Shown piece by piece: positions 1-64,000 of a stretch of 64,000 nt of DNA. Both the position numbers and the translations under genes were made by a program. Source of the stretch: Halobacteriales archaeon QS_4_66_20. Its GTDB lineage: Archaea > Halobacteriota > Halobacteria > Halobacteriales > Haloarculaceae. Each line of letters begins with the position of its first letter. Positions within the stretch are counted from its first letter, which is position 1. The stretch covers positions 1-64,000 of the forward strand of contig PXRK01000002.1 in NCBI GenBank assembly GCA_003021015.1. The letters are read 5' to 3'. The notes under the pieces were generated by a model. The model had not been told where the DNA came from, searched no databases, and was given only the letters and a program-made list of their open reading frames with translations.

Positions 1-1
1 A

Positions 2-31
2 GTCGAGGAGATCGACTTCCACCATATTTGA
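2..31 (+). CDS. 3' end of a gene cut by the window edge
   Basis: Only the last nine codons and a TGA stop are visible, reading VEEIDFHHI. The acidic composition and the mostly G/C third positions fit a haloarchaeal C-terminus. Function cannot be inferred, and a chance open frame of this length is possible. Confidence 0.3.
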   Translation, partial: VEEIDFHHI

Positions 32-256
32 CCTCCTCGGCTTCGTCCTTACTGATTTAACGGTCTATCCCGATGCCGTCTGTCTATTCAACACAGCAGG
101 ACACTCAGAGATTTGGCACCAACAGCTACCAAGAGGGTGTTATACAACAGTTCACATGGCTTGTTCCCTGCTCTCATATATCGCTCAGTACAGGTGAAAC
201 ACATAGCGATAGACCGAACTGGACCACACCACGATTAGTCAGATTAGATAGTTGAT
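32..256. other. AT-rich intergenic stretch
   Basis: No convincing gene. A 60-codon open frame exists here, but its codon use and neutral composition do not look haloarchaeal. The stretch precedes a small membrane protein gene and probably holds its promoter. Confidence 0.4.
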
Positions 257-487
257 ATGAGCGAACCTTTATCATATGATCCTTCCAACAATTATGTAGG
301 CATGGCGAAATATAGCAACCAGTCATCTCTGGTCACTGCGTTTGGGGTCCTTATAGCCGGTGTCGCAATTGTTGGGACACAGTTTCTTGGATGGGAATGG
401 GGATCAGGACAGCTAATTCCGACGATTATCGGCGTCGTTGTTGCCGGAATCGCCGTTGTCATTATCGCCAGAAGCGTACTGGAGTGA
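257..487 (+). CDS. small two-helix membrane protein, function unknown
   Basis: A 76-residue protein with a polar N-terminus (about residues 1-22), then two hydrophobic segments near residues 24-42 and 53-72, and a very short tail. Such a layout suggests a small integral membrane protein with both ends on the same side. The gene is AT-richer than its neighbours and stands alone on the plus strand, which points to accessory DNA. I do not recognise the family. The start is the ATG that directly precedes the polar segment. Confidence 0.5.
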   Translation: MSEPLSYDPSNNYVGMAKYSNQSSLVTAFGVLIAGVAIVGTQFLGWEWGSGQLIPTIIGVVVAGIAVVIIARSVLE

Positions 488-643
488 TCAAATAGCTTGT
501 TGGAAGGGTTAGACCTCTGAATGTAACGGAGCTTTGACCCACTAACTATCACTCAATACGCGCACCTACTGAGCAGAGTAATCCACCTCAGTGGCTCTGA
601 AATTAACCACCTTGTGAGTTCTTCTATGACACCCTAACCAAAG

Positions 644-1177
644 CTATATCGCCGTGTCGTGTTCGTCTTCGAGTTCCCGCTCCTGGCGGTAGGCGTCGAC
701 GAACCCCTCGACGTCGAACTCGGCCATCTTCCGTTCGAACTCCTCGACGGTCGGCCCTACCTCGGCGTGGCTGATGGCGTGTTCCATCAGCTCCACGAGC
801 AGTTCGACGACGATCCGGTGGAGTTCCCGGGAGTCGAACTCGGTCACCCACACCAGGGCGTAGCCGACGGTGCCGTCGCCCGAGAGGTCCGCGCTCGCCA
901 CCTTCTCGGGGTACTCCTCGCGCACCATCGCGAGCGCGTGCGCCGTCGAGAACTCCTCGAACTCGTCCTCGGTCCGGATCGTCTCCCGTAGCGTCTCGAC
1001 GAGGAACTCCGGGATGAACCGTCCCAGCGGGTGGACGTCCATCACGACGGCGTGGGACGCCCCGCAGGCGCACTCGAACTCGCGGACGCCCAGATCCAGG
1101 TCGTGAGCGTGGATCTCCTCGCCGCAGGGCAACTCGATGATCTCGTCGGGTTCGCCCGGGACGCGGGGGTCTGGCAT
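644..1177 (-). CDS. uncharacterised haloarchaeal protein (DUF5815-like)
   Basis: A 177-residue acidic soluble protein. Near residues 34-40 it has ECACGAS, and an earlier cysteine (LPCGE) lies near residue 18, so an N-terminal metal-binding site is possible. The rest is probably mostly helical and ends in a charged tail (ELEDEHDTAI). The pattern with MDVHPLGRFIPEFLVE matches my memory of the haloarchaeal family DUF5815, which has no known function. The neighbour downstream in transcription is a TM-containing orphan on the other strand, so context gives no role. Confidence 0.75.
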   Translation of the reverse strand: MPDPRVPGEPDEIIELPCGEEIHAHDLDLGVREFECACGASHAVVMDVHPLGRFIPEFLVETLRETIRTEDEFEEFSTAHALAMVREEYPEKVASADLSGDGTVGYALVWVTEFDSRELHRIVVELLVELMEHAISHAEVGPTVEEFERKMAEFDVEGFVDAYRQERELEDEHDTAI

Positions 1178-1250
1178 TGGTCACCGTTGGCCCGCTGGCC
1201 CGATAAAGAACCCGGTAGAACAACCCGGTCCTCGGGGGAGACTTGCAATC

Positions 1251-1670
1251 TTAGGGCCAGTCGTCGCGGGTGTCCTCTTCCTCGACAGTCGCGGGTTCGG
1301 GGTCGACAGCCATCGCCCAGTCCGCGGCGTCGGCGGCCGTCTGGACGCTGACGTACTCCCAGTCGAGTTCGTCGGCCAGCTGTTCGTCCTCGCCGGTGGT
1401 GCCGACGAACACGTAGCGGTCGGTGTCGAACTGCTCTTTGATGTTGCCGAGGCTCTCGCGGCGGCTCCGGGGACCGGAGAAGAAGTCCTGGCGAACGCGA
1501 TGCTTGCGCGTGAAGTTCGTCACGACGTAGGTCGGTTTCTCGGAGATGACACCGACGTAGGTCGTCCACTGCCGGGCGTCCGTGAACACGGCCTGGGGAT
1601 CCTGCAGCTCCTTCAGCGCCTCCAGCTCGAACGCGAGGGTCATGTCGCTGTCGCCGCCGTTCATGGCCAT
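1251..1670 (-). CDS. uncharacterised haloarchaeal protein (DUF7124-like)
   Basis: A roughly 139-residue protein with the core MTLAFELEALKEL, a segment VGVISEKPTYVVTNFTRKH and a late SVQTAADAADWAM. It looks like a small alpha/beta domain and matches my memory of the family DUF7124, function unknown. I chose the ATG at 1670 (1664 is equally good) rather than the GTG at 1769. The longer form would translate an IS200/IS605-type end relic at 1714-1755, and a T-rich TATA-like stretch lies about 25 bases before 1670. The GTG at 1769 does overlap the stop of the oxidoreductase gene (GTGA), so an extended form is possible. Confidence 0.65.
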   Translation of the reverse strand: MAMNGGDSDMTLAFELEALKELQDPQAVFTDARQWTTYVGVISEKPTYVVTNFTRKHRVRQDFFSGPRSRRESLGNIKEQFDTDRYVFVGTTGEDEQLADELDWEYVSVQTAADAADWAMAVDPEPATVEEEDTRDDWP

Positions 1671-1713
1671 CAGTCGGTGTCCGCCGGAAAAAAGCGCGTC
1701 GGTCCGGCCGTGA

Positions 1714-1755
1714 TTGGCGTCCTCCACACGGCTGAAGCCGTGGGATTCCTCGCGC
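1714..1755 (-). mobile_element. relic of an IS1341-type (IS200/IS605) right end
   Basis: The minus strand reads GAATCCCACGGCTTCAGCC followed by GTGTGGAGGACG. This is the hairpin-forming sequence that commonly ends tnpB-only IS1341-type elements in haloarchaea (canonical form GAATCCCACGGCTTTAGCCG then TGGGAGGATGTCAA). No tnpB remains nearby. The stem CACGGCTTCAGCCGTG is intact. The assignment rests on remembered family sequence. Confidence 0.6.
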
Positions 1756-1765
1756 TCGGGGTCGG

Positions 1766-3019
1766 TCACTCAGCCTGGGGAGTGGGTTCGAGCCGATCGA
1801 CGTCGATCTCCTCCTCGAGCAGCTGCTCTTTCTTGTCGGCGACCTGCCACTCGCCGCGCATGATCTGCTTGAGCGAGGACTGCTGGGAGAGGTCGCCGAT
1901 CAGGACGCCACCGACGAGCTGGCCGTCCTCGAAGGCGAGGCGGCGCCACTCCGTGTCGGAGTACTTCCGCTCGGCCTCGTCGTCGCCCCGCGTCGGGTGG
2001 CCAAAGGAGAGGAAGGGAAAGTCAAAGTGCGTGATCGAGTACGAGGAGACCCAGCGGAACTCCTCCTCGGGGCCGTCGGCGACCATGTTCTTGCCGGCGA
2101 CGGCGCCCTGCTCCTTCGCGGAGCCCCACGAGCCGTTCTGGGCACGGTCGTTGATGATCGTGTCGTCGTAGCGGACGATGTCGCCCGCCGCGTAGATGTC
2201 CTCGGTGTTCGTGTGCATGTACTCGTCGACGAAGATGCCGTCGTCGCGCTCGATGCCGGTGCCGCGGAGCCACTCGGTGTTGAAATCCAGGCCGATGGCG
2301 ACCCCGGCCCAGTTGGCCTCGTAGCGCTCGCCGTTGGGGTCGACCGCCGCCGTGACGTGGCCGTCGTCGTCGACCTCGAAGCTGTCGACGCCGGAATCGA
2401 ACACCGGCTCGACGCCGATCTCCTTGAGGCCGTCGTGGACGATCTCCGCCCCCTGCAGCGAGAGCGCGTAGCGCCACCAGCGGTTGCCCCGCATGAGGTA
2501 CTTGGCGTCGATCCCCTGGGCGCCACAGACCGCCGCGAGGTCGATCCCCAGCAGACCCGCGCCGACGACAACGCCGGTCCCGGCCTCCTCGGCGTGCTCG
2601 CGGATGGCGCGGGCGTCCTCGAACGTCCAGAAGTGGTGGATCCCGTCGGCGTCGGCGTTCTCGACGCCGAAGCTGGCGAGGCTCTTGGGCGTCCCGCCAG
2701 TCGCGACCAGCAGCTTGTCGTACTCGTAGGTCTCGCCCTCGTGTGTGTGGAGCTCGTGGGCGTCCGCGTCGACGCGCTGGACGTGTGTGTTCAGCTCCAG
2801 GTCGATGTCGCGCTCCTCGTACCACCCGGGCTCGTGGATGGAGATCGGGGCCTCGGGTAGCTTGCCTTTCGCGAACTCCTTGATCAGAATTCTGTTGTAC
2901 AGCGCCTCCCCTTCGTCCGTGAGGACCGTGATGTCAGCGTCCGGGTCGTGCTCCCGGATCGTCTCGGCTGCCGAGCTCCCGGCGATTCCGTTGCCGACGA
3001 TGACGTGCGACGTGCTCAT
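1766..3019 (-). CDS. FAD/NAD(P)-dependent oxidoreductase
   Basis: A 417-residue pyridine nucleotide-disulfide-type reductase. The N-terminal FAD-binding Rossmann motif VGNGIAGSSAAE is near residues 8-19, the second dinucleotide motif GVVVGAGLLGIDLAA near 148-162, and the FAD-contacting YAAGDI near 280. No CxxxxC redox-disulfide is seen, so it resembles the rubredoxin/nitrite reductase-like flavoprotein branch that passes electrons from NAD(P)H to a small carrier. The C-terminus has a haloarchaeal extension with acidic residues. Its physiological acceptor is not shown by the neighbourhood. Cytoplasmic. Confidence 0.85.
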   Translation of the reverse strand: MSTSHVIVGNGIAGSSAAETIREHDPDADITVLTDEGEALYNRILIKEFAKGKLPEAPISIHEPGWYEERDIDLELNTHVQRVDADAHELHTHEGETYEYDKLLVATGGTPKSLASFGVENADADGIHHFWTFEDARAIREHAEEAGTGVVVGAGLLGIDLAAVCGAQGIDAKYLMRGNRWWRYALSLQGAEIVHDGLKEIGVEPVFDSGVDSFEVDDDGHVTAAVDPNGERYEANWAGVAIGLDFNTEWLRGTGIERDDGIFVDEYMHTNTEDIYAAGDIVRYDDTIINDRAQNGSWGSAKEQGAVAGKNMVADGPEEEFRWVSSYSITHFDFPFLSFGHPTRGDDEAERKYSDTEWRRLAFEDGQLVGGVLIGDLSQQSSLKQIMRGEWQVADKKEQLLEEEIDVDRLEPTPQAE

Positions 3020-3115
3020 GTACGGGGGCTTGCGTGTGAGGCTTAATGTGGATTGCTATCTGCTACGACCACTCCGGAGTTCTCCACAGCCACCGGTGCC
3101 CGCGCCGCTGGCGGC

Positions 3116-5119
<2,004 letters not shown>

Positions 5120-5205
5120 CGACGGAAGGTGGGGCTCCAGCGGCTTGAGCGACACGGTCCGATCCGCAAAACGAGCGACGACGAGGGCGAACGGAACGGC
5201 AGCCG

Positions 5206-7014
5206 CTACTCGTCGTCGTCAGTCAGCCGCCGCTTCAGCAGGTAGCCCGCCCCGCCGAGGCTGGCGATCGCGGTCCCGACGCCGAACCCGGGCGCGCTGT
5301 CGTCGGACTCCTCGACGGCGCTGTTGTTGTCGCCGTCGCCGTCGCCGTCACCACCACCGTCGCCGTCCCCGCTGCCGTCGTCGGACTGGGCTTCGTTGAT
5401 CGTGATCTGCTGGGTCGTGCTCGCCGACTCGGTCGCGACGCGGAGCGTATGCTCGCCGGCGTCGCCCCCGGCCGTGCCGAGCGTGAACGACTCCTCGGTG
5501 GACTCGTCGACGTCGAGGACGACCTCCGAGGACTGCTCGGCGGCGTCGCCGACCGAGACCGAGAGCGTCTCCGTCGTCGACGCGCTGCCGACGTTCGTCA
5601 GCGTCGTCGTCACCTCGACGTCCTCGCCAGCGGCGACGGGCGTGTTCAGCGTGACGTCGCTGACGTCGATGTACCCGGTTTCGGCGACCTCGACCTCCTG
5701 CGTGACGGTCTGGTCGCCGCTGTCGATGACCGCCTCGTAGGTGTCGAACTCCGCCGTCCCGACGTCGGCAGCGAGGTCGACCGTCGTCGACGCCCCGGAG
5801 TCGAGTTCGACGTTGGCCGAGGCGGAGCCGATCTGCTGGGGCTCGGTCTCCTCGTCGTCCTCGGGGAGGATCTCCTGGACGATCGCCTCGACGGTCCCCT
5901 GGCCGGCCACGCCGCCGCTGTTGGTCACGCCGACCTCGAACTCGAACGCGAACTCCTGGGGGATCGGCGAGTTGTGCGACACGAGGTCGACCTCGAAGAA
6001 CGCGTTCTCGGCGAGTTCGACCGTCTCGGACACCTCGTCGTCCTCCGTGCGGACCGTGAGCGTGTTCTCGCCCGCGCTCCCGTGGACGGTCGGGACGTTG
6101 ACCGTCTCCGTGACCGTCTCCGCTTCGCCGGCGGTCACCTCGACCGTCGTCGATCCGGCCCGGCCGAGATCCAGCGTCACCTCCTTGGTCCCCCCGCTGT
6201 GGCCGACGTTGGTCACGTCGACCGTCACCTCGAGGTCCTCGCCCTCCTTCCCGTCGCCGATCTCGACGATCTCGACCTCGAACGTCGGCGGGAGCTCCTC
6301 GACCACCTGCACCTCGACCGAGTCGGGTTCGTCCGCATTGGTGATGTTAACGACGATGACCCGCTTGCCTTTCGGCTCCGTTTCGAAGGAAATCGTCTGG
6401 GTGGACGTGCTCTCACCGCTCACGCTCACGCCCGTCTCGTCCTCCGCGACCATCCGGCTGAACGTCCCTTTCTCCTCGGCGACCCACTCCAGGGTCGTAC
6501 TCCCGTCGGCCTCCCCCGTGTTGTGCACCTCGAAGGTCACCTCCACGTCGCGGCCCTCGACGACCGGCCCGTTCGTCCCGACGACCTCGACCACCAAGTA
6601 CGGCGGCGTCAGCATGTCGACCCTGACGCCGTCCTCGTCGTCGTCGCTGCTCACTTCGACCAGATTGTTTCCGGCGTCCCGTTCGCTCGTCTCGATCGTC
6701 AGGGTGACCGTCGTCGATTCGTCGGGTGCGAGTTCGACCCGTTCCCGGTCGACTCCGAAGTTTACACCGATGACCTGGCTGTCCTCCCTGTCGCCGGTGT
6801 TGGTGATCCGGACAGTGATCGTTTCCGTCTGCCCTGCGACCATCTCCTCGGGGTAGTCCGTTATCTCGACGTCGAACTCCGAGGCTGCCCGTGCTGTCCC
6901 CGATCCTGCAGCCGTCACCGCGCCTGCGCCGACCGCCGCGACGCCCAGTTGCTGTAGCAGTTCCCGTCGGCTCCGAGTCGTCTCGTGTGCCCGTCTCGCT
7001 GTCTCCCCAGTCAT
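5206..7014 (-). CDS. Tat-exported CARDB-repeat surface protein with PGF-CTERM
   Basis: A 602-residue secreted protein. The N-terminus has a twin-arginine signal ([19 protein letters not shown] then an AXA site near ARAA). The body is built of about five repeated beta-sandwich units of the CARDB type, each with phrases such as [11 protein letters not shown] and [10 protein letters not shown] Gly/Asp spacer follows, then [20 protein letters not shown] and RR. That tail is a PGF-CTERM signal, expected to be cut and lipid-anchored by archaeosortase A. The role is probably cell-surface structure or adhesion. A TATA box (TATTTAAA, 7039-7046) lies about 26 bases before the start, so the mRNA is likely leaderless. 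Confidence 0.85.
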
Positions 7015-7038
7015 CTATACGCATACTGTTCGTTCGAC

Positions 7039-7046
7039 TATTTAAA
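7039..7046 (-). promoter_or_regulatory. TATA box for the CARDB surface protein
   Basis: Palindromic TATTTAAA at the distance expected for a leaderless haloarchaeal transcript starting at the ATG at 7014. Confidence 0.6.
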
Positions 7047-7103
7047 TTCCCCGCGAGAGCGGCGAATCTTCGCGCCGGGATGGCCGGTCGCCCGGTCGCC
7101 CGT

Positions 7104-8078
7104 CTACGCACCCGGTGCGAGCGCGTCGATCGTCTCGCGACGCATCGATTCGTCGACCCCGTCGGGGACGACCACCAGCGGTTCGTCGATCCGGTCGATG
7201 GCCGCGACCGAGGCGAGTTGCTCGCGGGCCGCCGCCGGCGTGCCAGCGACCGCCAGCGCCGCGATCATCCCGTCGGTGACCGCCGCGCGCGCCTCCCCAC
7301 GGTCGCCGGCCCGCCACGCCTCGGCGATAGCGTCGGCGGCGTCCGGAAACGTCGCTGCGACGGCCCGCCGGTACCCCTCGCCGCTGCCGACGTAGTAGGC
7401 CAGATGCCCCCGGATCGCGTCGCGTGCTGCCTCGGGGTCGTCGCTGACCGCCGCGGGCACGTACGGCGCCGTCGCGATGGCGTCCGGATCGCGCCCCGCC
7501 TCCCGCGCCGCCGCTGCGATCGTCTCGAAGGCGTCGTCGAGTCGCTCGAAGGGGATATTGTGCGGGAGCCAGCCGTCGGCCGTCCGGCCCGTCGCTCGCC
7601 TGGTCGCCGGGCCCAGCGCGGCGGCGTACACCGGGACGTCGGCCCCCAGCGCCGGGAACTCCGCGACCTCGAAACACTCGCCGCTGTAGCTGACGCGGCC
7701 CTCGCCGCCGAGAAACTCGGCGACAAGTTCGACCGTCTCGTGGAGGCGCCGCGCCGGCCGGTCGAACGACGCGCTGTGCAGGTCCTCGATCACTTTTTCG
7801 GTGCTGGTCCCCAGGCCGAGCGTCAGGCGACCGCCCGCGGCGTCATCGAGCGTCGCCGCCGCCTGGGCGATCGTCGCCGGCGACCGTCCGTAGACGTTGA
7901 CGATCGCCGTCCCGAGCCTCACGGTGTCGGTGACGGTCGCGGCCCGCGTCAGCGCGACAAAGGAGTCGCGACCCCAGAGTTCGCCGGTCCAGACCGAGTC
8001 GTAGCCCAGCGTTTCGGCGCGGCTGGCAAACGCCGCGAGATCGTCGACATCGCCGGGAACGAGTACGCCAGTTGGCAT
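7104..8078 (-). CDS. LLM-class F420-dependent oxidoreductase (NP1902A-like)
   Basis: A 324-residue TIM-barrel oxidoreductase of the bacterial luciferase-like superfamily. It starts with MPTGVLVPGDVDDLAAFA and continues with LGYDSVWTGELWGRDSF, the typical first strands. VRLGTAIVNVYGRSPATIAQ is near residues 55-75, and LTLGLGTST marks the cofactor-contacting region near 100. This fits a coenzyme F420-dependent enzyme related to methylene-tetrahydromethanopterin reductase, and resembles the haloarchaeal NP1902A family. The substrate is unknown. It is transcribed divergently from the lipoate ligase-like gene, with a TATA-like AAATAAA about 26 bases upstream. Confidence 0.85.
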   Translation of the reverse strand: MPTGVLVPGDVDDLAAFASRAETLGYDSVWTGELWGRDSFVALTRAATVTDTVRLGTAIVNVYGRSPATIAQAAATLDDAAGGRLTLGLGTSTEKVIEDLHSASFDRPARRLHETVELVAEFLGGEGRVSYSGECFEVAEFPALGADVPVYAAALGPATRRATGRTADGWLPHNIPFERLDDAFETIAAAAREAGRDPDAIATAPYVPAAVSDDPEAARDAIRGHLAYYVGSGEGYRRAVAATFPDAADAIAEAWRAGDRGEARAAVTDGMIAALAVAGTPAAAREQLASVAAIDRIDEPLVVVPDGVDESMRRETIDALAPGA

Positions 8079-8173
8079 ACAGAAGCCGACGGGCCGCTGG
8101 GAAATAAAGCCGGGCGCTCATGTCCCGTCGAGATATACGACTGCTTTTGAGCGGGGGGGTCCAACAGCAAGCC

Positions 8174-8992
8174 ATGACAGCGCTGGCCAACAGGGAGTGG
8201 CGGCTGATCCCGGAGAGGGCCCGGCCGGGCCCGATGCAGATGGCGCTCGAGGAGGTCGCCGCCGAGACGGCGGCCAACGGCGGCCCGCGGACCGTCCGGG
8301 TGTACCAGTGGGAGCCGAGCACGCTCTCGCTGGGGTATCGCCAGGACCCTGCGACGGTCGACTGGACGTACTGCGAGCGGGAGGGCGTGACTGTGACCCG
8401 TCGGCCGACCGGCGGCGGCGGCATCTACCACGACGCGGACGGCGACATCTCCTACTCGATCGTCGCCCCGCAGTCCGAACTCCCCGGCGACCTCATGGCG
8501 TGTTACGAACTGCTGTGTACGCCGGTCCTCGACGCGTTCGAGCGTATGGGCGTCGACGCTGCCTTCGCCGACGAAGAGCTACCGGCGATCCACGAACCGG
8601 CCTGCTACCTTCGTGGGATCCATCCCGCACACGACGTGCTCGCGGGCGGCGAGAAGATCAGCGGGAACGCCCAGTACCGCCAGCGCGAGGCCGTCATCCA
8701 GCACGGCTCGCTCTCGTACGCGCTCGCGGTCGAGCAACATCTCGGTGTGTTCGACACCGACGAGGTGTCGGCAGGCACGTTCCGCGAGCGGGTCACGTCG
8801 ATCCGCGAGCAGAGCGGGATCGACCGCGAGGCCGCCGTCGACGCGCTGGAAGGCGCGCTGGCCGAGTTCGTCGACGCCGAGGACGGCGCCTGGACCGACG
8901 AGGAACTCAAGCGGGCGCGGGAGATCGCCGACCGGAAGTACGGCACCGACGCGTGGACGCGCGACCGCGAGGATCCGCTCTCGGTGTCCTGA
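8174..8992 (+). CDS. lipoate/biotin protein ligase A/B family protein
   Basis: A 272-residue protein with the LplA/BirA-type catalytic fold. It shows RTVRVYQWEPSTLSLGYRQD and then VTVTRRPTGGGGIYHDADGD near residues 65-90, where RPTGGG(G) is the lipoate-binding loop. A later segment GEKISGNAQYRQREAVIQHG contains the conserved lysine that contacts the carrier. Its probable role is lipoylation of 2-oxoacid dehydrogenase E2 or glycine cleavage H protein, or octanoyl transfer. I chose the ATG giving MTALANREW; the longer frame reaches a weak upstream start with no family similarity. Confidence 0.85.
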   Translation: MTALANREWRLIPERARPGPMQMALEEVAAETAANGGPRTVRVYQWEPSTLSLGYRQDPATVDWTYCEREGVTVTRRPTGGGGIYHDADGDISYSIVAPQSELPGDLMACYELLCTPVLDAFERMGVDAAFADEELPAIHEPACYLRGIHPAHDVLAGGEKISGNAQYRQREAVIQHGSLSYALAVEQHLGVFDTDEVSAGTFRERVTSIREQSGIDREAAVDALEGALAEFVDAEDGAWTDEELKRAREIADRKYGTDAWTRDREDPLSVS

Positions 8993-9067
8993 ACCAGCTT
9001 CCGTTCTCCGAACGGCTCGCCGGCGCCTTTCGGTACCCCTTTGCCCTCGCAGTCGCTTGCTCCCCCC

Positions 9068-9895
9068 ATGCACGTCGGTGCGCACGTATCCATCGCGGGG
9101 GGCGTAGACAACGCAGTCGAGCGGCAGCTCGACGTCGGCGGGAACTGCGGGCAGATCTTCACGACCTCGCCGCAGGTCTGGCAGGAGCCCTCGATCGAGA
9201 ATGGGGAGGCAGACCGGTTCCGCGGCGAATCGGCCGAGTCGAGCGTCGGCCCGTGGGTGATCCACTCCTCGTACCTGGTAAACCTCGCGACGCCGAAAGA
9301 GGAGCTCCGGGAGAAGTCCCGCCGGAGCATGCAGGCGGAGCTCGACGCCGCCGCAGGCCTCGGGATCGAGTACGTCAACGTCCATCTCGGCGCGCACACC
9401 GGCGCCGGCGTCGAGAGTGGGCTGGACAACGCCGCCGGGGTGCTCGACTCCCTCGACGTACCCGAGGACGTGACGCTGCTGATCGAGTCCGACGCCGGCA
9501 GCGGGACGAAGCTCGGCGGCGAGTTCGAGCACCTCGAAACGGTGCTCGACCGGAGCGACCAGGACCTCGAACTCTGTCTGGACACGGCCCACGCGTTCTC
9601 CGCCGGCTACGACCTCTCGACGCCCGGGGCGGTCGAGGAGTCCCTCACCGAGTTCGACGAGGTCGTCGGGTTCGAGAACCTCGCCTGCGTCCACCTCAAC
9701 GACTCCAAACACGCCTGTGGCACCAACAAGGACGAGCACGCCCACATCGGCGAGGGGGAGATCGGTGATGACGGGATGCGGGCATTCGTCAACCACGAGG
9801 CGATCCGCGACGTGCCGCTCGTGCTCGAAACCCCGACAGAGGACGGGAAGGGGTTCGCCTGGAACATCGAGCGCGTGAGGGAACTCCGGGAGTAG
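9068..9895 (+). CDS. nfo: endonuclease IV (apurinic/apyrimidinic endonuclease)
   Basis: A 275-residue AP endonuclease of base excision repair, cutting 5' of abasic sites. The TIM-barrel zinc ligands are recognisable: [12 protein letters not shown] at the start, [10 protein letters not shown] near residue 110, LIESDAGSG near 140, [13 protein letters not shown] near 170, VHLNDSK near 210 and DEHAHIGEG near 225. The ATG that starts MHVGAHVS is the family start; a TTG further upstream is not needed. The gene stands alone between the lipoate ligase-like gene and the pterin dehydratase operon. Confidence 0.95.
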
Positions 9896-10034
9896 GCCGC
9901 GGTCACGGGCGACCGCGACGTGCTCGATCAGGTCGTCCACCAGTTCCGCGGCGGATCGGCGCTGGACACGTGACGCGTGACTCCACGAAATTACGTCCGA
10001 CAGTATCAAGCCGGGGCCACCCGTAGCCGGCCAC
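9896..10034 (+). other. short intergenic region with a decayed repeat end
   Basis: The region ends with CGTCCGACAGTATCA, matching one end of the TNA-flanked short inverted-repeat elements seen elsewhere here (compare 40741-40760). The other end is not recognisable. No gene is supported. Confidence 0.35.
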
Positions 10035-10388
10035 ATGTCACAGGCACTCGCAGATCAGGCGTGTGAGGCGTGTACCTCGGAGGACGAACCGCTGACCGAA
10101 TCCGAGTACGCCGAGTACCTCGACGAACTCGACGGCGACGTCTGGACCGTCGTCGACGAGCACCACCTCGAGGGGACCTACGAGTTCGAGGACTTCCGCG
10201 ACGCGCTGGAGTTCACCTACGAGGTCGGCGAACTCGCCGAGGAGGAGTGGCACCACCCCGACATCCACCTCCAGTGGGGCGAGGTGCGGATCGAGATGTG
10301 GACCCACAAGATCGACGGCCTCCACAAGACCGACTTCGTGATGGCGGCGCGGATGGACCGCATCCACGAGCAGTACGCACCGCAATGA
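10035..10388 (+). CDS. 4a-hydroxytetrahydrobiopterin dehydratase (pterin carbinolamine dehydratase)
   Basis: A 117-residue PCD/DCoH-family protein. The signature [20 protein letters not shown] is followed by [20 protein letters not shown], whose two histidines and the PDI turn bind the pterin. It dehydrates 4a-carbinolamine pterin to quinonoid dihydropterin, or protects a pterin cofactor. Its stop overlaps the thymidylate synthase start (ATGA), so it is co-translated with thyA and DHFR. That places it in folate/pterin recycling rather than in aromatic hydroxylation. Confidence 0.92.
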
Positions 10389-11437
10389 ACCAGTACCAGA
10401 CGCTCGTCCGGAGCGCGCTGGGGGGCACTCACAAGCCCAACAGGACCGCGGCGGACACGGTGTCGACGTTCGGGGAGTACTACGAGGTCGACCTCGGCTC
10501 GTCGTACCCCCTGTTGACGACGAAGCAGATGGACACGGTCCGCTGGAACTCGATGCTCCACGAGCTCGTCTGGTATCTCTCGGGCGAGCACCACGTGCGG
10601 ACCCTGCGCGAGCACACAGGCATCTGGGACGCCTGGGCCGACGAGGAGTGGAACCTGCCCAGCGCGTACGGCCGGTTCTGGCGGCGGTTCCCGGTGCCGG
10701 ACGCCGACGCACAGCTGCCGGGGGAGGTGTGGGCCGACCCGAGCTGTCCGTGGGTCGAGGTCGACGAGGAGACGGGGACGCCCGTGTTCGATCAGATCGC
10801 CTACGTCGTCGACACACTGTGTGGCGACAACCCGGACCGTGGCCCCGAATCACGACGGCTCGTGGTGACTGCGTGGCACCCGGCCAACGCCGCGACGTCG
10901 GGGCTGCCCCCGTGTCACTACACGTTCACACTGAACGTCCAGGACGGACGCCTGAACTGCCATCTCACCCAGCGGTCGGCCGACATCGCGCTGGGCGTGC
11001 CGTTCAACGTCGCAGCCTACGCGCTCCTCGCGAAGGTACTGGCCGAAATTTCAGGGCTGGAGCCGGGGCAGTTCGGCCACTCGCTCGTCGACGCCCACGT
11101 CTACTGCGGCACGGGCGAACGGGGGCTGTGGTACGGCGAAAACCTCGGCGCGCTCCAGGGACGGCTCGACGCTGTCGACACCCGGGAGGGGTACTGCGAC
11201 GTGCGTGCCTGGCTGCTCAAGGAGGCCCCGCCGGAGGACGTGGAAGGGGTCGACCCGGCGAGCCAGGAGTACGGCTACGATCACGTGCCAGGGCTGCTCG
11301 AACAGCTCGCCCGCGAGCCGCTCGATCCGCCGTCGATCGACCTCGACCTCACGAGCGTGGACGGGCTGACCGTCGATGGGGTCGAACTCCGGGACTACGA
11401 GAGCCACGGCCCGCTCGGGTTCCGCGTCGCGGAGTGA
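10385..11437 (+). CDS. thyA: thymidylate synthase
   Basis: A 350-residue ThyA that methylates dUMP using methylene-tetrahydrofolate. The catalytic cysteine is in LPPCHYTF near residue 180. [19 protein letters not shown] and the nucleotide-binding [11 protein letters not shown] follow. It is longer than the 264-residue E. coli enzyme because of an insertion between the WDAWADEEW block and the catalytic loop, plus a divergent C-terminus; a longer form is usual in haloarchaea. The start ATG overlaps the upstream stop. Dihydrofolate released by ThyA is the substrate of the next gene product. Confidence 0.95.
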
Positions 11438-11443
11438 CCCGCC

Positions 11444-11938
11444 GTGGATCTCGTCGTCATCGCCGCAGTTGCAGCGAACGAGGTCATCGGGGCCAGCGGC
11501 GGGCTCCCCTGGTACTACCCCGAAGACCTCGGGTACTTCAAGCAGGTAACCACCGGCCACCCTGTCATCATGGGCCGGCGCACCTACGAGTCGATCGTCG
11601 ACCGGATCGACGGACCGCTCCCCGACCGGACGAACGTCGTCCTGACGCGCGGGGAGTTCCGGCCGGCGCACGACGGCGTCGTCGTCGCGAGTTCACTCGC
11701 GGAGGCAGTCGACGCCGCAGGCGACGAGGGCGCCCGGACAGCCTACGTGATCGGCGGGGCGTCGGTGTATCGACAGGCGCTCGACGCGGGCCTCGTCGAC
11801 CGTCTCGTCATCACGCACATCCCGGACGCCTACGAGGGGGATACGCACTGGCCCGGGCCCGATTTCGAGACGCTCGACGTCGCCGATCGAACGGAGCTCG
11901 GGGACGGCCTGAAAGCCGTCACCTACGAACTCGGCTGA
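11444..11938 (+). CDS. dihydrofolate reductase
   Basis: A 164-residue DHFR (haloarchaeal Hdr type). It shows VVIAAVAANEVIGASGGLPW at the N-terminus, the active-site acidic residue in PEDLGYFKQ near residue 28, VIMGRRTYESI near 45 and YVIGGASVYRQAL near 105. It reduces dihydrofolate with NADPH, closing the thymidylate cycle with ThyA. The start is GTG, six bases after the thyA stop. The TGA stop is also the left target duplication of an inverted-repeat element. Confidence 0.95.
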   Translation: MDLVVIAAVAANEVIGASGGLPWYYPEDLGYFKQVTTGHPVIMGRRTYESIVDRIDGPLPDRTNVVLTRGEFRPAHDGVVVASSLAEAVDAAGDEGARTAYVIGGASVYRQALDAGLVDRLVITHIPDAYEGDTHWPGPDFETLDVADRTELGDGLKAVTYELG

Positions 11939-12034
11939 TAGTGATTGTTGTGATTATTTTCGGAGTCGCATCGCATTCTCGGGAGTTTCACGGGCTGACA
12001 CCGGAGTCTGATGGGTCGACAGCGGTAAAGACTA
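11939..12034 (-). mobile_element. short inverted-repeat element, type A, truncated
   Basis: The sequence begins TAGTGATTGTTGTGATTATT directly after the TGA stop of the dihydrofolate reductase gene and matches the reverse complement of the intact copy at 20637-20744. It stops matching after GGTAAAGACTA, so about 14 bases of the second terminal repeat and the second target duplication are missing. Confidence 0.75.
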
Positions 12035-12042
12035 CGTCGGCT

Positions 12043-12840
12043 GTGCACCGTTTCACCGCCGAGTACCTGGAAGCGACCCGCGAAGGGATGTGGGAGGACT
12101 CGCGGGACGCGCTCGCCGACCTCGCGCTCGGGAGCCGCGAGCGCGTCCTCGACGTCGGCGCCGGAACCGGCGAGCTGACCGGAGTCCTGCGCGAGGAGAC
12201 GCCGGGCACCGTGGTCGCGCTGGACGCCGACAGTGAGCTCCTCGGGGAAGTCCCCGCGCCGCGGGTGCTGGGCGACGCGACCCGGCTCCCGTTCCGGGAC
12301 GACGCATTCGACCTCGTGGTCTGCCAGGCGTTGCTGGTCAACCTGCCCGAACCCGAACGCACCCTCGGAGCGTTCGCCCGCGTCTCCAGCGACCGCGTGG
12401 CGGTCGTCGAGCCGGACAACAGTGCCGTCAGGATCGACTCGACGGTGCCCGACGAATCACCGCTGGCGCGGCGCGCCCGGGAGCTGTACCTCGACGCCGT
12501 CGGCACCGACGCGTCGATCGGCGACGCCCGCGACCTCTTCGCGGAGGTCGGGCTCTCCGAAGTGACGGTCCGCCGGTACGACCACGAGCGGGCGATCGAG
12601 CCGCCCTACTCCGAGCGGGCCGTCGAGAGCGCGCGGCGCAAGGCGAGCGGTGCCGGCCTCGACACTGATCGCGAGACGATCCTCGCCGGCGGGACGACCC
12701 CCGAGGAGTTCGACGACCTCCGCCAGGAGTGGCGGGCAATGGGTCGGGAGGCGGCGGCACAGATGCAGGACGGGGAGTACCGCCAGCGCGAGGTCGTTCC
12801 CTTCTTCGTGACGGTCGGACACGTTCGATCGTCGACCTGA
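12043..12840 (+). CDS. class I SAM-dependent methyltransferase
   Basis: A protein of about 265 residues with the Rossmann motif I VLDVGAGTGELTGVL near residue 30, motif II VVALDAD, the post-II LGDATRLPFRDDAFDLVVCQ and LLVNLPEPERTL near 100. It resembles the UbiE/Methyltransf_11 group; the substrate is unknown. The open frame runs on upstream through the truncated repeat element. I chose the GTG that starts VHRFTAEYLE because it begins just outside that element. A start within the element (GTG at 11944) cannot be excluded. Confidence 0.8.
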   Translation: MHRFTAEYLEATREGMWEDSRDALADLALGSRERVLDVGAGTGELTGVLREETPGTVVALDADSELLGEVPAPRVLGDATRLPFRDDAFDLVVCQALLVNLPEPERTLGAFARVSSDRVAVVEPDNSAVRIDSTVPDESPLARRARELYLDAVGTDASIGDARDLFAEVGLSEVTVRRYDHERAIEPPYSERAVESARRKASGAGLDTDRETILAGGTTPEEFDDLRQEWRAMGREAAAQMQDGEYRQREVVPFFVTVGHVRSST

Positions 12841-12863
12841 AAGAAGCAAACAGGCGACACGTA

Positions 12864-12938
12864 GCCGAGCAGCTGTCTAGCTGGCTGCTCGGCCCAGTAC
12901 ACGGAGCGGTGTGTCGCACTCCCGCGGGCCGCTCCGTG
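12864..12938. terminator. two strong hairpins between convergent genes
   Basis: Two perfect 10-bp stems lie in a row: GCCGAGCAGC (12864-12873) pairs with GCTGCTCGGC (12884-12893), and CACGGAGCGG (12900-12909) pairs with CCGCTCCGTG (12929-12938). They sit between the methyltransferase gene and a gene on the opposite strand, so bidirectional termination is the simplest reading. No T-run follows. A small structured RNA is the alternative. Confidence 0.5.
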
Positions 12939-13003
12939 GCAGTTCTCAGCGCATGGCGGGTGTGGTCCCGTGTTCCGACATAAACCTCCGGACGTCCTGC
13001 CTA

Positions 13004-13657
13004 CTACACCACGTCACCGCGGACCGAGACGCCCTCGCGCTCCTCGCGGTACTGCTCGATGGCAGCGGCAGCCTGTTCGGCTTCGTCCTCGTCGAGGCCG
13101 AGCATGCCGAGCGCGTCGGGCAGCGTCGGGAACACGAACTCGCCGTCGTGGAGCTTCGCGAAGGCGTCCTCGGAGCGCCGCCCGTCGAGCCAGAGACAGA
13201 CGCCGCGGGGATCGAGAATCTCCTCGTAACTCCCGCGGGCGTTTGCCCCCTCGAGTCGCCGGGTGACGTTGTCCTCGAAGCTCGCGTTACACACCTCCAG
13301 GTGGATCGGCTCGCCCTCCTCCAGCAGGTGGGCTGCGAGACACTGCTCCGGGGCGACGTGCCCACTGGGGTTCGCCCGGAGGGACTCCGGATTGGCTTTG
13401 GCCCACTCGGCGCGGACGGTCTTGCCGACGCCCTCGACCCCGTGTGAGTCGCGGAACCTCGACTCGGCCTCCTCGTCGCGGCCGAACAGCAGGTCCTTGG
13501 TCACGTAGACATCGAGCCGATCAACCGGGTCGAGCCCGAGCGCGAGGTTGCCGAACACCCACACCTCGCGCACCGGCACCGGCAGCTCCTCCGTCGCGAC
13601 GGTGTCGACGAGCTCCTCGACGCGGTCGATCGCCCGGTCGCGATCCCAGCCGCTCAT
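13004..13657 (-). CDS. uncharacterised haloarchaeal protein (DUF7095-like)
   Basis: A 217-residue acidic protein. The segment VREVWVFGNLALGLDPVDRLDVYVTKD near residues 28-55 resembles the GS-x-D-x-D core of minimal nucleotidyltransferases only loosely. The middle (HVAPEQCLAAHLLEEGEP) and the C-terminal helix pair are conserved-looking. It matches my memory of the family DUF7095, which has no assigned function. It is divergent from ncsA, so the two may share a promoter region. Confidence 0.7.
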   Translation of the reverse strand: MSGWDRDRAIDRVEELVDTVATEELPVPVREVWVFGNLALGLDPVDRLDVYVTKDLLFGRDEEAESRFRDSHGVEGVGKTVRAEWAKANPESLRANPSGHVAPEQCLAAHLLEEGEPIHLEVCNASFEDNVTRRLEGANARGSYEEILDPRGVCLWLDGRRSEDAFAKLHDGEFVFPTLPDALGMLGLDEDEAEQAAAAIEQYREEREGVSVRGDVV

Positions 13658-13759
13658 TGCCGGACGTACTCGCCGCGGGGTGAAAACGGTAGCGACACGG
13701 TCGGAGCCGCAGCGATCCGATCGAAAGCCACAACCTCGCGCCTCCGGTAGACCACGCCA

Positions 13760-14740
13760 ATGGACTGCGACAAGTGCGGCGACACGGCTGTGTCACACGC
13801 CGCCTACTCCGGCCTGCACCTCTGTGAGGAACACCTCTGTGCGTCCGTCGAGAAGCGGGTCCGCCGGCGGGTTCGCGAGGACAACCTGCTCGGCAGAGAC
13901 GCGACGCCCGAGGACCCCGAAACGTGGGTCATCGGCCTCTCCGGTGGGAAAGACAGCGTCGTCCTCACGCACATCCTCCACGAGACCTTCGCCAAGGACC
14001 CGCGGGTCGAACTCGTCGCACTGTCGATCCACGAGGGGATCGAGGGGTACCGCGACGAGAGCCTCGACGCCTGTCGGGAGCTCACTGCCGACCGCGACCT
14101 GCGCCACGAGGTCGTCAGCTACGACGAAGAGTTCGACGTCCGCATGGACGAAGTCGTCGAGGACGATCCGAAGAACATGTCAGCCTGCGCATACTGTGGG
14201 GTGTTCCGCCGGGACGTGCTGTCACGGTATGCGGCCGACATCGGCGCTGACAAGCTGCTGACTGGTCACAATCTTGATGACGAAGCCGAGACCGCATTGA
14301 TGAACTTTCTCGAAGGTGATGTCAGGCAGATTGCACAACAGTTCGACGCGAGTCTCGGCCCGTTCGACGGAGCTTCGAGCGAGCGGACGCGGGGGGAAAC
14401 CGAGGCGTTCGTCCCCCGGGCGAAGCCGCTCCGGGACGTGCCCGAAAAGGAGGTCGCACTGTACGCACGGTTCGAGGGGCTGCCCGCGCACATCACCGAG
14501 TGCCCCCACGCCGAGGAGGCGTATCGCGGCGAGATTCAGCAGTTGCTCTACGACCTCGAGGAGCGTCACCCCGGAACCCGCCACTCGATCATGGCCGGCT
14601 ACGAGGAGCTGGCCGCGCTGGCGGCGACGGAGCACCGCAGCGAGGATCCGGCCCTCGACGAGTGCGAACAGTGCGGTAGCCCGACGACTGGCGACCGCTG
14701 CCGGAAGTGCAGCCTGCTCGACGCGCTCGAAGCCGTTTAA
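13760..14740 (+). CDS. ncsA: tRNA wobble-uridine 2-thiolation protein NcsA
   Basis: A 326-residue PP-loop ATPase of the Ncs6/CTU1/TtuA family that thiolates uridine 34 of tRNAs, using a ubiquitin-like SAMP as sulfur carrier. Zinc ribbon 1 is MDCDKCGDT plus LHLCEEHLC. The PP-loop GLSGGKDSVV is near residue 58. The catalytic CAYCGVFRR is near 145, followed by LLTGHNLDDEAETALMNFL. The C-terminal zinc ribbon is CEQCGSPTTGDRCRKC. It faces ftsZ2 tail to tail. The same ncsA-ftsZ2-cdrS-cdrL order is, as I recall, found in Haloferax volcanii. Confidence 0.93.
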   Translation: MDCDKCGDTAVSHAAYSGLHLCEEHLCASVEKRVRRRVREDNLLGRDATPEDPETWVIGLSGGKDSVVLTHILHETFAKDPRVELVALSIHEGIEGYRDESLDACRELTADRDLRHEVVSYDEEFDVRMDEVVEDDPKNMSACAYCGVFRRDVLSRYAADIGADKLLTGHNLDDEAETALMNFLEGDVRQIAQQFDASLGPFDGASSERTRGETEAFVPRAKPLRDVPEKEVALYARFEGLPAHITECPHAEEAYRGEIQQLLYDLEERHPGTRHSIMAGYEELAALAATEHRSEDPALDECEQCGSPTTGDRCRKCSLLDALEAV

Positions 14741-14775
14741 AAAAGACGGGTGTACGTAGGTGGAGACGGGTCGTT

Positions 14776-14793
14776 CCCGGGGATCAACCCGGG
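14776..14793. terminator. hairpin between convergent ncsA and ftsZ2
   Basis: CCCGGG, six bases, then CCCGGG form a 6-bp palindromic stem in the 72-base gap between two converging genes. Its placement suggests termination in both directions. Confidence 0.4.
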
Positions 14794-14812
14794 AGACAGT
14801 GATTCTGCGGCG

Positions 14813-15991
14813 CTACTCGGTGCGGATGACGTCCAGGCCGTTCTGCTGTTCGACCTTGTCGTGGCCGCCGTCGGTCTCGCCGAACCCGTGGCTGGTGCCG
14901 ACGTTGCTCGACGCGTCGAACGTTTCCTCGTCGACGCCCTGGATCGCTTCCCGGGACTTGTTGGCTTGCTTCTGGGTCGTCGGGCCCAGCACCTGCGCGC
15001 TCTGGACGCCGGTCATGATCGCCATGACGCGGACCTTCCCCTTGTACTCCTCCTGGATTCGGGCACCCCAAATGACGTTCGCGCTCGCCTCCAGGCGGTT
15101 GGTGATGTTCTGGGCGATCCCCTCCGCTTCCTGCAACGTGAGGTCGGGGCCGCCGGTGATGTGCACCAGGCCGCCGCTGGCGCCGCGGTAGTCGACGTCA
15201 AGCAGCGGGTGGTTCATCGCGTCCTTGACGACCTCCTCTGTCTTGTTCTTGTCCTGGGTCTCGCCGACCAGCATGACGGCGACGCCGCCCTGGTTCATGA
15301 TCGAGGTCATGTCGGCGTAGTCCAGGTTGATCAGCGACGGCTGGGTGATCGTCTCGGAAATCCCCTTGACCGTCTCGGCGATGATCTGGTCCATCACCGA
15401 GAACGCCTTGCCGATCGGCAGGTTCGGGACGTAGTCGAGCAGGCGGTTGTTGTCCAGCACGATGATCGAGTCGGCTTCCTCCCGGAGCCGTTCGAGGCCT
15501 TCCTCGGCTTTGACCGTGCGCGCGCGCTCGACGTTGAACGGCGTCGAGACCATCCCGACGACGATCGCGCCCTGCTCTTTGGCGATCTTCGAGACGACCG
15601 GTGCCGCGCCGGTGCCAGTGCCGCCACCCATGCCGGCGGTGACGAACACGAGGTCGGCGTCGCCCAGTACCTCCTTGATCGTGCCCTGGGCCATCTCGGT
15701 GGCGCGCTCGCCCATCTTGGGGTCGCCGCCGGCGCCCAGGCCGTTGGTGAGCGACTTGCCGACCAGGATCTTCGTGTCGGCCTCGATCATCTGCAGGTGC
15801 TGCTTGTCGGTGTTGATCGCGATGGTTTCGGCGCCGTCGACACCGATGTTGTACAGTCGGTTGACGGTGTTGTTGCCGGCGCCGCCACAGCCGATGATGA
15901 CGATCCGCGGATCACCGAACCCGTCGACGTCGTCCATCTGCTGTTGTTCCTGCTCGTCGCGCTCGAGGGCTTCGTTGACGATGTCCTGCAT
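14813..15991 (-). CDS. ftsZ2: cell division GTPase FtsZ2
   Basis: A 392-residue tubulin-superfamily GTPase that constricts the haloarchaeal division ring together with FtsZ1. It starts [40 protein letters not shown] is near residue 30, the tubulin signature [10 protein letters not shown] near 125, and the T7 loop region [12 protein letters not shown] near 230. The C-terminal tail ends in DVIRTE. Assignment to FtsZ2 rather than FtsZ1 rests on the N-terminal sequence and the cdrS-ftsZ2 arrangement. The start lies two bases after the cdrS stop, so the genes form one operon. Confidence 0.97.
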
Positions 15992-15993
15992 CG

Positions 15994-16191
15994 TTAGACC
16001 CTCGCCCACGAGCGGTCTTTGCGCCGCTGGCGTTTCTCGGACGGCCGCTCTTTGCCGGTGTCCTGTTCGGCGAGCATGTCGCGAACAGCCGACCGGATCG
16101 CCTCGCTCCGGTTCGGGTACTCCCCGGTCTCGACTATCTGTTCGACCTCTTCGATCTGCTGCTTCGGAATCCGTAGTGTCACACGCTCCAT
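15994..16191 (-). CDS. cdrS: ribbon-helix-helix regulator CdrS
   Basis: A 65-residue RHH/CopG-type DNA-binding protein. The beta-strand [12 protein letters not shown] is followed by two helices ([28 protein letters not shown]) and a basic tail KRQRRKDRS. It corresponds to CdrS (cell division regulator, short), known in Halobacterium and Haloferax to be co-transcribed with ftsZ2 and to control division genes. It is the first gene of the cdrS-ftsZ2 operon and is preceded by a complex control region (16192-16421). Confidence 0.93.
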
Positions 16192-16421
16192 TGTTGTATT
16201 CCCCTGTGGGTAAGACAGGGGCGAGTTTACATCCCGCCCGTTCGTCTAACACAGCAGAACCGCACTACTGCGAGGTAGTCGTCACCTCGCTTCCTGCTGT
16301 GTAAGACTCTCGTCTTACGCACGAATTACAACAGACCCCTGGTTAATAAAAGTACCGGTGGTGCGTAAGACAACGATCCGTTTACCAGCTTAAACACGCT
16401 CTACCTCGCGTTTGCGGGCAA
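16192..16421 (-). promoter_or_regulatory. cdrS-ftsZ2 control region with GTCTTAC boxes
   Basis: On the minus strand the TATA box is TTTTATTAA (16342-16350). Four exact copies of GTCTTAC/GTAAGAC occur at 16210-16216, 16301-16307, 16312-16318 and 16365-16371, with a variant GTCTAAC at 16244-16250. GTCTTACGCAC (16312-16322) and GTGCGTAAGAC (16361-16371) form a perfect inverted repeat around the TATA box. GTCTAACACAGCAG (16244-16257) pairs with CTGCTGTGTAAGAC (16294-16307) around an inner stem. CCCCTGT and ACAGGGG form a hairpin (16201-16221) ten bases before the cdrS start. CdrL is the likely binder. Confidence 0.75.
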
Positions 16422-17015
16422 TCAGGGTTGGTCGAGAACGTCGGCTGCCGGGGTGCGCCGGCCGCAGCCGGGACAGAACGACCAGTCCGAACGGATCTCG
16501 TCCCCGCACTCGCAGAACACGCGTCGCGCAGATTTCTCCCCACAGTTCGGACAGTAAACGTGGGACGGCGAGAGGATTTCGCCGCACTGTGTACACGTCT
16601 TACGTTCGGCTTCGTCGGCGTTTTCGTCCGCCTCGGCAGATGTCTTACTCTCCCCGGGCCCGTGTGACACATCGTTTGTCGGCGCGTGAGACGCCTCCGA
16701 GTCGGCGTTTACACTGGCCCCGACTGCGTCGGACTGTTCGGCCATACCGCCATCAAGCGTGATGTTTACGTTGACGTCCTGTGGCTGGCGCGGCGTAAAC
16801 GAGCCGTCCAGGCGCTCGGCGATGAGCGCGTCGATCCGGTCGGTGACGAGCGCGTCGAGGCTGTCCTCGGTTGGATCGGGCTCGGTGGCCGCCGGGGTCG
16901 AGTGATTGTCGAGGTACGCGCGCAGCGCGTCCCGCATGATCTCGCTTTTCGAGGCGTCGAACTCCTCGATCCGCTTGATCAGCTCCTCGTCAGCGCGGAA
17001 CGTGATCTTGCTCAT
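16422..17015 (-). CDS. cdrL: ribbon-helix-helix zinc-ribbon regulator CdrL
   Basis: A 197-residue regulator. The N-terminal RHH domain is MSKITFRADEELIKRIEEF with SKSEIMRDALRAYL. A low-complexity acidic linker follows, and the C-terminus is a double zinc ribbon: CTQCG, CPNCG, CECGD and CPGCG. It corresponds to CdrL (cell division regulator, long), known to control the cdrS-ftsZ2 promoter. I prefer the ATG at 17015 to the one at 17042, because a TATA-like GAAATAGG lies about 30 bases before 17015. Two GTCTGAC boxes precede that TATA, which suggests self-regulation. Confidence 0.9.
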   Translation of the reverse strand: MSKITFRADEELIKRIEEFDASKSEIMRDALRAYLDNHSTPAATEPDPTEDSLDALVTDRIDALIAERLDGSFTPRQPQDVNVNITLDGGMAEQSDAVGASVNADSEASHAPTNDVSHGPGESKTSAEADENADEAERKTCTQCGEILSPSHVYCPNCGEKSARRVFCECGDEIRSDWSFCPGCGRRTPAADVLDQP

Positions 17016-17064
17016 CGACTCGTCATACAGGTTGTCACCCATCCTATTTCAATCTTCCCTGGAT

Positions 17065-17082
17065 GTCTGACAGGGGTCTGAC
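17065..17082 (-). promoter_or_regulatory. paired GTCTGAC boxes upstream of cdrL
   Basis: GTCTGAC occurs at 17065-17071 and 17076-17082, eleven bases apart, that is one helical turn. They lie just upstream of the TATA-like sequence of cdrL. They resemble the GTCTTAC boxes of cdrS-ftsZ2 and the inverted GTCAGAC/GTCTGAC pair before ftsZ1. Confidence 0.6.
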
Positions 17083-17085
17083 TCA

Positions 17086-17194
17086 TAGTGATTGTTGCGA
17101 GTCTTTACCGCTGGAACGTCACAATTTGTGGTCTTCAGCCCGCGGGACAACCGTTCCTGTGACGTGGTCACGAAAATAATCGCAACAATCACTA
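17086..17194. mobile_element. short inverted-repeat element, type A (diverged core)
   Basis: 109 bp from TAGTGATTGTTGCGAG to CGCAACAATCACTA, flanked on both sides by TCA (17083-17085 and 17195-17197). The terminal repeats match the type A copies at 20637 and 40589; most of the centre has diverged. It lies between cdrL and tRNA-Tyr. Confidence 0.8.
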
Positions 17195-17246
17195 TCAGGG
17201 CCAATGCATAATGGTTAAGTCCGCAAGCCGGCCTACAGGGAGACGC

Positions 17247-17320
17247 CCGCCCTTAGCTCAGACTGGTAGAGCAGTCGACTGTAGATCGACTTGTCCCCCG
17301 TTCAAATCGGGGAGGGCGGA
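17247..17320 (+). tRNA. tRNA-Tyr (anticodon GTA)
   Basis: A complete cloverleaf. The acceptor stem is CCGCCCT paired with AGGGCGG plus discriminator A. The D arm is GCTCAGACTGGTAGAGC. The anticodon stem GTCGA/TCGAC encloses the loop CTGTAGA with anticodon GTA. The T arm is CCCCG TTCAAAT CGGGG. No intron is seen. CCA is not encoded. Its 3' half and flank are duplicated 131 bases downstream. Confidence 0.95.
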
Positions 17321-17477
17321 CTTTTGCTGCGAACGACAGTGAGCAGGCAAACGTCTCACGACCCGATTTGAGCAGACGAGTCACAGCCCGGAACGGCGCG
17401 AAGCGCCGCACGCCCGGACTGTCTCGGCGAGTTCAAATCAGGGAGGGCGGATTTTTGCTGCGAACGACAGTGAGCAG
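17300..17477 (+). repeat. direct repeat of the tRNA-Tyr 3' end (possible att scar)
   Basis: The 47 bases 17300-17346, starting GTTCAAATCGGGGAGGGCGG and running past the tRNA end, recur at 17431-17477 with two mismatches. The 84 bases between the copies hold no gene. A tRNA 3' end copied downstream is the usual attL/attR footprint of an integrase-borne element, here with almost all its DNA gone. Confidence 0.65.
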
Positions 17478-17533
17478 TCAAGATGGTCACGAACGACCGT
17501 ACCATGGCCCGTCGCTGTATCGCCGGCGTGTCA

Positions 17534-17641
17534 TACTGCCGGACGTGACTATGTTACTCCGAGTGATGCTCGAACTGGGGGTTTCGGTTGTCTTAGATGC
17601 TGAGCGCTATCCGGGTGGGAACGGAATCACGTCCGGCAGTA
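17534..17641 (+). mobile_element. short inverted-repeat element, type B
   Basis: 108 bp with perfect 15-bp ends TACTGCCGGACGTGA / TCACGTCCGGCAGTA, flanked by TCA at 17531-17533 and 17642-17644. It is nearly identical to the copy at 42862-42969 (about six differences). Confidence 0.85.
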
Positions 17642-17736
17642 TCAGGACCGAATCGCCCGACGTGACGGTCACAAAACGTCATAAACAATCACCCTCCTTT
17701 TTGTCCTCGTGCTGTTTTGAGGTGAGTGTGGTTGCG

Positions 17737-17904
17737 ATGGGTGTGCTCAACAGGGCAAAGGCAATGTCAGGGCTGGCAGCGTCGGAAGAAGACGGGCTTC
17801 CGTACGTCTGTCTCGCCTGTGAGACAGCGCTAGAGGTACGGCACTACACGTGTCCTGTCTGTGGCAGTTTCGACGTCCGTTGCTCCAAGTGGGTTCGAGA
17901 GTAA
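17737..17904 (+). CDS. small zinc-ribbon protein
   Basis: A 55-residue protein with YVCLACETALEVRHYTCPVCG, a CxxC-x11-CxxC zinc ribbon in its second half and a short N-terminal helix (MGVLNRAKAMSGLA). Haloarchaea carry many such single zinc-ribbon proteins of unknown function. The frame is open further upstream but runs into the type B element, so I use the ATG after it. Confidence 0.6.
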   Translation: MGVLNRAKAMSGLAASEEDGLPYVCLACETALEVRHYTCPVCGSFDVRCSKWVRE

Positions 17905-18089
17905 CAGGTACACCCGTATGCACCACCGCGCCCGCACGGGTCGGCCACGGATGCGGGTGCGCTCACACTACCGCACAAGGTACACATCCCTGTCCCGGGG
18001 CGGACGAGCCCCTGTCCTCATCCCACCCTCATCTTCGGTCGCTTCGCCCGACGAAACCCTTAATCCCGCAGCTTAGCTGGTACTAGCGG
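17905..18089 (+). other. intergenic region with the promoter of the CobD-like gene
   Basis: No gene is seen. CCCTTAATCCC at about 18055-18065 is a TATA-like sequence roughly 26 bases before the ATG at 18090. Confidence 0.4.
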
Positions 18090-19133
18090 ATGGACCCCGA
18101 CGCTGTCGACGGCGACGGTGCTGGCTCCGGAGGTGTGCGTCCACCGGCCGGCGTGTCAGGCCGGGACGGCCGTCACGACCGGGACTACCTGGATTTCAGG
18201 ACGGTTCTGAACGTCCGGCAACCGGACGGTCTCGACCGGGCTGCCGGGTCGGCGCTCGCCGCGGCGTCGTCGTATCCGGCTACCGACGACGCGGAGTTTC
18301 GGCGCGCCGCAGCGGCCCACGTGTCGTGTGACCCGACAGAGATCGTGCCGGTCGCCGGACGACACGCTGGGATCCGCCTCGCGGTCGCTGCAGCGGTGCA
18401 GCCGGGTGCGGAAGTCCTCGTTCCCGCACCCGGCCGCCCCGCGTACGCCCGCGAAACGCGGCTGCAAGGCGGCGACCCGACGGGCTGTTCGCCGGCGTCG
18501 CTGGTCGAGACGGACCCCGGCAAGTTCGGGCTCGTGGTGGCGTGCCAGCCGAACGATCCGACTGGGGAGGCCTACGATCCGGAGCGACTGCGTGCCTACG
18601 CGGACCGGTGCCGCGAGGCCGACACGCCGCTTCTGGTCGACGAGTCACTGCTCGGCTTTACGCCGCTGTCGTCGCTGGCCGGGGCACCCGGTGTGATCGT
18701 CGTCCGCTCGCTGGGTGCGATCTGCGGGCTCCCGGGTCTCCGCGCGGGCTTTCTCGTCGCGGCGGGCGACCACCGCGACCGGCTCGACACCGCCCGGCTG
18801 ACGTGGGGCGTCGGCACGCCGGCCAGGCTGATCGGGACCGAGTGCATGCGTCGCGAGTCGTTTTTCGACGACACTGTCGAGCGCGTTCGGCGCGAGCGCG
18901 TTCGGATGGCCGACCGGCTCGCCACCCGGTTCGACGTACGCCCGTCGGCGGCGCCGTTCCTCCTCGTCGAACTGCGGACGGCCGGACATGTCGATGCGTT
19001 GCTGGCGACGCTCCGGGACGCGGACATCCTCGTCCGGGACGCACGCCAGTTCAGCGGGCTCGACAGCCACGTCCGCGTGACGGTTCGCACGGCAGCGGAC
19101 AACGAGGCGCTGTTCGACGCGCTCGGCGTGTGA
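18090..19133 (+). CDS. CobD/HisC-like aminotransferase-fold protein lacking the PLP lysine
   Basis: A 347-residue fold-type I PLP-enzyme-like protein, nearest to threonine-phosphate decarboxylase CobD and histidinol-phosphate aminotransferase. Recognisable are YLDFRTVLNV (family: LDFSANTNP), ACQPNDPTGEAYD near residue 155, the pyridine-contacting aspartate in LLVDESLLGF near 185 and GLPGLRAGFLVA near 215. The motif before GLPGLR is normally SLSK or SLTK, with the lysine forming the Schiff base. Here it reads RSLGAICGLPG, with no lysine. It may be a non-catalytic relative or a decaying gene. It lies upstream of minD2. The TGA stop is shared with an inverted-repeat element. Confidence 0.7.
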   Translation: MDPDAVDGDGAGSGGVRPPAGVSGRDGRHDRDYLDFRTVLNVRQPDGLDRAAGSALAAASSYPATDDAEFRRAAAAHVSCDPTEIVPVAGRHAGIRLAVAAAVQPGAEVLVPAPGRPAYARETRLQGGDPTGCSPASLVETDPGKFGLVVACQPNDPTGEAYDPERLRAYADRCREADTPLLVDESLLGFTPLSSLAGAPGVIVVRSLGAICGLPGLRAGFLVAAGDHRDRLDTARLTWGVGTPARLIGTECMRRESFFDDTVERVRRERVRMADRLATRFDVRPSAAPFLLVELRTAGHVDALLATLRDADILVRDARQFSGLDSHVRVTVRTAADNEALFDALGV

Positions 19134-19242
19134 TGCTGATTGTTGTGCGTATGTTCGGCACCACATCGCAGTAGCGGTGGTTTCACGGCCCGAAACTGGA
19201 GTCTGGCGAATACCCAACGGGAAAGAGTCACAACACTCAGTA
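19134..19242 (-). mobile_element. short inverted-repeat element, diverged
   Basis: 109 bp beginning TGCTGATTGTTGTGCG and ending GTCACAACACTCAGTA, flanked by TGA at 19131-19133 (the stop of the CobD-like gene) and TGA at 19243-19245. Its reverse complement aligns loosely over its whole length with the type C copy at 51389-51497, including the CCGTGAAAC core. Confidence 0.65.
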
Positions 19243-19269
19243 TGAGCGGCCGTACAATGGATGCCAGCG

Positions 19270-19276
19270 TTTATAC
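19270..19276 (+). promoter_or_regulatory. TATA box of minD2
   Basis: TTTATAC lies 24-30 bases before the ATG at 19300, which fits a leaderless transcript and supports that start over the ATG at 19261. Confidence 0.5.
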
Positions 19277-19299
19277 CGGAGAGCGAAGCAAACGTCGGC

Positions 19300-20067
19300 A
19301 TGGTCGAAGTGTTCGCGGTCGCGAGCGGGAAAGGGGGGACGGGGAAGACCACGAGCACGATGGCTCTGGGGATGGCGCTCGCCGACGAGTACGACGTGAC
19401 CGTGATTGACGCCGACACCGGCATGGCGAACATGCTGTTTCACGCCGGCCTGGCCGACGCTGACACGTCGCTGCACGACGTGCTCGCCGGGGACGCGCCC
19501 GTCGAGGCGGCCGTCTACAACCGGTTCGGGATGGCGGTCGTTCCCTGTGGCACCTCGCTGTCGGGGTTCCAGCAGGCCGAACCCGACCGGCTGCGGACCG
19601 TGGTCGCGACGCTTGCCGCCGACACCGACGTCATCCTGCTCGACTCGCCGGCCGCGCTCGGGAGTCGCAGCGCCGTCCTGCCGATCGTGCTCGCCGACAG
19701 CGTCGTCGTCGTGCTCCAGCCGACGATCCCGTCGCTCTCGGACGGGCTGAAAGTCCAGGAGTACGCCACGACCTACGGGACGGACGTCGCCGGCATCCTG
19801 TTCAACCGCGTCACCGAAGACGAGGCGATCGACCGGGTCGCGACGAAAACCGAGCAGTACTTCGAGGGCGAGACGCTCGCGACGGTGCCCGAGAGCGACG
19901 CCGTCCGGGCGGCACGGCGTGCCGGCGAGCCGCTGCTGGCGCACGCGCCCGAGTCGACACCGGCAGCGGCCTACCGCGAAGCTGCGACGCGGCTGACCGT
20001 CCATGACCGGCCGGTCGACCCGGTCGCCGACCGGTTCCGGAGCGCCGTCATCCCCGACCACTCATGA
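19300..20067 (+). CDS. minD2: MinD-like ATPase (MinD2)
   Basis: A 255-residue ParA/MinD ATPase. The deviant Walker A is VASGKGGTGKTTST near residue 8. Switch I/A' is VIDADTGMANMLFHAGL near 35, and Walker B is VILLDSPAAL near 110. The C-terminal region lacks an obvious amphipathic membrane-targeting helix. Position after a CobD-like gene and just beyond the ncsA-ftsZ2-cdrSL block corresponds, as I recall, to minD2 of Haloferax volcanii, which affects cell shape and motility. The next gene overlaps by ATGA and is probably its partner. Confidence 0.8.
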   Translation: MVEVFAVASGKGGTGKTTSTMALGMALADEYDVTVIDADTGMANMLFHAGLADADTSLHDVLAGDAPVEAAVYNRFGMAVVPCGTSLSGFQQAEPDRLRTVVATLAADTDVILLDSPAALGSRSAVLPIVLADSVVVVLQPTIPSLSDGLKVQEYATTYGTDVAGILFNRVTEDEAIDRVATKTEQYFEGETLATVPESDAVRAARRAGEPLLAHAPESTPAAAYREAATRLTVHDRPVDPVADRFRSAVIPDHS

Positions 20068-20612
20068 ACGTCCCCCAGGGTAACCTGCTCCGCAAGCGGG
20101 TGGTCACCGACCTCGCGACGCCGCTGTCGCAGGCGCTCGACGCGTCGGTAACGGGGTACGCCCGCCTCGAACCCGGCGACACCCTGCTGCTCGACGCGGA
20201 GGGTGTCGGTGTGATTACGTTCGAGGACGGGGTTCCGGTGGTTGCCTACCACAGCGGCGCCGACAGCGGCGGTGCGGACGCGCTCGCGGACATCGCTGTC
20301 GCCGGCCCCTCGCGGGTCGCGCTGTACGAACTCGACGGCGACGCGCTCGCACAGCTACACGACGCGGACGAGTTGCGCGTCCCGCCTGGGCTGCCGGCCG
20401 AGCGCCTCGCAGGCGACCCCGCGCTGGCCGAACGCACCCGCGAGGCCGCCCCGGCGTCACGCGCCGCGGAACGTGAGCGCGAACAGGACGGGCTCGCAGC
20501 GGTCGAGCAGTTCCTGGACGATGGCGATCGGATCGCGGACATCCGCGAGCGGGCTCGCGATCAGGCGGCGACCCGCGCCGAGGAGTGGGGGTTCGATCTG
20601 CCCGGGACGTAG
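20064..20612 (+). CDS. uncharacterised partner of MinD2
   Basis: A 182-residue protein, no recognised domain. The N-terminal half (about 1-95) looks like a compact beta-rich domain (TLLLDAEGVGVITFEDGVPV, RVALYELDGDAL). The C-terminal half is charged and probably helical (DGLAAVEQFLDDGDRIADIR, ERARDQAATRAEEWGF). Its start overlaps the minD2 stop by ATGA, so the two are co-translated. It occupies the place of the small gene co-transcribed with minD2 in Haloferax. A role in placing or regulating MinD2 is inference only. Confidence 0.7.
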   Translation: MNVPQGNLLRKRVVTDLATPLSQALDASVTGYARLEPGDTLLLDAEGVGVITFEDGVPVVAYHSGADSGGADALADIAVAGPSRVALYELDGDALAQLHDADELRVPPGLPAERLAGDPALAERTREAAPASRAAEREREQDGLAAVEQFLDDGDRIADIRERARDQAATRAEEWGFDLPGT

Positions 20613-20636
20613 CTCCCCGCAGTGCGGACGGCTCAT

Positions 20637-20744
20637 AGTGATTGTTCTGAGTCGTTACCGCTGTCGACCCATCAGACTCCGGTGTCAGCCCGTGACACTC
20701 CCGAAAATGCGATGGGACTCCGAAAATAATCACAACAATCACTA
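20637..20744 (+). mobile_element. short inverted-repeat element, type A
   Basis: 108 bp from TAGTGATTGTTCTGAG to TAATCACAACAATCACTA, flanked by TCA at 20634-20636 and 20745-20747. The right-hand TCA is, on the minus strand, the TGA stop of the adjacent HTH gene. Confidence 0.85.
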
Positions 20745-20975
20745 TCAGACGTGGACCGGGATCCACCAGACCCTGCTTCGTCCCCCGACTTTCTTGCTCT
20801 CGAGTTCGGTCTGCTCCTCGAGCATGTGGAGCTTGTTCAGCGCGGTCCGCCGCGAACAGCCGAGTTCGTCGGCGATCTCGCTAGCAGTGAGCGGCTCGGC
20901 GTAATCCTCGCGCGATTCGAACACCGCCGTGACGTCTTCGAGCGCGAACTCGGTGTCCCTTCCCTGGTTCCCCAT
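20745..20975 (-). CDS. winged helix-turn-helix DNA-binding protein
   Basis: A 76-residue protein formed by one HTH domain: LTASEIADELGCSRRTALNKLHMLEEQ near residues 29-55, then a wing ELESKKVGGRSRVWWIPVHV that ends the protein. It resembles the small MarR/ArsR-like or phage-type wHTH regulators common in haloarchaea. The stop coincides with the target duplication of the inverted-repeat element. It precedes the pilus-like operon on the same strand, at that operon's 3' end, so it need not regulate it. Confidence 0.75.
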   Translation of the reverse strand: MGNQGRDTEFALEDVTAVFESREDYAEPLTASEIADELGCSRRTALNKLHMLEEQTELESKKVGGRSRVWWIPVHV

Positions 20976-21017
20976 ACGGGTGCCGACGACCGCCGCCCCC
21001 TTAGTAATTCCTCCGGG

Positions 21018-21605
21018 TCACCCGGTCCGCCGTTCGACCGTCGTCGAGAACTGGAGCTCCCGATCGGGGGTCGTGACCGTCACGTCGAACGCGGCACCGA
21101 GCACGTGCGTCCGGCCCTGGCGCTCCTGGACGATCACGCCCCGGTCGGCGAGACACCGGCCGAACTCCCTGTCCGGTCCCGACGGACAGTGCCGCGCCGC
21201 CCAGCGCGCCGCGCGCGTCCGGTTGTAGCTGACGGTGAAGGCCGTGCCGCGGTCGAGCCCCGACCGTTCGACCGCATCGATCGTCGATGCGAGCTGCCCG
21301 CGCACGTCGTCGACCGCTGCATCGCGCTCGCGCCAGTCGTACTCGAAGGGTACGTCCGCCGTGGCATCGTGCAGGCCACGTTCGAGGGTCGCTGTGGCCT
21401 GCACGTCCGGCGCAGTCCCGCCGCCCGCGCGGACGTCGTCGTGGTAGCCAAGCTGGAGATACGCGAGGACGAGCGGCACGAGCGCGACCGCGAGCGCGAT
21501 CGCTGCGAGCAACACGAGCTGCCCGCGGTCAGCACCAGTGCGTCCGGTTCCGGCGGCGCGCTCGGTCCCGTCGCATCCGGATGCACCGTTCGGCCTGTCG
21601 ATCAT
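21018..21605 (-). CDS. pilin-like protein of the secretion operon (DUF7261-like)
   Basis: A 195-residue protein with a basic N-terminus, GADRGQLVLLAAIALAVALV as the single hydrophobic helix near residues 27-50, and a large extracellular part (AYLQLGYHDDVRAGG onward). RGQ before the helix resembles the RGQ/RAQ cut sites of haloarchaeal pseudopilins. The start ATG overlaps the upstream stop (ATGA). It is the last gene of the pilus-like operon and probably supplies a minor pilin. Confidence 0.7.
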   Translation of the reverse strand: MIDRPNGASGCDGTERAAGTGRTGADRGQLVLLAAIALAVALVPLVLAYLQLGYHDDVRAGGGTAPDVQATATLERGLHDATADVPFEYDWRERDAAVDDVRGQLASTIDAVERSGLDRGTAFTVSYNRTRAARWAARHCPSGPDREFGRCLADRGVIVQERQGRTHVLGAAFDVTVTTPDRELQFSTTVERRTG

Positions 21606-22012
21606 GCGTACCACACCCGGAGCGTAACCTCGCCGTTGGTCGTCAGCACGCTCGCTGTCCCGACCGCGACCCCGTCGGGCAGCGGGTAGCCGACGGTCCC
21701 GTGGGGCGTCTCGACCCGAAACAGGAGGTTGTCGGGCAGGATCCGGTCGACCCGCCGCTCGAGCGCGTCCCGCTCCCGGGCGAACGCGTCCGCCGAGGCT
21801 GCGACCTCGGCGAGCCGGGTCTGGTCGGCGTGCCGCGGCGGTTCGTTCGCCAGCAGCGTCGCCGCGTCGGCCGCGTAGGTCTCCAGCTGTGCGCGCTGCT
21901 TGGCGGGCTCGTCGTCCGGCACCCCCAGCGCGAACCCGAGCGTGACGGCCGTCAGCAACAGCACCCCCAGCCCGGCCTCGACCGCCGTGATCGACGCCTG
22001 GGCTCTACCCAT
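21602..22012 (-). CDS. pilin-like protein (DUF7262-like)
   Basis: A 136-residue protein. It begins MGRAQASITAVEAGLGVLLL, a short basic head and one N-terminal hydrophobic helix to about residue 30, followed by an acidic alpha/beta region ending EVTLRVWYA. The glutamate a few residues into the hydrophobic helix is a hallmark of type IV pilins. Co-translated with both neighbours by short overlaps. Function inferred from operon context. Confidence 0.7.
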   Translation of the reverse strand: MGRAQASITAVEAGLGVLLLTAVTLGFALGVPDDEPAKQRAQLETYAADAATLLANEPPRHADQTRLAEVAASADAFARERDALERRVDRILPDNLLFRVETPHGTVGYPLPDGVAVGTASVLTTNGEVTLRVWYA

Positions 22013-22676
22013 CGACGGTCACCTCCAGGACGGCCTTCCTGGTTTCGGGCGGGTAGTACGTGACCAGCACGTGGTCGCTGTCGAGCGGGCCCAGCGCCTC
22101 GAAGCGGAGCTGTGTCGTCTCGAACGGCGACAGCGAGAGGTCGAACGTCCCCGCCAGCCCGCCCTCGTCGGCGAGCAGTGTGTGCTCGTTGGCCCACACG
22201 GCGCGAACCGTGGTGTTCGCCGGCGGCGTGAGCGTGAGCGTCACGTTCCCGCTCCGCCGCGGCAGCGTCACCGTCGTGGTGCGCTCGAACGCCGGGCGGA
22301 TCGTCCGCTCCTCGCGGCGCTCGACCAGGACGATCCGTTCGACCGTCGAGCCGCCGTCGACATCACCCGTCGACGCGACCGTCTCGCCGTCGAGCCTGAC
22401 GCGAGCGTCGGCGTCCGCCGACAGCCCGTACCGATCGCTGAGCGCCTCACCGTCCAGCCCCTCGACTTCCCTCTCGTCGAGGACGTTTCGCCGGACGGTC
22501 AGCGGTGCGTCCGCGCTCACGAGCCGGTCGGAGACGCCGACTGCAGCGTTGCGCTCGACCGGCGACCGCTCCGCGCCGGCGAGCGCGCTGTTTGCCGTAC
22601 TGACCGCGAGCACGAGCGCGACCGTGAGCAAAAACAGGGCGATCCCAAGCGCCGGAAGGTCGATCTGTCCTCTCAT
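22005..22676 (-). CDS. pilin-like protein (DUF7263-like)
   Basis: A 223-residue protein that begins MRGQIDLPALGIALFLLTVA, giving an RGQ-type head and one hydrophobic helix near residues 6-30. The exterior part is beta-rich, with TTTVTLPRRSGNVTLTLTPP and FETTQLRFEALGP, as in secreted pilin domains. Overlaps both neighbouring genes by a few bases. Probably a minor pilin or pseudopilin of the same machine. Confidence 0.7.
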   Translation of the reverse strand: MRGQIDLPALGIALFLLTVALVLAVSTANSALAGAERSPVERNAAVGVSDRLVSADAPLTVRRNVLDEREVEGLDGEALSDRYGLSADADARVRLDGETVASTGDVDGGSTVERIVLVERREERTIRPAFERTTTVTLPRRSGNVTLTLTPPANTTVRAVWANEHTLLADEGGLAGTFDLSLSPFETTQLRFEALGPLDSDHVLVTYYPPETRKAVLEVTVDG

Positions 22677-23134
22677 GGTTCTTCCCCGATCGAAAGCCGC
22701 CGGTCGTCGGCCGGCCCAGAAACTGTGACGACGAGCGATCCGCCGCCGTGCCAGGTGCTCTCCTCGGCGGTGACGTTCGCGGGCAGCGACAGCCGCGTCT
22801 CCCCGCCGATCCCGTCCGCCGGATGCTCGAGCGTGAGCGTCCGCCCGGAGAGGACGAGCCGGTAGCTCGCGCCGTCGATCGTGGACGGCACCTCGATCGT
22901 CCGGCGTGCGGACGCGTCGCCGGCGACAGCCGGCGGGGCCCCCTCGATCCCGCCGGCCGCCGTCGCCAGCACGCGGTCGCCCAGTTCCTCGCCCGCCGTC
23001 TCCTCGTAGGCCGGGACGACGCTACCCAGCAACAGCCCCGTCATGCCCGCGACGTACAGCAGCGCGATCCCGGCCGCGAGCGACTTGGCGACGACCGGCG
23101 TCACGGCGCGGTCGTCACGGCGGAGGTCAGCCAT
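22673..23134 (-). CDS. pilin-like protein (DUF7266-like)
   Basis: A 153-residue protein beginning MADLRRDDRAVTPVVAKSLA, then a hydrophobic helix to about residue 38. RAVTPVVA closely follows the RAVSPVIG start of haloarchaeal type IV pilins. The remainder is a beta-rich exterior domain (RRTIEVPSTIDGASYRLVLS). I chose the ATG giving this canonical start; the frame is open further upstream within the neighbouring gene. Confidence 0.75.
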   Translation of the reverse strand: MADLRRDDRAVTPVVAKSLAAGIALLYVAGMTGLLLGSVVPAYEETAGEELGDRVLATAAGGIEGAPPAVAGDASARRTIEVPSTIDGASYRLVLSGRTLTLEHPADGIGGETRLSLPANVTAEESTWHGGGSLVVTVSGPADDRRLSIGEEP

Positions 23135-23840
23135 CGCCCACCTCCAGGGACAGGTCGTGGACGACGAGGTACGCCCGGCGGTCGCCGGGGTACTGCGCGA
23201 CGACGCTTTCGTGCTCATCACCCGAAAAGGTGCGCCGGGTCGTCCGCGCGTTCCTGTCCGTGAAGTACCGCTCGAACGGGCCCGGCGTCGGCGTCTCGAT
23301 GGCCACGGCGAACTCGCCGGTCCCCAGGTCGTACTCGGTGTGGGAGGGATCGATCCGGAGCGTTGTCGTGACCCCGCCGGTGCCGCCCACGGAGACGTGA
23401 CCGGCGTTCAACACCGGCGCGCCGACGACGAGTACGCCGTTCGTCCGGGAGTCAGTGATACTGGGCGCCGAGACCAGCCACGCGCTCGACCCGTGCTGGC
23501 GCACGAGCGCGCCGGCGACCGCCGCGACCCGCCTGTCCCCGCGCTCGAAGACGAGCGCGTCGACCGCGTGGCGCTCGATCACGCGCCCGTCTTTCAGGAT
23601 CCGGAGCGTGCGCTCCTCCGTGCCGAGACTGCCCTCGGAGAAGGCGACCTGCTGGCTGTGCGTGCCGGCCCGGTCGACCGCCCGGAACGCCTCGTCCAGC
23701 CCGTCGGCCACCCTGTCCGCGTCGGCGGCCCCTGCCTGCGAGTCGAGGAGGGTGCCGACGCCGACAGTGAGCCCGCCGAGTGCGACGACAGCGAGGCCGA
23801 GCAGGAGGGCGACGCCGACGACGTGGGACTGCGCGCGCAT
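23127..23840 (-). CDS. pilin-like protein (DUF7289-like)
   Basis: A 237-residue protein that starts MRAQSHVVGVALLLGLAVVA. RAQSHVVG is the usual prepilin peptidase site and start of one group of haloarchaeal pilins. The hydrophobic helix ends near residue 32, then comes a long exterior domain with GNG-like turns (VGAPVLNAGHVSVGGTGGVT). First pilin gene after the membrane platform gene, with one base of overlap. Confidence 0.75.
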   Translation of the reverse strand: MRAQSHVVGVALLLGLAVVALGGLTVGVGTLLDSQAGAADADRVADGLDEAFRAVDRAGTHSQQVAFSEGSLGTEERTLRILKDGRVIERHAVDALVFERGDRRVAAVAGALVRQHGSSAWLVSAPSITDSRTNGVLVVGAPVLNAGHVSVGGTGGVTTTLRIDPSHTEYDLGTGEFAVAIETPTPGPFERYFTDRNARTTRRTFSGDEHESVVAQYPGDRRAYLVVHDLSLEVGDG

Positions 23841-25738
23841 CAGGCCATCCCCAGCCCGGTGAACACGACGTAGGTCACGAGCACGAGCAGCCCGGAGTGC
23901 AAAAGCGCCTCGTACCGACCGCGGCTGGCGGTGCCGGCGAACCAGCCACAGGCGACCACGGTGCCCTGCGCGACCAGGTAGAACAGCGCCCGGTCCCGTT
24001 CGGGGTCGACCGCCTCGGGGTTCAGCGACATCCCGCCGGTCGAGCCCGCGACGTCCGAGAGCTGTGAGAACCCGTCGAGCACCGTGGCGTTGACCGCGAC
24101 GACGATGCCGACGACCAGCAGCGCGGTCGTCCAGCCCACGGCGACGTACACCATCAGCCGCGAGCGGAGCGCCTTGCGTTCGTGGTAGAGGCGGCCGATC
24201 TCAGTTTCGAGCGTTTCGAAGACCCGCTCGGTGTCGCTGCCGGCCTCCAGCGCGCCGACAACGAGCCCCACAGTTTGGGAGGAAAGCGGCGTCCCGACGC
24301 GGTCGACGAACCGGTCCAGCGCCGACGCGCGAACGTCGGCCGTCTCGTCGGCGCTGGTCGTCAGCCCGAGGTTGAACGCCAGCGCCTCGACGTCCGACTG
24401 GAGCGGCCCCAGGTCGACCTCGCGGGAGACCCGCTTGACGGCGTCGGGAAATGGCCGGCCGAGGCTGACGTGCCCGGAGACGGCGTGGACGAAATCGCGG
24501 ATCTCCCTGTCTTTCGCGTCGTCAAGTTTGGCCCGGCGGACGGCGACGACCCCGACAGGGATCCCGTACGCCGCGTACCCGAGCAGCAGGACGTTCGCGG
24601 GGTTGTAGCCGAGCGTCCAGAGCGCGGCCGTGACGAGCAGCGCCGGCGCCAAGAGGACGACCGCCGCACTGGCGGGATTGCTGTGGGTCGTCTCCAGCGT
24701 TGCCCGGATGCCAGACGGCCGCTCGTAGCTCGGCGTTGCACTGTCCGTCGGCCGGAGCGCGACGACCGCCCAGGCCGCACCGGCGCCGACGGCGAGCACG
24801 AACAGCACGCTTGCGTACGTCAGCAGCGTCCGGACCATCAGCGGTCCGAGCGGGGTCGGCACCGTCTCGGTCAGTTCCGGCGAGAGCACGCTCGCGACGG
24901 TGAGGATGAGCACCGACAGCGCCGGGAACACGAGCAACACCACGAACAGCTCCGCGACGAGTTCGAGGTAGCCGCTCGCGCGCTCGTGGACCCGCTCCTG
25001 GCGGTGGCTCAGCAGCCGCCCCTCCATCTGGAGGTACCCCTCCAGGGAGTCCCGCCCCTGCGCGGCGTGTTCCTGGAACTTCAGCAGGAACGGCGACAGC
25101 AGGTCCCGCGACGGCGTGTCCCGGGCGACCATCGACAGCCCCTCGTCGAGGCTGCCGGTGAGCGCCGCCTTGTTGAGCGCGGTCCGGAACGAGCGGGCGG
25201 TCGCCCCGTAGGCTTCCTGGTCGGCGACGCGGCGCAGCATCTCCCGCTGGTCGTTGGTCCCCGAGGCGAGCACCCGCAGGTACCGGACCGCCCCCGGCAG
25301 CGTGCGCTCGATCTCCCGCCGGCGCGTCGCCGCCAGCCGGGCAAGATACACCCGCCCGGCGCGGAGCACGAGCCACCGGAGGACCACGGCCGCGAGACAG
25401 GCGAGCACGACCCCGACGTAGAGCCGGGGGATCGACGGTATGGTCGTCCTGTTGAGCACCGGGAGCCCGTCGGCCAGAAAGCCCAGGATGCGGCCAGTGA
25501 CTGTCGAGGGCAAAAACAGTACTGAAAGCAACAGGACCACGGCAGCGGCGACGGCGACGCTCCAGGCGAGGCCGTACAGCCGGGCGATGAACACGTCGAA
25601 CCCGGTATCGAGCCCCGCGGCGCGGTACCGCCGGCGGTCGCGGTCGTGGACCTGCCGGTCGGCGTGCCGGGAGAACAGGGCGTACAGCCCCCGGTCGAGT
25701 CGCCCGATCCCGTCGCCGGTGTAGCGGCCGGTGCTCAT
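23840..25738 (-). CDS. type II/IV secretion system membrane platform (TadC/GspF family)
   Basis: A 632-residue integral membrane protein with two GspF-type halves. Each half has a cytoplasmic helical domain followed by membrane helices; the first is marked by EIERTLPGAVRYLRVLASGT and the second by EIRDFVHAVSGHVSLGRPFP. About eight hydrophobic segments are seen in all. It anchors the pilus assembly ATPase to the membrane, as PilC does for PilB in haloarchaea. The start ATG overlaps the ATPase stop (ATGA at 25735-25738). The open frame continues upstream into the ATPase gene, but only as shadow. Confidence 0.9.
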   Translation of the reverse strand: MSTGRYTGDGIGRLDRGLYALFSRHADRQVHDRDRRRYRAAGLDTGFDVFIARLYGLAWSVAVAAAVVLLLSVLFLPSTVTGRILGFLADGLPVLNRTTIPSIPRLYVGVVLACLAAVVLRWLVLRAGRVYLARLAATRRREIERTLPGAVRYLRVLASGTNDQREMLRRVADQEAYGATARSFRTALNKAALTGSLDEGLSMVARDTPSRDLLSPFLLKFQEHAAQGRDSLEGYLQMEGRLLSHRQERVHERASGYLELVAELFVVLLVFPALSVLILTVASVLSPELTETVPTPLGPLMVRTLLTYASVLFVLAVGAGAAWAVVALRPTDSATPSYERPSGIRATLETTHSNPASAAVVLLAPALLVTAALWTLGYNPANVLLLGYAAYGIPVGVVAVRRAKLDDAKDREIRDFVHAVSGHVSLGRPFPDAVKRVSREVDLGPLQSDVEALAFNLGLTTSADETADVRASALDRFVDRVGTPLSSQTVGLVVGALEAGSDTERVFETLETEIGRLYHERKALRSRLMVYVAVGWTTALLVVGIVVAVNATVLDGFSQLSDVAGSTGGMSLNPEAVDPERDRALFYLVAQGTVVACGWFAGTASRGRYEALLHSGLLVLVTYVVFTGLGMA

Positions 25739-28014
25739 CAGTCCTCCTTCTCGCCCGCCTGCCGGTTCAGCCGCTCGACCGTCGCGGCCTCGTTGGTCTG
25801 GAGGTCGGCGAGCAGGTCGAACAGCGCGTCGAAGTCGTCGATCCCTTCCCGGACCATGTGCTGGACGTAGCGGTGTTTCCGCTCGAACTCCGCCTCGACC
25901 GCGTCGAGCGGGCGGTCGGTCATGTCGGCAATTCGGGTCAGCGTGTGAACTGATCCGACGTCCGTCCCGCTCGATGCAGTGTCGTCGACGCCCGTCCCGC
26001 CCGTCGCCGCGTCGACAACGTACTCGTTCGACCCCCTCACATCGTCGGCGAACGCGAAGCCGCCGTCCTCGGTTCGCCAGGCGATGCGGTGCCAGTACAC
26101 CGCGGTTCCCCGCTTCTCGATGACGCCGGCGTGGCGGTCGTCGGCGAGCTGCCGGTGTTCCTGCTCGCCGAGCAGTTCGACGACCTCGCCGACGTAGCGC
26201 TCGCCGTCGACCCGGCGCGGAAACACGACGAGGTCGATCTCGCGCAGGAGGTACGGCGGCAGCCCCTGCTCGACGATCCGGTTGACCAGCGTCTCGATAT
26301 CCGAAGCGTGAGTCGTGCCGATCAGCCCGTGGCCCGTATTGATCGACTCCGCAAAGGTGTCGAAGCTCTCGCCGGTGTTTATTTCGGCGATGACTTCCAC
26401 ATCGGGGTTCAGATAGTTGCATTCGGTCATGAGGTCGGCCATCGTAACCTGCTTGTGGTCGCTCTCGTGTTCGCGGGTGGTCAGCGAGACGCCCGTCTCG
26501 TGGGGGAGCCGGACCTCCCGTGACCCCTCGTCGATGCTGATCGGTCGGTCCTCGAATGGAATAAATGGCATGTGCGCGTTCATCAACGTCGTCTTGCCGA
26601 CCCCCGTGGGGCCCGAAAAGAGGACGATTCCGTGGTGTTCGTAGCAGAGCCACAGCAGCGCGACCAGCTCCGTCGGGATGCTGTCGGTCCGCACCAGGTC
26701 GACCGGCGTCAGGACGTCGGCGGACTGCTTGCGGATCGAGATGTGCGGCCCGTCCTCGCTGATCGTCGGGAGCGCGACCGCACAGCGGATCGTCTCCCCG
26801 ACGCCCGGCGGGCTGAGGTTCACCTTCGCGCTGGGCGTGCTCGCGTTGAGTTCCGTCCCGTCCGAGGCCGCCAGTTGCGTGACGACGTTGACGAACCTCT
26901 GCTCATCGTCGAAGGTAAGGTTGGTCGGCATCCGCTCGGCTGTGCTGTCGATCTCCCGCGGGATGACCTTGATCCGTTCGCCGACACGGTTGGCTTCGAT
27001 ATCCTCCAGGTGTGGGTCCCGGATCGGGATCGTGAGCTGGCCGTAGCCGACGTAGTCCCGGAGCACGTAGTAGACCAGATCCGACAGCCGGTCGTCGGCG
27101 TAGCGCCGGCTGACCGGCGGGACCGCCAGATCGTACTCGGCCAGCGCGGCCCGCACCCGGTAGGTGAGCGCGTCGAGCCACGCCCTGGTGTTGCGCCGGC
27201 GCAGCCGCCGGGCGAGCAACGCCTCCGCGCGCTCGCGCACGAACGTTGTCTCGTCGTCGATGACGCCGTCAACGGTCGTCTCCCAGATGCGCTCCTTGCA
27301 CTCGGCGATCAGCTCCTCGTCGCCCGGCAGCAGGTCGGGCTCGCGGACCGCGTACTTCGTCGAGAACGGGTCCTCGCCGAGCAGGTGCTGGCGGTAACGG
27401 ACGACCGGGATCTCGAACTCGTGGAACGCGACGGTGTAGCGGTCCAGCCGTTCGCTGGTGAACCGGTCGAGAAACGCGGGATCGGCCGGCAGCGACGTGA
27501 CGGCCGGCGCGTAGTCGTCCGTGTGGACGACGATACCGTCCTCGCCGGCGTCGGCGACCTGGATCCGGTCGTCGAGCGCGTACGGCGTCAGTTCGCCGAG
27601 GCAGGCCAGCGACGCGAGCGCGTGGTAGGTGAGTCGCCGGCGCGTCGCCGGCGTACAGTCGATCAGTCTGTCGATCACCCGCTCGTGTTTCGGGTCGAAC
27701 CCCGCTTCCATCGTCTCGATGGCGCCCTCGCGCGTGTACGGCCGTTCGAGGTTCGCGTCCGCGAAGTATTCCGTGATCGTCTCCAGGGCGGCCCGGTCGG
27801 CGTCGGTCAGCGCTGGTTCGCGGACCTCGTACCGGAACCCGCCGCCCTCCCGCGCGATCGTGACGACGACCCCGGGGTGAACCCCGTACTGGGCCTGGAC
27901 GTCCGCCGCGTACCACGCCTCCGGGTCGTCCGGCGGCAACGGCGGCGGCACCATCCCCCGGCCTATTGCGTCCGCCTCTGCTCCGTCCGGAAACTGAACG
28001 TGTCCCGTCCCCAT
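25738..28014 (-). CDS. type II/IV secretion system ATPase (TadA/PilB-like)
   Basis: A 758-residue assembly ATPase. After an N-terminal region typical of haloarchaeal PilB-type proteins (DDPEAWYAADVQAQYGVHPG), the core has VYYVLRDYVGYGQLTIPIRD and Walker A FSGPTGVGKTTLMNAHMPF near residue 480. The Asp box is ISIDEGSREV, Walker B-like sequence DVEVIAEINTGESF follows, and the His box is GTTHASDIETLVNRI. It powers pilus extension with the platform protein downstream. I chose the ATG at 28014 over the GTG at 28020, since a TATA-like CTTTAAG lies 26-33 bases upstream. First gene of a seven-gene operon. Confidence 0.92.
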   Translation of the reverse strand: MGTGHVQFPDGAEADAIGRGMVPPPLPPDDPEAWYAADVQAQYGVHPGVVVTIAREGGGFRYEVREPALTDADRAALETITEYFADANLERPYTREGAIETMEAGFDPKHERVIDRLIDCTPATRRRLTYHALASLACLGELTPYALDDRIQVADAGEDGIVVHTDDYAPAVTSLPADPAFLDRFTSERLDRYTVAFHEFEIPVVRYRQHLLGEDPFSTKYAVREPDLLPGDEELIAECKERIWETTVDGVIDDETTFVRERAEALLARRLRRRNTRAWLDALTYRVRAALAEYDLAVPPVSRRYADDRLSDLVYYVLRDYVGYGQLTIPIRDPHLEDIEANRVGERIKVIPREIDSTAERMPTNLTFDDEQRFVNVVTQLAASDGTELNASTPSAKVNLSPPGVGETIRCAVALPTISEDGPHISIRKQSADVLTPVDLVRTDSIPTELVALLWLCYEHHGIVLFSGPTGVGKTTLMNAHMPFIPFEDRPISIDEGSREVRLPHETGVSLTTREHESDHKQVTMADLMTECNYLNPDVEVIAEINTGESFDTFAESINTGHGLIGTTHASDIETLVNRIVEQGLPPYLLREIDLVVFPRRVDGERYVGEVVELLGEQEHRQLADDRHAGVIEKRGTAVYWHRIAWRTEDGGFAFADDVRGSNEYVVDAATGGTGVDDTASSGTDVGSVHTLTRIADMTDRPLDAVEAEFERKHRYVQHMVREGIDDFDALFDLLADLQTNEAATVERLNRQAGEKED

Positions 28015-28111
28015 CGGCACGGATTGGTCCCGTCATCTGTCTTAAAGCCTCGCACGGTTCGTGCCGGATCGATCCGACAGATTGATCGGTCGAGACTGGC
28101 TGTCGTAAGCC

Positions 28112-29497
28112 ATGTCCCCTCGTATCCTCCACTACTCGGATCTGGAGACGGCTCTGGACGACCCCGAGCAAGCCGCGGCGCTCGCGGGCACTGTCGCGGC
28201 GCGGCGGGACGACCGGACGGTCGTGGTCGGGAGCGGCGACAACACCGCGCCCGGCGCCCTCTCGCTGGCGACCGAGGGCCGGGCCGCCCTGGACGTCTTC
28301 CGGGCGCTCGCGCCGGACGCAGACACGTTCGGCAACCACGACTTCGACTTCGGCCCCGCGACCGCCCGCGACCTCGCCGCGGCGGCGCCCCAGCCCTGGC
28401 TCTGTGCCAACGCGACACTGGACGGCGAGCGGTTCGCCGCCGACGTGACCCGTCCCTCGACGCTCGTTGACGCCGGCGGGACGCCGGTCGGCATCATCGG
28501 CGTCGCCCACCTCAAGACCGACGAGATCAACCCTGCGGCCGACCCCGTCGAGTTCAGCGATCCGGTCCCCGTCGTCCGGGAGGAAGCGGCCACACTCCGC
28601 GACGCAGGCGCCGAACACGTCGTCGTGGTCTCACACTGCGGGCGGGGCGACGCGCGGATCGCCCGCGAGACCGACGTCGACGCGGTGCTCGGCGGGCACG
28701 TCCACGACGTCCACACCGACGTGATCGACGGGACGGCGGTCGTGCGGCCGGGACGGGCCGGCACCCACGTCTCGGAGGTCGCGCTCGGCGGCACGCCGTC
28801 GGTGACGATCCACGAGGTCGACGACAGCCACGTCGACGACGTCCTGGCCGAGCGATTGCGCAAACGCATGGCCGAGCACGGTCTCGACGAGGTCGTCGCG
28901 ACCGTCAAACATCCGATCGAACGGACCGAAGAAACCGCGACCGTCGCCGAGAGCCGGGTCGGTAATCTGGTCGCCGACGCGCTCCGCTGGCGAGCCGACG
29001 CCGACGTGGCGCTCAGTCCGCCCGGTGCGATCCGCGCCGGGCCGCCGCTGGCCGGCGACGTGACGGTCGCCCAGCTCCACAACCTGACGCCGTACGAGGA
29101 CGACCTCGCGGTCGTCGAACTGCCGGGCGACCGCCTCCGGGAGGCGTTCGTCGCGGTGCCGTTTGGCTACCACGACGAGGACCACCCCGACCGCTTTTGC
29201 AGCCACGTCAGCGGCGCCCACGTCGTCTGGGACGACGAAGCGGGGACGCTGCGCGAGGCGACCGTCGACGGCGAGCCGATCGATCCCGACCGGCGGTACA
29301 CGGTGGCCGTCGCCGACTACCTGGTCGAGACCGACCACGTCACTGCCGCCTTCGACGAGGACGACGTCGCCGCGAGACACGGGATCGCACGGGAGGCCGT
29401 CGTCGAGTACGCCCGCGCGGTCGGCCTCGATCCGTCGATCGAGGGGCGCGTCGGACGGCCGACGCTGGCGGCGGCCGAGTCGGCGGTCCCCGAGTGA
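28112..29497 (+). CDS. metallophosphatase/5'-nucleotidase family protein
   Basis: A 461-residue protein of the UshA/5'-nucleotidase family. The N-terminal metallophosphoesterase domain has ILHYSDLE (metal site 1, usually DxH), GSGDNTAPG, TFGNHDFDFG near residue 72, VVVSHCGRGD near 175 and GGHVHDVHTD near 195. The C-terminal nucleotidase domain has ESRVGNLVADALRW and YEDDLAVVELPGDRL. No signal peptide is present, so unlike UshA it is expected in the cytoplasm. Substrate not determined. Its stop codon seeds a tandem repeat. Confidence 0.85.
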   Translation: MSPRILHYSDLETALDDPEQAAALAGTVAARRDDRTVVVGSGDNTAPGALSLATEGRAALDVFRALAPDADTFGNHDFDFGPATARDLAAAAPQPWLCANATLDGERFAADVTRPSTLVDAGGTPVGIIGVAHLKTDEINPAADPVEFSDPVPVVREEAATLRDAGAEHVVVVSHCGRGDARIARETDVDAVLGGHVHDVHTDVIDGTAVVRPGRAGTHVSEVALGGTPSVTIHEVDDSHVDDVLAERLRKRMAEHGLDEVVATVKHPIERTEETATVAESRVGNLVADALRWRADADVALSPPGAIRAGPPLAGDVTVAQLHNLTPYEDDLAVVELPGDRLREAFVAVPFGYHDEDHPDRFCSHVSGAHVVWDDEAGTLREATVDGEPIDPDRRYTVAVADYLVETDHVTAAFDEDDVAARHGIAREAVVEYARAVGLDPSIEGRVGRPTLAAAESAVPE

Positions 29498-29620
29498 GTC
29501 AGCGGTCCCCGAGTAATTCCGTGCCCGAGTGAGGCAGCGTTCGAGTCACCCAGCGTCCGAGTGAGTCGGCGTCCGAGTGACCCGGCGTCCGAGTCACCTG
29601 GCGTCCGAGTCACCTGGCGA
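29487..29620 (+). repeat. tandem array of 16-19 bp units
   Basis: About eight units of the type CGAGTGAGTCGGCGTC follow each other; the last five are exactly 16 bases with variation at the TGAGTC/TCACCT positions. The first unit includes the final codon and TGA stop of the nucleotidase gene, so the array appears to have grown from that gene end. It runs up to the hyuA promoter. Confidence 0.75.
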
Positions 29621-29633
29621 GGCGCCGCGCGGG

Positions 29634-29641
29634 ATTTATTT
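29634..29641 (+). promoter_or_regulatory. TATA box of hyuA
   Basis: ATTTATTT lies 23-30 bases before the ATG at 29664, just after the tandem repeat array. Confidence 0.5.
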
Positions 29642-29663
29642 CGCCGCCGCCCGTCGGCCCGGT

Positions 29664-31616
29664 ATGGATCGACCGGTCCGTCTCGGCGTCGACGTCGGGG
29701 GGACGTTCACCGACGTCGTGCTCGTCGTCGACGGCGAGGTGACGACCGCGAAAGTGCCGACGACCGACGACCAGAGCGACGGCGTCCTCGCGGGGATCGA
29801 GCGTGCCTGCGAGGCGGCCGGCGTCGCACCGTCGGCAGTCGGGCAGTTCCGCCACGCGATGACGGTGACGACGAACGCGATGCTCGAAGGGACCGGCGCG
29901 CGGACTGCGCTGGTGACGACCGCCGGTTTCGGCGACGTTCTCGCGATCGGCCGCCAGGAGCGCCCCGCGCTGTACGACCTCTCGGCGCGCAAGCCGGCGG
30001 CGCTGGTCCCGGCCGACCGCCGCCACGAAATTGACGAGCGGGCGACCACCGGGGGGATCGAACGCCGCGTCGACCGATCTGCGGTCGGGGCAGTGGCCGG
30101 GAGAATCGACGAGGACGTCGAGAGCGTCGCCGTCTGTCTCCTCCACGCGTACGCGCACCCGGAGAACGAGCAGCGGGTCGCCGACACCCTCCGGGACGAA
30201 CTCGACGCCACCGTCGTCGCCTCCCACGAGACGCTGCCCGAGTTCCGCGAGTACGAGCGCACCTCGACGACGGTCGTCGACGCCTACGTCACGCCGGTGC
30301 TCGACAGCTATCTCGGGCGCCTCCGGGAGCGCGTCACCGACCGCGGGATCGACCCCCCGCGGATCATGCAGTCCAACGGCGGGATCGCGTTCGAAGACGG
30401 ATCACACGAGGGAATTATCACATTCGACATGGGGGGCACCTCGACCGACGTGGGCCTCGTCACCGACGGCGGGATCGAGCGGACGCGGGAGGCAGAGATC
30501 GGCGGCTATCCGGTCCACGTGCCGATGGTGGACGTGGAGACGGTCGGCGCCGGCGGCGGGTCGGTCGCGTGGGTCGACAGCGGCGGCGCACTCCGGGCCG
30601 GCCCGCAGTCCGCAGGCGCGCGGCCCGGGCCGGCCTGCTACGACCGTGGCGGCGAGGAGCCGACCGTCACCGACGCGGCGCTCGCCCTGGGGTACCTCGG
30701 TCCCGGGACCGAACTAGGCAACGAGGTCGAACTCGACGCGGACGCCGCGCGGGCCGCCCTAGACGACCTCGCGACGGCGGCGGACCTCGGCGGTGCCGTC
30801 GAGGCAGCACGGGGGATCTACCGGGTCGCGAACGCGACGATGACCAGGGCGATCCGGGAGGTCACGGTCGAGCGCGGCCACGACCCGCGGGAGTTCGCAC
30901 TGGTGGCCTTCGGCGGGGCGGGCCCGATGCACGCGGCCGCACTCGCCGACCGCCTCGACGTCGGCCGGGTCCGCGTACCGCGGGCGAACGGCGTCCTCTC
31001 GGCGCTCGGTCTGCTCGCCGCCGACGAGCGCCACGACGCCTCCCGCACCCACCGGACGACGCTGGCCGACGCCGATACGGACGCGATCGGGGCGGTCTAC
31101 AGGGAGATGGCCGACCGCCTCCGCGATGCGAGCAGCGATCCAGACCGCGCGGCCGTCGTCCGTCGGGCCGATCTCCGGTACGACGGCCAGAGCCACGAAC
31201 TGACTGTCGGCGTCCCCGACCCGTTCGACCCGGCGACGGTCGCCGACCGGTTCCACGCGGTCCACGAGCGGGCGCGGGGGTACCGGCTCGACGAGGAGCC
31301 GATCGAACTCGTCACGCTGCGGCTGACGGCGACGCTCCCTGGCGAGACGCCGGAAATTTCTCACGAGGGAAAATCTCCAGAGCCGGTCGAGCAGCGCGAC
31401 GCGTCGTTCGGCGGAACGTTCCGCGAGACGCCGGTGTACGAGCGCGCGTCCATTCCTGCCGGAGCCACGATCGACGGGCCGGCGATCTTCGAGGGCGGCG
31501 AGAGCACGGTCGTGGTGCCGCCGGGCTGGCGGACGACCGTCGACGGGCGGGGAACGATCGAGATGCAACGGCAGGAGCAGACCCGAGGTTCGAACGACAC
31601 GGAGGGGGAGCGATGA
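29664..31616 (+). CDS. hyuA: hydantoinase/oxoprolinase subunit A (HyuA family)
   Basis: A 650-residue ATP-dependent subunit of the N-methylhydantoinase, 5-oxoprolinase and acetone carboxylase superfamily. It starts MDRPVRLGVDVGGTFTDVVL, the ASKHA-type phosphate-binding loop. FRHAMTVTTNAMLEG is near residue 70, the second ATPase motif TFDMGGTSTDVGL near 255, and ALVAFGGAGPMHAAALAD near 415. Paired with HyuB, it likely opens a cyclic amide such as 5-oxoproline or a hydantoin with ATP. The exact substrate cannot be read from sequence. The 29 codons upstream of this ATG run into the tandem repeat and are not conserved. Confidence 0.9.
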   Translation: MDRPVRLGVDVGGTFTDVVLVVDGEVTTAKVPTTDDQSDGVLAGIERACEAAGVAPSAVGQFRHAMTVTTNAMLEGTGARTALVTTAGFGDVLAIGRQERPALYDLSARKPAALVPADRRHEIDERATTGGIERRVDRSAVGAVAGRIDEDVESVAVCLLHAYAHPENEQRVADTLRDELDATVVASHETLPEFREYERTSTTVVDAYVTPVLDSYLGRLRERVTDRGIDPPRIMQSNGGIAFEDGSHEGIITFDMGGTSTDVGLVTDGGIERTREAEIGGYPVHVPMVDVETVGAGGGSVAWVDSGGALRAGPQSAGARPGPACYDRGGEEPTVTDAALALGYLGPGTELGNEVELDADAARAALDDLATAADLGGAVEAARGIYRVANATMTRAIREVTVERGHDPREFALVAFGGAGPMHAAALADRLDVGRVRVPRANGVLSALGLLAADERHDASRTHRTTLADADTDAIGAVYREMADRLRDASSDPDRAAVVRRADLRYDGQSHELTVGVPDPFDPATVADRFHAVHERARGYRLDEEPIELVTLRLTATLPGETPEISHEGKSPEPVEQRDASFGGTFRETPVYERASIPAGATIDGPAIFEGGESTVVVPPGWRTTVDGRGTIEMQRQEQTRGSNDTEGER

Positions 31617-33178
31617 CCGACGAGATCGATCCCGGCGACCGGGCCGACGACGCCGAGGCGCTCGACGCCGTCGACCTCGAGATCCTCCGCAACCAACTGG
31701 AGAGCGTCGCCGAGGAGATGGGCCAGGTGCTGATCCGGGGCGCGTACTCGCCGAACATCACAGAGCGCCGGGACTGCTCGACGGCGCTGTTCGACGCGAC
31801 CGGCCGGATGATCGCCCAGGCCGAACACATCCCGGTCCACCTCGGCGCGATGCCGGAGGCGGTCGCGGCGGTCCGGGACTGTGACCCGCGGCCGGACGAC
31901 GTGTTCGCGCTCAACGACCCGTTCACCGGCGGCACCCACCTCCCGGACGTGACGCTCGTCGCGCCGATTTCACACGAGGGTAACATTCTCGGATACACCG
32001 TCTCCCGGGCGCATCACGCTGACGTCGGCGGGATGTCGCCGGGGAGCATGCCGGCCGGCGCGCGGGACATCCAGCAGGAAGGGCTGCGGCTGCCGCCGGT
32101 GCGGCTGGTCGCGGGCGGCGAGGGAGTCGGGGACGTCGAGACGCTGGTTCTCGCGAACGTGCGGAACCCGCGCGAGCGGCGGGCGGACCTCCGGGCCCAG
32201 CGGGCGGCCAACGACCGCGGAGCGCGCCGACTCCTCGAACTGTACGAGGAGCACGGCGACCGGCTGCTCGCCGCGTTCGACGCCGTCATCGACTACTCGC
32301 GGTCGCGACTGGAATCAGAACTCCGGGAGATTCCGGACGGTAAGTACCGCGCGACAGATGCCCTCGAAGGAGACGGCGTAACCGACGCGGCGATTCCGAT
32401 CGAAGTGGCTGTCCGGGTCGACGGGACGAGCGTCGAGGTAGACTTCACCGGGACGGCCGGCCAGGTCGCCGGCAACGTCAACGCGCCACTACCGGTCGCA
32501 AAGAGCGCGGTCTACTTCGTGGTACGGTGTGTGACCGATCCGGACATCCCGCCGAACCACGGCTGTTACAAACCCGTCACCGTGCACGCGCCCGCGGGGA
32601 GCCTGCTCGACCCGAAGCCGCCGGCGGCGGTCGTCGGCGGCAACGTCGAGACCAGCCAGCGCGTCACCGACGTCGTCTTCGCCGCACTCGCCGACGCGGC
32701 ACCCGAGCGGGTGCCCGCCCAGGGCCAGGGGACGATGAACAACCTGATCGTCGGCTCCTCGGCGTTCGTCTACTACGAGACGATCGGCGGCGGCGCGGGT
32801 GCGAACCCCGATAGCGACGGCCTCTCGGGCGTTCAGGTCGGCATGACCAACACCCGCAACACGCCCGTCGAGGCGCTGGAGGCGGCGTATCCGCTGCGCG
32901 TCGAGGAGTACGCCCTCCGGACCGGCAGCGGCGGCGACGGCCAGTTCCGCGGCGGCGACGGCCTCGTCCGCGCACTCAGGATGGAGACGGACGCGACGGT
33001 CTCGCTGTTGACCGAGCGCCGCAGCCGCGCACCGTCGGGCGTCGCTGGCGGCGGCGACGGCGCGTCCGGGAGGAACACAATCGACGGCGAGGAGGTGCCG
33101 GCGAAGATGACCCGGGAAATCGACGCCGGCACGACAGTTCGCGTCGAGACGCCGGGTGGTGGCGGCTACGGGGAGTAG
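31613..33178 (+). CDS. hyuB: hydantoinase/oxoprolinase subunit B (HyuB family)
   Basis: A 521-residue HyuB partner. Conserved segments are RNQLESVAEEMGQVLIRGAY near residue 25, ERRDCSTALFDATGRMIAQAE near 50, LNDPFTGGTHLPDVTLV near 100, and RAHHADVGGMSPGSMP near 130 with the metal-binding HHAD. It ends ETPGGGGYGE, the classic C-terminus. The start overlaps the hyuA stop (ATGA). It works as a complex with HyuA in the cytoplasm. Confidence 0.92.
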   Translation: MTDEIDPGDRADDAEALDAVDLEILRNQLESVAEEMGQVLIRGAYSPNITERRDCSTALFDATGRMIAQAEHIPVHLGAMPEAVAAVRDCDPRPDDVFALNDPFTGGTHLPDVTLVAPISHEGNILGYTVSRAHHADVGGMSPGSMPAGARDIQQEGLRLPPVRLVAGGEGVGDVETLVLANVRNPRERRADLRAQRAANDRGARRLLELYEEHGDRLLAAFDAVIDYSRSRLESELREIPDGKYRATDALEGDGVTDAAIPIEVAVRVDGTSVEVDFTGTAGQVAGNVNAPLPVAKSAVYFVVRCVTDPDIPPNHGCYKPVTVHAPAGSLLDPKPPAAVVGGNVETSQRVTDVVFAALADAAPERVPAQGQGTMNNLIVGSSAFVYYETIGGGAGANPDSDGLSGVQVGMTNTRNTPVEALEAAYPLRVEEYALRTGSGGDGQFRGGDGLVRALRMETDATVSLLTERRSRAPSGVAGGGDGASGRNTIDGEEVPAKMTREIDAGTTVRVETPGGGGYGE

Positions 33179-33217
33179 GAATCGAAGACCGGAAAACCGG
33201 CAGACTGCGCGGCCGTG

Positions 33218-33358
33218 TTACAGGTCACGCGATTTGCTGAGATTGATGAACTCCCCGCCACAGGCCCCGCAGAGTCGCGTGTCTGGATCCGATACTCGCT
33301 CCCCACAGTCCGTGCATTCGTACACCTCTGATTTGGAATGCTCTGTGCTTGGTCGCAT
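33218..33358 (-). CDS. small zinc-ribbon protein (46 residues)
   Basis: The minus strand encodes MRPSTEHSKSEVYECTDCGE, then RVSDPDTRLCGACGGEFINL and a short basic tail. Two CxxC pairs form a single zinc ribbon of the kind found in many small haloarchaeal proteins (rubrerythrin-like rubredoxin knuckles). Codon use is mixed, and the upstream region is AT-rich with TATA-like sequence. Function unknown. Confidence 0.7.
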   Translation of the reverse strand: MRPSTEHSKSEVYECTDCGERVSDPDTRLCGACGGEFINLSKSRDL

Positions 33359-33474
33359 ATTCCGGTATCTGAGTTACAATGTACATAACACCTGTCCTAA
33401 AGGACATTATATGATATCATGACAGAACGTGGCAAACAGCCTCCCCAGACAAGCATGCGGGGCCGGAGTAGCGG

Positions 33475-33789
33475 TCACTCGCTGAACCCGAATACGGCCC
33501 GCAGTTCGGCTTCGATCTCCTCGACGTAGCGGTCCAGCACCGCGTCCAGCGTCTCGTCGTCGACGATCACGCCGGACACCTCGCGCTGGTCGGGGAGTTC
33601 GACGTGGAACTGGCCGTCGCCCTCGTAGAACGGCTCGCTCTCGGCGAGCAGCTGCTGGTCGATGGCGTGGATCAGCTCCGAGTTGTAGGCGTCGTTCATC
33701 GTCTCGAACGCCTGGCGGTAGGCCCGCTGGAGCTCCGGGAAGTAATGCTCGTACTTGTCCTCGAACTTCTCGGGGTCGAACTCGGTCAT
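33475..33789 (-). CDS. uncharacterised haloarchaeal protein (DUF5783-like)
   Basis: A 104-residue, strongly acidic, mostly helical protein beginning MTEFDPEKFEDKYEHYFPEL. It continues with AYRQAFETMNDAYNSELIHA and VDDETLDAVLDRYVEEIEAE. It matches my memory of the family DUF5783, function unknown. The ATG giving MTEFDPEKF is the family start; the frame upstream is hydrophobic shadow. Confidence 0.75.
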   Translation of the reverse strand: MTEFDPEKFEDKYEHYFPELQRAYRQAFETMNDAYNSELIHAIDQQLLAESEPFYEGDGQFHVELPDQREVSGVIVDDETLDAVLDRYVEEIEAELRAVFGFSE

Positions 33790-33914
33790 CGGCCCGAGAT
33801 AGCGGGCCGACCGGCAAATCCCTATTGCTTCGCGTTGTCGTCCACCGGAGCTGCAGAAAACTGCCAGTACGACAACGATTAAAACATAGATTGACATTGC
33901 ACAAACAAGAGAGC

Positions 33915-34382
33915 ATGGGTCCGGATCAGCTTCCAGAACAGTTCCAGTCGTACCGACAGCAGTACAACGAGATCGACGCGGCGATCGCCGGGGCGATGGA
34001 CCGCTGGAGCGTGCCGGTGTTGCGGGTCGCGGTCGCGGTCGTGTTCGTCTGGTTCGGCGCGCTGAAGGTGTTCGACGTCAGCCCGGCGGCCGACCTCGTC
34101 TCCCGGACGGTGTACTTCTTCCCGCCGGAGACGTTCGTCCCCATCCTCGGCGTCTGGGAGGTCGTGATTGGGATCTGTCTGCTGTACCGGCCGCTCATTC
34201 GGATCGGGATCTTCCTGCTCTTTCTGCAGCTTCCCGGCACCTTCCTGCCGGTGATCCTCCTCCCCGAGGTCGTGTTCCGGACGTTCCCCTACGCCCTGAC
34301 GGTCGAGGGCCAGTACATCGCAAAGAACCTCGTCATCATCGGGGCCGCGCTCGTCATCGGCGGCACCGTCCGCAGCGATTGA
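33915..34382 (+). CDS. DoxX/YkgB-like membrane protein
   Basis: A 155-residue protein with a polar N-terminus and four hydrophobic helices at about residues 38-55, 73-90, 95-115 and 132-150. VWFGALKVFDVSPAADLV, the loop FFPPETFVPILGVWEVVIG and LLYRPLIRIGIFLLFLQLPG fit the DoxX-like/DUF417 group. These are small quinone-pathway or stress-associated membrane proteins without a firm function. A TATA-like GATTAAAAC lies about 30 bases upstream of the ATG. Confidence 0.75.
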   Translation: MGPDQLPEQFQSYRQQYNEIDAAIAGAMDRWSVPVLRVAVAVVFVWFGALKVFDVSPAADLVSRTVYFFPPETFVPILGVWEVVIGICLLYRPLIRIGIFLLFLQLPGTFLPVILLPEVVFRTFPYALTVEGQYIAKNLVIIGAALVIGGTVRSD

Positions 34383-34405
34383 CAACCTCTCACTGCAAGG
34401 GGCCG

Positions 34406-35836
34406 CTACCCGTCCAGTTGTTCGGCGATGATCGCGTCGGCTCTCTCGACGAAGGACTCCTCCTCGCCCGCGGGGATCGTCGCCCCGGCGGCGACGTCGT
34501 GGCCGCCGCCGTCGCCACCGACCGCCCGCGAGGCCTCGCCCATCACCGCCGAGAGGTCGAGTCCCCGGCCGACGAGCCGGCCGGTCCCCCGCGAGGACAC
34601 CTTCGTCTCCTCGTCGTTCTTGCGGGCGAACGCGAGGATCGGCCGGTCGGGGTCGACGCCGTCGACGCCCAGCGCCATCCCCGCGACGATGCCGACGATG
34701 GTCTCCCGGATCTCCTCGCCGGCGTCGAACCACTGGACGTACTCTTCGCGCTCGACGCCCAGTTGCTTGACCGTCTCCAGGCCCTCCGAGAGGTTCCGGC
34801 GGTGGTTCGACAGCAGCCGCCGCGCGCGGTCGAACGCGTCCCCGCGGTCGCCGAGGCAGACCGCCAGCCCGACGTCGGCCCGCTCGTACCGGGCCGTCGC
34901 GTTCAACAGCGTCGAGAACTCGCTGGCGTCCCGTAGCTCCGTCCCCGGCTGCTCGCGCGTGAGCGTGTACGTCGTCCCGACGAGGCGCTCGGCCTTGTTC
35001 GCGGGCACGCCGCGCGTGATCGCCCGCTGGAGCAAGGCGCTCGCGACCGTCCGTTTCTCCTCGTCCGAGAGGTCGACCCAGCGCCGCCAGTCGCCGTCGG
35101 CCTGCAGCTCCACCGGCAGGTCCTGGAGGAAGGAGATCGCCCCCTGCTGGTCGTTGGTGATCCCCGGAATCCGGACCTCGCTTGCGTACTCCAGCAGCTT
35201 CGGCAGCGGCCGCGTCTGCTTGCCGTACAGCGCCAGGTCGGTCCCCTCCTCGAGGACACCCGCCGCGGCGCCCTCCTCGACGATGGCCCGGTTGGCGCCG
35301 ACGAGTTCGCCGTCGACGGCCTGCATGTCGCCGACGGCGCCGACCACTGCGAGCGCCGCGAGGTCCCTGTTGTCGGTGTCGTACTCGCCGTCGTCGTCGT
35401 CGGCTGCGAGCGCCCGGGCGAGCACGTACGCGGCGCCGGCGCCCGACAGTTCGGACGCGCCGTCGATGCCCGAGAGCAGCGGGTTGAGGTGGTACTCCGT
35501 CTCCGCGTCGGCGGGCTGGTGGTGGTCGGCGATCACGGGCTCGAAGTCGCCGGCCGCCTCGTGGGCCGCGATGGCGTCGAGCTGTCCGCTCCCGAAGTCG
35601 GTGAACAGCACCGTATCGAACTCGCGGGCGGCGAGGTCGGCGATCTCCGCGTCGTCGAGCTGCTTTTTGAAACACACCTCGTGTGCGATGCCCGCGCGCT
35701 CGAGAGCCGTCGACGCGACGGCGGCGCTGGTCAGCCCGTCGGCGTCGATGTGCGAGGCGAGCAACGCGGCGTCGGCCTCGTGCAGCCGGCGCGCACAGGC
35801 GTCCGCCCGCGAGTCGAGTTCTGGTACCGGTCCCAT
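34406..35836 (-). CDS. DHH-family single-strand exonuclease (archaeal RecJ-like)
   Basis: A 476-residue DHH/DHHA1 phosphoesterase. Motif I is LLASHIDADGLTSAA near residue 28, motif II VLFTDFGSGQLDAI near 78 and motif III VIADHHQPAD (DHH) near 100. The DHHA1 part contains FARKNDEETKVSSRGT and GGDGGGHDVAAGATIP, the nucleotide-gripping GGGH loop. It is of the archaeal RecJ/GAN type that trims single-stranded DNA or RNA and associates with GINS/MCM. Haloarchaea have several paralogues and I cannot say which this is. TATA-like GCTTAAG upstream. Confidence 0.88.
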   Translation of the reverse strand: MGPVPELDSRADACARRLHEADAALLASHIDADGLTSAAVASTALERAGIAHEVCFKKQLDDAEIADLAAREFDTVLFTDFGSGQLDAIAAHEAAGDFEPVIADHHQPADAETEYHLNPLLSGIDGASELSGAGAAYVLARALAADDDDGEYDTDNRDLAALAVVGAVGDMQAVDGELVGANRAIVEEGAAAGVLEEGTDLALYGKQTRPLPKLLEYASEVRIPGITNDQQGAISFLQDLPVELQADGDWRRWVDLSDEEKRTVASALLQRAITRGVPANKAERLVGTTYTLTREQPGTELRDASEFSTLLNATARYERADVGLAVCLGDRGDAFDRARRLLSNHRRNLSEGLETVKQLGVEREEYVQWFDAGEEIRETIVGIVAGMALGVDGVDPDRPILAFARKNDEETKVSSRGTGRLVGRGLDLSAVMGEASRAVGGDGGGHDVAAGATIPAGEEESFVERADAIIAEQLDG

Positions 35837-36047
35837 TACCCGTGGGTTGTCGCGGCTTCGGACTTAAGCTTCCGGAACGCTCCGGTGGCCCGGAGGGGCC
35901 TGGACCGAGCCGACAGTCTCGAATAAAACTGTCTCAATCATAAAAAACAAAATAAAAAAATTAATTTGTGTCCCACTCCGAGCAGCGATGCAAACAGGCC
36001 GACTGGCGGGGTATGGGGACGCCGTCACGACGCAGTGAGAGACAGGC
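35837..36047. other. divergent promoter region with an A/T tract
   Basis: Between the RecJ-like gene and tfb lies a strongly AT-rich block (about 35921-35967) with AAAAAATTAATTTG, probably the tfb TATA region followed by a leader of about 60 bases. GCTTAAG near 35865 is the TATA candidate of the RecJ-like gene. No gene is seen. Confidence 0.5.
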
Positions 36048-36953
36048 ATGAACGTCGAAACTGCCAGCAACGCAGATGGGTGTACGGAGTGTAGTGGAAA
36101 GGTACGGCGGGTCGGGACCGAGGACGTGTGCGAGCAGTGCGGGCTCGTCCAGGCCGAGCGGGAGATCGACCACGGGCCGGAGTGGCGGCCGTTCGACGAC
36201 GACCGGCGCCGGACGGGCGCGTGGCGGACGCGCACGCGACACGACAGGGGGCTCGCGACGCGGATCGGGTTCGGGCGGAGTGCAACGGCCCCCAGGGAGG
36301 GGTCGCGCCAGCTCGTGCGGATGCGCCGACAGCACCGGCGGGCACAGATCGGGCCGAAGCGCGATCGCAACAAGATGTACGCGTTCCGGGAGATCCAGCG
36401 GCTCACCACCGCACTGGGCCTGCCAACCTCGCTCGACGAGGGGGCCTGTGCGCTGTTCGAGTCCGCCCAGCGCGCGGAGCTGCTTTACGGGCGGACGCTG
36501 GAGGGGTTCGCGGCCGCGGCGGTGTACGCGACCTGCCGGACGCGGTCGCTCCCGCGGACGATGGCGGAGATCAGCCGGGTCGCGAAGGCCGACCAGCGGG
36601 AGCTCAAGGCGGCCTACGACGCGATGAACCGGGAGCTGGGCCTCCCCGTCGGCCCGGCCGATCCGGCCGGATTTCTGCCGCGGTACGCCTCGCGGCTCGA
36701 CCTGACGGCGGACGTCGAGTGCCGGGCCAGGGAGTACGCGACGGCGCTGAGCGAGCACGGCAAGCTGTGTGGCAAGAAGCCAAGCGGCGTCGCGGCCGCC
36801 TGTCTCTACAGGGCTGCCCTCGACCGGGGCGCTGATCTCACGCAGGCAGCCGCCGCTGACGTCGCTGACGTCTCCAGAATGACGATCCGCTCGACGGTCG
36901 AAACGATCGACTCGCTCCAGCCGGTGACGACGACGACGACGGCGGAGTGCTAA
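36048..36953 (+). CDS. tfb: transcription initiation factor IIB (TFB)
   Basis: A 301-residue TFB. The N-terminal zinc ribbon has CTECSGKVRRVGTEDVCEQCG, near residues 12-32. The B-reader/linker follows with EWRPFDDDRRRTGAWRTRTR and GFGRSATAPREG. Two cyclin-like repeats come next, marked by ASAVYATCR-like AAAAVYATCRTRSLPRTMAE near 160 and GVAAACLYRAALDRGADLTQ near 255. It recruits RNA polymerase to TBP-bound promoters. Haloarchaea carry many TFBs with overlapping target sets; this one has an Arg-rich linker and unusual Cys-rich tail end (TAEC). Confidence 0.93.
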   Translation: MNVETASNADGCTECSGKVRRVGTEDVCEQCGLVQAEREIDHGPEWRPFDDDRRRTGAWRTRTRHDRGLATRIGFGRSATAPREGSRQLVRMRRQHRRAQIGPKRDRNKMYAFREIQRLTTALGLPTSLDEGACALFESAQRAELLYGRTLEGFAAAAVYATCRTRSLPRTMAEISRVAKADQRELKAAYDAMNRELGLPVGPADPAGFLPRYASRLDLTADVECRAREYATALSEHGKLCGKKPSGVAAACLYRAALDRGADLTQAAAADVADVSRMTIRSTVETIDSLQPVTTTTTAEC

Positions 36954-36954
36954 A

Positions 36955-36962
36955 GTTTTAAC
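36955..36962 (+). promoter_or_regulatory. TATA box of the EtfD-like gene
   Basis: GTTTTAAC directly follows the tfb stop and lies 24-31 bases before the ATG at 36986. Confidence 0.5.
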
Positions 36963-36985
36963 CGCGTCGCGTGCAGGACATAACC

Positions 36986-39121
36986 ATGGTCCAAGACGGG
37001 GAGATCACTCCCACCCGCGAGACCTTCTGGCAGATCAGTCAGCTGGAGGAGGCTGTCTTCTATTTCCTGACGGCGGTGACGCTGCTGGTGCTCGGCGTCG
37101 GGCTGTACCAGCGGTTCGCCCGCTACACGCAGGGGCGGGCGGACCCGTTCCCCCGCCTCGACGACGTGGGGGCGCGCATCCGCGAGGCGACGCGGATCGC
37201 CGCCTCAAACGAGAAGCAGTTCGACCGTGACTTTGTCGGCGGCATGATGCACGCGTTCATTCTCTGGGGGTTTCTGACGCTGTTCATCGGGACGACGATC
37301 CTCGCGATCGACAAGTACGCCTACAAGCCGCTCACCAACGAGTCGTTCTACGTCGGCGACTTTTTCCTCTCGTACTCGTTCGTGATGGATCTGATGGGGC
37401 TGTTGTTCGTCTGTGGCATCTCGGTGGCGATCTACCGGCGGTACGTCGTCCGCAACGAGCGGCTGTGGGGCAAACACACCGGCTACGAGGACGACCTGTT
37501 CGTCTGGGCGCTGTTCGGCCTCGGCGTCGGCGGCTTCCTGCTGGAGTCGATGCGGATCGTCAGCTGGCAGGGCGGCCCCCAGTCGTTCGAGCAGGTGAGC
37601 TTCGTCAGTTACTTCCTGGCGACCGTGTGGACGACCGCCGGCCTCTCCGCCGAGACGGCGACCGACATCTACCCCGTCTTCTGGTGGAGCCACTCGATCC
37701 TCGCGCTGTGGTTCATCGCCTGGATCCCCTTCGCGAAGCCGTTCCACATGTTCTCCTCGTTCGCGAACGTCGTCACGCGCGACGAGAACGCCGGCGTCCG
37801 CCTGCCGGGCGTTCCCGCCGATCCCGCCGCCGACACCGAACTCGCGGACATCGACGACTTCACCTGGAAGCAGTTGCTCGACCACGACGCCTGCACCAAG
37901 TGCGGGCGCTGCTCGTCGGTCTGCCCGGCGAAGGCCTCCGACCGGCCGCTGGACCCCCGCGACGTCATTCTCGACCTGAAAGCCTACCGCCAGGAGCGCG
38001 ACGCTGGCGGCGAGGACGTGCCGATCATCGCCGACGGCGGCACGAGCGTCATCGACACCGAGACGATGGAGTCCTGCATGGCCTGCATGGCCTGCATGGA
38101 CGCCTGCCCCGTCGAGATCGAGCACGTCACGCAGTTCACGGAGATGCAACGGCAGATGGTCGAGCAGGCCGACGTCGACAGCAACGCCCAGGACGTATTC
38201 CAGAGCGTGATGCAGCAGGGCAACACGTTCGGCGACCCCGCCCGCAAGCGCCCGGACTGGACCGAGGACCTCGACTTCGAGGTGCCCGACGCCCGCGAGG
38301 AACCCGTCGAGTACCTCTGGTACGTCGGCGACTACCCCAGCTACGACGACCGCAACCAGAAAGTGGCCAAGAGTCTCGCACGCATCTTCGAGGCCGCCGG
38401 CGTCGACTACGGCATCCTCTACGAGGACGAGGTGTACGACGGCAACGACATCCGCCGGATGGGCGAGGAGTTGCTGTACGTGGACCAGGCCACACAGCTG
38501 ATCGGCGCCTTCGAGGACTGCGAGTTCGAGACGGTCGTCTGTACCGACCCGCACTCGTTCAACACGATCACCAACGAGTACCCCGAGATCGACTTCGGAG
38601 AGTACGCCGACGATCCGATGATGGAGGTGCCCCTGGAGGGGTACTGGAACGCCGACGGGTCGATCGACGCCGCCCACTACACCCAGGTCGTCGCCGACCT
38701 CGCCGAGTCCGGGGCGCTCGACGTGCCCGCCGCGCTGGACTACACCGTCACCTACCATGACCCCTGCCACCTCGGGCGGTACAACGACGTGTTCGAGGCG
38801 CCCCGGGACCTCGTCGAGCAGACGGGCTGTGACCTCCACGAGATGCCGCGCAACCGCGCCGACTCCTTTTGCTGCGGTGGCGGCGGCGGCGGGCTCTGGA
38901 TGGACTTCGACGAGGACCCAAAACCCAGCGAGGAGCGCCTCCGGGAAGCCCTGGAGGACACCGCAGCGGGCGACGCCGTCGAGAAGTTCGTCGTCGCCTG
39001 TCCGATGTGCATGACGATGTACGAGGACGGCCGCAAAACCGGCGACTTCGAGGACGACATCGAGGTGGTCGGCATCACCGAACTGCTCGCGGAGTCGCTG
39101 GACGGGGGAGCCGCGGCGTAG
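36986..39121 (+). CDS. membrane-bound Fe-S oxidoreductase (HdrD/EtfD-like)
   Basis: A 711-residue fusion. The N-terminus (about 1-270) has five to six membrane helices resembling the NarI/HdrE b-type cytochrome, with histidines in MMHAFILWG and WWSHSILAL. Two [4Fe-4S] ferredoxin motifs follow: CTKCGRCSSVCP and CMACMACMDACP. The C-terminus holds two CCG-type cysteine-rich units, the second as YHDPCHLGRY with SFCCGGGGGG and CPMCMTMY. This architecture matches the electron transfer flavoprotein:menaquinone oxidoreductase (EtfD/EMO) group, which feeds electrons from fatty-acid oxidation to quinone. Start chosen at the ATG after the TATA box. Confidence 0.85.
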   Translation: MVQDGEITPTRETFWQISQLEEAVFYFLTAVTLLVLGVGLYQRFARYTQGRADPFPRLDDVGARIREATRIAASNEKQFDRDFVGGMMHAFILWGFLTLFIGTTILAIDKYAYKPLTNESFYVGDFFLSYSFVMDLMGLLFVCGISVAIYRRYVVRNERLWGKHTGYEDDLFVWALFGLGVGGFLLESMRIVSWQGGPQSFEQVSFVSYFLATVWTTAGLSAETATDIYPVFWWSHSILALWFIAWIPFAKPFHMFSSFANVVTRDENAGVRLPGVPADPAADTELADIDDFTWKQLLDHDACTKCGRCSSVCPAKASDRPLDPRDVILDLKAYRQERDAGGEDVPIIADGGTSVIDTETMESCMACMACMDACPVEIEHVTQFTEMQRQMVEQADVDSNAQDVFQSVMQQGNTFGDPARKRPDWTEDLDFEVPDAREEPVEYLWYVGDYPSYDDRNQKVAKSLARIFEAAGVDYGILYEDEVYDGNDIRRMGEELLYVDQATQLIGAFEDCEFETVVCTDPHSFNTITNEYPEIDFGEYADDPMMEVPLEGYWNADGSIDAAHYTQVVADLAESGALDVPAALDYTVTYHDPCHLGRYNDVFEAPRDLVEQTGCDLHEMPRNRADSFCCGGGGGGLWMDFDEDPKPSEERLREALEDTAAGDAVEKFVVACPMCMTMYEDGRKTGDFEDDIEVVGITELLAESLDGGAAA

Positions 39122-39196
39122 ACAGCGGACCGCTCGCGAGTCGAACGTTCTTTAGGCCTCTCCCGCCGAGCGTACACAACCAGCCGCTTTCGATCC

Positions 39197-40588
39197 ATGC
39201 TCGGAATTCTCGTTTCACGTGCGGACGAGGCATCGGTCCACATCGGCGAGCAGTTGCTCGACGTCGCGGGGTGGCACCAGCGCGAGGACGACAGCCTGCC
39301 GGACGCCGCCGGCGGTGGCACGGTCTACGAGCGCGAGGGGGTCCAGCTCCGGGAGTTCGAGGACCTGCACATCTCCCTCGACCGCCCGGCCGCGGCGTTT
39401 GACGACCCCGACCTGCTCGTGTTCGCCTCCAAGCACTCCGGGGAGACCGGGCGGCTGCTGACGGCCCACCACACCGGTAACTTCGGCCCCGCCGACCACG
39501 GCGGCGCGGACAACGCCCTCGCGCAAGCCTGCCCGAATGCGCACGCCCGGGTACTCGACGCGCTCGCGGCGCACGCGCCAGAGGGGTACGACGTCGGCAT
39601 GGAGTGCACCCACCACGGCCCGACCGACGTCGGCGTCCCCTCGATGTTCGTCGAGGTCGGCAGCAGCGACGCCGAGTGGGCCGACCCCGCCGCGTCGGAG
39701 GCGGTCGCGCGGGCGATCCTCGACCTCGAGGGCGTCCCGCCCCACCGCGAGCCCGAGGACGGCGACGACTGGAACCGGCGACAGCTCGTCGGGGTCGGCG
39801 GCGGCCACTACGCGCCGCGGTTCGAGCGCGTCGCACGGGAGACGGACTGGGCGTTCGGCCACGTCGCCGCCGACTGGGGGCTGGACGCGCTGGGTGACCT
39901 CGACGCGCCAGCGGGCCAGGGCGTCCTTCGGGAGGCGTTCGAGGCGAGTCGCGCGGCGTACGCGCTCGTCGACGGCGACCGGCCGGCCGTCGAGGCGGCG
40001 CTCGCGGACCTCGACTGCCGGGTCGTCACCGAGACGTGGGTCCGGGAGACCGACGGCGTCGCCCTGCCGCTGGTTCGCCGGCTCGAACGCGAGGTCGAAA
40101 CCGTCGACGACGGACTGCGGTTCGGCGAGCGGGCAGCCGACGTGGCTGGCGGCAGTACTGTCGACGCCGACGACACCGACCTCGCCGTCGTCGACCTCCC
40201 CGCTGAACTCCTGGACGAGGCGCGGGGGATCGACCGCGAGGCGACCTACGACGCGCTCGTCGGGACGACGGTCGCGTTCGACACCGACCAGGGTGGGACG
40301 CGGCCCGCCGGCACCGTCGTCCTCGAATCCGAGGGCGACCGCGAGCGCGTCGTCGACCGGCTGCTCGCCGTCCTCCGGGAGCGCTACGACAGCGTCGAGC
40401 GCGACGGCGACGCCGTCGTCGCCCGCCAGGAGACGTTCGACCCCGAGAAAGCCCGGACGCTCGGCGTCCCCGAAGGACCGACGTTTGGCCGCCTCGCTGA
40501 CGGCGAAACTGTCGAGGTTGACGGGCGAACGATTCCGCCCGAGACTGTCCGGGAAACCCGGGAACGGCGGTTTTCGCTCCAGGAGTGA
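39197..40588 (+). CDS. dtdA: D-aminoacyl-tRNA deacylase (archaeal DtdA)
   Basis: A 463-residue DTD2-type deacylase that removes D-amino acids from mischarged tRNA. Conserved segments are MLGILVSRADEASVHI, LLVFASKHSGETGRLLTAHH near residue 75, GMECTHHGPTDVGVPSMFVE near 135 and VGVGGGHYAPRF near 198. Beyond the roughly 270-residue catalytic core is a haloarchaeal C-terminal extension. That extension ends GVPEGPTFGRLADGETVEVD, a phrase recalling RNase Z-type C-termini. The TGA stop is the left target duplication of a type A element. Confidence 0.93.
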   Translation: MLGILVSRADEASVHIGEQLLDVAGWHQREDDSLPDAAGGGTVYEREGVQLREFEDLHISLDRPAAAFDDPDLLVFASKHSGETGRLLTAHHTGNFGPADHGGADNALAQACPNAHARVLDALAAHAPEGYDVGMECTHHGPTDVGVPSMFVEVGSSDAEWADPAASEAVARAILDLEGVPPHREPEDGDDWNRRQLVGVGGGHYAPRFERVARETDWAFGHVAADWGLDALGDLDAPAGQGVLREAFEASRAAYALVDGDRPAVEAALADLDCRVVTETWVRETDGVALPLVRRLEREVETVDDGLRFGERAADVAGGSTVDADDTDLAVVDLPAELLDEARGIDREATYDALVGTTVAFDTDQGGTRPAGTVVLESEGDRERVVDRLLAVLRERYDSVERDGDAVVARQETFDPEKARTLGVPEGPTFGRLADGETVEVDGRTIPPETVRETRERRFSLQE

Positions 40589-40697
40589 TAGTGATTGTTG
40601 TGAGTCTTTACCACTGTCGACCCATCAGACGCCGGTGTCAGCCCGTGACACTCCCGAGAATTCGATGCGACTCCGAAAATAACCACAACAATCACTA
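40589..40697 (+). mobile_element. short inverted-repeat element, type A
   Basis: 109 bp from TAGTGATTGTTGTGAG to CCACAACAATCACTA, flanked by TGA at 40586-40588 (the dtdA stop) and TGA at 40698-40700. Same orientation as the copy at 20637 and highly similar to it. Confidence 0.88.
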
Positions 40698-40700
40698 TGA

Positions 40701-40757
40701 TACGGTCGTGCGTGACTCTGTAGAATGGCAATCTCCACGTACTCACGTCCGACAGTA
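40701..40757 (+). mobile_element. short inverted-repeat element, type C, internally deleted
   Basis: 57 bp from TACGGTCGTGCGTGA to TCACGTCCGACAGTA, flanked by TGA at 40698-40700 (shared with the preceding element) and TGA at 40758-40760. Left end matches the type C copy at 51389. Confidence 0.7.
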
Positions 40758-40832
40758 TGAGTGGCCTGCCAGAGCCCACCTTTCTTTCCGGTGGAAATAG
40801 CCGGCTGCTGGACGCGCGAACGCCGGGATGGG

Positions 40833-40852
40833 CGTCAGACGTCCGTCTGACG
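40833..40852. promoter_or_regulatory. perfect inverted repeat upstream of ftsZ1
   Basis: CGTCAGACG, two bases, then CGTCTGACG: a perfect 9-bp inverted repeat that ends ten bases before the ftsZ1 TATA box. Each arm contains GTCTGAC/GTCAGAC, the same heptamer found twice upstream of cdrL. A likely site for a dimeric regulator. Confidence 0.7.
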
Positions 40853-40862
40853 TTGGGGAAAA

Positions 40863-40870
40863 CTATAATA
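40863..40870 (+). promoter_or_regulatory. TATA box of ftsZ1
   Basis: CTATAATA, 28-35 bases before the ATG at 40898. Confidence 0.55.
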
Positions 40871-40897
40871 CCCTCGCTAGTAAGAACTACTTAAACC

Positions 40898-42061
40898 ATG
40901 GACTCGATTATCGACGACGCAATCGACGAGGCCGAGGAAGAGCGGGAGGAGGCCCGCGAGGAAGGCACACAGGGCGCCACCGGCGGGACCGGGACCGAGG
41001 AGCCGTCGACGTCGGGGCAGATGACCGACGAGGAGCTCGCGTCCGTCGTCAAAGATCTCGAAACGAAAATCACGGTCGTCGGCTGCGGAGGGGCCGGCGG
41101 CAACACGGTCACGCGGATGATGGAGGAGGGGATCCACGGGGCGAAACTGGTCGCGGCGAACACGGACGCCCAGCACCTCGCCGACGAGGTGACCGCGGAC
41201 ACGAAGATCCTCATCGGGCGCAAGCGGACCGGCGGCCGCGGCGCGGGGTCGGTCCCCAAGATCGGCGAGGAGGCCGCCCAGGAGAACATGGAGGACATCC
41301 AGCAGGCGATCGACGGCTCCGACATGGTGTTCGTCACGGCGGGGCTCGGCGGCGGGACCGGCACGGGCGCGGCGCCGGTCGTCGCACAGGCTGCCCAGGA
41401 CGCCGGCGCACTCACCATCTCGATCGTCACGATCCCGTTCACCGCCGAGGGCGAGCGACGGCGCGCCAACGCCGACGCCGGCCTCGAACGCCTGCGATCG
41501 GTGTCGGACACGGTGATCGTCGTCCCGAACGACCGCCTGCTCGACTACGCCCCCTCGATGCCGCTGCAGGACGCGTTCAAGATCTGCGACCGCGTCCTGA
41601 TGCGCTCGGTCAAGGGGATGACCGAACTGATCACCAAGCCCGGCCTCGTCAACGTCGACTTCGCCGACGTCCGGACGATCATGGAGAACGGCGGCGTCGC
41701 TATGATCGGCCTCGGCGAGTCCGACTCCGAGAACAAGGCCCAGGACTCGATCCGCTCCGCACTCCGGTCGCCGCTTTTGGACGTGGAGTTCGACGGTGCC
41801 AACTCCGCGCTGGTGAACGTCGTCGGCGGCCCCGATATGTCCATCGAGGAAGCAGAGGGCGTCGTCGAGGAGATCTACGACCGGATCGACCCCGACGCCC
41901 GCATCATCTGGGGCGCCTCCGTCAACCAGGAGTTCGAGGGCAAGATGGAGACGATGATCGTCGTCACGGGCGTCGAGAGCCCGCAGATCTACGGCAAGAG
42001 CGAAGCCGAGCAGGAGCGCGCCGCCAAGGAACTCGGCGACGACATCGACTACGTCGAATAA
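40898..42061 (+). CDS. ftsZ1: cell division GTPase FtsZ1
   Basis: A 387-residue FtsZ. It starts [19 protein letters not shown], as haloarchaeal FtsZ1 does. A disordered Gly/Thr/Glu linker follows, then [17 protein letters not shown] near residue 55. The tubulin signature [10 protein letters not shown] is near 150, and [16 protein letters not shown] (T7 region) near 255. The C-terminal tail ends DDIDYVE. FtsZ1 sets up the division ring that stabilises FtsZ2. The ftsZ1-secE-spt5 order is widely conserved in haloarchaea. An inverted repeat with GTCTGAC arms lies before the TATA box. Confidence 0.97.
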
Positions 42062-42227
42062 TCCCGTTTTCCGGTTCGGCGATCCACGAACCGTCGCCAC
42101 AACAGCACTGCCAGCAACCGTCAGCCAGTATCCCGGCGCGAGAGCGACCGTACCAGGAAAATTTTATCGAACGCGCCGGTCAACGCCAACCAATACATAG
42201 AAAAGCACGCAGCGAGAACCCCCGCCT

Positions 42228-42401
42228 ATGAACACGCCAACGGACCTCAGTTCGTACATCCGGGTGTTGAAGCTCGCCAGCACCCCCTCCTGGGAGGAGT
42301 TCAGCCAGGTCGCGAAGATCGCGGGCATCGGGATCCTGCTCGTCGGCTTCATCGGCTTCGTGATCTTCATGTTCATGAGCTTCGTCCCCGGGGGACCCTG
42401 A
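42228..42401 (+). CDS. secE: protein translocase subunit SecE/Sec61 gamma
   Basis: A 57-residue protein: an amphipathic N-terminal helix ([20 protein letters not shown]) followed by one membrane helix ([20 protein letters not shown]). This is the complete archaeal SecE, which clamps SecY in the translocon. TTTTATCG at 42162-42169 is the probable TATA box, giving a leader of roughly 35 bases. It lies between ftsZ1 and spt5. Confidence 0.93.
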
Positions 42402-42414
42402 CGGGAGGTTCGAG

Positions 42415-42852
42415 ATGGGGATCTATGCGGTCAAGACGACGGCCAGCCAGGAGCAAACAGTCGCGGACATGATCATCAACCGCGAGGAGCCGTCGATCCA
42501 CGCGGCGCTCGCGCCCGACTCGGTCACCTCCTACGTGATGGTCGAGGCCGACAACGACTCGGTGTTCGAGCGCATCCTCGACGAGATCCCGCACGCACGC
42601 GGGGTCGTCCAGGGCCAGACCTCGATGGCCGAGGTCGAGCACTTCCTCTCGCCGACGCCCGACGTCGAGGGGATCGCCGAGAGCGACATCGTCGAACTCA
42701 TCGCCGGCCCGTTCAAGGGCGAGAAAGCCCAGGTCCAGCGCATCGACGAGGGCAAAGACCAGGTGACCGTCGAACTGTACGAGGCGACGGTCCCGATTCC
42801 CGTCACTGTGCGGGGCGACCAGATCCGCGTGCTCGACTCCGACGAACGGTAA
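42415..42852 (+). CDS. spt5: transcription elongation factor Spt5
   Basis: A 145-residue Spt5/NusG. The NGN domain runs from MGIYAVKTTASQEQTVADMI to about residue 85. The KOW domain begins ELIAGPFKGEKAQVQRIDEG near 95. It binds the RNA polymerase clamp with Spt4 and increases processivity. The start lies 13 bases after secE. The last 39 bases of the gene, stop codon included, are repeated at 43110-43148. Confidence 0.95.
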   Translation: MGIYAVKTTASQEQTVADMIINREEPSIHAALAPDSVTSYVMVEADNDSVFERILDEIPHARGVVQGQTSMAEVEHFLSPTPDVEGIAESDIVELIAGPFKGEKAQVQRIDEGKDQVTVELYEATVPIPVTVRGDQIRVLDSDER

Positions 42853-43148
42853 GTCCACTAATACTGCCGGACGTGACTCTGTTATTCCGAGTGATACTCG
42901 GACTGGGGGTTTCGGTTGTCTCAGATGCTGAGCGCTATCCGGGTGGGAACGGAATCACGTCCGGCAGTATAAGCATCCGCGCCGCAGGCGCGGTTCACTG
43001 CACCGAGCACAGCGAGGTGCAGTAGTTTTGTACTAAATTTTGCGAGGAGCGGTTCCCGCAGCGAGCGACCAGCGGGAGCGAGCGAGGAAACCCGACGACG
43101 GAAAATTTAGGCGACCAGATCCGCGTGCTCGACTCCGACGAACGGTAA
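42814..43148 (+). repeat. 39-bp direct repeat of the spt5 3' end flanking a 257-bp insert
   Basis: The bases 42814-42852 (starting GGCGACCAGATCCGCGTGCT, ending with the TAA stop) recur exactly at 43110-43148. Between the copies are a complete type B element, then a stretch rich in short inverted repeats (CTGCACC/GGTGCAG; CGCTGG-type palindromes) ending in AAAATTTA. No gene is present in the insert. The pattern is that of attL/attR around remnants of an element that targeted the spt5 end. Confidence 0.7.
42862..42969 (+). mobile_element. short inverted-repeat element, type B
   Basis: 108 bp with perfect 15-bp ends TACTGCCGGACGTGA / TCACGTCCGGCAGTA, flanked by TAA at 42859-42861 and 42970-42972. 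Nearly identical to 17534-17641. Confidence 0.87.
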
Positions 43149-43161
43149 TCGACTTGCGGCC

Positions 43162-43659
43162 TCATTCCACCGCGTCGGTCTCCTCGTCGTCGATGTCGGG
43201 TTCGAACAGTGTGTGGTCCTCGTGGACGAACGTCACCCGATGATCGGAGCCGAGCGAGCGGACGTGGACCCGCATTCCCTCGCCCTCGGCGGCGGCGTCG
43301 AGCAGTTCGGCGTCGGTCGTGTGGTTGAAGTACGCGGGGATCAGCACGGCGTCGTTCGTCTCGCTGGCGAGTTCGACGATCAGCAGAAATACCGTCGGGC
43401 CGATCGTCCGTGCGTACACCTCGCTGTTGTCGAACGTCGTCTCCTCCCTGAGGCCGTCGACCAGTTCGAACGCCGACTCGGGAACGAGCACGTCCAGCCC
43501 GTAGGGCTTGTCGGTGGCGTACAGCGCCGTCACGTCCCCGACCGTGAGTGCGTGTGTCTCCCATCCCTCCTCGCGGTACTCGACAGCGGTCGCCTCCACG
43601 TCGTCGAGCAGATCCCCCCAGAACGCCTCGAACGGAGTGTCGACGTCATCCTCGGTCAT
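43162..43659 (-). CDS. uncharacterised haloarchaeal protein (possibly DUF7529)
   Basis: A 165-residue acidic soluble protein beginning MTEDDVDTPFEAFWGDLLDD. Segments TVGDVTALYATDKPYGLDVL and TVFLLIVELASETNDAVLIP suggest an alpha/beta domain. The end SDHRVTFVHEDHTLFEPDID is conserved-looking. I recall a haloarchaeal family of this kind labelled DUF7529 but am not certain. I used the ATG giving MTEDDVDT. Convergent with spt5. Confidence 0.65.
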   Translation of the reverse strand: MTEDDVDTPFEAFWGDLLDDVEATAVEYREEGWETHALTVGDVTALYATDKPYGLDVLVPESAFELVDGLREETTFDNSEVYARTIGPTVFLLIVELASETNDAVLIPAYFNHTTDAELLDAAAEGEGMRVHVRSLGSDHRVTFVHEDHTLFEPDIDDEETDAVE

Positions 43660-43771
43660 AGCCACCGGTATGGCGAGTACCGTCAAAAGGGCTCGCACTC
43701 GTCACCGGCCGGTTCGGGGAGGTGACATCATCGTAACCAGCGCGGCGAAAAACCGGCGCAGAGGCCCCAAA

Positions 43772-43779
43772 TTTATATG
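43772..43779 (+). promoter_or_regulatory. TATA box of the peptide transporter operon
   Basis: TTTATATG 22-29 bases before the ATG at 43801, so the substrate-binding protein mRNA is probably leaderless. Confidence 0.55.
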
Positions 43780-43800
43780 AGGGTGCACCATTGAGCCTCT

Positions 43801-45552
43801 ATGGAACAGCCAGACGATTCCGACATCGAGCGCAGGGGCTTCCTGAAGTTCGTCGGGGCAACGAGCGCCTCGGCTGCGACGATGGCGATGGCCGGGTGTA
43901 CCGGGGACGACGAAGAGGAACTGGAAAACGGCGACGACGGTGGCAACGGCGACGGTGGCAACGGCGACGGTGGCAACGGCGACGACGGTGGCAATGGCGA
44001 CGGTGGCAACGGCGACGACGGGGGCAACGGTGACAGCAACGGCGACGACGGTGGCAACGGTGACAGCAACGGTGACGAGAACGGCAACGGCGACATGGAC
44101 GAGCCGTTCGAGATCACGATGACCCAGCGCCAGCACCCGACGACGTTGGACCCGCACAACCATCGCGAGACGCCGACGGACAACGTGGTGTTGCACTCCT
44201 ACGAGGGGATCCTCTGGCGCGGTCCGGAGGGGGAGATCATCGAGAGCCTCGCGACGGAGTGGGAGGTCGTCGAGGACAACCGCCACCGGTTCACGATCCG
44301 GGACGACGTCCAGTTCCACGACGGATCGTCCCTCGAGCCCAGCGACTGCGCGTTCACGATCCGGCGGATCGTCGACCCCGAGGTCGGCGGCCTGGAGAGC
44401 CCGCAGCGCGACCAGCTCGCCGGCACCACCGGCGCGGAAGTCGTCGACGGTGAGCGCGCGATCGACATGCTGTCGGGCGGCCCGAACCCGATGGCGTTCC
44501 AGAACATCGCGTCGTACGCCCACGTCGTCAGCGAGGACTGGATCTCCGAGCGGGACAACGAGGAGATCGCGGTCGAGATGAACGGGACCGGCCCGTACCG
44601 GCTCGCCGACTACGAGCCCGAGGAGTACGTCCGCCTCGAGAAGTTCGAGGACTACTGGGGCGAGGAGCCCGACGTCGACCGGGTGGAGATCATCGCCGCG
44701 GCCGAGGACAGCACGCGCGTCAGCCAGCTGCTTGCGGGCGAGACCGACATCATTTCCGCGGTGCCGCCGAACGACGCGGGCCGGATCGAGAGCGACGATA
44801 GCCTGGGAATCGCGGACATCGGGAGCACGCGCATCCTGATGTGTCCGATGGTGTACAACGAGGAGCCGTTCGACAGCGTCGAGTTCCGGCAGGCAATGAA
44901 CTACGCGATCGACCTCGACCAGATGATCGACGAGATCCTCCGCGGGTTCGGCGTCCCGACCAGCCAGCCGACGCTGCCGGGGTACAACGGCCACAACTCC
45001 GACCTCGAGCCGTACCCCTACGACCCCGACGAGGCCGAGTCGCTGGTCGAACAGAGCGGCTACGCCGGCGCCGAACTCGAACTGGAGTACCCGGCCGGCC
45101 GGTACCTGCTGAACGACGAACTCGCCCAGGCTGCCGCCGGGTTCATCGACGACCTGGAGAACGTCTCCTGTGAGGCCGTGAGCCGCGACTTCGGGACGCT
45201 CGCCGGCGAACTGCTCGACGGCGACCTCTCGACGACGCCGTCGTTCTACAACATCGGCTGGGGGAACACGACGTTCGACGCCAGCCAGACGCTGACCCCG
45301 TTTCTCACCGAGGGGACCGCGATCTACCACTACCGGAGCGACGAGATGGAACAGCTCAAAGAGCAGTGGCAGGTCGAAACGAACGCCGACGAGCGCGAAC
45401 AGATCCTCCAGGAGGCCAACCAGCTGGCCCACGACGAGGCCGTCTGGGTGTTCCTCAACCGCGAGTGGCTCGTGTACGGCATCAACGGCCGGATCGACTG
45501 GGACCCCCGCCAGGACGAATACTTCCTCGCACAGGGCATGAACCAGGCGTAG
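43801..45552 (+). CDS. dppA: ABC transporter substrate-binding lipoprotein (dipeptide/oligopeptide type)
   Basis: A 583-residue family 5 solute-binding protein. The Tat signal is RRGFLKFVGATSASAATMAM, with a lipobox MAGC near residue 36, so it is an exported lipid-anchored protein. A spacer of Asn-Gly-Asp repeats (GNGDGGNGDDGG-like, about residues 45-95) follows. The binding domain begins EITMTQRQHPTTLDPHNHRE and includes YEGILWRGPEGEIIESLATE and GTGPYRLADYEPEEYVRLEK. It captures peptides or a similar ligand for the permease encoded next. The ligand is not determinable from sequence. Confidence 0.92.
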   Translation: MEQPDDSDIERRGFLKFVGATSASAATMAMAGCTGDDEEELENGDDGGNGDGGNGDGGNGDDGGNGDGGNGDDGGNGDSNGDDGGNGDSNGDENGNGDMDEPFEITMTQRQHPTTLDPHNHRETPTDNVVLHSYEGILWRGPEGEIIESLATEWEVVEDNRHRFTIRDDVQFHDGSSLEPSDCAFTIRRIVDPEVGGLESPQRDQLAGTTGAEVVDGERAIDMLSGGPNPMAFQNIASYAHVVSEDWISERDNEEIAVEMNGTGPYRLADYEPEEYVRLEKFEDYWGEEPDVDRVEIIAAAEDSTRVSQLLAGETDIISAVPPNDAGRIESDDSLGIADIGSTRILMCPMVYNEEPFDSVEFRQAMNYAIDLDQMIDEILRGFGVPTSQPTLPGYNGHNSDLEPYPYDPDEAESLVEQSGYAGAELELEYPAGRYLLNDELAQAAAGFIDDLENVSCEAVSRDFGTLAGELLDGDLSTTPSFYNIGWGNTTFDASQTLTPFLTEGTAIYHYRSDEMEQLKEQWQVETNADEREQILQEANQLAHDEAVWVFLNREWLVYGINGRIDWDPRQDEYFLAQGMNQA

Positions 45553-45571
45553 ATCGGCGACGAGCCCGCTC

Positions 45572-46561
45572 ATGCGTCTCACCCGGTTCCTCTTGCGGCG
45601 AACTGCGCAGGGTATCCTGGTCGTCTGGGGAGTGATTACGCTCGTCTTTCTGCTGCGCTTTATCACGCCGGGGAGCACGATCGACTTCGTCGCGCCGCTG
45701 GACGCCTCGCCGGAGCTCCGCCAGCGGCTGGCCGAGGACCTGGGGCTCAACAAGCCGATCTACGTCCAGTACGCCGACTACATCGTCAACCTCCTGCAAC
45801 TGGACATGGGCAACTCCCTGTTGAAGGGGCGGCCGGCCAGCGACGTCATCTTCGCCCGGCTGCCGGCCACGCTCGAACTCGCGATCGCCGCGACGATCGT
45901 CGCAATCCTTTTTTCGATCCCGCTGGGCGTCATCAGCGCGACCCGGCGCCACCAGCCGGTCGACTACGGCGCGACGGGCTTTTCGCTGATCGGGATCAGC
46001 ACCCCGAACTTCTGGCTGGGGATCATGCTGATCCTGATCGTGGGGGTAAACCTCGGCTGGCTGCCGACGAGCCGGCGGATCATCGGGTTCGGGCCCGCCC
46101 TGGAGCTGCTCATCTTCGAGGGGCGGACGATCGGGATACAGGTCTGGTTCGAGCACATCCTCTTGCCCTCGATCACGCTGGGGACGTACTTCACGGCACT
46201 GATCACCCGCCTCACGAGAAACGGCATGCTCGAGGAGCTCGGCCAGTCCTACGTGGAGGTGACCCGCGCGAAGGGCCTCCCCGAGACGCTCGTCAAGTAC
46301 AAGCACGTTCTCCGGAACACGATGATCCCGATCATCACCGTGCTGGGCCTCCAGATGGGGACGCTCATCGGCGGAGCCGTCATCACGGAGTCGGTGTTCA
46401 ACTGGCCGGGGCTGGGGACGCTCATCATCGACGCCATCAACTCCAGGGACTGGCCGCTCATCCAGGGGTCGCTGATCGTGATCGGCGTCGGGTTCGTCGT
46501 GATCAACATCGTCGTCGACGCACTGTACATGTACTTCAACCCGCAGGTGACCTTCGAATGA
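45572..46561 (+). CDS. dppB: ABC transporter permease (DppB type)
   Basis: A 329-residue permease with six membrane helices. The N-terminus is LRRTAQGILVVWGVITLVFL, and the signature RLPATLELAIAATIVAILFS is near residue 90. The ATPase-coupling EAA loop is RNGMLEELGQSYVEVTRAKG, near 215-235. Full length for the DppB/OppB family. It pairs with the following permease. Confidence 0.94.
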   Translation: MRLTRFLLRRTAQGILVVWGVITLVFLLRFITPGSTIDFVAPLDASPELRQRLAEDLGLNKPIYVQYADYIVNLLQLDMGNSLLKGRPASDVIFARLPATLELAIAATIVAILFSIPLGVISATRRHQPVDYGATGFSLIGISTPNFWLGIMLILIVGVNLGWLPTSRRIIGFGPALELLIFEGRTIGIQVWFEHILLPSITLGTYFTALITRLTRNGMLEELGQSYVEVTRAKGLPETLVKYKHVLRNTMIPIITVLGLQMGTLIGGAVITESVFNWPGLGTLIIDAINSRDWPLIQGSLIVIGVGFVVINIVVDALYMYFNPQVTFE

Positions 46562-46577
46562 CGGGAGCACTGATAGC

Positions 46578-47588
46578 ATGAACTGGCAACGGGTCTGGCG
46601 GAGCCTCCGGGCCGAGTTCGGCCGGAGCCCCATGGCGAAGCTCGGGGTCGTCCTGATCCTGGCGGTGTTCCTGATGGCGATCTTCGCCCCGTTCTTGGCG
46701 ACGACCAACCCGAAGGCACAGGACCTCTCGCGGGCGAACGAGCCGCCGGTCGGGTTCACCGACACCACCGAGGATACCCGCCTCGTCGACGGCGAGCGCC
46801 AGACCGTCACGGTGACCACCCGGGGGACCCTCGAGTACCCGCTGGGCACGAACCAGCTGGGCCAGGACATGTACTCGCGGCTGCTGTACGGTGCACGGAC
46901 CTCCCTGCTCGTCGGGCTGCTCGGGACGGCGATCGCGGCCCTCGCGGGCGTCTCAGTCGGCATCGTCGCCGGCTACTACGGCGGCCGCGTCGACGACGGG
47001 CTGATGCGCTTTGCCGACGTCATGCTCGCGTTCCCCGCACTCGTCCTCGCGATCGCGCTCATCGGGCTGCTCGGGCCGCGGGCGGTCGACATCCCGGACC
47101 CGTTTGTCGCCGCCGGCCTGGTCTCGGACATGCCCGAAACCACGGTGTTGCCGCTGACGGTGACGCTCGTCGTCGCGCTGGTCAACTGGGTGTGGTTCGC
47201 CCGCGTCGCACGCGGCGAGGCGCTCTCCGTCCGGGAGAAAAACTACGTCAAGGCTTCCCGGAGCCTCGGCGCGAGCGACCGGCGGCTCATGCTCAAACAC
47301 GTGTTGCCAAACAGCCTGACGCCGATCCTCGTGCTCGCGACGGTCCAGGTCGCCGTCATCATCCTGCTGGAGAGCGCCCTGTCGTTTCTCGGCTTTTCGG
47401 GCACCACGCTCTCGTGGGGGTTCGACATCTCCCAGGGGCGTGACCTGCTGGCGACCTCCTGGTGGATCTCGACGATGCCGGGGCTGGCGATCGTGGTCAC
47501 CGTCATCGGGATCAACCTCGTCGGGGACTGGCTGCGCGACGCCCTCGACCCCGACATCGAGGGCGAGAGCGGAGGGGGGATGGGATGA
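46578..47588 (+). CDS. dppC: ABC transporter permease (DppC type)
   Basis: A 336-residue permease with the DppC N-terminal segment (KLGVVLILAVFLMAIFAPFL). A periplasm-side loop carries a haloarchaeal insert (TTEDTRLVDGERQTVTVTTR). GTNQLGQDMYSRLLYGARTS is near residue 95. The coupling loop is VARGEALSVREKNYVKASRS. Its stop overlaps the next start by ATGA. Confidence 0.94.
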   Translation: MNWQRVWRSLRAEFGRSPMAKLGVVLILAVFLMAIFAPFLATTNPKAQDLSRANEPPVGFTDTTEDTRLVDGERQTVTVTTRGTLEYPLGTNQLGQDMYSRLLYGARTSLLVGLLGTAIAALAGVSVGIVAGYYGGRVDDGLMRFADVMLAFPALVLAIALIGLLGPRAVDIPDPFVAAGLVSDMPETTVLPLTVTLVVALVNWVWFARVARGEALSVREKNYVKASRSLGASDRRLMLKHVLPNSLTPILVLATVQVAVIILLESALSFLGFSGTTLSWGFDISQGRDLLATSWWISTMPGLAIVVTVIGINLVGDWLRDALDPDIEGESGGGMG

Positions 47589-48775
47589 GCGACGACGTCA
47601 TCCTCCGCGTCTCCGACCTCTCGACGCGGTTTTTCACCACGGACGGGCAGATCAACGCCGTCGAGTCCCTCTCACTGGAGATCGAGGAGGGCGAGGTGTT
47701 CGGCATCGTCGGCGAGAGCGGCAGCGGCAAGAGCGTCACGGCCCGGTCGCTGATCCGCCTGATCGAGTCGCCGGGGCGGATCACCAGCGGCACGATCGAC
47801 TACCGCGACGAAGAACTCGCGGAAGCGGTGCGCGAGGACTACCCGGAGGCTGTCGACGGCGCGTTCGTCGACCTCCTGGCGATCCCGGAGGACGTCCACC
47901 GCTCGCTGCGCGGGACCGCCTTCAGCATGATCTTCCAGGATCCCGAGAGCAGCTTCAACCCGAGCCTGACCGTCGGCGAGCAGATCGCCGAGGCCGTCGA
48001 GGTCCAGCGCCGCGCGAGTTCGAACCCGCGGTCGACGAGGGCGCGGACCCGCTCGTCGGCGTACTCGCTGCGCTCGTACGCCGCGGCCGCGGTGCTGCCG
48101 GGCCGGGGGTACGTGAGTTCGGACAGCAAGGACCGCGCCATCGAACTGCTCCAGCAGGTCGGCATCCCCGACCCCGAGCAGCGCGTCGACGAGTACCCCC
48201 ACGAGTACTCCGGCGGGATGCTCCAGCGGGCGATGGTCGCCCAGGCGCTTGCCGGCGAGCCGGACGTGCTGGTCGCCGACGAGCCGACGACGGCGCTGGA
48301 CGTCACGATCCAGGCCCAAGTGCTCGACATCCTCCGGGATCTCCAGGAAGAGACCGGGATGACGATCCTGCTGATCACCCACAACCTGGGCGTGATCGCC
48401 CGGATGTGCGACCGCGTCGGCGTCATGTACGCCGGCGAGATCGTCGAGCGCGGAAGCCTCGGGGATGTCTTCGACCGGCCGACCCATCCCTACACGCAGG
48501 GGCTGCTCGGCTCGATCCCGGACCTCGACGCCGCCGGCGGCCGCCTCCAGCCGATCGGGGGGAACGTCCCCAGCCTCCTGGATGCAGAGATGGGCGACCG
48601 GTGTTACTTCGCCGATCGCTGCCCGAAGGCGATGGAGGAGTGCCTCGAAAAGCCCGCGGAGTACCCCGCCGAGGGCACCGACGACCACGCCGCGAGGTGC
48701 TACCTTGCGGACCACCCATACGAGGCGAGCCAGGCGCTCCCCGAGGACTACTTCGAGGAGAGTGAACCGCCATGA
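47585..48775 (+). CDS. dppD: ABC transporter ATPase (DppD type)
   Basis: A 396-residue ATPase. Walker [16 protein letters not shown] is near residue 42, the Q loop in [20 protein letters not shown] near 120, the signature [15 protein letters not shown] near 210 and Walker [13 protein letters not shown] near 230. The C-terminal Fe-S-like cysteine cluster region [14 protein letters not shown] is near 340. An Arg/Ser-rich insert (about 45 residues after the Q loop) is not a frameshift; similar inserts are, as I recall, usual in haloarchaeal DppD. Confidence 0.93.
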
Positions 48776-50133
48776 GCATCGACGACCTGGAGCGGACGGA
48801 CGAGGCCGCCCCGTCGCGTGGCACCGGCGCGGACGCCGTCGGGAGCGACGACGCGCTCGTCGAGGTGCGGGACCTGACGAAACACTACTTCGAGCAGGAC
48901 AGCCTGTGGGACCGGCTGCTGGGCAACGAGCTGGTGGCGGTCCGGGCGGTCGACGGCATCTCCTTCGACGTGGCCCGCGGCGAGACGCTCGGGCTGGTCG
49001 GCGAATCCGGCTGCGGGAAGTCCACGGCCGGCGAGACGCTGCTCCGGCTGGAGGAGCCGACTGCGGGGACCGTCCGGTTCGGCGGCGACCCGGTGTTCGA
49101 TCTGGATGGCCCGGCGCTCCGGGAGTTCCGCCGTAACGCCCAGATCGTGTTCCAGGACCCGTTCACGAGCCTGGATCCGCGGGTGACGATCGGCGAGACG
49201 ATCCGCGAGGCGCTTGACATCCACGGGATCGGCACGCGCGAGGAGCGCAACGAGCGCGTCCGCGACCTGCTCGAACGCGTCGGCCTGGCGGCCGAACACT
49301 TCGAGCGCTACCCCAGCGAGTTCTCCGGCGGCCAGCGCCAGCGGGTCGGCATCGCCCGCGCGCTCGCCGTCGAACCCGACTTCCTGGTACTCGACGAACC
49401 CACGAGCGCGCTCGACGTCTCCGTGCAAGCGCAGATCCTCAACCTGCTGGCGGATCTACAGGACGACTTCGGACTGACGTACCTGCTGATCTCGCACGAC
49501 CTCTCGGTGATCCGGCACATCTGCGACCGCGTCGCGGTGATGTACCTGGGCGAACTCGTCGAGGTCGCGGACGTGGAAACGCTGTTCGAGGCGCCTGAAC
49601 ACCCCTACACGGAGGCGCTTTTGGAGAGCGTCCCGCGGGCAGAGACCGCCGAGCGCGAGCGCGACGTCGATCCCCTCGCCGGCGACGTCCCCTCGCCGCG
49701 GGATCCGCCCAGCGGTTGCCGGTTCCGTACCCGGTGTCCGAAAGTCATCCCGCCGGACGATCTGGAGATCGACCAGACCGACTACCGGGAGATCATGTTC
49801 CTCCGCGACCGGGTCGAGGAGCGCGAAATCTCGCTGGACGTGATCGCCGAGGAGGCGGGGCTGCCGGCCAGGGACGGCGGCGAGTTCGCTTTCGACGAAC
49901 GCCAGCGCGACCGGTTCGTCGAACAGCTACGGGCACAGCTGCTCGACGTCGACCTGCCGGGCCGCCACGAGCGGACCGTCGACGAGGCGCTCGGACTGCT
50001 CGCCGACGAGGAGTGGGCGGAGGCGGCCGACGCCCTCCGGGCTGAGTACGAGAGCGTCTGCGAGCGGCGCGTCCCCGAACTGGCGGGTGACCACCCCGTT
50101 GCCTGCCACCTCAAAAACCCACCCGAGGAGTGA
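48772..50133 (+). CDS. dppF: ABC transporter ATPase (DppF type) with C-terminal extension
   Basis: A 453-residue ATPase. Walker [16 protein letters not shown] lies near residue 80, Q loop [20 protein letters not shown] near 125, signature [15 protein letters not shown] near 185 and Walker [13 protein letters not shown] near 205. The oligopeptide/dipeptide C-terminal cysteines are in [14 protein letters not shown] near 320. After this come about 125 further residues with charged helices ([20 protein letters not shown]) that the bacterial proteins lack, ending with CHLKNPPEE. Overlaps dppD by ATGA. The TGA stop adjoins a degraded type C element end. Confidence 0.93.
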
Positions 50134-50190
50134 TACGGTCGTCCGTGAGTATTTTTTCGACTCGGGCGACGGACGCCACGCGAAAACAGA

Positions 50191-50481
50191 TTACTCGTCG
50201 AGTCGGTCGACGACCTCGCGGATGTCGGCGACGTCCTCGACGACCTCCTTGACCTTCTCGCGGCGGCGGACCTCGGCGGCTGTCGCGTCGTAGGCCCGGA
50301 CGTACTCGGCCCGCGAGTGTTCGTCGAACGCGTGGCGGATCGCGAAGTAGCCGTCTGGGACGACCGCGCCACAGACCTTGCACTCGATGCGGTCGTGCTC
50401 GGCAGCCTGGTGGACCATCAGGTCCTCGACCCGGTCGAACGCCGCATCGTCACTCTGGATCGCACACTCCCATCGCGCCAT
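50191..50481 (-). CDS. small C2H2-like zinc-finger protein
   Basis: A 96-residue protein starting MARWECAIQSDDAAFDRVED. A central CKVCGAVVPDGYFAIRHAFDEH is a CxxC-x12-H-x4-H zinc finger. An additional HQAAEHDRIEC precedes it. The C-terminal third is a charged helix (RRREKVKEVVEDVADIREVV). Recognised as a haloarchaeal conserved small protein, family number uncertain, function unknown. Confidence 0.65.
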   Translation of the reverse strand: MARWECAIQSDDAAFDRVEDLMVHQAAEHDRIECKVCGAVVPDGYFAIRHAFDEHSRAEYVRAYDATAAEVRRREKVKEVVEDVADIREVVDRLDE

Positions 50482-51079
50482 ATGCCCGGAGCCAGGAGGC
50501 CCGCCGGTATAAGCGTTCCTGGTACGGCAGCGCGGCCGTGGCTGGAAGACGACCCACTCCGGTCCGAGCGGGGCGGCCAACCCCCGTGACGGTTTCCCGA
50601 CAGTATGGGTGTGTGACACAATCCCTGAGTACGTTTAATACGGATGCCATCAATGACAGCAAACACGACCCCCACAACACGAGGTGACCCCGATATGGCG
50701 ACCGTTCCCATCGTGTCCGACGGCACGGCCTCCAGCCGCGTTGCCGTCGGGATGGACACTTCCTGGGACGGTGCGCCGCTCGTTGTGGGGAGCCAGGTCG
50801 GCTGCGTCGAACCGACGCGCCGGTTCCCGGCCTGAGCCCGAATAACCGTCGCCCGGCCCACACCGCCGGGCTGGTGAATGCGGGCGTTCTCTACGACTGT
50901 ACTCTTCCACCAGCGGGACGGTCGCTGCCGTCGCTCCCGGGACTGTGTCCCGACCCCGTCGACTGTCACGGCGACCGCCCCGCCGGTGTGTGCCACCCCG
51001 TTCAGCGCGAGTGGTGCTGGACCAGTCCGGACGTTCGATCCGTCCCTCGCGCCCTTGCCGGTTCACGGCAGGTGATAGC
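50482..51079 (+). other. 600-bp region with only weak gene evidence
   Basis: GTTTAATA at 50632-50639 is a possible TATA box. A 46-codon frame at 50695-50835 has haloarchaeal codon use. Two further overlapping frames (50874-51083 and 50878-51075) are open, but neither is acidic or recognisable; the first would overlap the next gene start as ATGA. I see no RNA gene. Confidence 0.4.
50695..50835 (+). CDS. possible small protein of 46 residues
   Basis: The frame starts MATVPIVSDGTASSRVAVGM and ends CVEPTRRFPA. Third codon positions are mostly G/C and a TATA-like sequence lies about 55-60 bases upstream. There is no recognised domain. It may equally be chance. Confidence 0.35.
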   Translation: MATVPIVSDGTASSRVAVGMDTSWDGAPLVVGSQVGCVEPTRRFPA

Positions 51080-51388
51080 ATGATGATACTCCACCAGACC
51101 CGCGGCGACGAGCGCGCGACCACCAGCACGTGGCGCGTCCGCGTCGCCGTCCGCGTCCCTCGCAACGACGGTACGGACCTGCTGTCCGACGCGACCCGCC
51201 GCGTCGAGACGACCGACGGCGTCGACGGCGTCGAGGTCGTCGAACTGCGCGACATCGAGCCGACGCTCTCGGCGACGGTCGTCACGGTCGAGTTCCGGGT
51301 CGAGGCCGAGCTGACCGAGTCGGCCCTCGAAAGCCGGCTGGCCGACGCGCCCGGCACCGAGACCGTCGAGCACGTCGAGCCCGCCTGA
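51080..51388 (+). CDS. uncharacterised small acidic protein
   Basis: A 102-residue protein beginning MMILHQTRGDERATTSTWRV. Alternating strands (RVRVAVRVPR, VEVVELRDIEPTLSATVVTV) and an acidic helix (EAELTESALESRLADAPGTE) suggest a small ferredoxin-like alpha/beta fold. No family is recognised. The TGA stop is the left target duplication of a type C element. Confidence 0.6.
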   Translation: MMILHQTRGDERATTSTWRVRVAVRVPRNDGTDLLSDATRRVETTDGVDGVEVVELRDIEPTLSATVVTVEFRVEAELTESALESRLADAPGTETVEHVEPA

Positions 51389-51497
51389 TACGGTCGTGCG
51401 TGACTTTGTACCGCTATGGAGTCACGCATTGCGCGTTGCAGCCCGTGAAACAGCCGATACTGGGACCCAGTGCTGAAAATAATCACGTACGACCGTA
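51389..51497 (+). mobile_element. short inverted-repeat element, type C
   Basis: 109 bp from TACGGTCGTGCGTGAC to ATCACGTACGACCGTA, flanked by TGA at 51386-51388 (a gene stop) and TGA at 51498-51500. The interior shares ACCGCT, CAGCCCGTGA and TGAAAATAATCAC-type segments with the type A elements. Confidence 0.85.
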
Positions 51498-51516
51498 TGA
51501 CGGACAGCGACGGCCG

Positions 51517-52437
51517 CTACTCGCTGCGGTCCCAGAGAATGCCGATGTAGCCCGGCGCTCCGTCGTACGTGATCGTCCCGCCGTGGACCTCGACGAGGAT
51601 GTCGCCCCCGTCGCGGCGCTGCCCGGTGAACTCACACTGGAACGTGTCGGTTATCCGCGGATCGCCCGTGAGGTGCTCGAGCAGGTCAGCGGCGTCGCCG
51701 TAGTCGCTGACGAGGACGTCCGGCGTCGATCCGATCAGCTCCCGGCGCGAGTACCCGAAAATTTCCGTAAAGTGCTCGTTGACGTACACCAGTTCGTCGC
51801 TCTGGACGATGAATACGCCGGCGAGGCTCTGCTCGACCAGCCTGCGGTACCACGACAGAGCGTCCCAGAAGCGCCGCTGTGTCCGGTACCGCTTGGCCGC
51901 GTTCTGGACGCGGTTGGCGAGCATCTCGTACTGTTCGGTGCCCGAGCCTTTCTGCATGTAGTCGGTGACGCCCGCGGAGATGGCCTCGCTGGCGATCTCC
52001 TCGCTGCCCTTGCCGGTGAACAGAATAAAGGGGAGATCCGGGTGTTCCTCCCGGACGATTTCGAGGAACTCCAGCCCGTTCGTGTTTGGCATGTCGTAGT
52101 CGCTGACGACGCAGTCGAACTCCAGGTCGTCGGCTCGGAGGTTGTCCAGCGCCGCTATGACGCCCGTCTCGGCGACGACGGAGATGTCGTCGTCGACGCG
52201 CTCGAGGAACGTCTTCGTCAGTTCGTTGATCTCCGGGTCGTCGTCGACGTGTAGAACCCGAACCTCGCTCAGCTCGTCGGTCGTCGTCGCGGGAACGGGG
52301 ATTTCGACGTGGTCGCTCTCGACGGCCTCGGTCGGCTGGCCCCGGAGCAGCGGCCCCTCGCGCGTCGCGCGCCTGCTGCCCCGGAGGAGGGAACGCGATA
52401 CCCTGATAGTTCCGCCGTCTGGTAGATCACTGACCAT
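51517..52437 (-). CDS. response regulator receiver-PAS protein
   Basis: A 306-residue protein. After about 55 poorly conserved residues comes a receiver domain: VRVLHVDDDPEINELTKTFL, the phosphorylation aspartate in DCVVSDYDMPNTNG, LPFILFTGKGSEE (Thr) and GVTDYMQKGSG (Lys). A PAS domain follows (LVEQSLAGVFIVQSDELVYV, YSRREL), and the protein ends GYIGILWDRSE. It lacks both a histidine kinase and an output DNA-binding domain, a frequent haloarchaeal type that passes signals by protein contact. The true start may lie inside the N-terminal basic stretch. Confidence 0.85.
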   Translation of the reverse strand: MVSDLPDGGTIRVSRSLLRGSRRATREGPLLRGQPTEAVESDHVEIPVPATTTDELSEVRVLHVDDDPEINELTKTFLERVDDDISVVAETGVIAALDNLRADDLEFDCVVSDYDMPNTNGLEFLEIVREEHPDLPFILFTGKGSEEIASEAISAGVTDYMQKGSGTEQYEMLANRVQNAAKRYRTQRRFWDALSWYRRLVEQSLAGVFIVQSDELVYVNEHFTEIFGYSRRELIGSTPDVLVSDYGDAADLLEHLTGDPRITDTFQCEFTGQRRDGGDILVEVHGGTITYDGAPGYIGILWDRSE

Positions 52438-52733
52438 GCTCGATCACCTATCGGTGCTGTCAGAAAGAAATCGTCGCCACCCGACGCGTGCCTCGTTGAG
52501 TCGCTCCTGTTCGTTCATGGATTTGTTCTGCTCGTATAATGAGTATCCTACGTCATAATGGTTGTCCCCCTCATCGGCTTCGCGCAGCTCACGCGCACCA
52601 CCCCCTAAACCCGCCGCTAAGTATCAGAGAATGCGGGAAAACGGATATATACCAAGTGGGCCGGCGCAGAACCGCCGAAACTGGGAACTCCATGCTTCTC
52701 TGCGCGTCTGTCCGCCGTTCGTGAAAGAGGGAT
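52438..52733. other. intergenic region at the left edge of the mobile element
   Basis: About 300 bases without a convincing gene. GATATATA (near 52653) and GATTTAAAT (near 52731) are TATA-like. The boundary of the integrated element should lie here or within the recombinase gene. I see no tRNA. Confidence 0.4.
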
Positions 52734-53804
52734 TTAAATTGCATTGCTGGTGAACTCCGTGTTCTCGATGAGGTCCCGGCGTCGATCCTCCATGCGCTCG
52801 CGGAGGCGCTGGCGCCGACGCTCGGGGTCGGCTTTGTCGTAGTGCTGTTCAATCGTCTTGACCGTCGCATTCACGCGCTCAGCGACATCCTCGGGCGGCC
52901 ACCCCTGGTTCAGCATGTAAGTGACCGCCCCGGTCCGGGTCGGATGCGGTGATCGGCTTGAGGGACACTTGCTACACTGCGTGTAATGGGTCCACTCGCA
53001 GGTAGCGTGGGACTTCCCGTGTGGGCAGTCTGTCCGCAGACAGGGCAACGTCGCCAAGTAACTCCACGTACGGACGGCACTTGACGAGGGGCGGCCCTGA
53101 ATCGTCGTCAGCAGCGGCTGTCGGCTGTGATCGTCAGTCGCATCGACTCGCTCGTGCCGAATGTAGTGAGCGATCGCATCGACGCTCTCCTGTTTGAGCG
53201 CGACCGGCCGCTCGCCACCGCGCTTGTTCTTCAGCGGCGTCCCGGTGTCCGGCCGGTGCCGGAACTCGACGAACCGGTCACCGATGTAGAAATCCTGCAG
53301 GTCGAGTGCACGCAGCCCGCCCTGGCGTGCGCCGGTCGTCCACGCCAGCTCGAGGAACGCGTGCCGGCGCGACCCGTAGAGCGCGTCGTCCTCACGGAAG
53401 TGAGCGAGCATCGCCGTCGCCCGGTCACCGTGGAGCTTCACGTCACTGGATCGGTCCTCAGGGTCGAGATCGGGGATGTGGACGGCCGCTGCGAGCCCGG
53501 GCTCTGCGGCCCCGAGGTCTTCGAGGAACCGACAGAACATCTTGAGCGTCCACATCTCGCCCTCCAGGGTCACAGGCGAGATCTCGGCACTGCGTTTCTC
53601 GTAGTACCGATCCATGTCGTAGGGCTGCAACTCGCCGACGGTCTCAATGCCCTCGCTCTCACACCACTCGGCAAAGAGTTTCAGCCGGTAGAACCATCCC
53701 TCCATGCTCTCCTCGGTCGAATCGGCGGCCCGACGGCGGAGATACCGGTCTTTTGCCTTCCGGGGCTTGAGGTTGCTCGGGTCACGGTCGCGGTCACGAC
53801 TCAC
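52734..53804 (-). CDS. tyrosine recombinase/integrase
   Basis: A 356-residue phage-type integrase. The N-terminal SAM-like core-binding domain (YRLKLFAEWCESEGIETVGE, about residues 38-110) is followed by the catalytic domain. Catalytic residues are arginine in TTGARQGGLRALD near 165, lysine in TPLKNKRGGE near 195, the HxxR box as SPHPTRTGAV near 290 and the nucleophile tyrosine in TIEQHYDKAD near 325. A zinc-knuckle-like insert (CLRTDCPHGKSHATCEWTHY, then CSKC) precedes the HxxR box. Starts with GTG. It probably integrated this element. Confidence 0.9.
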   Translation of the reverse strand: MSRDRDRDPSNLKPRKAKDRYLRRRAADSTEESMEGWFYRLKLFAEWCESEGIETVGELQPYDMDRYYEKRSAEISPVTLEGEMWTLKMFCRFLEDLGAAEPGLAAAVHIPDLDPEDRSSDVKLHGDRATAMLAHFREDDALYGSRRHAFLELAWTTGARQGGLRALDLQDFYIGDRFVEFRHRPDTGTPLKNKRGGERPVALKQESVDAIAHYIRHERVDATDDHSRQPLLTTIQGRPSSSAVRTWSYLATLPCLRTDCPHGKSHATCEWTHYTQCSKCPSSRSPHPTRTGAVTYMLNQGWPPEDVAERVNATVKTIEQHYDKADPERRRQRLRERMEDRRRDLIENTEFTSNAI

Positions 53805-53876
53805 GCCACACCACCCCCCGCATGCGGGTGGGGGAGACCAGCGGTGTTGAGGCCCCCGGATTCGGGTGGAGCGCGG

Positions 53877-54140
53877 TTACGCCGTGCCATCTGCATCGTT
53901 ACCCTCCAGGTTGGCGACCCGTTCGAGCGCGAGGTAGATCGCCGCCAGCTCGTGCTTGTACAGTTTCGCATCGGCCCGCAGGTCCTTCTCGGAGGGGTCG
54001 AGTCCAGCGTGGCTCAGCAGACCTGCGAGCAGACCCTCGCGGGTCTGCTGCATGGCGACGTGCTCAATCTGCTCCTCGTGGGTCCACGAGCCGAACTCCG
54101 GTGGCCACTGATCGGTCGCCGGCTGTTGTTCCGTCCTCAC
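53877..54140 (-). CDS. uncharacterised element protein, 87 residues
   Basis: A charged, mostly helical protein (WTHEEQIEHVAMQQTREGLL; DLRADAKLYKHELAAIYLAL). The C-terminal helix could be a coiled coil. No family is recognised. Its start overlaps the stop of the preceding gene by a few bases. It is the last gene of the element's main minus-strand operon, followed by two palindrome copies and the integrase. Confidence 0.6.
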   Translation of the reverse strand: MRTEQQPATDQWPPEFGSWTHEEQIEHVAMQQTREGLLAGLLSHAGLDPSEKDLRADAKLYKHELAAIYLALERVANLEGNDADGTA

Positions 54141-54352
54141 CGCGACCCACCCCCCGCGTGCGGGTGGGGTTTCGAGGCGGCGTGATCAGCGAGCAACCTC
54201 TGAATGTGGTCGAGCACCCAGCCGGCGAGAATCCCGCCGAGAACGGCCCAGTGGGCCGCGAACTCAGCAGCCCAGACGACGGCGGTCGTCCCGGCCCACA
54301 CGCCGAAAAACGCCAGCACCCACAGCCCGAACCAACGGTTGAGGTACGTCAC
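54137..54352 (-). CDS. small membrane protein of the element
   Basis: A 71-residue protein starting with GTG (VTYLNRWFGLWVLAFFGVWA) with hydrophobic segments near residues 8-25 and 30-48 and a charged tail ending KPHPHAGGGSR. That last phrase is the translated element palindrome. The start overlaps the previous stop as GTGA, which decides it against upstream codons. A holin-like role is conceivable for a virus-derived element, but nothing proves it. Confidence 0.6.
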   Translation of the reverse strand: MTYLNRWFGLWVLAFFGVWAGTTAVVWAAEFAAHWAVLGGILAGWVLDHIQRLLADHAASKPHPHAGGGSR

Positions 54353-54663
54353 GCCTCGATCGCCTCCCGAGAGCGGTCGACGCCGCCGAGTTCGCGGGCC
54401 TCGTGGCGGAGCTGATCGTCTGTCACGCGCCGGAACTGACACAACTCGTCGCCGTCAGCGGCGGTTTCGGTTTCGACGAGCGTCCGCGAGCGCACCTGCT
54501 GGGGCGGGTAGTGTGTCCGCTCGCCGTCCCAGGTGTCGACCCGCAGCCAGCCCTGCTCTGTGACCGTCGAATCACCGACAAACAACTCGGTCCCGTCGAC
54601 GAGGGTCACGAACGCGGGCGTCCGGTACGTCTGGAGTTCGGACGGGTCCAGCGCCTCAAGCAT
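54349..54663 (-). CDS. uncharacterised element protein, 104 residues
   Basis: It starts MLEALDPSELQTYRTPAFVT and has beta-rich segments (LVDGTELFVGDSTVTEQGWL, RVDTWDGERTHYPPQQVRS), then a charged tail (ELGGVDRSREAIEA). A small OB- or SH3-like barrel is possible. No family is recognised. The ATG lies just before the stop of the preceding small frame (8-base overlap). Confidence 0.6.
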   Translation of the reverse strand: MLEALDPSELQTYRTPAFVTLVDGTELFVGDSTVTEQGWLRVDTWDGERTHYPPQQVRSRTLVETETAADGDELCQFRRVTDDQLRHEARELGGVDRSREAIEA

Positions 54664-54781
54664 CACGATCACCGTCCGATCCAAAGACCTCCCGCCACTG
54701 TGCAACCGACAGCGTAGCCGGCGTGTCGACGGCGACCATGGGCGTCCCAGCGCCCGCACTGGGGGTGCTCGCGGGGATCAT
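54656..54781 (-). CDS. small element protein, 41 residues
   Basis: The minus strand reads MIPASTPSAGAGTPMVAVDT then PATLSVAQWREVFGSDGDRD and A. Its ATG overlaps the upstream stop as ATGA and its own stop overlaps the next gene start, so translational coupling supports it despite its size. No known domain. Confidence 0.5.
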   Translation of the reverse strand: MIPASTPSAGAGTPMVAVDTPATLSVAQWREVFGSDGDRDA

Positions 54782-55038
54782 GCCTCAACCTCCGCGGGCT
54801 CCTCGCCCTCGATCGGCGGTTCTTCGCGCGGCAGGTGGCCGATCGCCTCTGCCTCGAAGGTGCGAACCGTCGCTGTGGACTCGCCGTCGTGTTTCAACCG
54901 GTCGTGTGTACCGGCTTTTATCTGGGCGTCACCCTCGTTGCGGTGCGGTCGGCTCCGCCAGTGGTCGTGATCCCGCGCGTCGGGGATCGCTGGACAGCCC
55001 GAACACACTGCTTGATGGAACGTCTGTTGCTCGCTCAT
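54778..55038 (-). CDS. small element protein with a possible zinc site
   Basis: An 86-residue protein. The N-terminal half has CSGCPAIPDARDHDHWRSRP, with a CxxC pair and an HDH cluster that could bind zinc. The C-terminal half is acidic (EAEAIGHLPREEPPIEGEEP). It sits directly downstream of the PCNA gene, overlapping it by ATGA. A link to the clamp is possible, but I see no clear PIP-box. Confidence 0.55.
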   Translation of the reverse strand: MSEQQTFHQAVCSGCPAIPDARDHDHWRSRPHRNEGDAQIKAGTHDRLKHDGESTATVRTFEAEAIGHLPREEPPIEGEEPAEVEA

Positions 55039-55913
55039 TGGGATTCACTCTCGATTCGGGGAGCGACCATGAACGTCGCCGTAAAGCCCCACTCCACCCA
55101 CTCCCCCCGGATGCGGGTGGGGAACTCGTCGCCGAACGACAGCGTCACGCGATCGGCCTTCGCGGCGTCGAGCGCGCCGATCGCGTCACTGAGGTAATCC
55201 ATCGAGAACACCGACCCGCGAGCACTGTCTGCACCGTTCTCCGACCACGCGGCCTCGGGGAACGCCACGGTGTCGACGAGCTCGTTGTCCTCGTTGAGCT
55301 GGCGCTCGCCGATCGGTTGACTCCCGATGATGAACGTCTCGCCGTCCCGCGAGAGCCACACGTGCTCGTTCAGCCGTTCGAGTCCGGCGATCGCGTCACC
55401 GAGCGCATCCACGTCGGGCGCGGCCATGTTCGGCAACTCGATGTCCGGCACGTCCGGCTCCTCGCGGATGGAATCGGGATCGATCGTGTAGAACTCGCTC
55501 ACCCGGCGCATGCGCTGGTTTGGACGCAGCGCGGCGGCCCGCAGCCGCGCCCGCTCCCCTTCGGGGAGAACATCGACCCGCACGGGGTCGTCCTGGCGCT
55601 TGCGCGCGAAGCGAACGGACTTGGCGAGGGTATCCAGCGGCAGCCCGATCGTGAGGCTGCCGGCGACTGCGTACGTCTCGAAACTCGACGCCGGCACCGA
55701 CAGCGAGACGAGCCCGACGTTCGCCGGATCGACAGCGCGGATTTTCAGCCCATCGTCCTCCAGGTGGACGCGACACTCCTCGACGAGCGCCTGCGGAAGT
55801 TCCAGCAGCGACCGTAGCGGGTCGGCGCTGGTGACGATCGTCGCGTCGGCCTCGGCGGGCGCGTCGAAGCCGAGTTCGCGATCGCCGTCGTCCTGCTGGA
55901 CGGCTTTACTCAT
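55035..55913 (-). CDS. DNA polymerase sliding clamp (PCNA) homologue
   Basis: A 292-residue PCNA. VEECRVHLEDDGLKIRAVDP then ANVGLVSLSVPASSFETYAV matches haloarchaeal PCNA, as do YTIDPDSIREEPDVPDIELP, FSMDYLSDAIGAL, SFGDEFPTRI and the end TFMVAPRIESES. It is longer than host PCNA (about 247) because of a 35-residue N-terminal lead and an insert after LPNMAAPDVDAL. Clamps encircle DNA and tether polymerase and nucleases. Encoded by the mobile element, it may redirect host replication. Start at the ATG overlapping the upstream nuclease stop by eight bases. Confidence 0.9.
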   Translation of the reverse strand: MSKAVQQDDGDRELGFDAPAEADATIVTSADPLRSLLELPQALVEECRVHLEDDGLKIRAVDPANVGLVSLSVPASSFETYAVAGSLTIGLPLDTLAKSVRFARKRQDDPVRVDVLPEGERARLRAAALRPNQRMRRVSEFYTIDPDSIREEPDVPDIELPNMAAPDVDALGDAIAGLERLNEHVWLSRDGETFIIGSQPIGERQLNEDNELVDTVAFPEAAWSENGADSARGSVFSMDYLSDAIGALDAAKADRVTLSFGDEFPTRIRGEWVEWGFTATFMVAPRIESESQ

Positions 55914-56664
55914 CGGAACCACCCCCCGCGTCCGGGTGGGGGTCTTCCTGCCCACAGAGCCAGCAGCCACACGGCTCGAACGGCACGTCGGCGACCGTCT
56001 CGATTGCTCCAGCGTCCTTGATCGCCGCGCGCATCTCGAAGGCCTGCTTGACGAGTTCGTCCCGCCGGTCGGGATCGAACGCGAACGTCCCATCCTCGGG
56101 CCACGTCCGCACTTCCAGGTTCTTCTTGTTGATGTACACCACCTGCCCGGCCTCGGCGTCAAGCGCGTCCATGTACAGCGTGAGCTGATCGAGGTGGCGC
56201 TCGCTCGGCGGGTCGAACTTGTGCCACCCGCCGCGGGTCTTCCAGTCATAGACCACGCCGTCGTGGCCGTCGTACACGTCGGCGGTCCCGACGACCTCGA
56301 CGACCCCCGAGTTGCCGGGCCGCCGGTACTCCGCCTGGACGGGGTGCTCGGCGTGAACACCGGGGAACCGGCCGCCGAGTTCGGCCTCCAGCCACTCGTG
56401 GACGAGCGTCCCGATCTGGAACACGCCCAGCGTCTCGGTGTCGTGATCTTCAAGCCCGAATTTCGAGATGGTGGCCTGCCGCGGACAGCGCGCGAGTTGG
56501 GAGGGATGGAACCGCACGGCGTTGCGCTCGGTGTGACTGTCGTCGTCGTTCGCGACGGCGAGCGTCCGCGCGAGCTGTTTCTCCCAGTCGATCGGCTCCG
56601 GTGCGCTGACCTCGTCGGTACGGAACTCCTCGAAATCGCCCAGGTCGTCGGAGGACTCGCTCAC
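55906..56664 (-). CDS. Cas4/RecB-like PD-(D/E)XK nuclease
   Basis: A 252-residue nuclease. FHPSQLARCPRQATISKFGL near residue 52 has the first Fe-S cysteine. IGTLVHEWLEAELGG contains the conserved histidine. VEVVGTADVYDGHDGVVYDW then KTR near 130-145 carries the catalytic D...(D)xK. QLTLYMDALDAEAGQVVYIN is motif QxxxY, and CGCWLCG near 235 gives the last three cysteines of a Cas4-type 4Fe-4S cluster. No CRISPR is nearby, so it is a stand-alone element nuclease, as in several archaeal viruses. Starts GTG with GTGA overlap. Ends in the palindrome-coded PHPDAGGGS. Confidence 0.88.
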   Translation of the reverse strand: MSESSDDLGDFEEFRTDEVSAPEPIDWEKQLARTLAVANDDDSHTERNAVRFHPSQLARCPRQATISKFGLEDHDTETLGVFQIGTLVHEWLEAELGGRFPGVHAEHPVQAEYRRPGNSGVVEVVGTADVYDGHDGVVYDWKTRGGWHKFDPPSERHLDQLTLYMDALDAEAGQVVYINKKNLEVRTWPEDGTFAFDPDRRDELVKQAFEMRAAIKDAGAIETVADVPFEPCGCWLCGQEDPHPDAGGGSDE

Positions 56665-56834
56665 GCGGACTCACCTCCGACATGAATCGGAACAGCGAAA
56701 CCGCCGACCTGAGCGCCACACTCGTCACAGTACAGGTCCTCGCACTGGTAGATCCCGTCGACGTAATTCCTGCTCTCAATGTCGACTTCCGAAACCTCCG
56801 ACCCGCAGCCGGGACAGCGGTCGGCGATCGTCAC
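56661..56834 (-). CDS. small double-CxxC zinc-ribbon protein
   Basis: A 57-residue protein: a GTG start, then TIADRCPGCGSEVSEVDIES, YQCEDLYCDECGAQVGGFAV and PIHVGGESA. CPGC and CDEC form one zinc ribbon. GTGA overlaps at both ends tie it to its neighbours in the operon. It may act as a DNA- or protein-binding accessory of the nuclease/clamp module. Confidence 0.65.
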   Translation of the reverse strand: MTIADRCPGCGSEVSEVDIESRNYVDGIYQCEDLYCDECGAQVGGFAVPIHVGGESA

Positions 56835-57211
56835 GCCTGCTCACCCCCCGCATCCGGGTGGTGGTCGTCGGGCAGGCGGGTGGCGATCTGCTCGCTGCTG
56901 TCGGCAAGGCTCAGCAGGTACACCTCGCCCAGCTCGCCCACGCGCTCGTCGGCGGCGGCGAGCCGCAACTGCTTGGCGGCCTGCCGGGCCCGGTTCGCGG
57001 GCGAGCCCGTCGCGGTGTCGACGGCCGGCTGTGCCTGTTCGTAGAGGTACGTCGCAACGGCGTCGATCGTCGCCACCTCCTCCTCAGCGAGCGCGGACGC
57101 GGCGGCGTCGGCCACGCCGTCGAGCAGCGCGGCGGCCGCGGCGTCACTGTCTGGTTTCTGTCCGAACGTCTGACCGGTGGCCTTATCGGCCTGCGTCTGT
57201 TGGTTGGTCAT
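56831..57211 (-). CDS. first gene of the element operon, uncharacterised
   Basis: A 126-residue, Ala-rich, helical protein that starts MTNQQTQADKATGQTFGQKP. It continues with AAAAALLDGVADAAASALAE, YLYEQAQPAVDTATGS and KQLRLAAADERVGELGEVYL. It ends DDHHPDAGGEQA, where HHPDAGG is the translated palindrome. It heads the minus-strand operon that includes the Cas4-like nuclease and PCNA. Function unknown. Confidence 0.6.
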   Translation of the reverse strand: MTNQQTQADKATGQTFGQKPDSDAAAAALLDGVADAAASALAEEEVATIDAVATYLYEQAQPAVDTATGSPANRARQAAKQLRLAAADERVGELGEVYLLSLADSSEQIATRLPDDHHPDAGGEQA

Positions 57212-57348
57212 GGTCAGTGGGTGACCCACTGCGCGGCCCGCGGGAGATTGCATCCCGTGGCCGTCGCGTGATTTTTCCGTGCGTCGTGGTCTGTAGAGCC
57301 ACGCAGCGGGTCATATCTCACAGTGTTCTAGGCGCGGCTTACTTAACT

Positions 57349-57364
57349 GTTGTGCCAGAACAAT
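57349..57364. promoter_or_regulatory. operator site 1 of the element switch
   Basis: GTTGTGCCAGAACAAT, an interrupted inverted repeat (GTTGT...ACAAT), lying between the promoters of the minus-strand operon and the plus-strand wHTH gene. Confidence 0.65.
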
Positions 57365-57412
57365 AGATACTAAGGGTTGATTATTTACCCTGCGACAATC
57401 AAAACTGACTCA

Positions 57413-57673
57413 GTGAGCGACAAACCGGGGCCCGATCCGACTGCCACGCCTGAGGAAATTCTTAGAATCCTCAAAATGGCGTACCCTCCAGCACTTGGCA
57501 CGTCGGATATTGCGGAGGAAATCGGCATTTCTCAACAGGCCACCCATAGGCACCTGAAACGGCTAGAGGAGGACGAACTCGTAGAATCCCGGAAGGTAGC
57601 CAGAGCGCGTATTTGGTGGCTTACAGACGAAGGGGAACGACGCGCGTCGTCTCATTCTGAAGATAGCCAGTAG
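57413..57673 (+). CDS. winged helix-turn-helix regulator of the element
   Basis: An 86-residue regulator. TPEEILRILKMAYPPALGTS then DIAEEIGISQQATHRHLKRL is the HTH, and DELVESRKVARARIWWLTDE the wing. I start at GTG (SDKPGPDPTATPEE follows) because the TATA-like GATTATTTA (57379-57387) lies 26-34 bases before it. An upstream TTG would place the start inside the TATA box. An operator site lies upstream. It may repress its own gene and the operon on the other strand. Confidence 0.75.
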   Translation: MSDKPGPDPTATPEEILRILKMAYPPALGTSDIAEEIGISQQATHRHLKRLEEDELVESRKVARARIWWLTDEGERRASSHSEDSQ

Positions 57674-57864
57674 ATCATCACGCCGCCCGTTTTCACGCAA
57701 TTGACCACTCCCTCCACCTCCAATTCCTTTAGGCGCTGACGGACACGCTCGCGGGACAGATCGACAGAGGGAGCTACATCTGAAACCGTGGCAAACGGAT
57801 AATCTGTTCCGGCGATCGCCTGGAGAAGCTCGTCGTCAGTGACCTCCGGGTCGGGGCCTCTCAT
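57652..57864 (-). CDS. second winged helix-turn-helix regulator of the element
   Basis: A roughly 70-residue protein: MRGPDPEVTDDELLQAIAGT then DYPFATVSDVAPSVDLSRER as HTH and VRQRLKELEVEGVVNCVKTG as recognition helix and wing. It is convergent with the first wHTH gene, and their 3' ends overlap by 22 bases. The start could be the ATG two codons further upstream. Its upstream region holds two operator sites. Confidence 0.7.
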   Translation of the reverse strand: MRGPDPEVTDDELLQAIAGTDYPFATVSDVAPSVDLSRERVRQRLKELEVEGVVNCVKTGGVMIYWLSSE

Positions 57865-57887
57865 AGCCATTGTCTAAATGAGTATCT

Positions 57888-57928
57888 ATTGTGCCAGAAC
57901 AATAGTTTTATGGTTGTGGCATAACAAC
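57888..57928. promoter_or_regulatory. operator sites 2 and 3 flanking a TATA box
   Basis: ATTGTGCCAGAACAAT (57888-57903) and GTTGTGGCATAACAAC (57913-57928) match operator site 1. Between them is AGTTTTATG, a TATA-like sequence for the plus-strand genes from 58026. A protein bound to either site would cover that promoter. Confidence 0.7.
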
Positions 57929-58025
57929 AGTTTTCGTAAGGAACGCCGGTCCTACGCGGGCAAAATTCAGGAAAATCGCCCGCCGCGCTGCAGACGCGAC
58001 GGGCCGGGGTTCCGAGGTGAAACCC

Positions 58026-58478
58026 ATGCAAACCAACGACCTCGCGGACGAAAACGATTGTGGAACCGCCAGCCGACCACCGACCAGCGAAATCACGTCG
58101 ACGTTCTCCGAGACCAGCGACGGCGACGAGTGGACCGACCACCTGGACGTGATCGCCGTCGCCAGCCACAAGTGGGACCACCGATGCACCGAGTATGTCT
58201 ACGCCGACGCGGACGGCGACCTGACGATCCAGGCGCGGTACTACCACCACGGCGAGCTGGAACACGTCCACGAAGACACCTTCGATCTCGACGCCGACGA
58301 GACGCCACTCGAGTACGCGCGACAGAGCTACGACCGCAACCCGCCGGGCTCGGTCACTGACGAATTCGAGCTGATGGTCGGGTGCGGGCGGCCGTTGTAC
58401 CCGCGCTTGCGCGACCTCCGCGACCGCCTGCGTATCCGCGTCCGAAGCGCGCTCGCGGCCGCCCTCGGGGGTGCATAA
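58026..58478 (+). CDS. uncharacterised element protein, 150 residues
   Basis: It begins MQTNDLADENDCGTASRPPT. A beta-rich middle (HLDVIAVASHKWDHRCTEYV, YADADGDLTIQARYYHHGEL) is followed by a basic end (RPLYPRLRDLRDRLRIRVRS). First of three plus-strand genes behind the operator-flanked TATA box. I do not recognise the family. Confidence 0.6.
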   Translation: MQTNDLADENDCGTASRPPTSEITSTFSETSDGDEWTDHLDVIAVASHKWDHRCTEYVYADADGDLTIQARYYHHGELEHVHEDTFDLDADETPLEYARQSYDRNPPGSVTDEFELMVGCGRPLYPRLRDLRDRLRIRVRSALAAALGGA

Positions 58479-58481
58479 TCC

Positions 58482-58679
58482 ATGTGCCCACAGACGCAGG
58501 CAGGCGAGCGCCAGCGCGTCCCCGTCGCGGGCGGCGTGCTCGTCTACGAGTCCCGCGCCCTCGGGCGCGAGTTGATCGGCTTCGAGGACGTGGAGAACTG
58601 GGACGACCTCGCGGACGCAATCGCGGCTCGCGGCCACGGGCGCGGCGCGATCCACCATCTGCCGGAGCTGGATCAATGA
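58482..58679 (+). CDS. uncharacterised element protein, 65 residues
   Basis: A small protein, MCPQTQAGERQRVPVAGGVL then VYESRALGRELIGFEDVENW and DDLADAIAARGHGRGAIHHL. It starts three bases after the previous stop and its own stop overlaps the next start (ATGA). No recognised domain. Confidence 0.55.
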   Translation: MCPQTQAGERQRVPVAGGVLVYESRALGRELIGFEDVENWDDLADAIAARGHGRGAIHHLPELDQ

Positions 58680-58927
58680 GCCCCTGCACCGTCTCGACGC
58701 GCAAACGCGCCCGCAAATGCGCGGAGACGCTGGCCGTGCGCGAGCCCGTCGTCGCCGTCGACGTGCTCGAACCCCACGCCGACCCCACGGACTGCTGGAC
58801 GCTGGACATGACGCTGGACACTCGCGGCGTCCCGCCGCAGGTGCTCGACGACCTCGGGAGCTACCAGGCCACGCTGCGGGACGCGAGCCCGCAGGGACGC
58901 GCCTGGACGGTTCTCGCAACACTGTAG
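58676..58927 (+). CDS. uncharacterised element protein, 83 residues
   Basis: It begins MSPCTVSTRKRARKCAETLA, a basic head, then VVAVDVLEPHADPTDCWTLD and TRGVPPQVLDDLGSYQATLR. The ATGA overlap with the preceding gene fixes the start. Convergent with the zinc-finger gene that follows: the two stop codons abut. Function unknown. Confidence 0.6.
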   Translation: MSPCTVSTRKRARKCAETLAVREPVVAVDVLEPHADPTDCWTLDMTLDTRGVPPQVLDDLGSYQATLRDASPQGRAWTVLATL

Positions 58928-59164
58928 TCATCTGACGGTCGGCTCGCCGAACTGCCCTTTGTGGTCGGCCTCCGCACCGATGACCTCAACCCGATCCCGC
59001 GGCACCTCTGCACCCGTTTGTACGTTCCGAAGCGACCGGAACACGCTGCCACAGCTCCGACACTCAAAGAACCCGTCGACAACCCGCCAGTCTCGGTGCT
59101 CGTGTGGCGTCGGACAGACCCATTTCCATTTCTCCCGTTTGTTGGTGGTATTAATCCGATACAT
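58928..59164 (-). CDS. zinc-binding protein of haloviral type
   Basis: A 78-residue protein. KREKWKWVCPTPHEHRDWRV then VDGFFECRSCGSVFRSLRNV gives C-x3-H...CxxC, a likely zinc site. The phrase CPTPHEHRDWRVVDGxFECRSCG is one I recall from several haloarchaeal proviruses and plasmids. Function unknown. TATA-like AT-poor upstream, so it may be read from the promoter of the HTH gene behind it. Confidence 0.6.
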   Translation of the reverse strand: MYRINTTNKREKWKWVCPTPHEHRDWRVVDGFFECRSCGSVFRSLRNVQTGAEVPRDRVEVIGAEADHKGQFGEPTVR

Positions 59165-59200
59165 TGCGACCCGAGACGATGGGGTGGGGGAAGATAAAGC

Positions 59201-59554
59201 TCAGCGGCCCCCGCACAGTGAAAGTGAAAAAGACCTCTCCGAATATACAGCGATCAACAACAGCGACTCCGCGCCGTCACTGTTACCCTGGTCGAGCATG
59301 GCGAGCGCCCCGAGAACCAAGGCAATCAGGATAATCCATTTCAGAGCGCCACCACTTTCCGACTCGCCACCACTCCCGCGCCCCTCACCGGCAGGATCGC
59401 CGTGCTTCTGCAACGCGGTACTCACCGTCGACTCGGACCACCCCGAAACCTCTGCAATCTCTTTCTGCTTCATATCGGGGTTACGCTCTGCGACCTCTAG
59501 CACTTCTTGTTCGGCTTCTGTCGGCGCGTCCTCGAAGGCTTCTTCGAGCCCCAT
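59201..59554 (-). CDS. membrane-anchored helix-turn-helix protein
   Basis: A 117-residue protein. A homeodomain-like HTH (EVLEVAERNPDMKQKEIAEV, SGWSESTVSTALQKHG, about residues 20-57) is followed by a Gly/Ser/Glu linker. One membrane helix comes next (GGALKWIILIALVLGALAML), then a short exterior tail. DNA-binding tied to the membrane suggests regulation by membrane events or DNA tethering. I chose the ATG giving MGLEEAFEDAPTEAE. Confidence 0.65.
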   Translation of the reverse strand: MGLEEAFEDAPTEAEQEVLEVAERNPDMKQKEIAEVSGWSESTVSTALQKHGDPAGEGRGSGGESESGGALKWIILIALVLGALAMLDQGNSDGAESLLLIAVYSERSFSLSLCGGR

Positions 59555-59752
59555 CACCACCACGCTCCTGAACACAGAAGTACCTGGCAAGCGATACGAC
59601 TATCTGGACCCTCCCAGGGGACACTCTTCGTCGACATACGCGGCCAACCTAGCAACGAGTTGACTTGAACCCGCAGGACTGACTAAACCGACTGAAAATA
59701 CCCACCCGCATGCGGGTGGAAAAATAGTCATCCACTCAAGTTAATATATCTT
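59555..59752 (-). other. intergenic region with one palindrome copy
   Basis: Contains CCCACCCGCATGCGGGTGG (59701-59719) just after the end of the lipoprotein gene and the AT-rich GTTAATATATC near 59740. No gene or tRNA is supported. Confidence 0.4.
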
Positions 59753-60925
59753 CTACTCCGGCGACACCCACCGAGAAGTCCCCCGATCCTGCAGCTGCCC
59801 ATTCTCGACGGTCTGGAACGTCAGCCGCATTTCACCGTCGTAGGCTTCAAGCGCCGTATACCCACGCCCCACACCAGCGTTCGGAGCGACTTGACCGATC
59901 TCAACTTGCCCCTGGTCAAACACCTCGCCATTCCGCTGTTCTACGGTCACGTCGACAGTCACGTCACGTGCCACAGCTCGCCCATTGTTGACCGCGATCA
60001 CTTCAAGCCCGAACTCCCAGAATGGCCGGTCGTCGTCGATGGCGCGACGGGCATTCCACCCAGTATTCAATACAGGCGAATCGTGGATCGGGAAGATCTC
60101 GGGACTCGCACCCTGCAGACGATCCGGAACCTCACCGATCCGCCAGCCGGGAGCCGTCGTCTCGGCGTAGTAGTAACTATCACCCTCGTACTGGTAGGAC
60201 TGCCCAGAAATCGAGTCCGCCCCCAGGACACCAAGCGCCATGTGCTGTTGGTCGTAGAAGGCGAGGACCACCGAACCGAGATTCATCGCATCGAGTAACT
60301 CCGCTAGGAGGACCGTCGTATCTTCACAGTCACCCTCGGTCGATTCCATGGTTTCGACGGGATACGCGGTATACTGTGAAATGCCGGCCCCGATTTCATC
60401 ACGCGTGTATTCGAGACTCTGGACGAACCGCATCGCGTGATTTGCTTTCTCCCCCGTGGTTTCTCCAACCTGTTCGAAGTAGTTCGCAGTCGCAAGCATC
60501 GAAAACCTGTCGTGCGGATCACTGGCGTACCGGCCCCACTCTCCGTCATGCCGCGGGCGTGATTCGTAGTAGTCGACGAGCCCTTCCGGAATCTCGGTGG
60601 ACATTCGATGGGTCTCGCCGGACAACTCGTAACTGAACTCACTCTCGTAGGTATCTGCACCGTCGACCTCCGGCGCAGTGTGCCCTTCCAACGTCCAGAC
60701 GTACACCGGCGGCATCGAGGCTCTGTCTTCCTTCGATTCCTGGTCAGTCTCTGTCGGAGTTGGCTGCTCACGTGATTCTCCTGGCGGATCAGACGAGTCA
60801 GCCTGACCCTCAGGTTGACGATTATTCTCTCCATCTTCACCGAGCAGATCGGTCGCAATCGCACACCCTGAAGTAGAGGCTATCCCCGCTGACCCAATTG
60901 CCGCGAGCACGCGACGGCGCTTCAT
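59753..60925 (-). CDS. exported lipoprotein with a transglutaminase-like domain
   Basis: A 390-residue protein. Arg-rich KRRRVLAAIGSAGIASTSGC is a Tat-type signal with lipobox cysteine near residue 21. A polar linker (to about 70) follows. The transglutaminase-like core is recognisable as SMLATANYFEQVGETTGEKA, then MESTEGDCEDTTVLLAELLD with the candidate nucleophile cysteine near 200 and FYDQQHMALGVLG with the candidate histidine. A C-terminal beta-sandwich (VIAVNNGRAVARDVTVDVTV) ends it. Such lipoproteins may process peptides at the surface. Stop of the upstream gene overlaps its start (ATGA). Confidence 0.75.
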   Translation of the reverse strand: MKRRRVLAAIGSAGIASTSGCAIATDLLGEDGENNRQPEGQADSSDPPGESREQPTPTETDQESKEDRASMPPVYVWTLEGHTAPEVDGADTYESEFSYELSGETHRMSTEIPEGLVDYYESRPRHDGEWGRYASDPHDRFSMLATANYFEQVGETTGEKANHAMRFVQSLEYTRDEIGAGISQYTAYPVETMESTEGDCEDTTVLLAELLDAMNLGSVVLAFYDQQHMALGVLGADSISGQSYQYEGDSYYYAETTAPGWRIGEVPDRLQGASPEIFPIHDSPVLNTGWNARRAIDDDRPFWEFGLEVIAVNNGRAVARDVTVDVTVEQRNGEVFDQGQVEIGQVAPNAGVGRGYTALEAYDGEMRLTFQTVENGQLQDRGTSRWVSPE

Positions 60926-61278
60926 GCAGCCTCGGCCTCCGCCTGGTATCGCTCGGCTCCACTCGAGGGACTGACGTTGAAATCGACGCGGCGACTCTGA
61001 CCTTCCTCGATCTCGACCACCTGGCTGTAGTCGTCGAGCACATTCCCGTTCCCGTCGTAGGTCGTTACCGTCACCTCAACGTCGCCGGTATCACCCTCGT
61101 TGGCGACGAGCACTTGTATCTCGACACTTCCAGTGAGCGCGTCCCCGAGACTCTGGCCCGATCGCGTATCGGTCACACGGGGCTCAGGACCGCCAGTAAG
61201 CGATTCGAGAGCGGAACACCCGGCCAGGGGAACGAGTGCGAGCGCGGCACACACCGACCGTCGTGAAGGGCGCGGCAT
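60922..61278 (-). CDS. small exported lipoprotein
   Basis: A 118-residue protein. RPSRRSVCAALALVPLAGCS is a Tat-like signal with lipobox LAGC near residue 21. The mature part is one beta-sandwich of FxLYD/CARDB type (VEIQVLVANEGDTGDVEVTV, QVVEIEEGQSRRVDFNVSPS). Co-translated with the transglutaminase-like lipoprotein, so the two likely act together on the cell surface. Confidence 0.7.
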   Translation of the reverse strand: MPRPSRRSVCAALALVPLAGCSALESLTGGPEPRVTDTRSGQSLGDALTGSVEIQVLVANEGDTGDVEVTVTTYDGNGNVLDDYSQVVEIEEGQSRRVDFNVSPSSGAERYQAEAEAA

Positions 61279-61360
61279 ACCTGCCCGTACGAGCGCTCCC
61301 TGATAAAATTCCTGACCACCGTCAGACTATGAAAACACCCACCCGCATGCGGGTGGGGGG

Positions 61361-61960
61361 TCACAACCCAACATCGGCAAACGCCCCGTCGACGACCTCG
61401 GGCGTCGGCGCGTTAAGATACGGCTCGATCGCCGCGAAGGAATCCCAGCCGCCGACCTGCATCACCACCCGCGGATTCATGTTCTCGTCCACTAACAGCC
61501 GTTGCGCGAACCGCCGCCGAAGATCGTGCGAACTCACGTGCTGAAAATCCTCGTCGCCCGTCGCGTCGGCGGCGGCCTCGGCGGTCCGCTTCACCACCGC
61601 CCGCACGCCGCGCTCGGTCAGCTCGACGAACGGATCGCGGGGCGCAATGTTCTCGGCATTCTGGAACTGCTGAAGCGACCGCTCAACGTCGGCCGGCAGG
61701 TACGCATCTCGTGGCTTCCCGCCGTTCCCCGTCGTGTCCTTCCCCTCCGGCACCCGAAGCCGATACTGGCCGCTGTCGGTCTCGGAAACCCCGCTCGGCG
61801 TCACCTGCGGAATCTCGAAGGCCCGAAGCCCGACCCTCGCACCGAGTTGAATGATCACGTCGTCGCGGTAGCTCGCGGCGGCCCGTCGCAACTCCGCGAT
61901 CTCCGCGTCAGTCAGCCAGACTTTCGTTTCGTTTTCGGCTGCTGTGGCCTCTAATCGCAT
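61361..61960 (-). CDS. short tyrosine recombinase
   Basis: A 199-residue catalytic domain without the N-terminal core-binding domain. Catalytic arginine is in GARVGLRAFEIPQV near residue 45, lysine in PEGKDTTGNGGKPRDAYLP near 75, the HxxR box SSHDLRRRFAQRL near 150, and GGWDSFAAIEPYL near 175 with the tyrosine nucleophile. Short archaeal recombinases of this type occur in haloviruses. It marks the right part of the element. A palindrome copy abuts its stop codon. TATA-like TATTATATC upstream. Confidence 0.85.
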   Translation of the reverse strand: MRLEATAAENETKVWLTDAEIAELRRAAASYRDDVIIQLGARVGLRAFEIPQVTPSGVSETDSGQYRLRVPEGKDTTGNGGKPRDAYLPADVERSLQQFQNAENIAPRDPFVELTERGVRAVVKRTAEAAADATGDEDFQHVSSHDLRRRFAQRLLVDENMNPRVVMQVGGWDSFAAIEPYLNAPTPEVVDGAFADVGL

Positions 61961-62129
61961 GGCACTTTGTTTACTTTCCTACGTATTATATCTAGTGGTA
62001 GAGACGAATCGGCGTGGTTGCCGGCGTGATCGGCGCGGATTGCAGCCCAAATAAACGCACTCGATTCCGACTTCTATGACAAGTCGTCATTGTGTATTCT
62101 TTGCCAACAGACTCGAAATTAGGCTGCCT
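61961..62129 (-). other. intergenic region at the right end of the element
   Basis: AT-rich towards 62129. Holds the promoter of the short recombinase (ACGTATTATATCTAG near 61981-61995). I see no attachment repeat matching the left edge. Confidence 0.35.
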
Positions 62130-62261
62130 TCAATCCTCTACTCTCTCTTCTAACTCAGAGACACGACTTCTTAAATCTTCAAGCTCACTTCTCAGCTCGT
62201 CAATGTGGTCTTCTGTCGCTACTGCTTTTCCATTGATGTAGGCAAATTCATCGTCTGCCAT
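62130..62261 (-). CDS. small coiled-coil protein, 43 residues
   Basis: The minus strand encodes MADDEFAYINGKAVATEDHI then DELRSELEDLRSRVSELEER and VED. Leu/Val heptads in the second half form a short coiled coil. Codon use is AT-rich, unlike the core chromosome but like its neighbours here. Confidence 0.55.
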   Translation of the reverse strand: MADDEFAYINGKAVATEDHIDELRSELEDLRSRVSELEERVED

Positions 62262-62275
62262 TACAATACTAAGCT

Positions 62276-62824
62276 CTATTGCCCGCCACTTGAATCTGAG
62301 CCACCGTCTTCTGACTCCTCTTCAGTGTCGCTAAGACGTGTAGTTGGTTGATCGGCATAGGTATGACACTCGTAAGATCCACCACCAAAATCGTGCCGCT
62401 CCATCTCAATATACCCTTCATTTGGATTGTAATCCATTGCGAATCGATCAATAATGTCTCGACCGAGAAGATTGGCATCAATCCCAGGGATCACGTCTAT
62501 GGCTGGCTTGTGTTCAATATGCAAACTCCAGATATCTCGATCTCGATGCTCTTCTTCAAAAGCGAGGAGTGTTTGGTCCTTGATCACATATCGATCTGTC
62601 TCACCACCAACTCCATGAGAACTATCCCCGATAATATCAATCTCGGGAGGAGCGAGATCTGGATGAATACCGAGTTGAGCACTCGCAACCTTTCCGAGTG
62701 AAGTGATATCAGCTCCCGTATCGACGATAAACGGAAGCTCGTATGAGGTACCGAGAGTCGGGAAAATAATCGTGGCTGTGATCTGCGGTTGGCCGCCCCC
62801 TGGTGGTACCTCAGCGCGACACAT
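62276..62824 (-). CDS. retropepsin-like aspartic protease-fold protein
   Basis: A 182-residue protein. PFIVDTGADITSLGKVASAQ near residue 32 contains the DTGA catalytic loop of clan AA proteases. DANLLGRDIIDRFAMDYNPN near 118 is the second hydrophobic-Gly motif typical of the family, and between them is HGVGGETDRYVIKD, the flap region. One DTG per chain implies a homodimer. The C-terminus is acidic and disordered. No signal peptide. Target unknown. AT-rich and probably foreign. Confidence 0.75.
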   Translation of the reverse strand: MCRAEVPPGGGQPQITATIIFPTLGTSYELPFIVDTGADITSLGKVASAQLGIHPDLAPPEIDIIGDSSHGVGGETDRYVIKDQTLLAFEEEHRDRDIWSLHIEHKPAIDVIPGIDANLLGRDIIDRFAMDYNPNEGYIEMERHDFGGGSYECHTYADQPTTRLSDTEEESEDGGSDSSGGQ

Positions 62825-62826
62825 TC

Positions 62827-63102
62827 CTAATAGAGCATCGATTGACCAGGCTCGGGGACGGCCGTAATGTAGGCACCGTTGTATTCTGTTTGAACGTGGT
62901 CGATGAACACGCGTAGTTCTCCGATATCTGTCTCGTCTGTACTGTCTACAACCTGCTTGTTCGCGATCGCGATGGTTCGTCCGCCGTACTGTTCCCGCAG
63001 CTCGTCCTCGTGGGTGAGGTAGTGATCGATGTTTTCCCGACGAACCTGCTGCCGATTATCCACGAGTTCCCTAAGCTCGTGCTTATCTAACTGGACTGGC
63101 AT
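62827..63102 (-). CDS. uncharacterised protein (DUF5678-like), partner of the protease
   Basis: A 91-residue protein. HELRELVDNRQQVRRENIDH is a helix, and LREQYGGRTIAIANKQVVDS then FIDHVQTEYNGAYITAVPEP is an alpha/beta part. The phrase YxGxxIAIxNxQVV recalls DUF5678, which is often encoded next to retropepsin-like genes. Two bases separate it from the protease start, so they form an operon. It may be the substrate or an inhibitor. Confidence 0.65.
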   Translation of the reverse strand: MPVQLDKHELRELVDNRQQVRRENIDHYLTHEDELREQYGGRTIAIANKQVVDSTDETDIGELRVFIDHVQTEYNGAYITAVPEPGQSMLY

Positions 63103-63292
63103 GGTGGTTTTATCCGTGTCGCCTGTCTTGCGCTCTCCGCTACAACGTAGTCAACACCTTTACTCTGTACTTGCCTGGGTTAAATACTTTGCCTGCAAAA
63201 TTCATATCTAATACGAAACTTTCTGGCCAATGTGAGGAAATAACCTGGATCTACAAATTGGAAGATAGTACCGCATCCGAATTGGGGTAGAG
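63103..63292 (-). other. intergenic region upstream of the protease pair
   Basis: AT-rich, with AAATACTTTG and TTCATATCTAATACG as TATA candidates. No gene is seen. Confidence 0.35.
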
Positions 63293-64000
63293 TTAGACAT
63301 CGACCACTATATCAGTCACACCGACCTGGAGCCGCAGCTCGGAGAGTTCCCTGCCGTCGAGCGTCACGGCCTGTCGCGCCAGTGGGTCGAGTGAGACGCT
63401 CGTCGAATCCACAATGTCGCCCGTACTCGGGTCCGCGAGCGCAACCACGCGCTCCGCAAGCGCGCCCCCGACGTTCGCAACCCACACGTGCGTCCCGCTC
63501 CCGTCGCGGGCGTAGATCACGCCCCCAACGCGCGCCTCTGTCGCCGGCGCGGCCGCGGTCGCACCCGTGGCCGTCGCGTCCACGTCGTCGGGAAGATCGT
63601 CCCAGTGGATCGCATACCGGTACTCGCCGATCGCAAAGGTGTGCAACCCGACCGGCCGGAACCTTCCCGAGTCGATCACGCCGACGAGCCCCCCGGAGTT
63701 CCCGGCTGTGTCCCGGTTCTCGTCGACGGTGTACTCAATCATGTCATTGTACAGCTCGCCGCGAAAGTTCGCATCGACTGATTCCCGCTCGACTGTCCCA
63801 CCGAGGAGCCCCGTCCGCGCCCCGTCGATCACCACTCGGTCCCCCGAGGACGGACTCACCGACGAGCCGACACTCCCCACACCGAGCGCCTGCGTACTCC
63901 GCGCGACCGACTCGGAGACCCGGATCACGGCCCAGTCGCTCGACCCGGCCCCGCCGATCGTTGACGCCTCAGAGACGACGCCGATGGGTTCCTCGGGCTG
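63293..64000 (-). CDS. trypsin-like serine protease, N-terminus outside the window
   Basis: The frame is open to the window edge (236 codons including the stop), so the start lies beyond 64000. SSDWAVIRVSESVARS near the edge contains the likely catalytic aspartate, and RDTAGNSGGLVGVIDSGRFR contains the catalytic serine in GNSGG. The catalytic histidine would lie outside. After the protease core comes an Ala-rich linker (near DVDATATGATAAAPAT), then a beta-rich domain ending LRLQVGVTDIVVDV. Whether it belongs to the same accessory island as the retropepsin gene cannot be told. Confidence 0.7.
   Translation of the reverse strand, partial: QPEEPIGVVSEASTIGGAGSSDWAVIRVSESVARSTQALGVGSVGSSVSPSSGDRVVIDGARTGLLGGTVERESVDANFRGELYNDMIEYTVDENRDTAGNSGGLVGVIDSGRFRPVGLHTFAIGEYRYAIHWDDLPDDVDATATGATAAAPATEARVGGVIYARDGSGTHVWVANVGGALAERVVALADPSTGDIVDSTSVSLDPLARQAVTLDGRELSELRLQVGVTDIVVDV

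Follow-up and report, generated by a model that had tools for sequence, protein, structure and literature searches.

The boxes that precede cdrS are real and deeply conserved among haloarchaea, and two distinct elements had been merged under the single motif GTCTKAC. The explanation that we favour, and consider somewhat better than an even bet, has two parts: a CdrS operator at the promoters of cdrL and ftsZ1, and a separate promoter and leader element at cdrS. The control of archaeal cell division is poorly understood, and the analysis offers a precise CdrS box for ftsZ1 and cdrL.

The window (the whole stretch of 64,000 nucleotides that was analysed) carries the genes cdrL-cdrS-ftsZ2 in this order on the minus strand and ftsZ1 on the plus strand (40898..42061, ATG 40898). 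The cdrS coding region (15997..16191, minus strand, ATG 16191) encodes an RHH_1 domain and matches the NCBIfam CdrS equivalog, and that of cdrL (16425..17015, minus strand) encodes an RHH_1 domain, CdrL_M and a double zinc ribbon. When comparing haloarchaeal loci, we find that the conserved start of cdrL is the ATG at 17015 (MSKITF...), not 17042. CdrS was detected in all 194 genomes of Halobacteria. Among proteins with a solved structure, it is most closely related to ParD-like antitoxins and to NikR. In 86 of 90 loci, cdrL lies immediately upstream of cdrS on the same strand. CdrL was found in Halobacteria only, and the cdrS element has the same limit.

The GTCWGAC pair at ftsZ1 and cdrL

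The first-pass annotation had pointed to two GTCTGAC boxes one helical turn apart ahead of the cdrL TATA box and to paired sites of this kind as suitable for ribbon-helix-helix (RHH) proteins. Both observations hold. The half-sites lie at 17065-17071 and 17076-17082, upstream of the TATA-like box TTGAAATA (17046..17053, minus strand), and their spacing of 11 bp fits RHH binding. Together they form a putative operator, GTCTGAC-N4-GTCTGAC (17065..17082), whose centre is about 49 bp before the predicted transcription start. A pattern search exposed a further site that the annotation had missed, the palindrome GTCAGACgtccGTCTGAC that lies 46 bp ahead of the ftsZ1 start codon (GTCAGAC-N4-GTCTGAC, 40834..40851). 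Its centre is about 50 bp before the predicted transcription start; both distances were reckoned from the TATA boxes.

The spacing of the two half-sites is conserved. Among ftsZ1 promoters from many families, and with up to two mismatches allowed, the half-sites are separated by 4 nt in 64 of 70, whereas any other spacing between 0 and 11 is found in at most 12 of 70. For cdrL, the pair at spacing 4 occurs in 46 of 86 promoters and other spacings occur in at most 10. In one genome family, whose named members we take to be Natrialbaceae, most of the cdrL promoters shown are without a GTCWGAC box. The two half-sites are arranged directly in some loci and inverted in others, as one would predict for a half-site, GTC-W-GAC, that is almost palindromic. 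The exact pair is present in 46 of 59 genomes, with a total of 96 sites, and seven of these are in the window's own genome; the control had no match in any of the 59.

The accessible text of the ChIP-seq study of CdrS in H. volcanii describes a symmetric motif and a site at -50 of ftsZ1 (PMC8406309). We compared part of its list of 18 targets, by gene product, to the pair sites of the sister species H. denitrificans, not H. volcanii itself, and found that the sites match entries of the list. The best sites of H. denitrificans are those at ftsZ1 and hisB, followed by those at genes for a signal-peptide protein and a PRC-domain-like protein; when two mismatches are allowed, 39 sites are found compared to 16 for the control. 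From the conservation at a fixed spacing at ftsZ1, together with the Haloferax sites at ChIP-type genes, we infer that GTCWGAC-N4-GTCWGAC is the CdrS operator. Two CdrS dimers would sit side by side on the pair, immediately ahead of the TATA box, where they would favour transcription, as has been reported for ftsZ1 in H. volcanii.

The operator at cdrL leads to a predicted link from CdrS to cdrL, and the cdrL promoter would thus be under the control of CdrS and not of CdrL. While the CdrS box is a sharper form of known biology, the predicted action of CdrS on cdrL is new but unproven. Both cdrS and cdrL are absent from the H. volcanii target list as far as it is given in the accessible text (PMC8406309), and the Haloferax cdrL promoter has a half-site only. 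Other pair sites in the window's own genome precede genes for a bactofilin-domain protein, DUF7123, DUF7139/7140, a small protein and a membrane protein (loci L005, L006, L010, L011 and L003), and these genes are candidate members of the CdrS regulon. Furthermore, in the own genome (L008:1501-1680) and in Haloferax (L259:1501-1680), a CdrS-type operator and a TATA box are followed by a stretch without an obvious gene. This stretch is possibly the RNA HVO_1885s, a reported CdrS target. The alignment was too weak to treat L008 and L259 as one such sRNA, and a search of the two loci against Rfam returned no families.

A MITE-like element with terminal inverted repeats (arms ATAGTGATTGTTG...) is found at 17082-17198, at about 20635-20745 and at about 40588-40698; one copy begins 2 bp from the cdrL operator and another is upstream of ftsZ1. 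The arms have 58 forward and 56 reverse matches in the genome, that is, dozens of copies. In the adjacent region (17247-17460), part of the 3' end of a tRNA gene (17247-17320) is repeated downstream, near 17430 (GTTCAAATC-GGGAGGGCGGA), which resembles the aftermath of an integration.

The element in front of cdrS

Four exact GTCTTAC boxes and one variant had been noted before cdrS, and all of them are present on the minus strand. Box A (GTCTTAC, 16365..16371) is upstream of the cdrS TATA box TTTTATTA (16344..16351, minus strand). Box B (GTAAGAC, 16312..16318) coincides with the predicted start of transcription, 32 bp past the beginning of the TATA box; it is followed by box C (GTCTTAC, 16301..16307). 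Box D is the variant GTTAGAC, or GTCTAAC on the other strand (16244..16250), and box E (GTCTTAC, 16210..16216) ends 18 nt ahead of the cdrS ATG.

Comparing the promoters across haloarchaea confirmed that these boxes are conserved. The 230 bp before cdrS contain on average 4.42 copies of GTCTTAC/GTAAGAC in 90 loci, whereas the remainder of these loci has 0.08 per 230 bp and shuffled sequence has 0.02. The heptamers are nearly invariant among loci. In most loci, box A reads GTCTTAC, GTCATAC, GTCTGAC or similar and usually lies 13 bp before the TATA box, and the distance from the start of the TATA box to box B is 32 or 33 bp in 80 of the 81 loci measured; the B/C core is thus placed at the predicted transcription start of cdrS. 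Boxes B and C are separated by 4-6 nt (2 in locus L250). Box D is an exact GTAAGAC in 53 of 87 loci, and nearly all of these have it 46-50 nt downstream of box C. GTCTTAC is found within 45 nt of the cdrS ATG, as box E, in 87 of 90 loci, with 12-25 nt between its end and the start codon. Two of the boxes had also been described as an 11-bp inverted repeat around the TATA box. The repeat is present in the window (GTCTTACGCAC, 16312-16322; GTGCGTAAGAC, 16361-16371); however, the 4-bp extension that makes it 11 bp long is found in one of 87 loci and only the 7-bp box is conserved, and we thus ruled out the longer repeat as a functional unit.

Of the 194 genomes of Halobacteria, 187 have a single copy of the B/C core, GTAAGAC-N4-6-GTCTTAC, compared to 2 of 194 for a control pattern. 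A genome-wide search for paired boxes, which the annotation had suggested, did find pairs, but the GTCTTAC core and the GTCWGAC pair behave as different elements. The boxes of ftsZ1 and cdrL separate cleanly from those of cdrS, and we dropped GTCTKAC as one motif. The GTCTTAC/GTAAGAC set at cdrS would then be a control element of its own. Box A and the B/C pair, which flank the TATA box at constant distances, may act as promoter operators, and in Halobacterium they are probably bound by CdrL.

A proposed folded leader of cdrS-ftsZ2

As the predicted cdrS transcription start falls at box B, boxes B to E would also be part of the transcript. A study of H. volcanii includes a 5' UTR for cdrS, with coordinates given in a figure only. 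The proposed leader has the stems B:E and C:D and a hairpin between D and E, and in the window it is matched by our covariance model R1 at 16208..16320 (minus strand, 65.6 bits). With this model, the element is recovered from almost every one of 80 named loci and, under strict filters, from 30 of 33 Halobacteria compared to none of the 164 other genomes of the phylum sample.

The leaders fold better than expected. The mean folding z-score of 83 leaders is -4.0 compared to -0.5 for controls from the cdrL coding region, and the window's own leader has a z-score of -5.4; the segments between the boxes also fold better than shuffled versions. Pair probabilities across 80 leaders are 0.84 for B:E and 0.69 for C:D, compared to 0.11 for B:C and 0.07 for D:E. 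In the window's own leader, box D is mismatched and the minimum-energy fold favours B:C. In a minority of loci (about 11 with a short leader or without a recognisable box), box D has degenerated or is absent, yet box C is retained.

The base pairs of the leader are backed by compensatory changes beyond those explained by relatedness. In the MAFFT alignments on which the covariation results are based, 90.1% of the paired cells can pair, compared to 84.1% after shuffling and at most 48% in slid versions. The arms beyond the boxes have a covariation score of 0.151 against 0.066 (reached in 0 of 500 shuffles; slid versions at most 0.074), and the extension of C:D alone has a score of 0.397 against 0.163. 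A count that takes the tree into account finds nine compensatory branches, where the null has a mean of 1.6 and a maximum of 5 and one slid control has 6. For the B:E pair 11-118, all five double changes are compensatory, and an unsupervised scan of pairs places all four nested pairs within the top 27. The excess of covariation is moderate. The heptamers themselves hardly vary and so contribute no covariation; in this they resemble sequence that is read by a protein. Together, the covariation is consistent with a three-way-junction RNA.

The conservation extends into the coding region. The first codons of cdrS (ATGGAGCGTGTGAC..., GAG CGT GTG ACA; 16178..16191, minus strand) are conserved at the nucleotide level, with an identity of 98-99% at the third positions of codons 2-5 across 90 loci. 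These codons may belong to the control by the leader or may represent a degenerate box (GTGTGAC). RNAalifold pairs box E with these codons; we set this pairing aside, as the partners are invariant and hence beyond covariation testing.

A search of the leader against Rfam found no family above the gathering threshold, with only the tRNA at 17247 being matched. No description of the once-per-genome element or of the leader fold was found in the searchable open-licence papers or in Rfam 15, and both thus appear to be undescribed so far.

In H. volcanii, 72% of transcripts are leaderless and structured leaders have been termed not typical (PMC4983044). In Hbt. salinarum, the cdrS-ftsZ2 mRNA increases during growth without a matching ribosome occupancy (PMC8303175). 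Given these observations, a nearly invariant folded leader on cdrS-ftsZ2 stands out and is a concrete candidate for control of the operon and for the unexplained gap between mRNA and ribosome occupancy. The structured leader, which ends some 18 nt short of the start codon, might tune the translation or the stability of the operon mRNA. More tentatively, the leader could switch between two folds (B:E with C:D and B:C with D:E) in response to CdrS, CdrL or another signal and so set the translation of division proteins; we regard this as possible rather than probable. It would then be an undescribed riboregulator, with one in nearly every haloarchaeon.

What reads the boxes

Could the boxes instead form a pure array of DNA operators? 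Boxes A, B/C, D and E and the copies in cdrL would all bind CdrL and/or CdrS, possibly with looping, and the RNA fold would be a by-product of their alternating orientation. We give this explanation a minor but appreciable chance. It accounts for the near-invariant heptamers, the rigid distances from box A over the TATA box to box B, and the published ChIP of CdrL. Furthermore, it accounts for boxes inside cdrL, of which two copies in the window had been missed: GTAAGAC at 16597..16603 (minus strand), which encodes RKT as CGT AAG ACN, and at 16642..16648 (minus strand), which encodes SKT in the variable linker, the site of a conserved in-frame box. This in-frame box, as CGTAAGAC, is found in the linker of 97 of 155 CdrL proteins, fixed 71-75 codons ahead of the stop in many species, and is preserved by a biased choice of codons: 107 of 109 RKT motifs encode the arginine as CGT, whereas CGT makes up 460 of the 2211 arginine codons overall there. 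However, an array does not explain that the arms outside the boxes covary and that the segments between them fold better than shuffles. A spacing of 4-6 between B and C, and of 2 in L250, is easier to reconcile with an RNA junction than with a rigid operator. The boxes also persist where cdrL is missing, and the H. volcanii ChIP of CdrS is without a peak at cdrS.

The original proposal was that CdrL recognises one and the same GTCTKAC box at the two promoters and represses or activates itself. In its favour, the boxes at the two promoters are related, CdrL is limited to Halobacteria like the cdrS element, and ChIP of CdrL in Hbt. salinarum has one reproducible site, upstream of cdrS-ftsZ2 (PMC7439475). 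A unique genomic site at this place is what we observe for the B/C core. The same ChIP has no site at cdrL's own promoter (PMC7439475), which argues against self-control; the cdrL promoter has GTCWGAC pairs, whereas cdrS has GTCTTAC/GTAAGAC. Moreover, the GTCWGAC pairs are found at ftsZ1 and at genes of the CdrS ChIP type. Control of cdrS-ftsZ2 by CdrL through the boxes fits the published site, but four genomes without CdrL at E<=0.001 (G138, G002, G183 and G026; loci L028, L030, L035 and L107) have retained boxes B, C and E without any change. These genomes are 94-99% complete and have no cdrL-like ORF upstream of cdrS. A pure CdrL site would be expected to be lost along with cdrL, which was not seen. 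The single-box proposal is thus improbable, and CdrL is excluded as the sole cause of the conservation. CdrL may bind the cdrS element, but the element is also maintained by something else, be it CdrS, an additional factor or the leader RNA itself. The four genomes appear to have lost cdrL while the leader boxes stayed, which makes them useful natural experiments that separate the role of the element from that of CdrL.

We consider it more doubtful still that the leader acts as RNA only, with B to E conserved for binding a ligand or a protein and the box before the TATA an unrelated promoter element. The covariation speaks for this, as does the retention in genomes without cdrL, including L030, which keeps B, C and E but has no recognisable box A. 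On the other hand, box A shares this heptamer in most cases and keeps a constant distance, the sequences are more invariant than pairing needs, and CdrL has been found to bind upstream of the operon. Finally, chance or composition can be dismissed: although the lone GTCTKAC heptamer is not enriched across the window (12 found compared to about 18 expected), its clustering is the unusual part, and neither the single core element per genome nor the pairs at ftsZ1 fit such an artefact.

When comparing the two-part explanation to known systems, we find that the GTCWGAC pair resembles the H. volcanii CdrS regulon as far as the accessible text describes it (PMC8406309), with a symmetric site at about -50 of ftsZ1 and with target gene types that were recovered in Haloferax; the likeness is one of symmetry and position. 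It differs in that the genome studied here has a full pair at cdrL, whereas cdrL and cdrS are off that list. The cdrS element resembles the CdrL control of Hbt. salinarum (PMC7439475) in its single genomic site upstream of cdrS-ftsZ2, whereas that study defined no box; here, the boxes outlast cdrL, and the predicted transcript includes most of them. Like riboswitches and autogenous leaders, the cdrS leader is a conserved, folded 5' region just before the start codon of an operon; unlike these structured cis-regulatory leaders, it is made of four copies of one heptamer and has no Rfam match. Operators of Arc-type RHH proteins consist of paired short half-sites one helical turn apart. The GTCWGAC pair has the same layout, with two short half-sites at a centre spacing of 11 bp, direct or inverted, but its half-site GTC-W-GAC is itself nearly palindromic. 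In Sulfolobales, the RHH cell-cycle regulator aCcr1 controls division genes. While it belongs to another archaeal group and is likened by protein family and role alone, it too is an RHH protein at division genes, and its NCBIfam model matches CdrL weakly, below the threshold.
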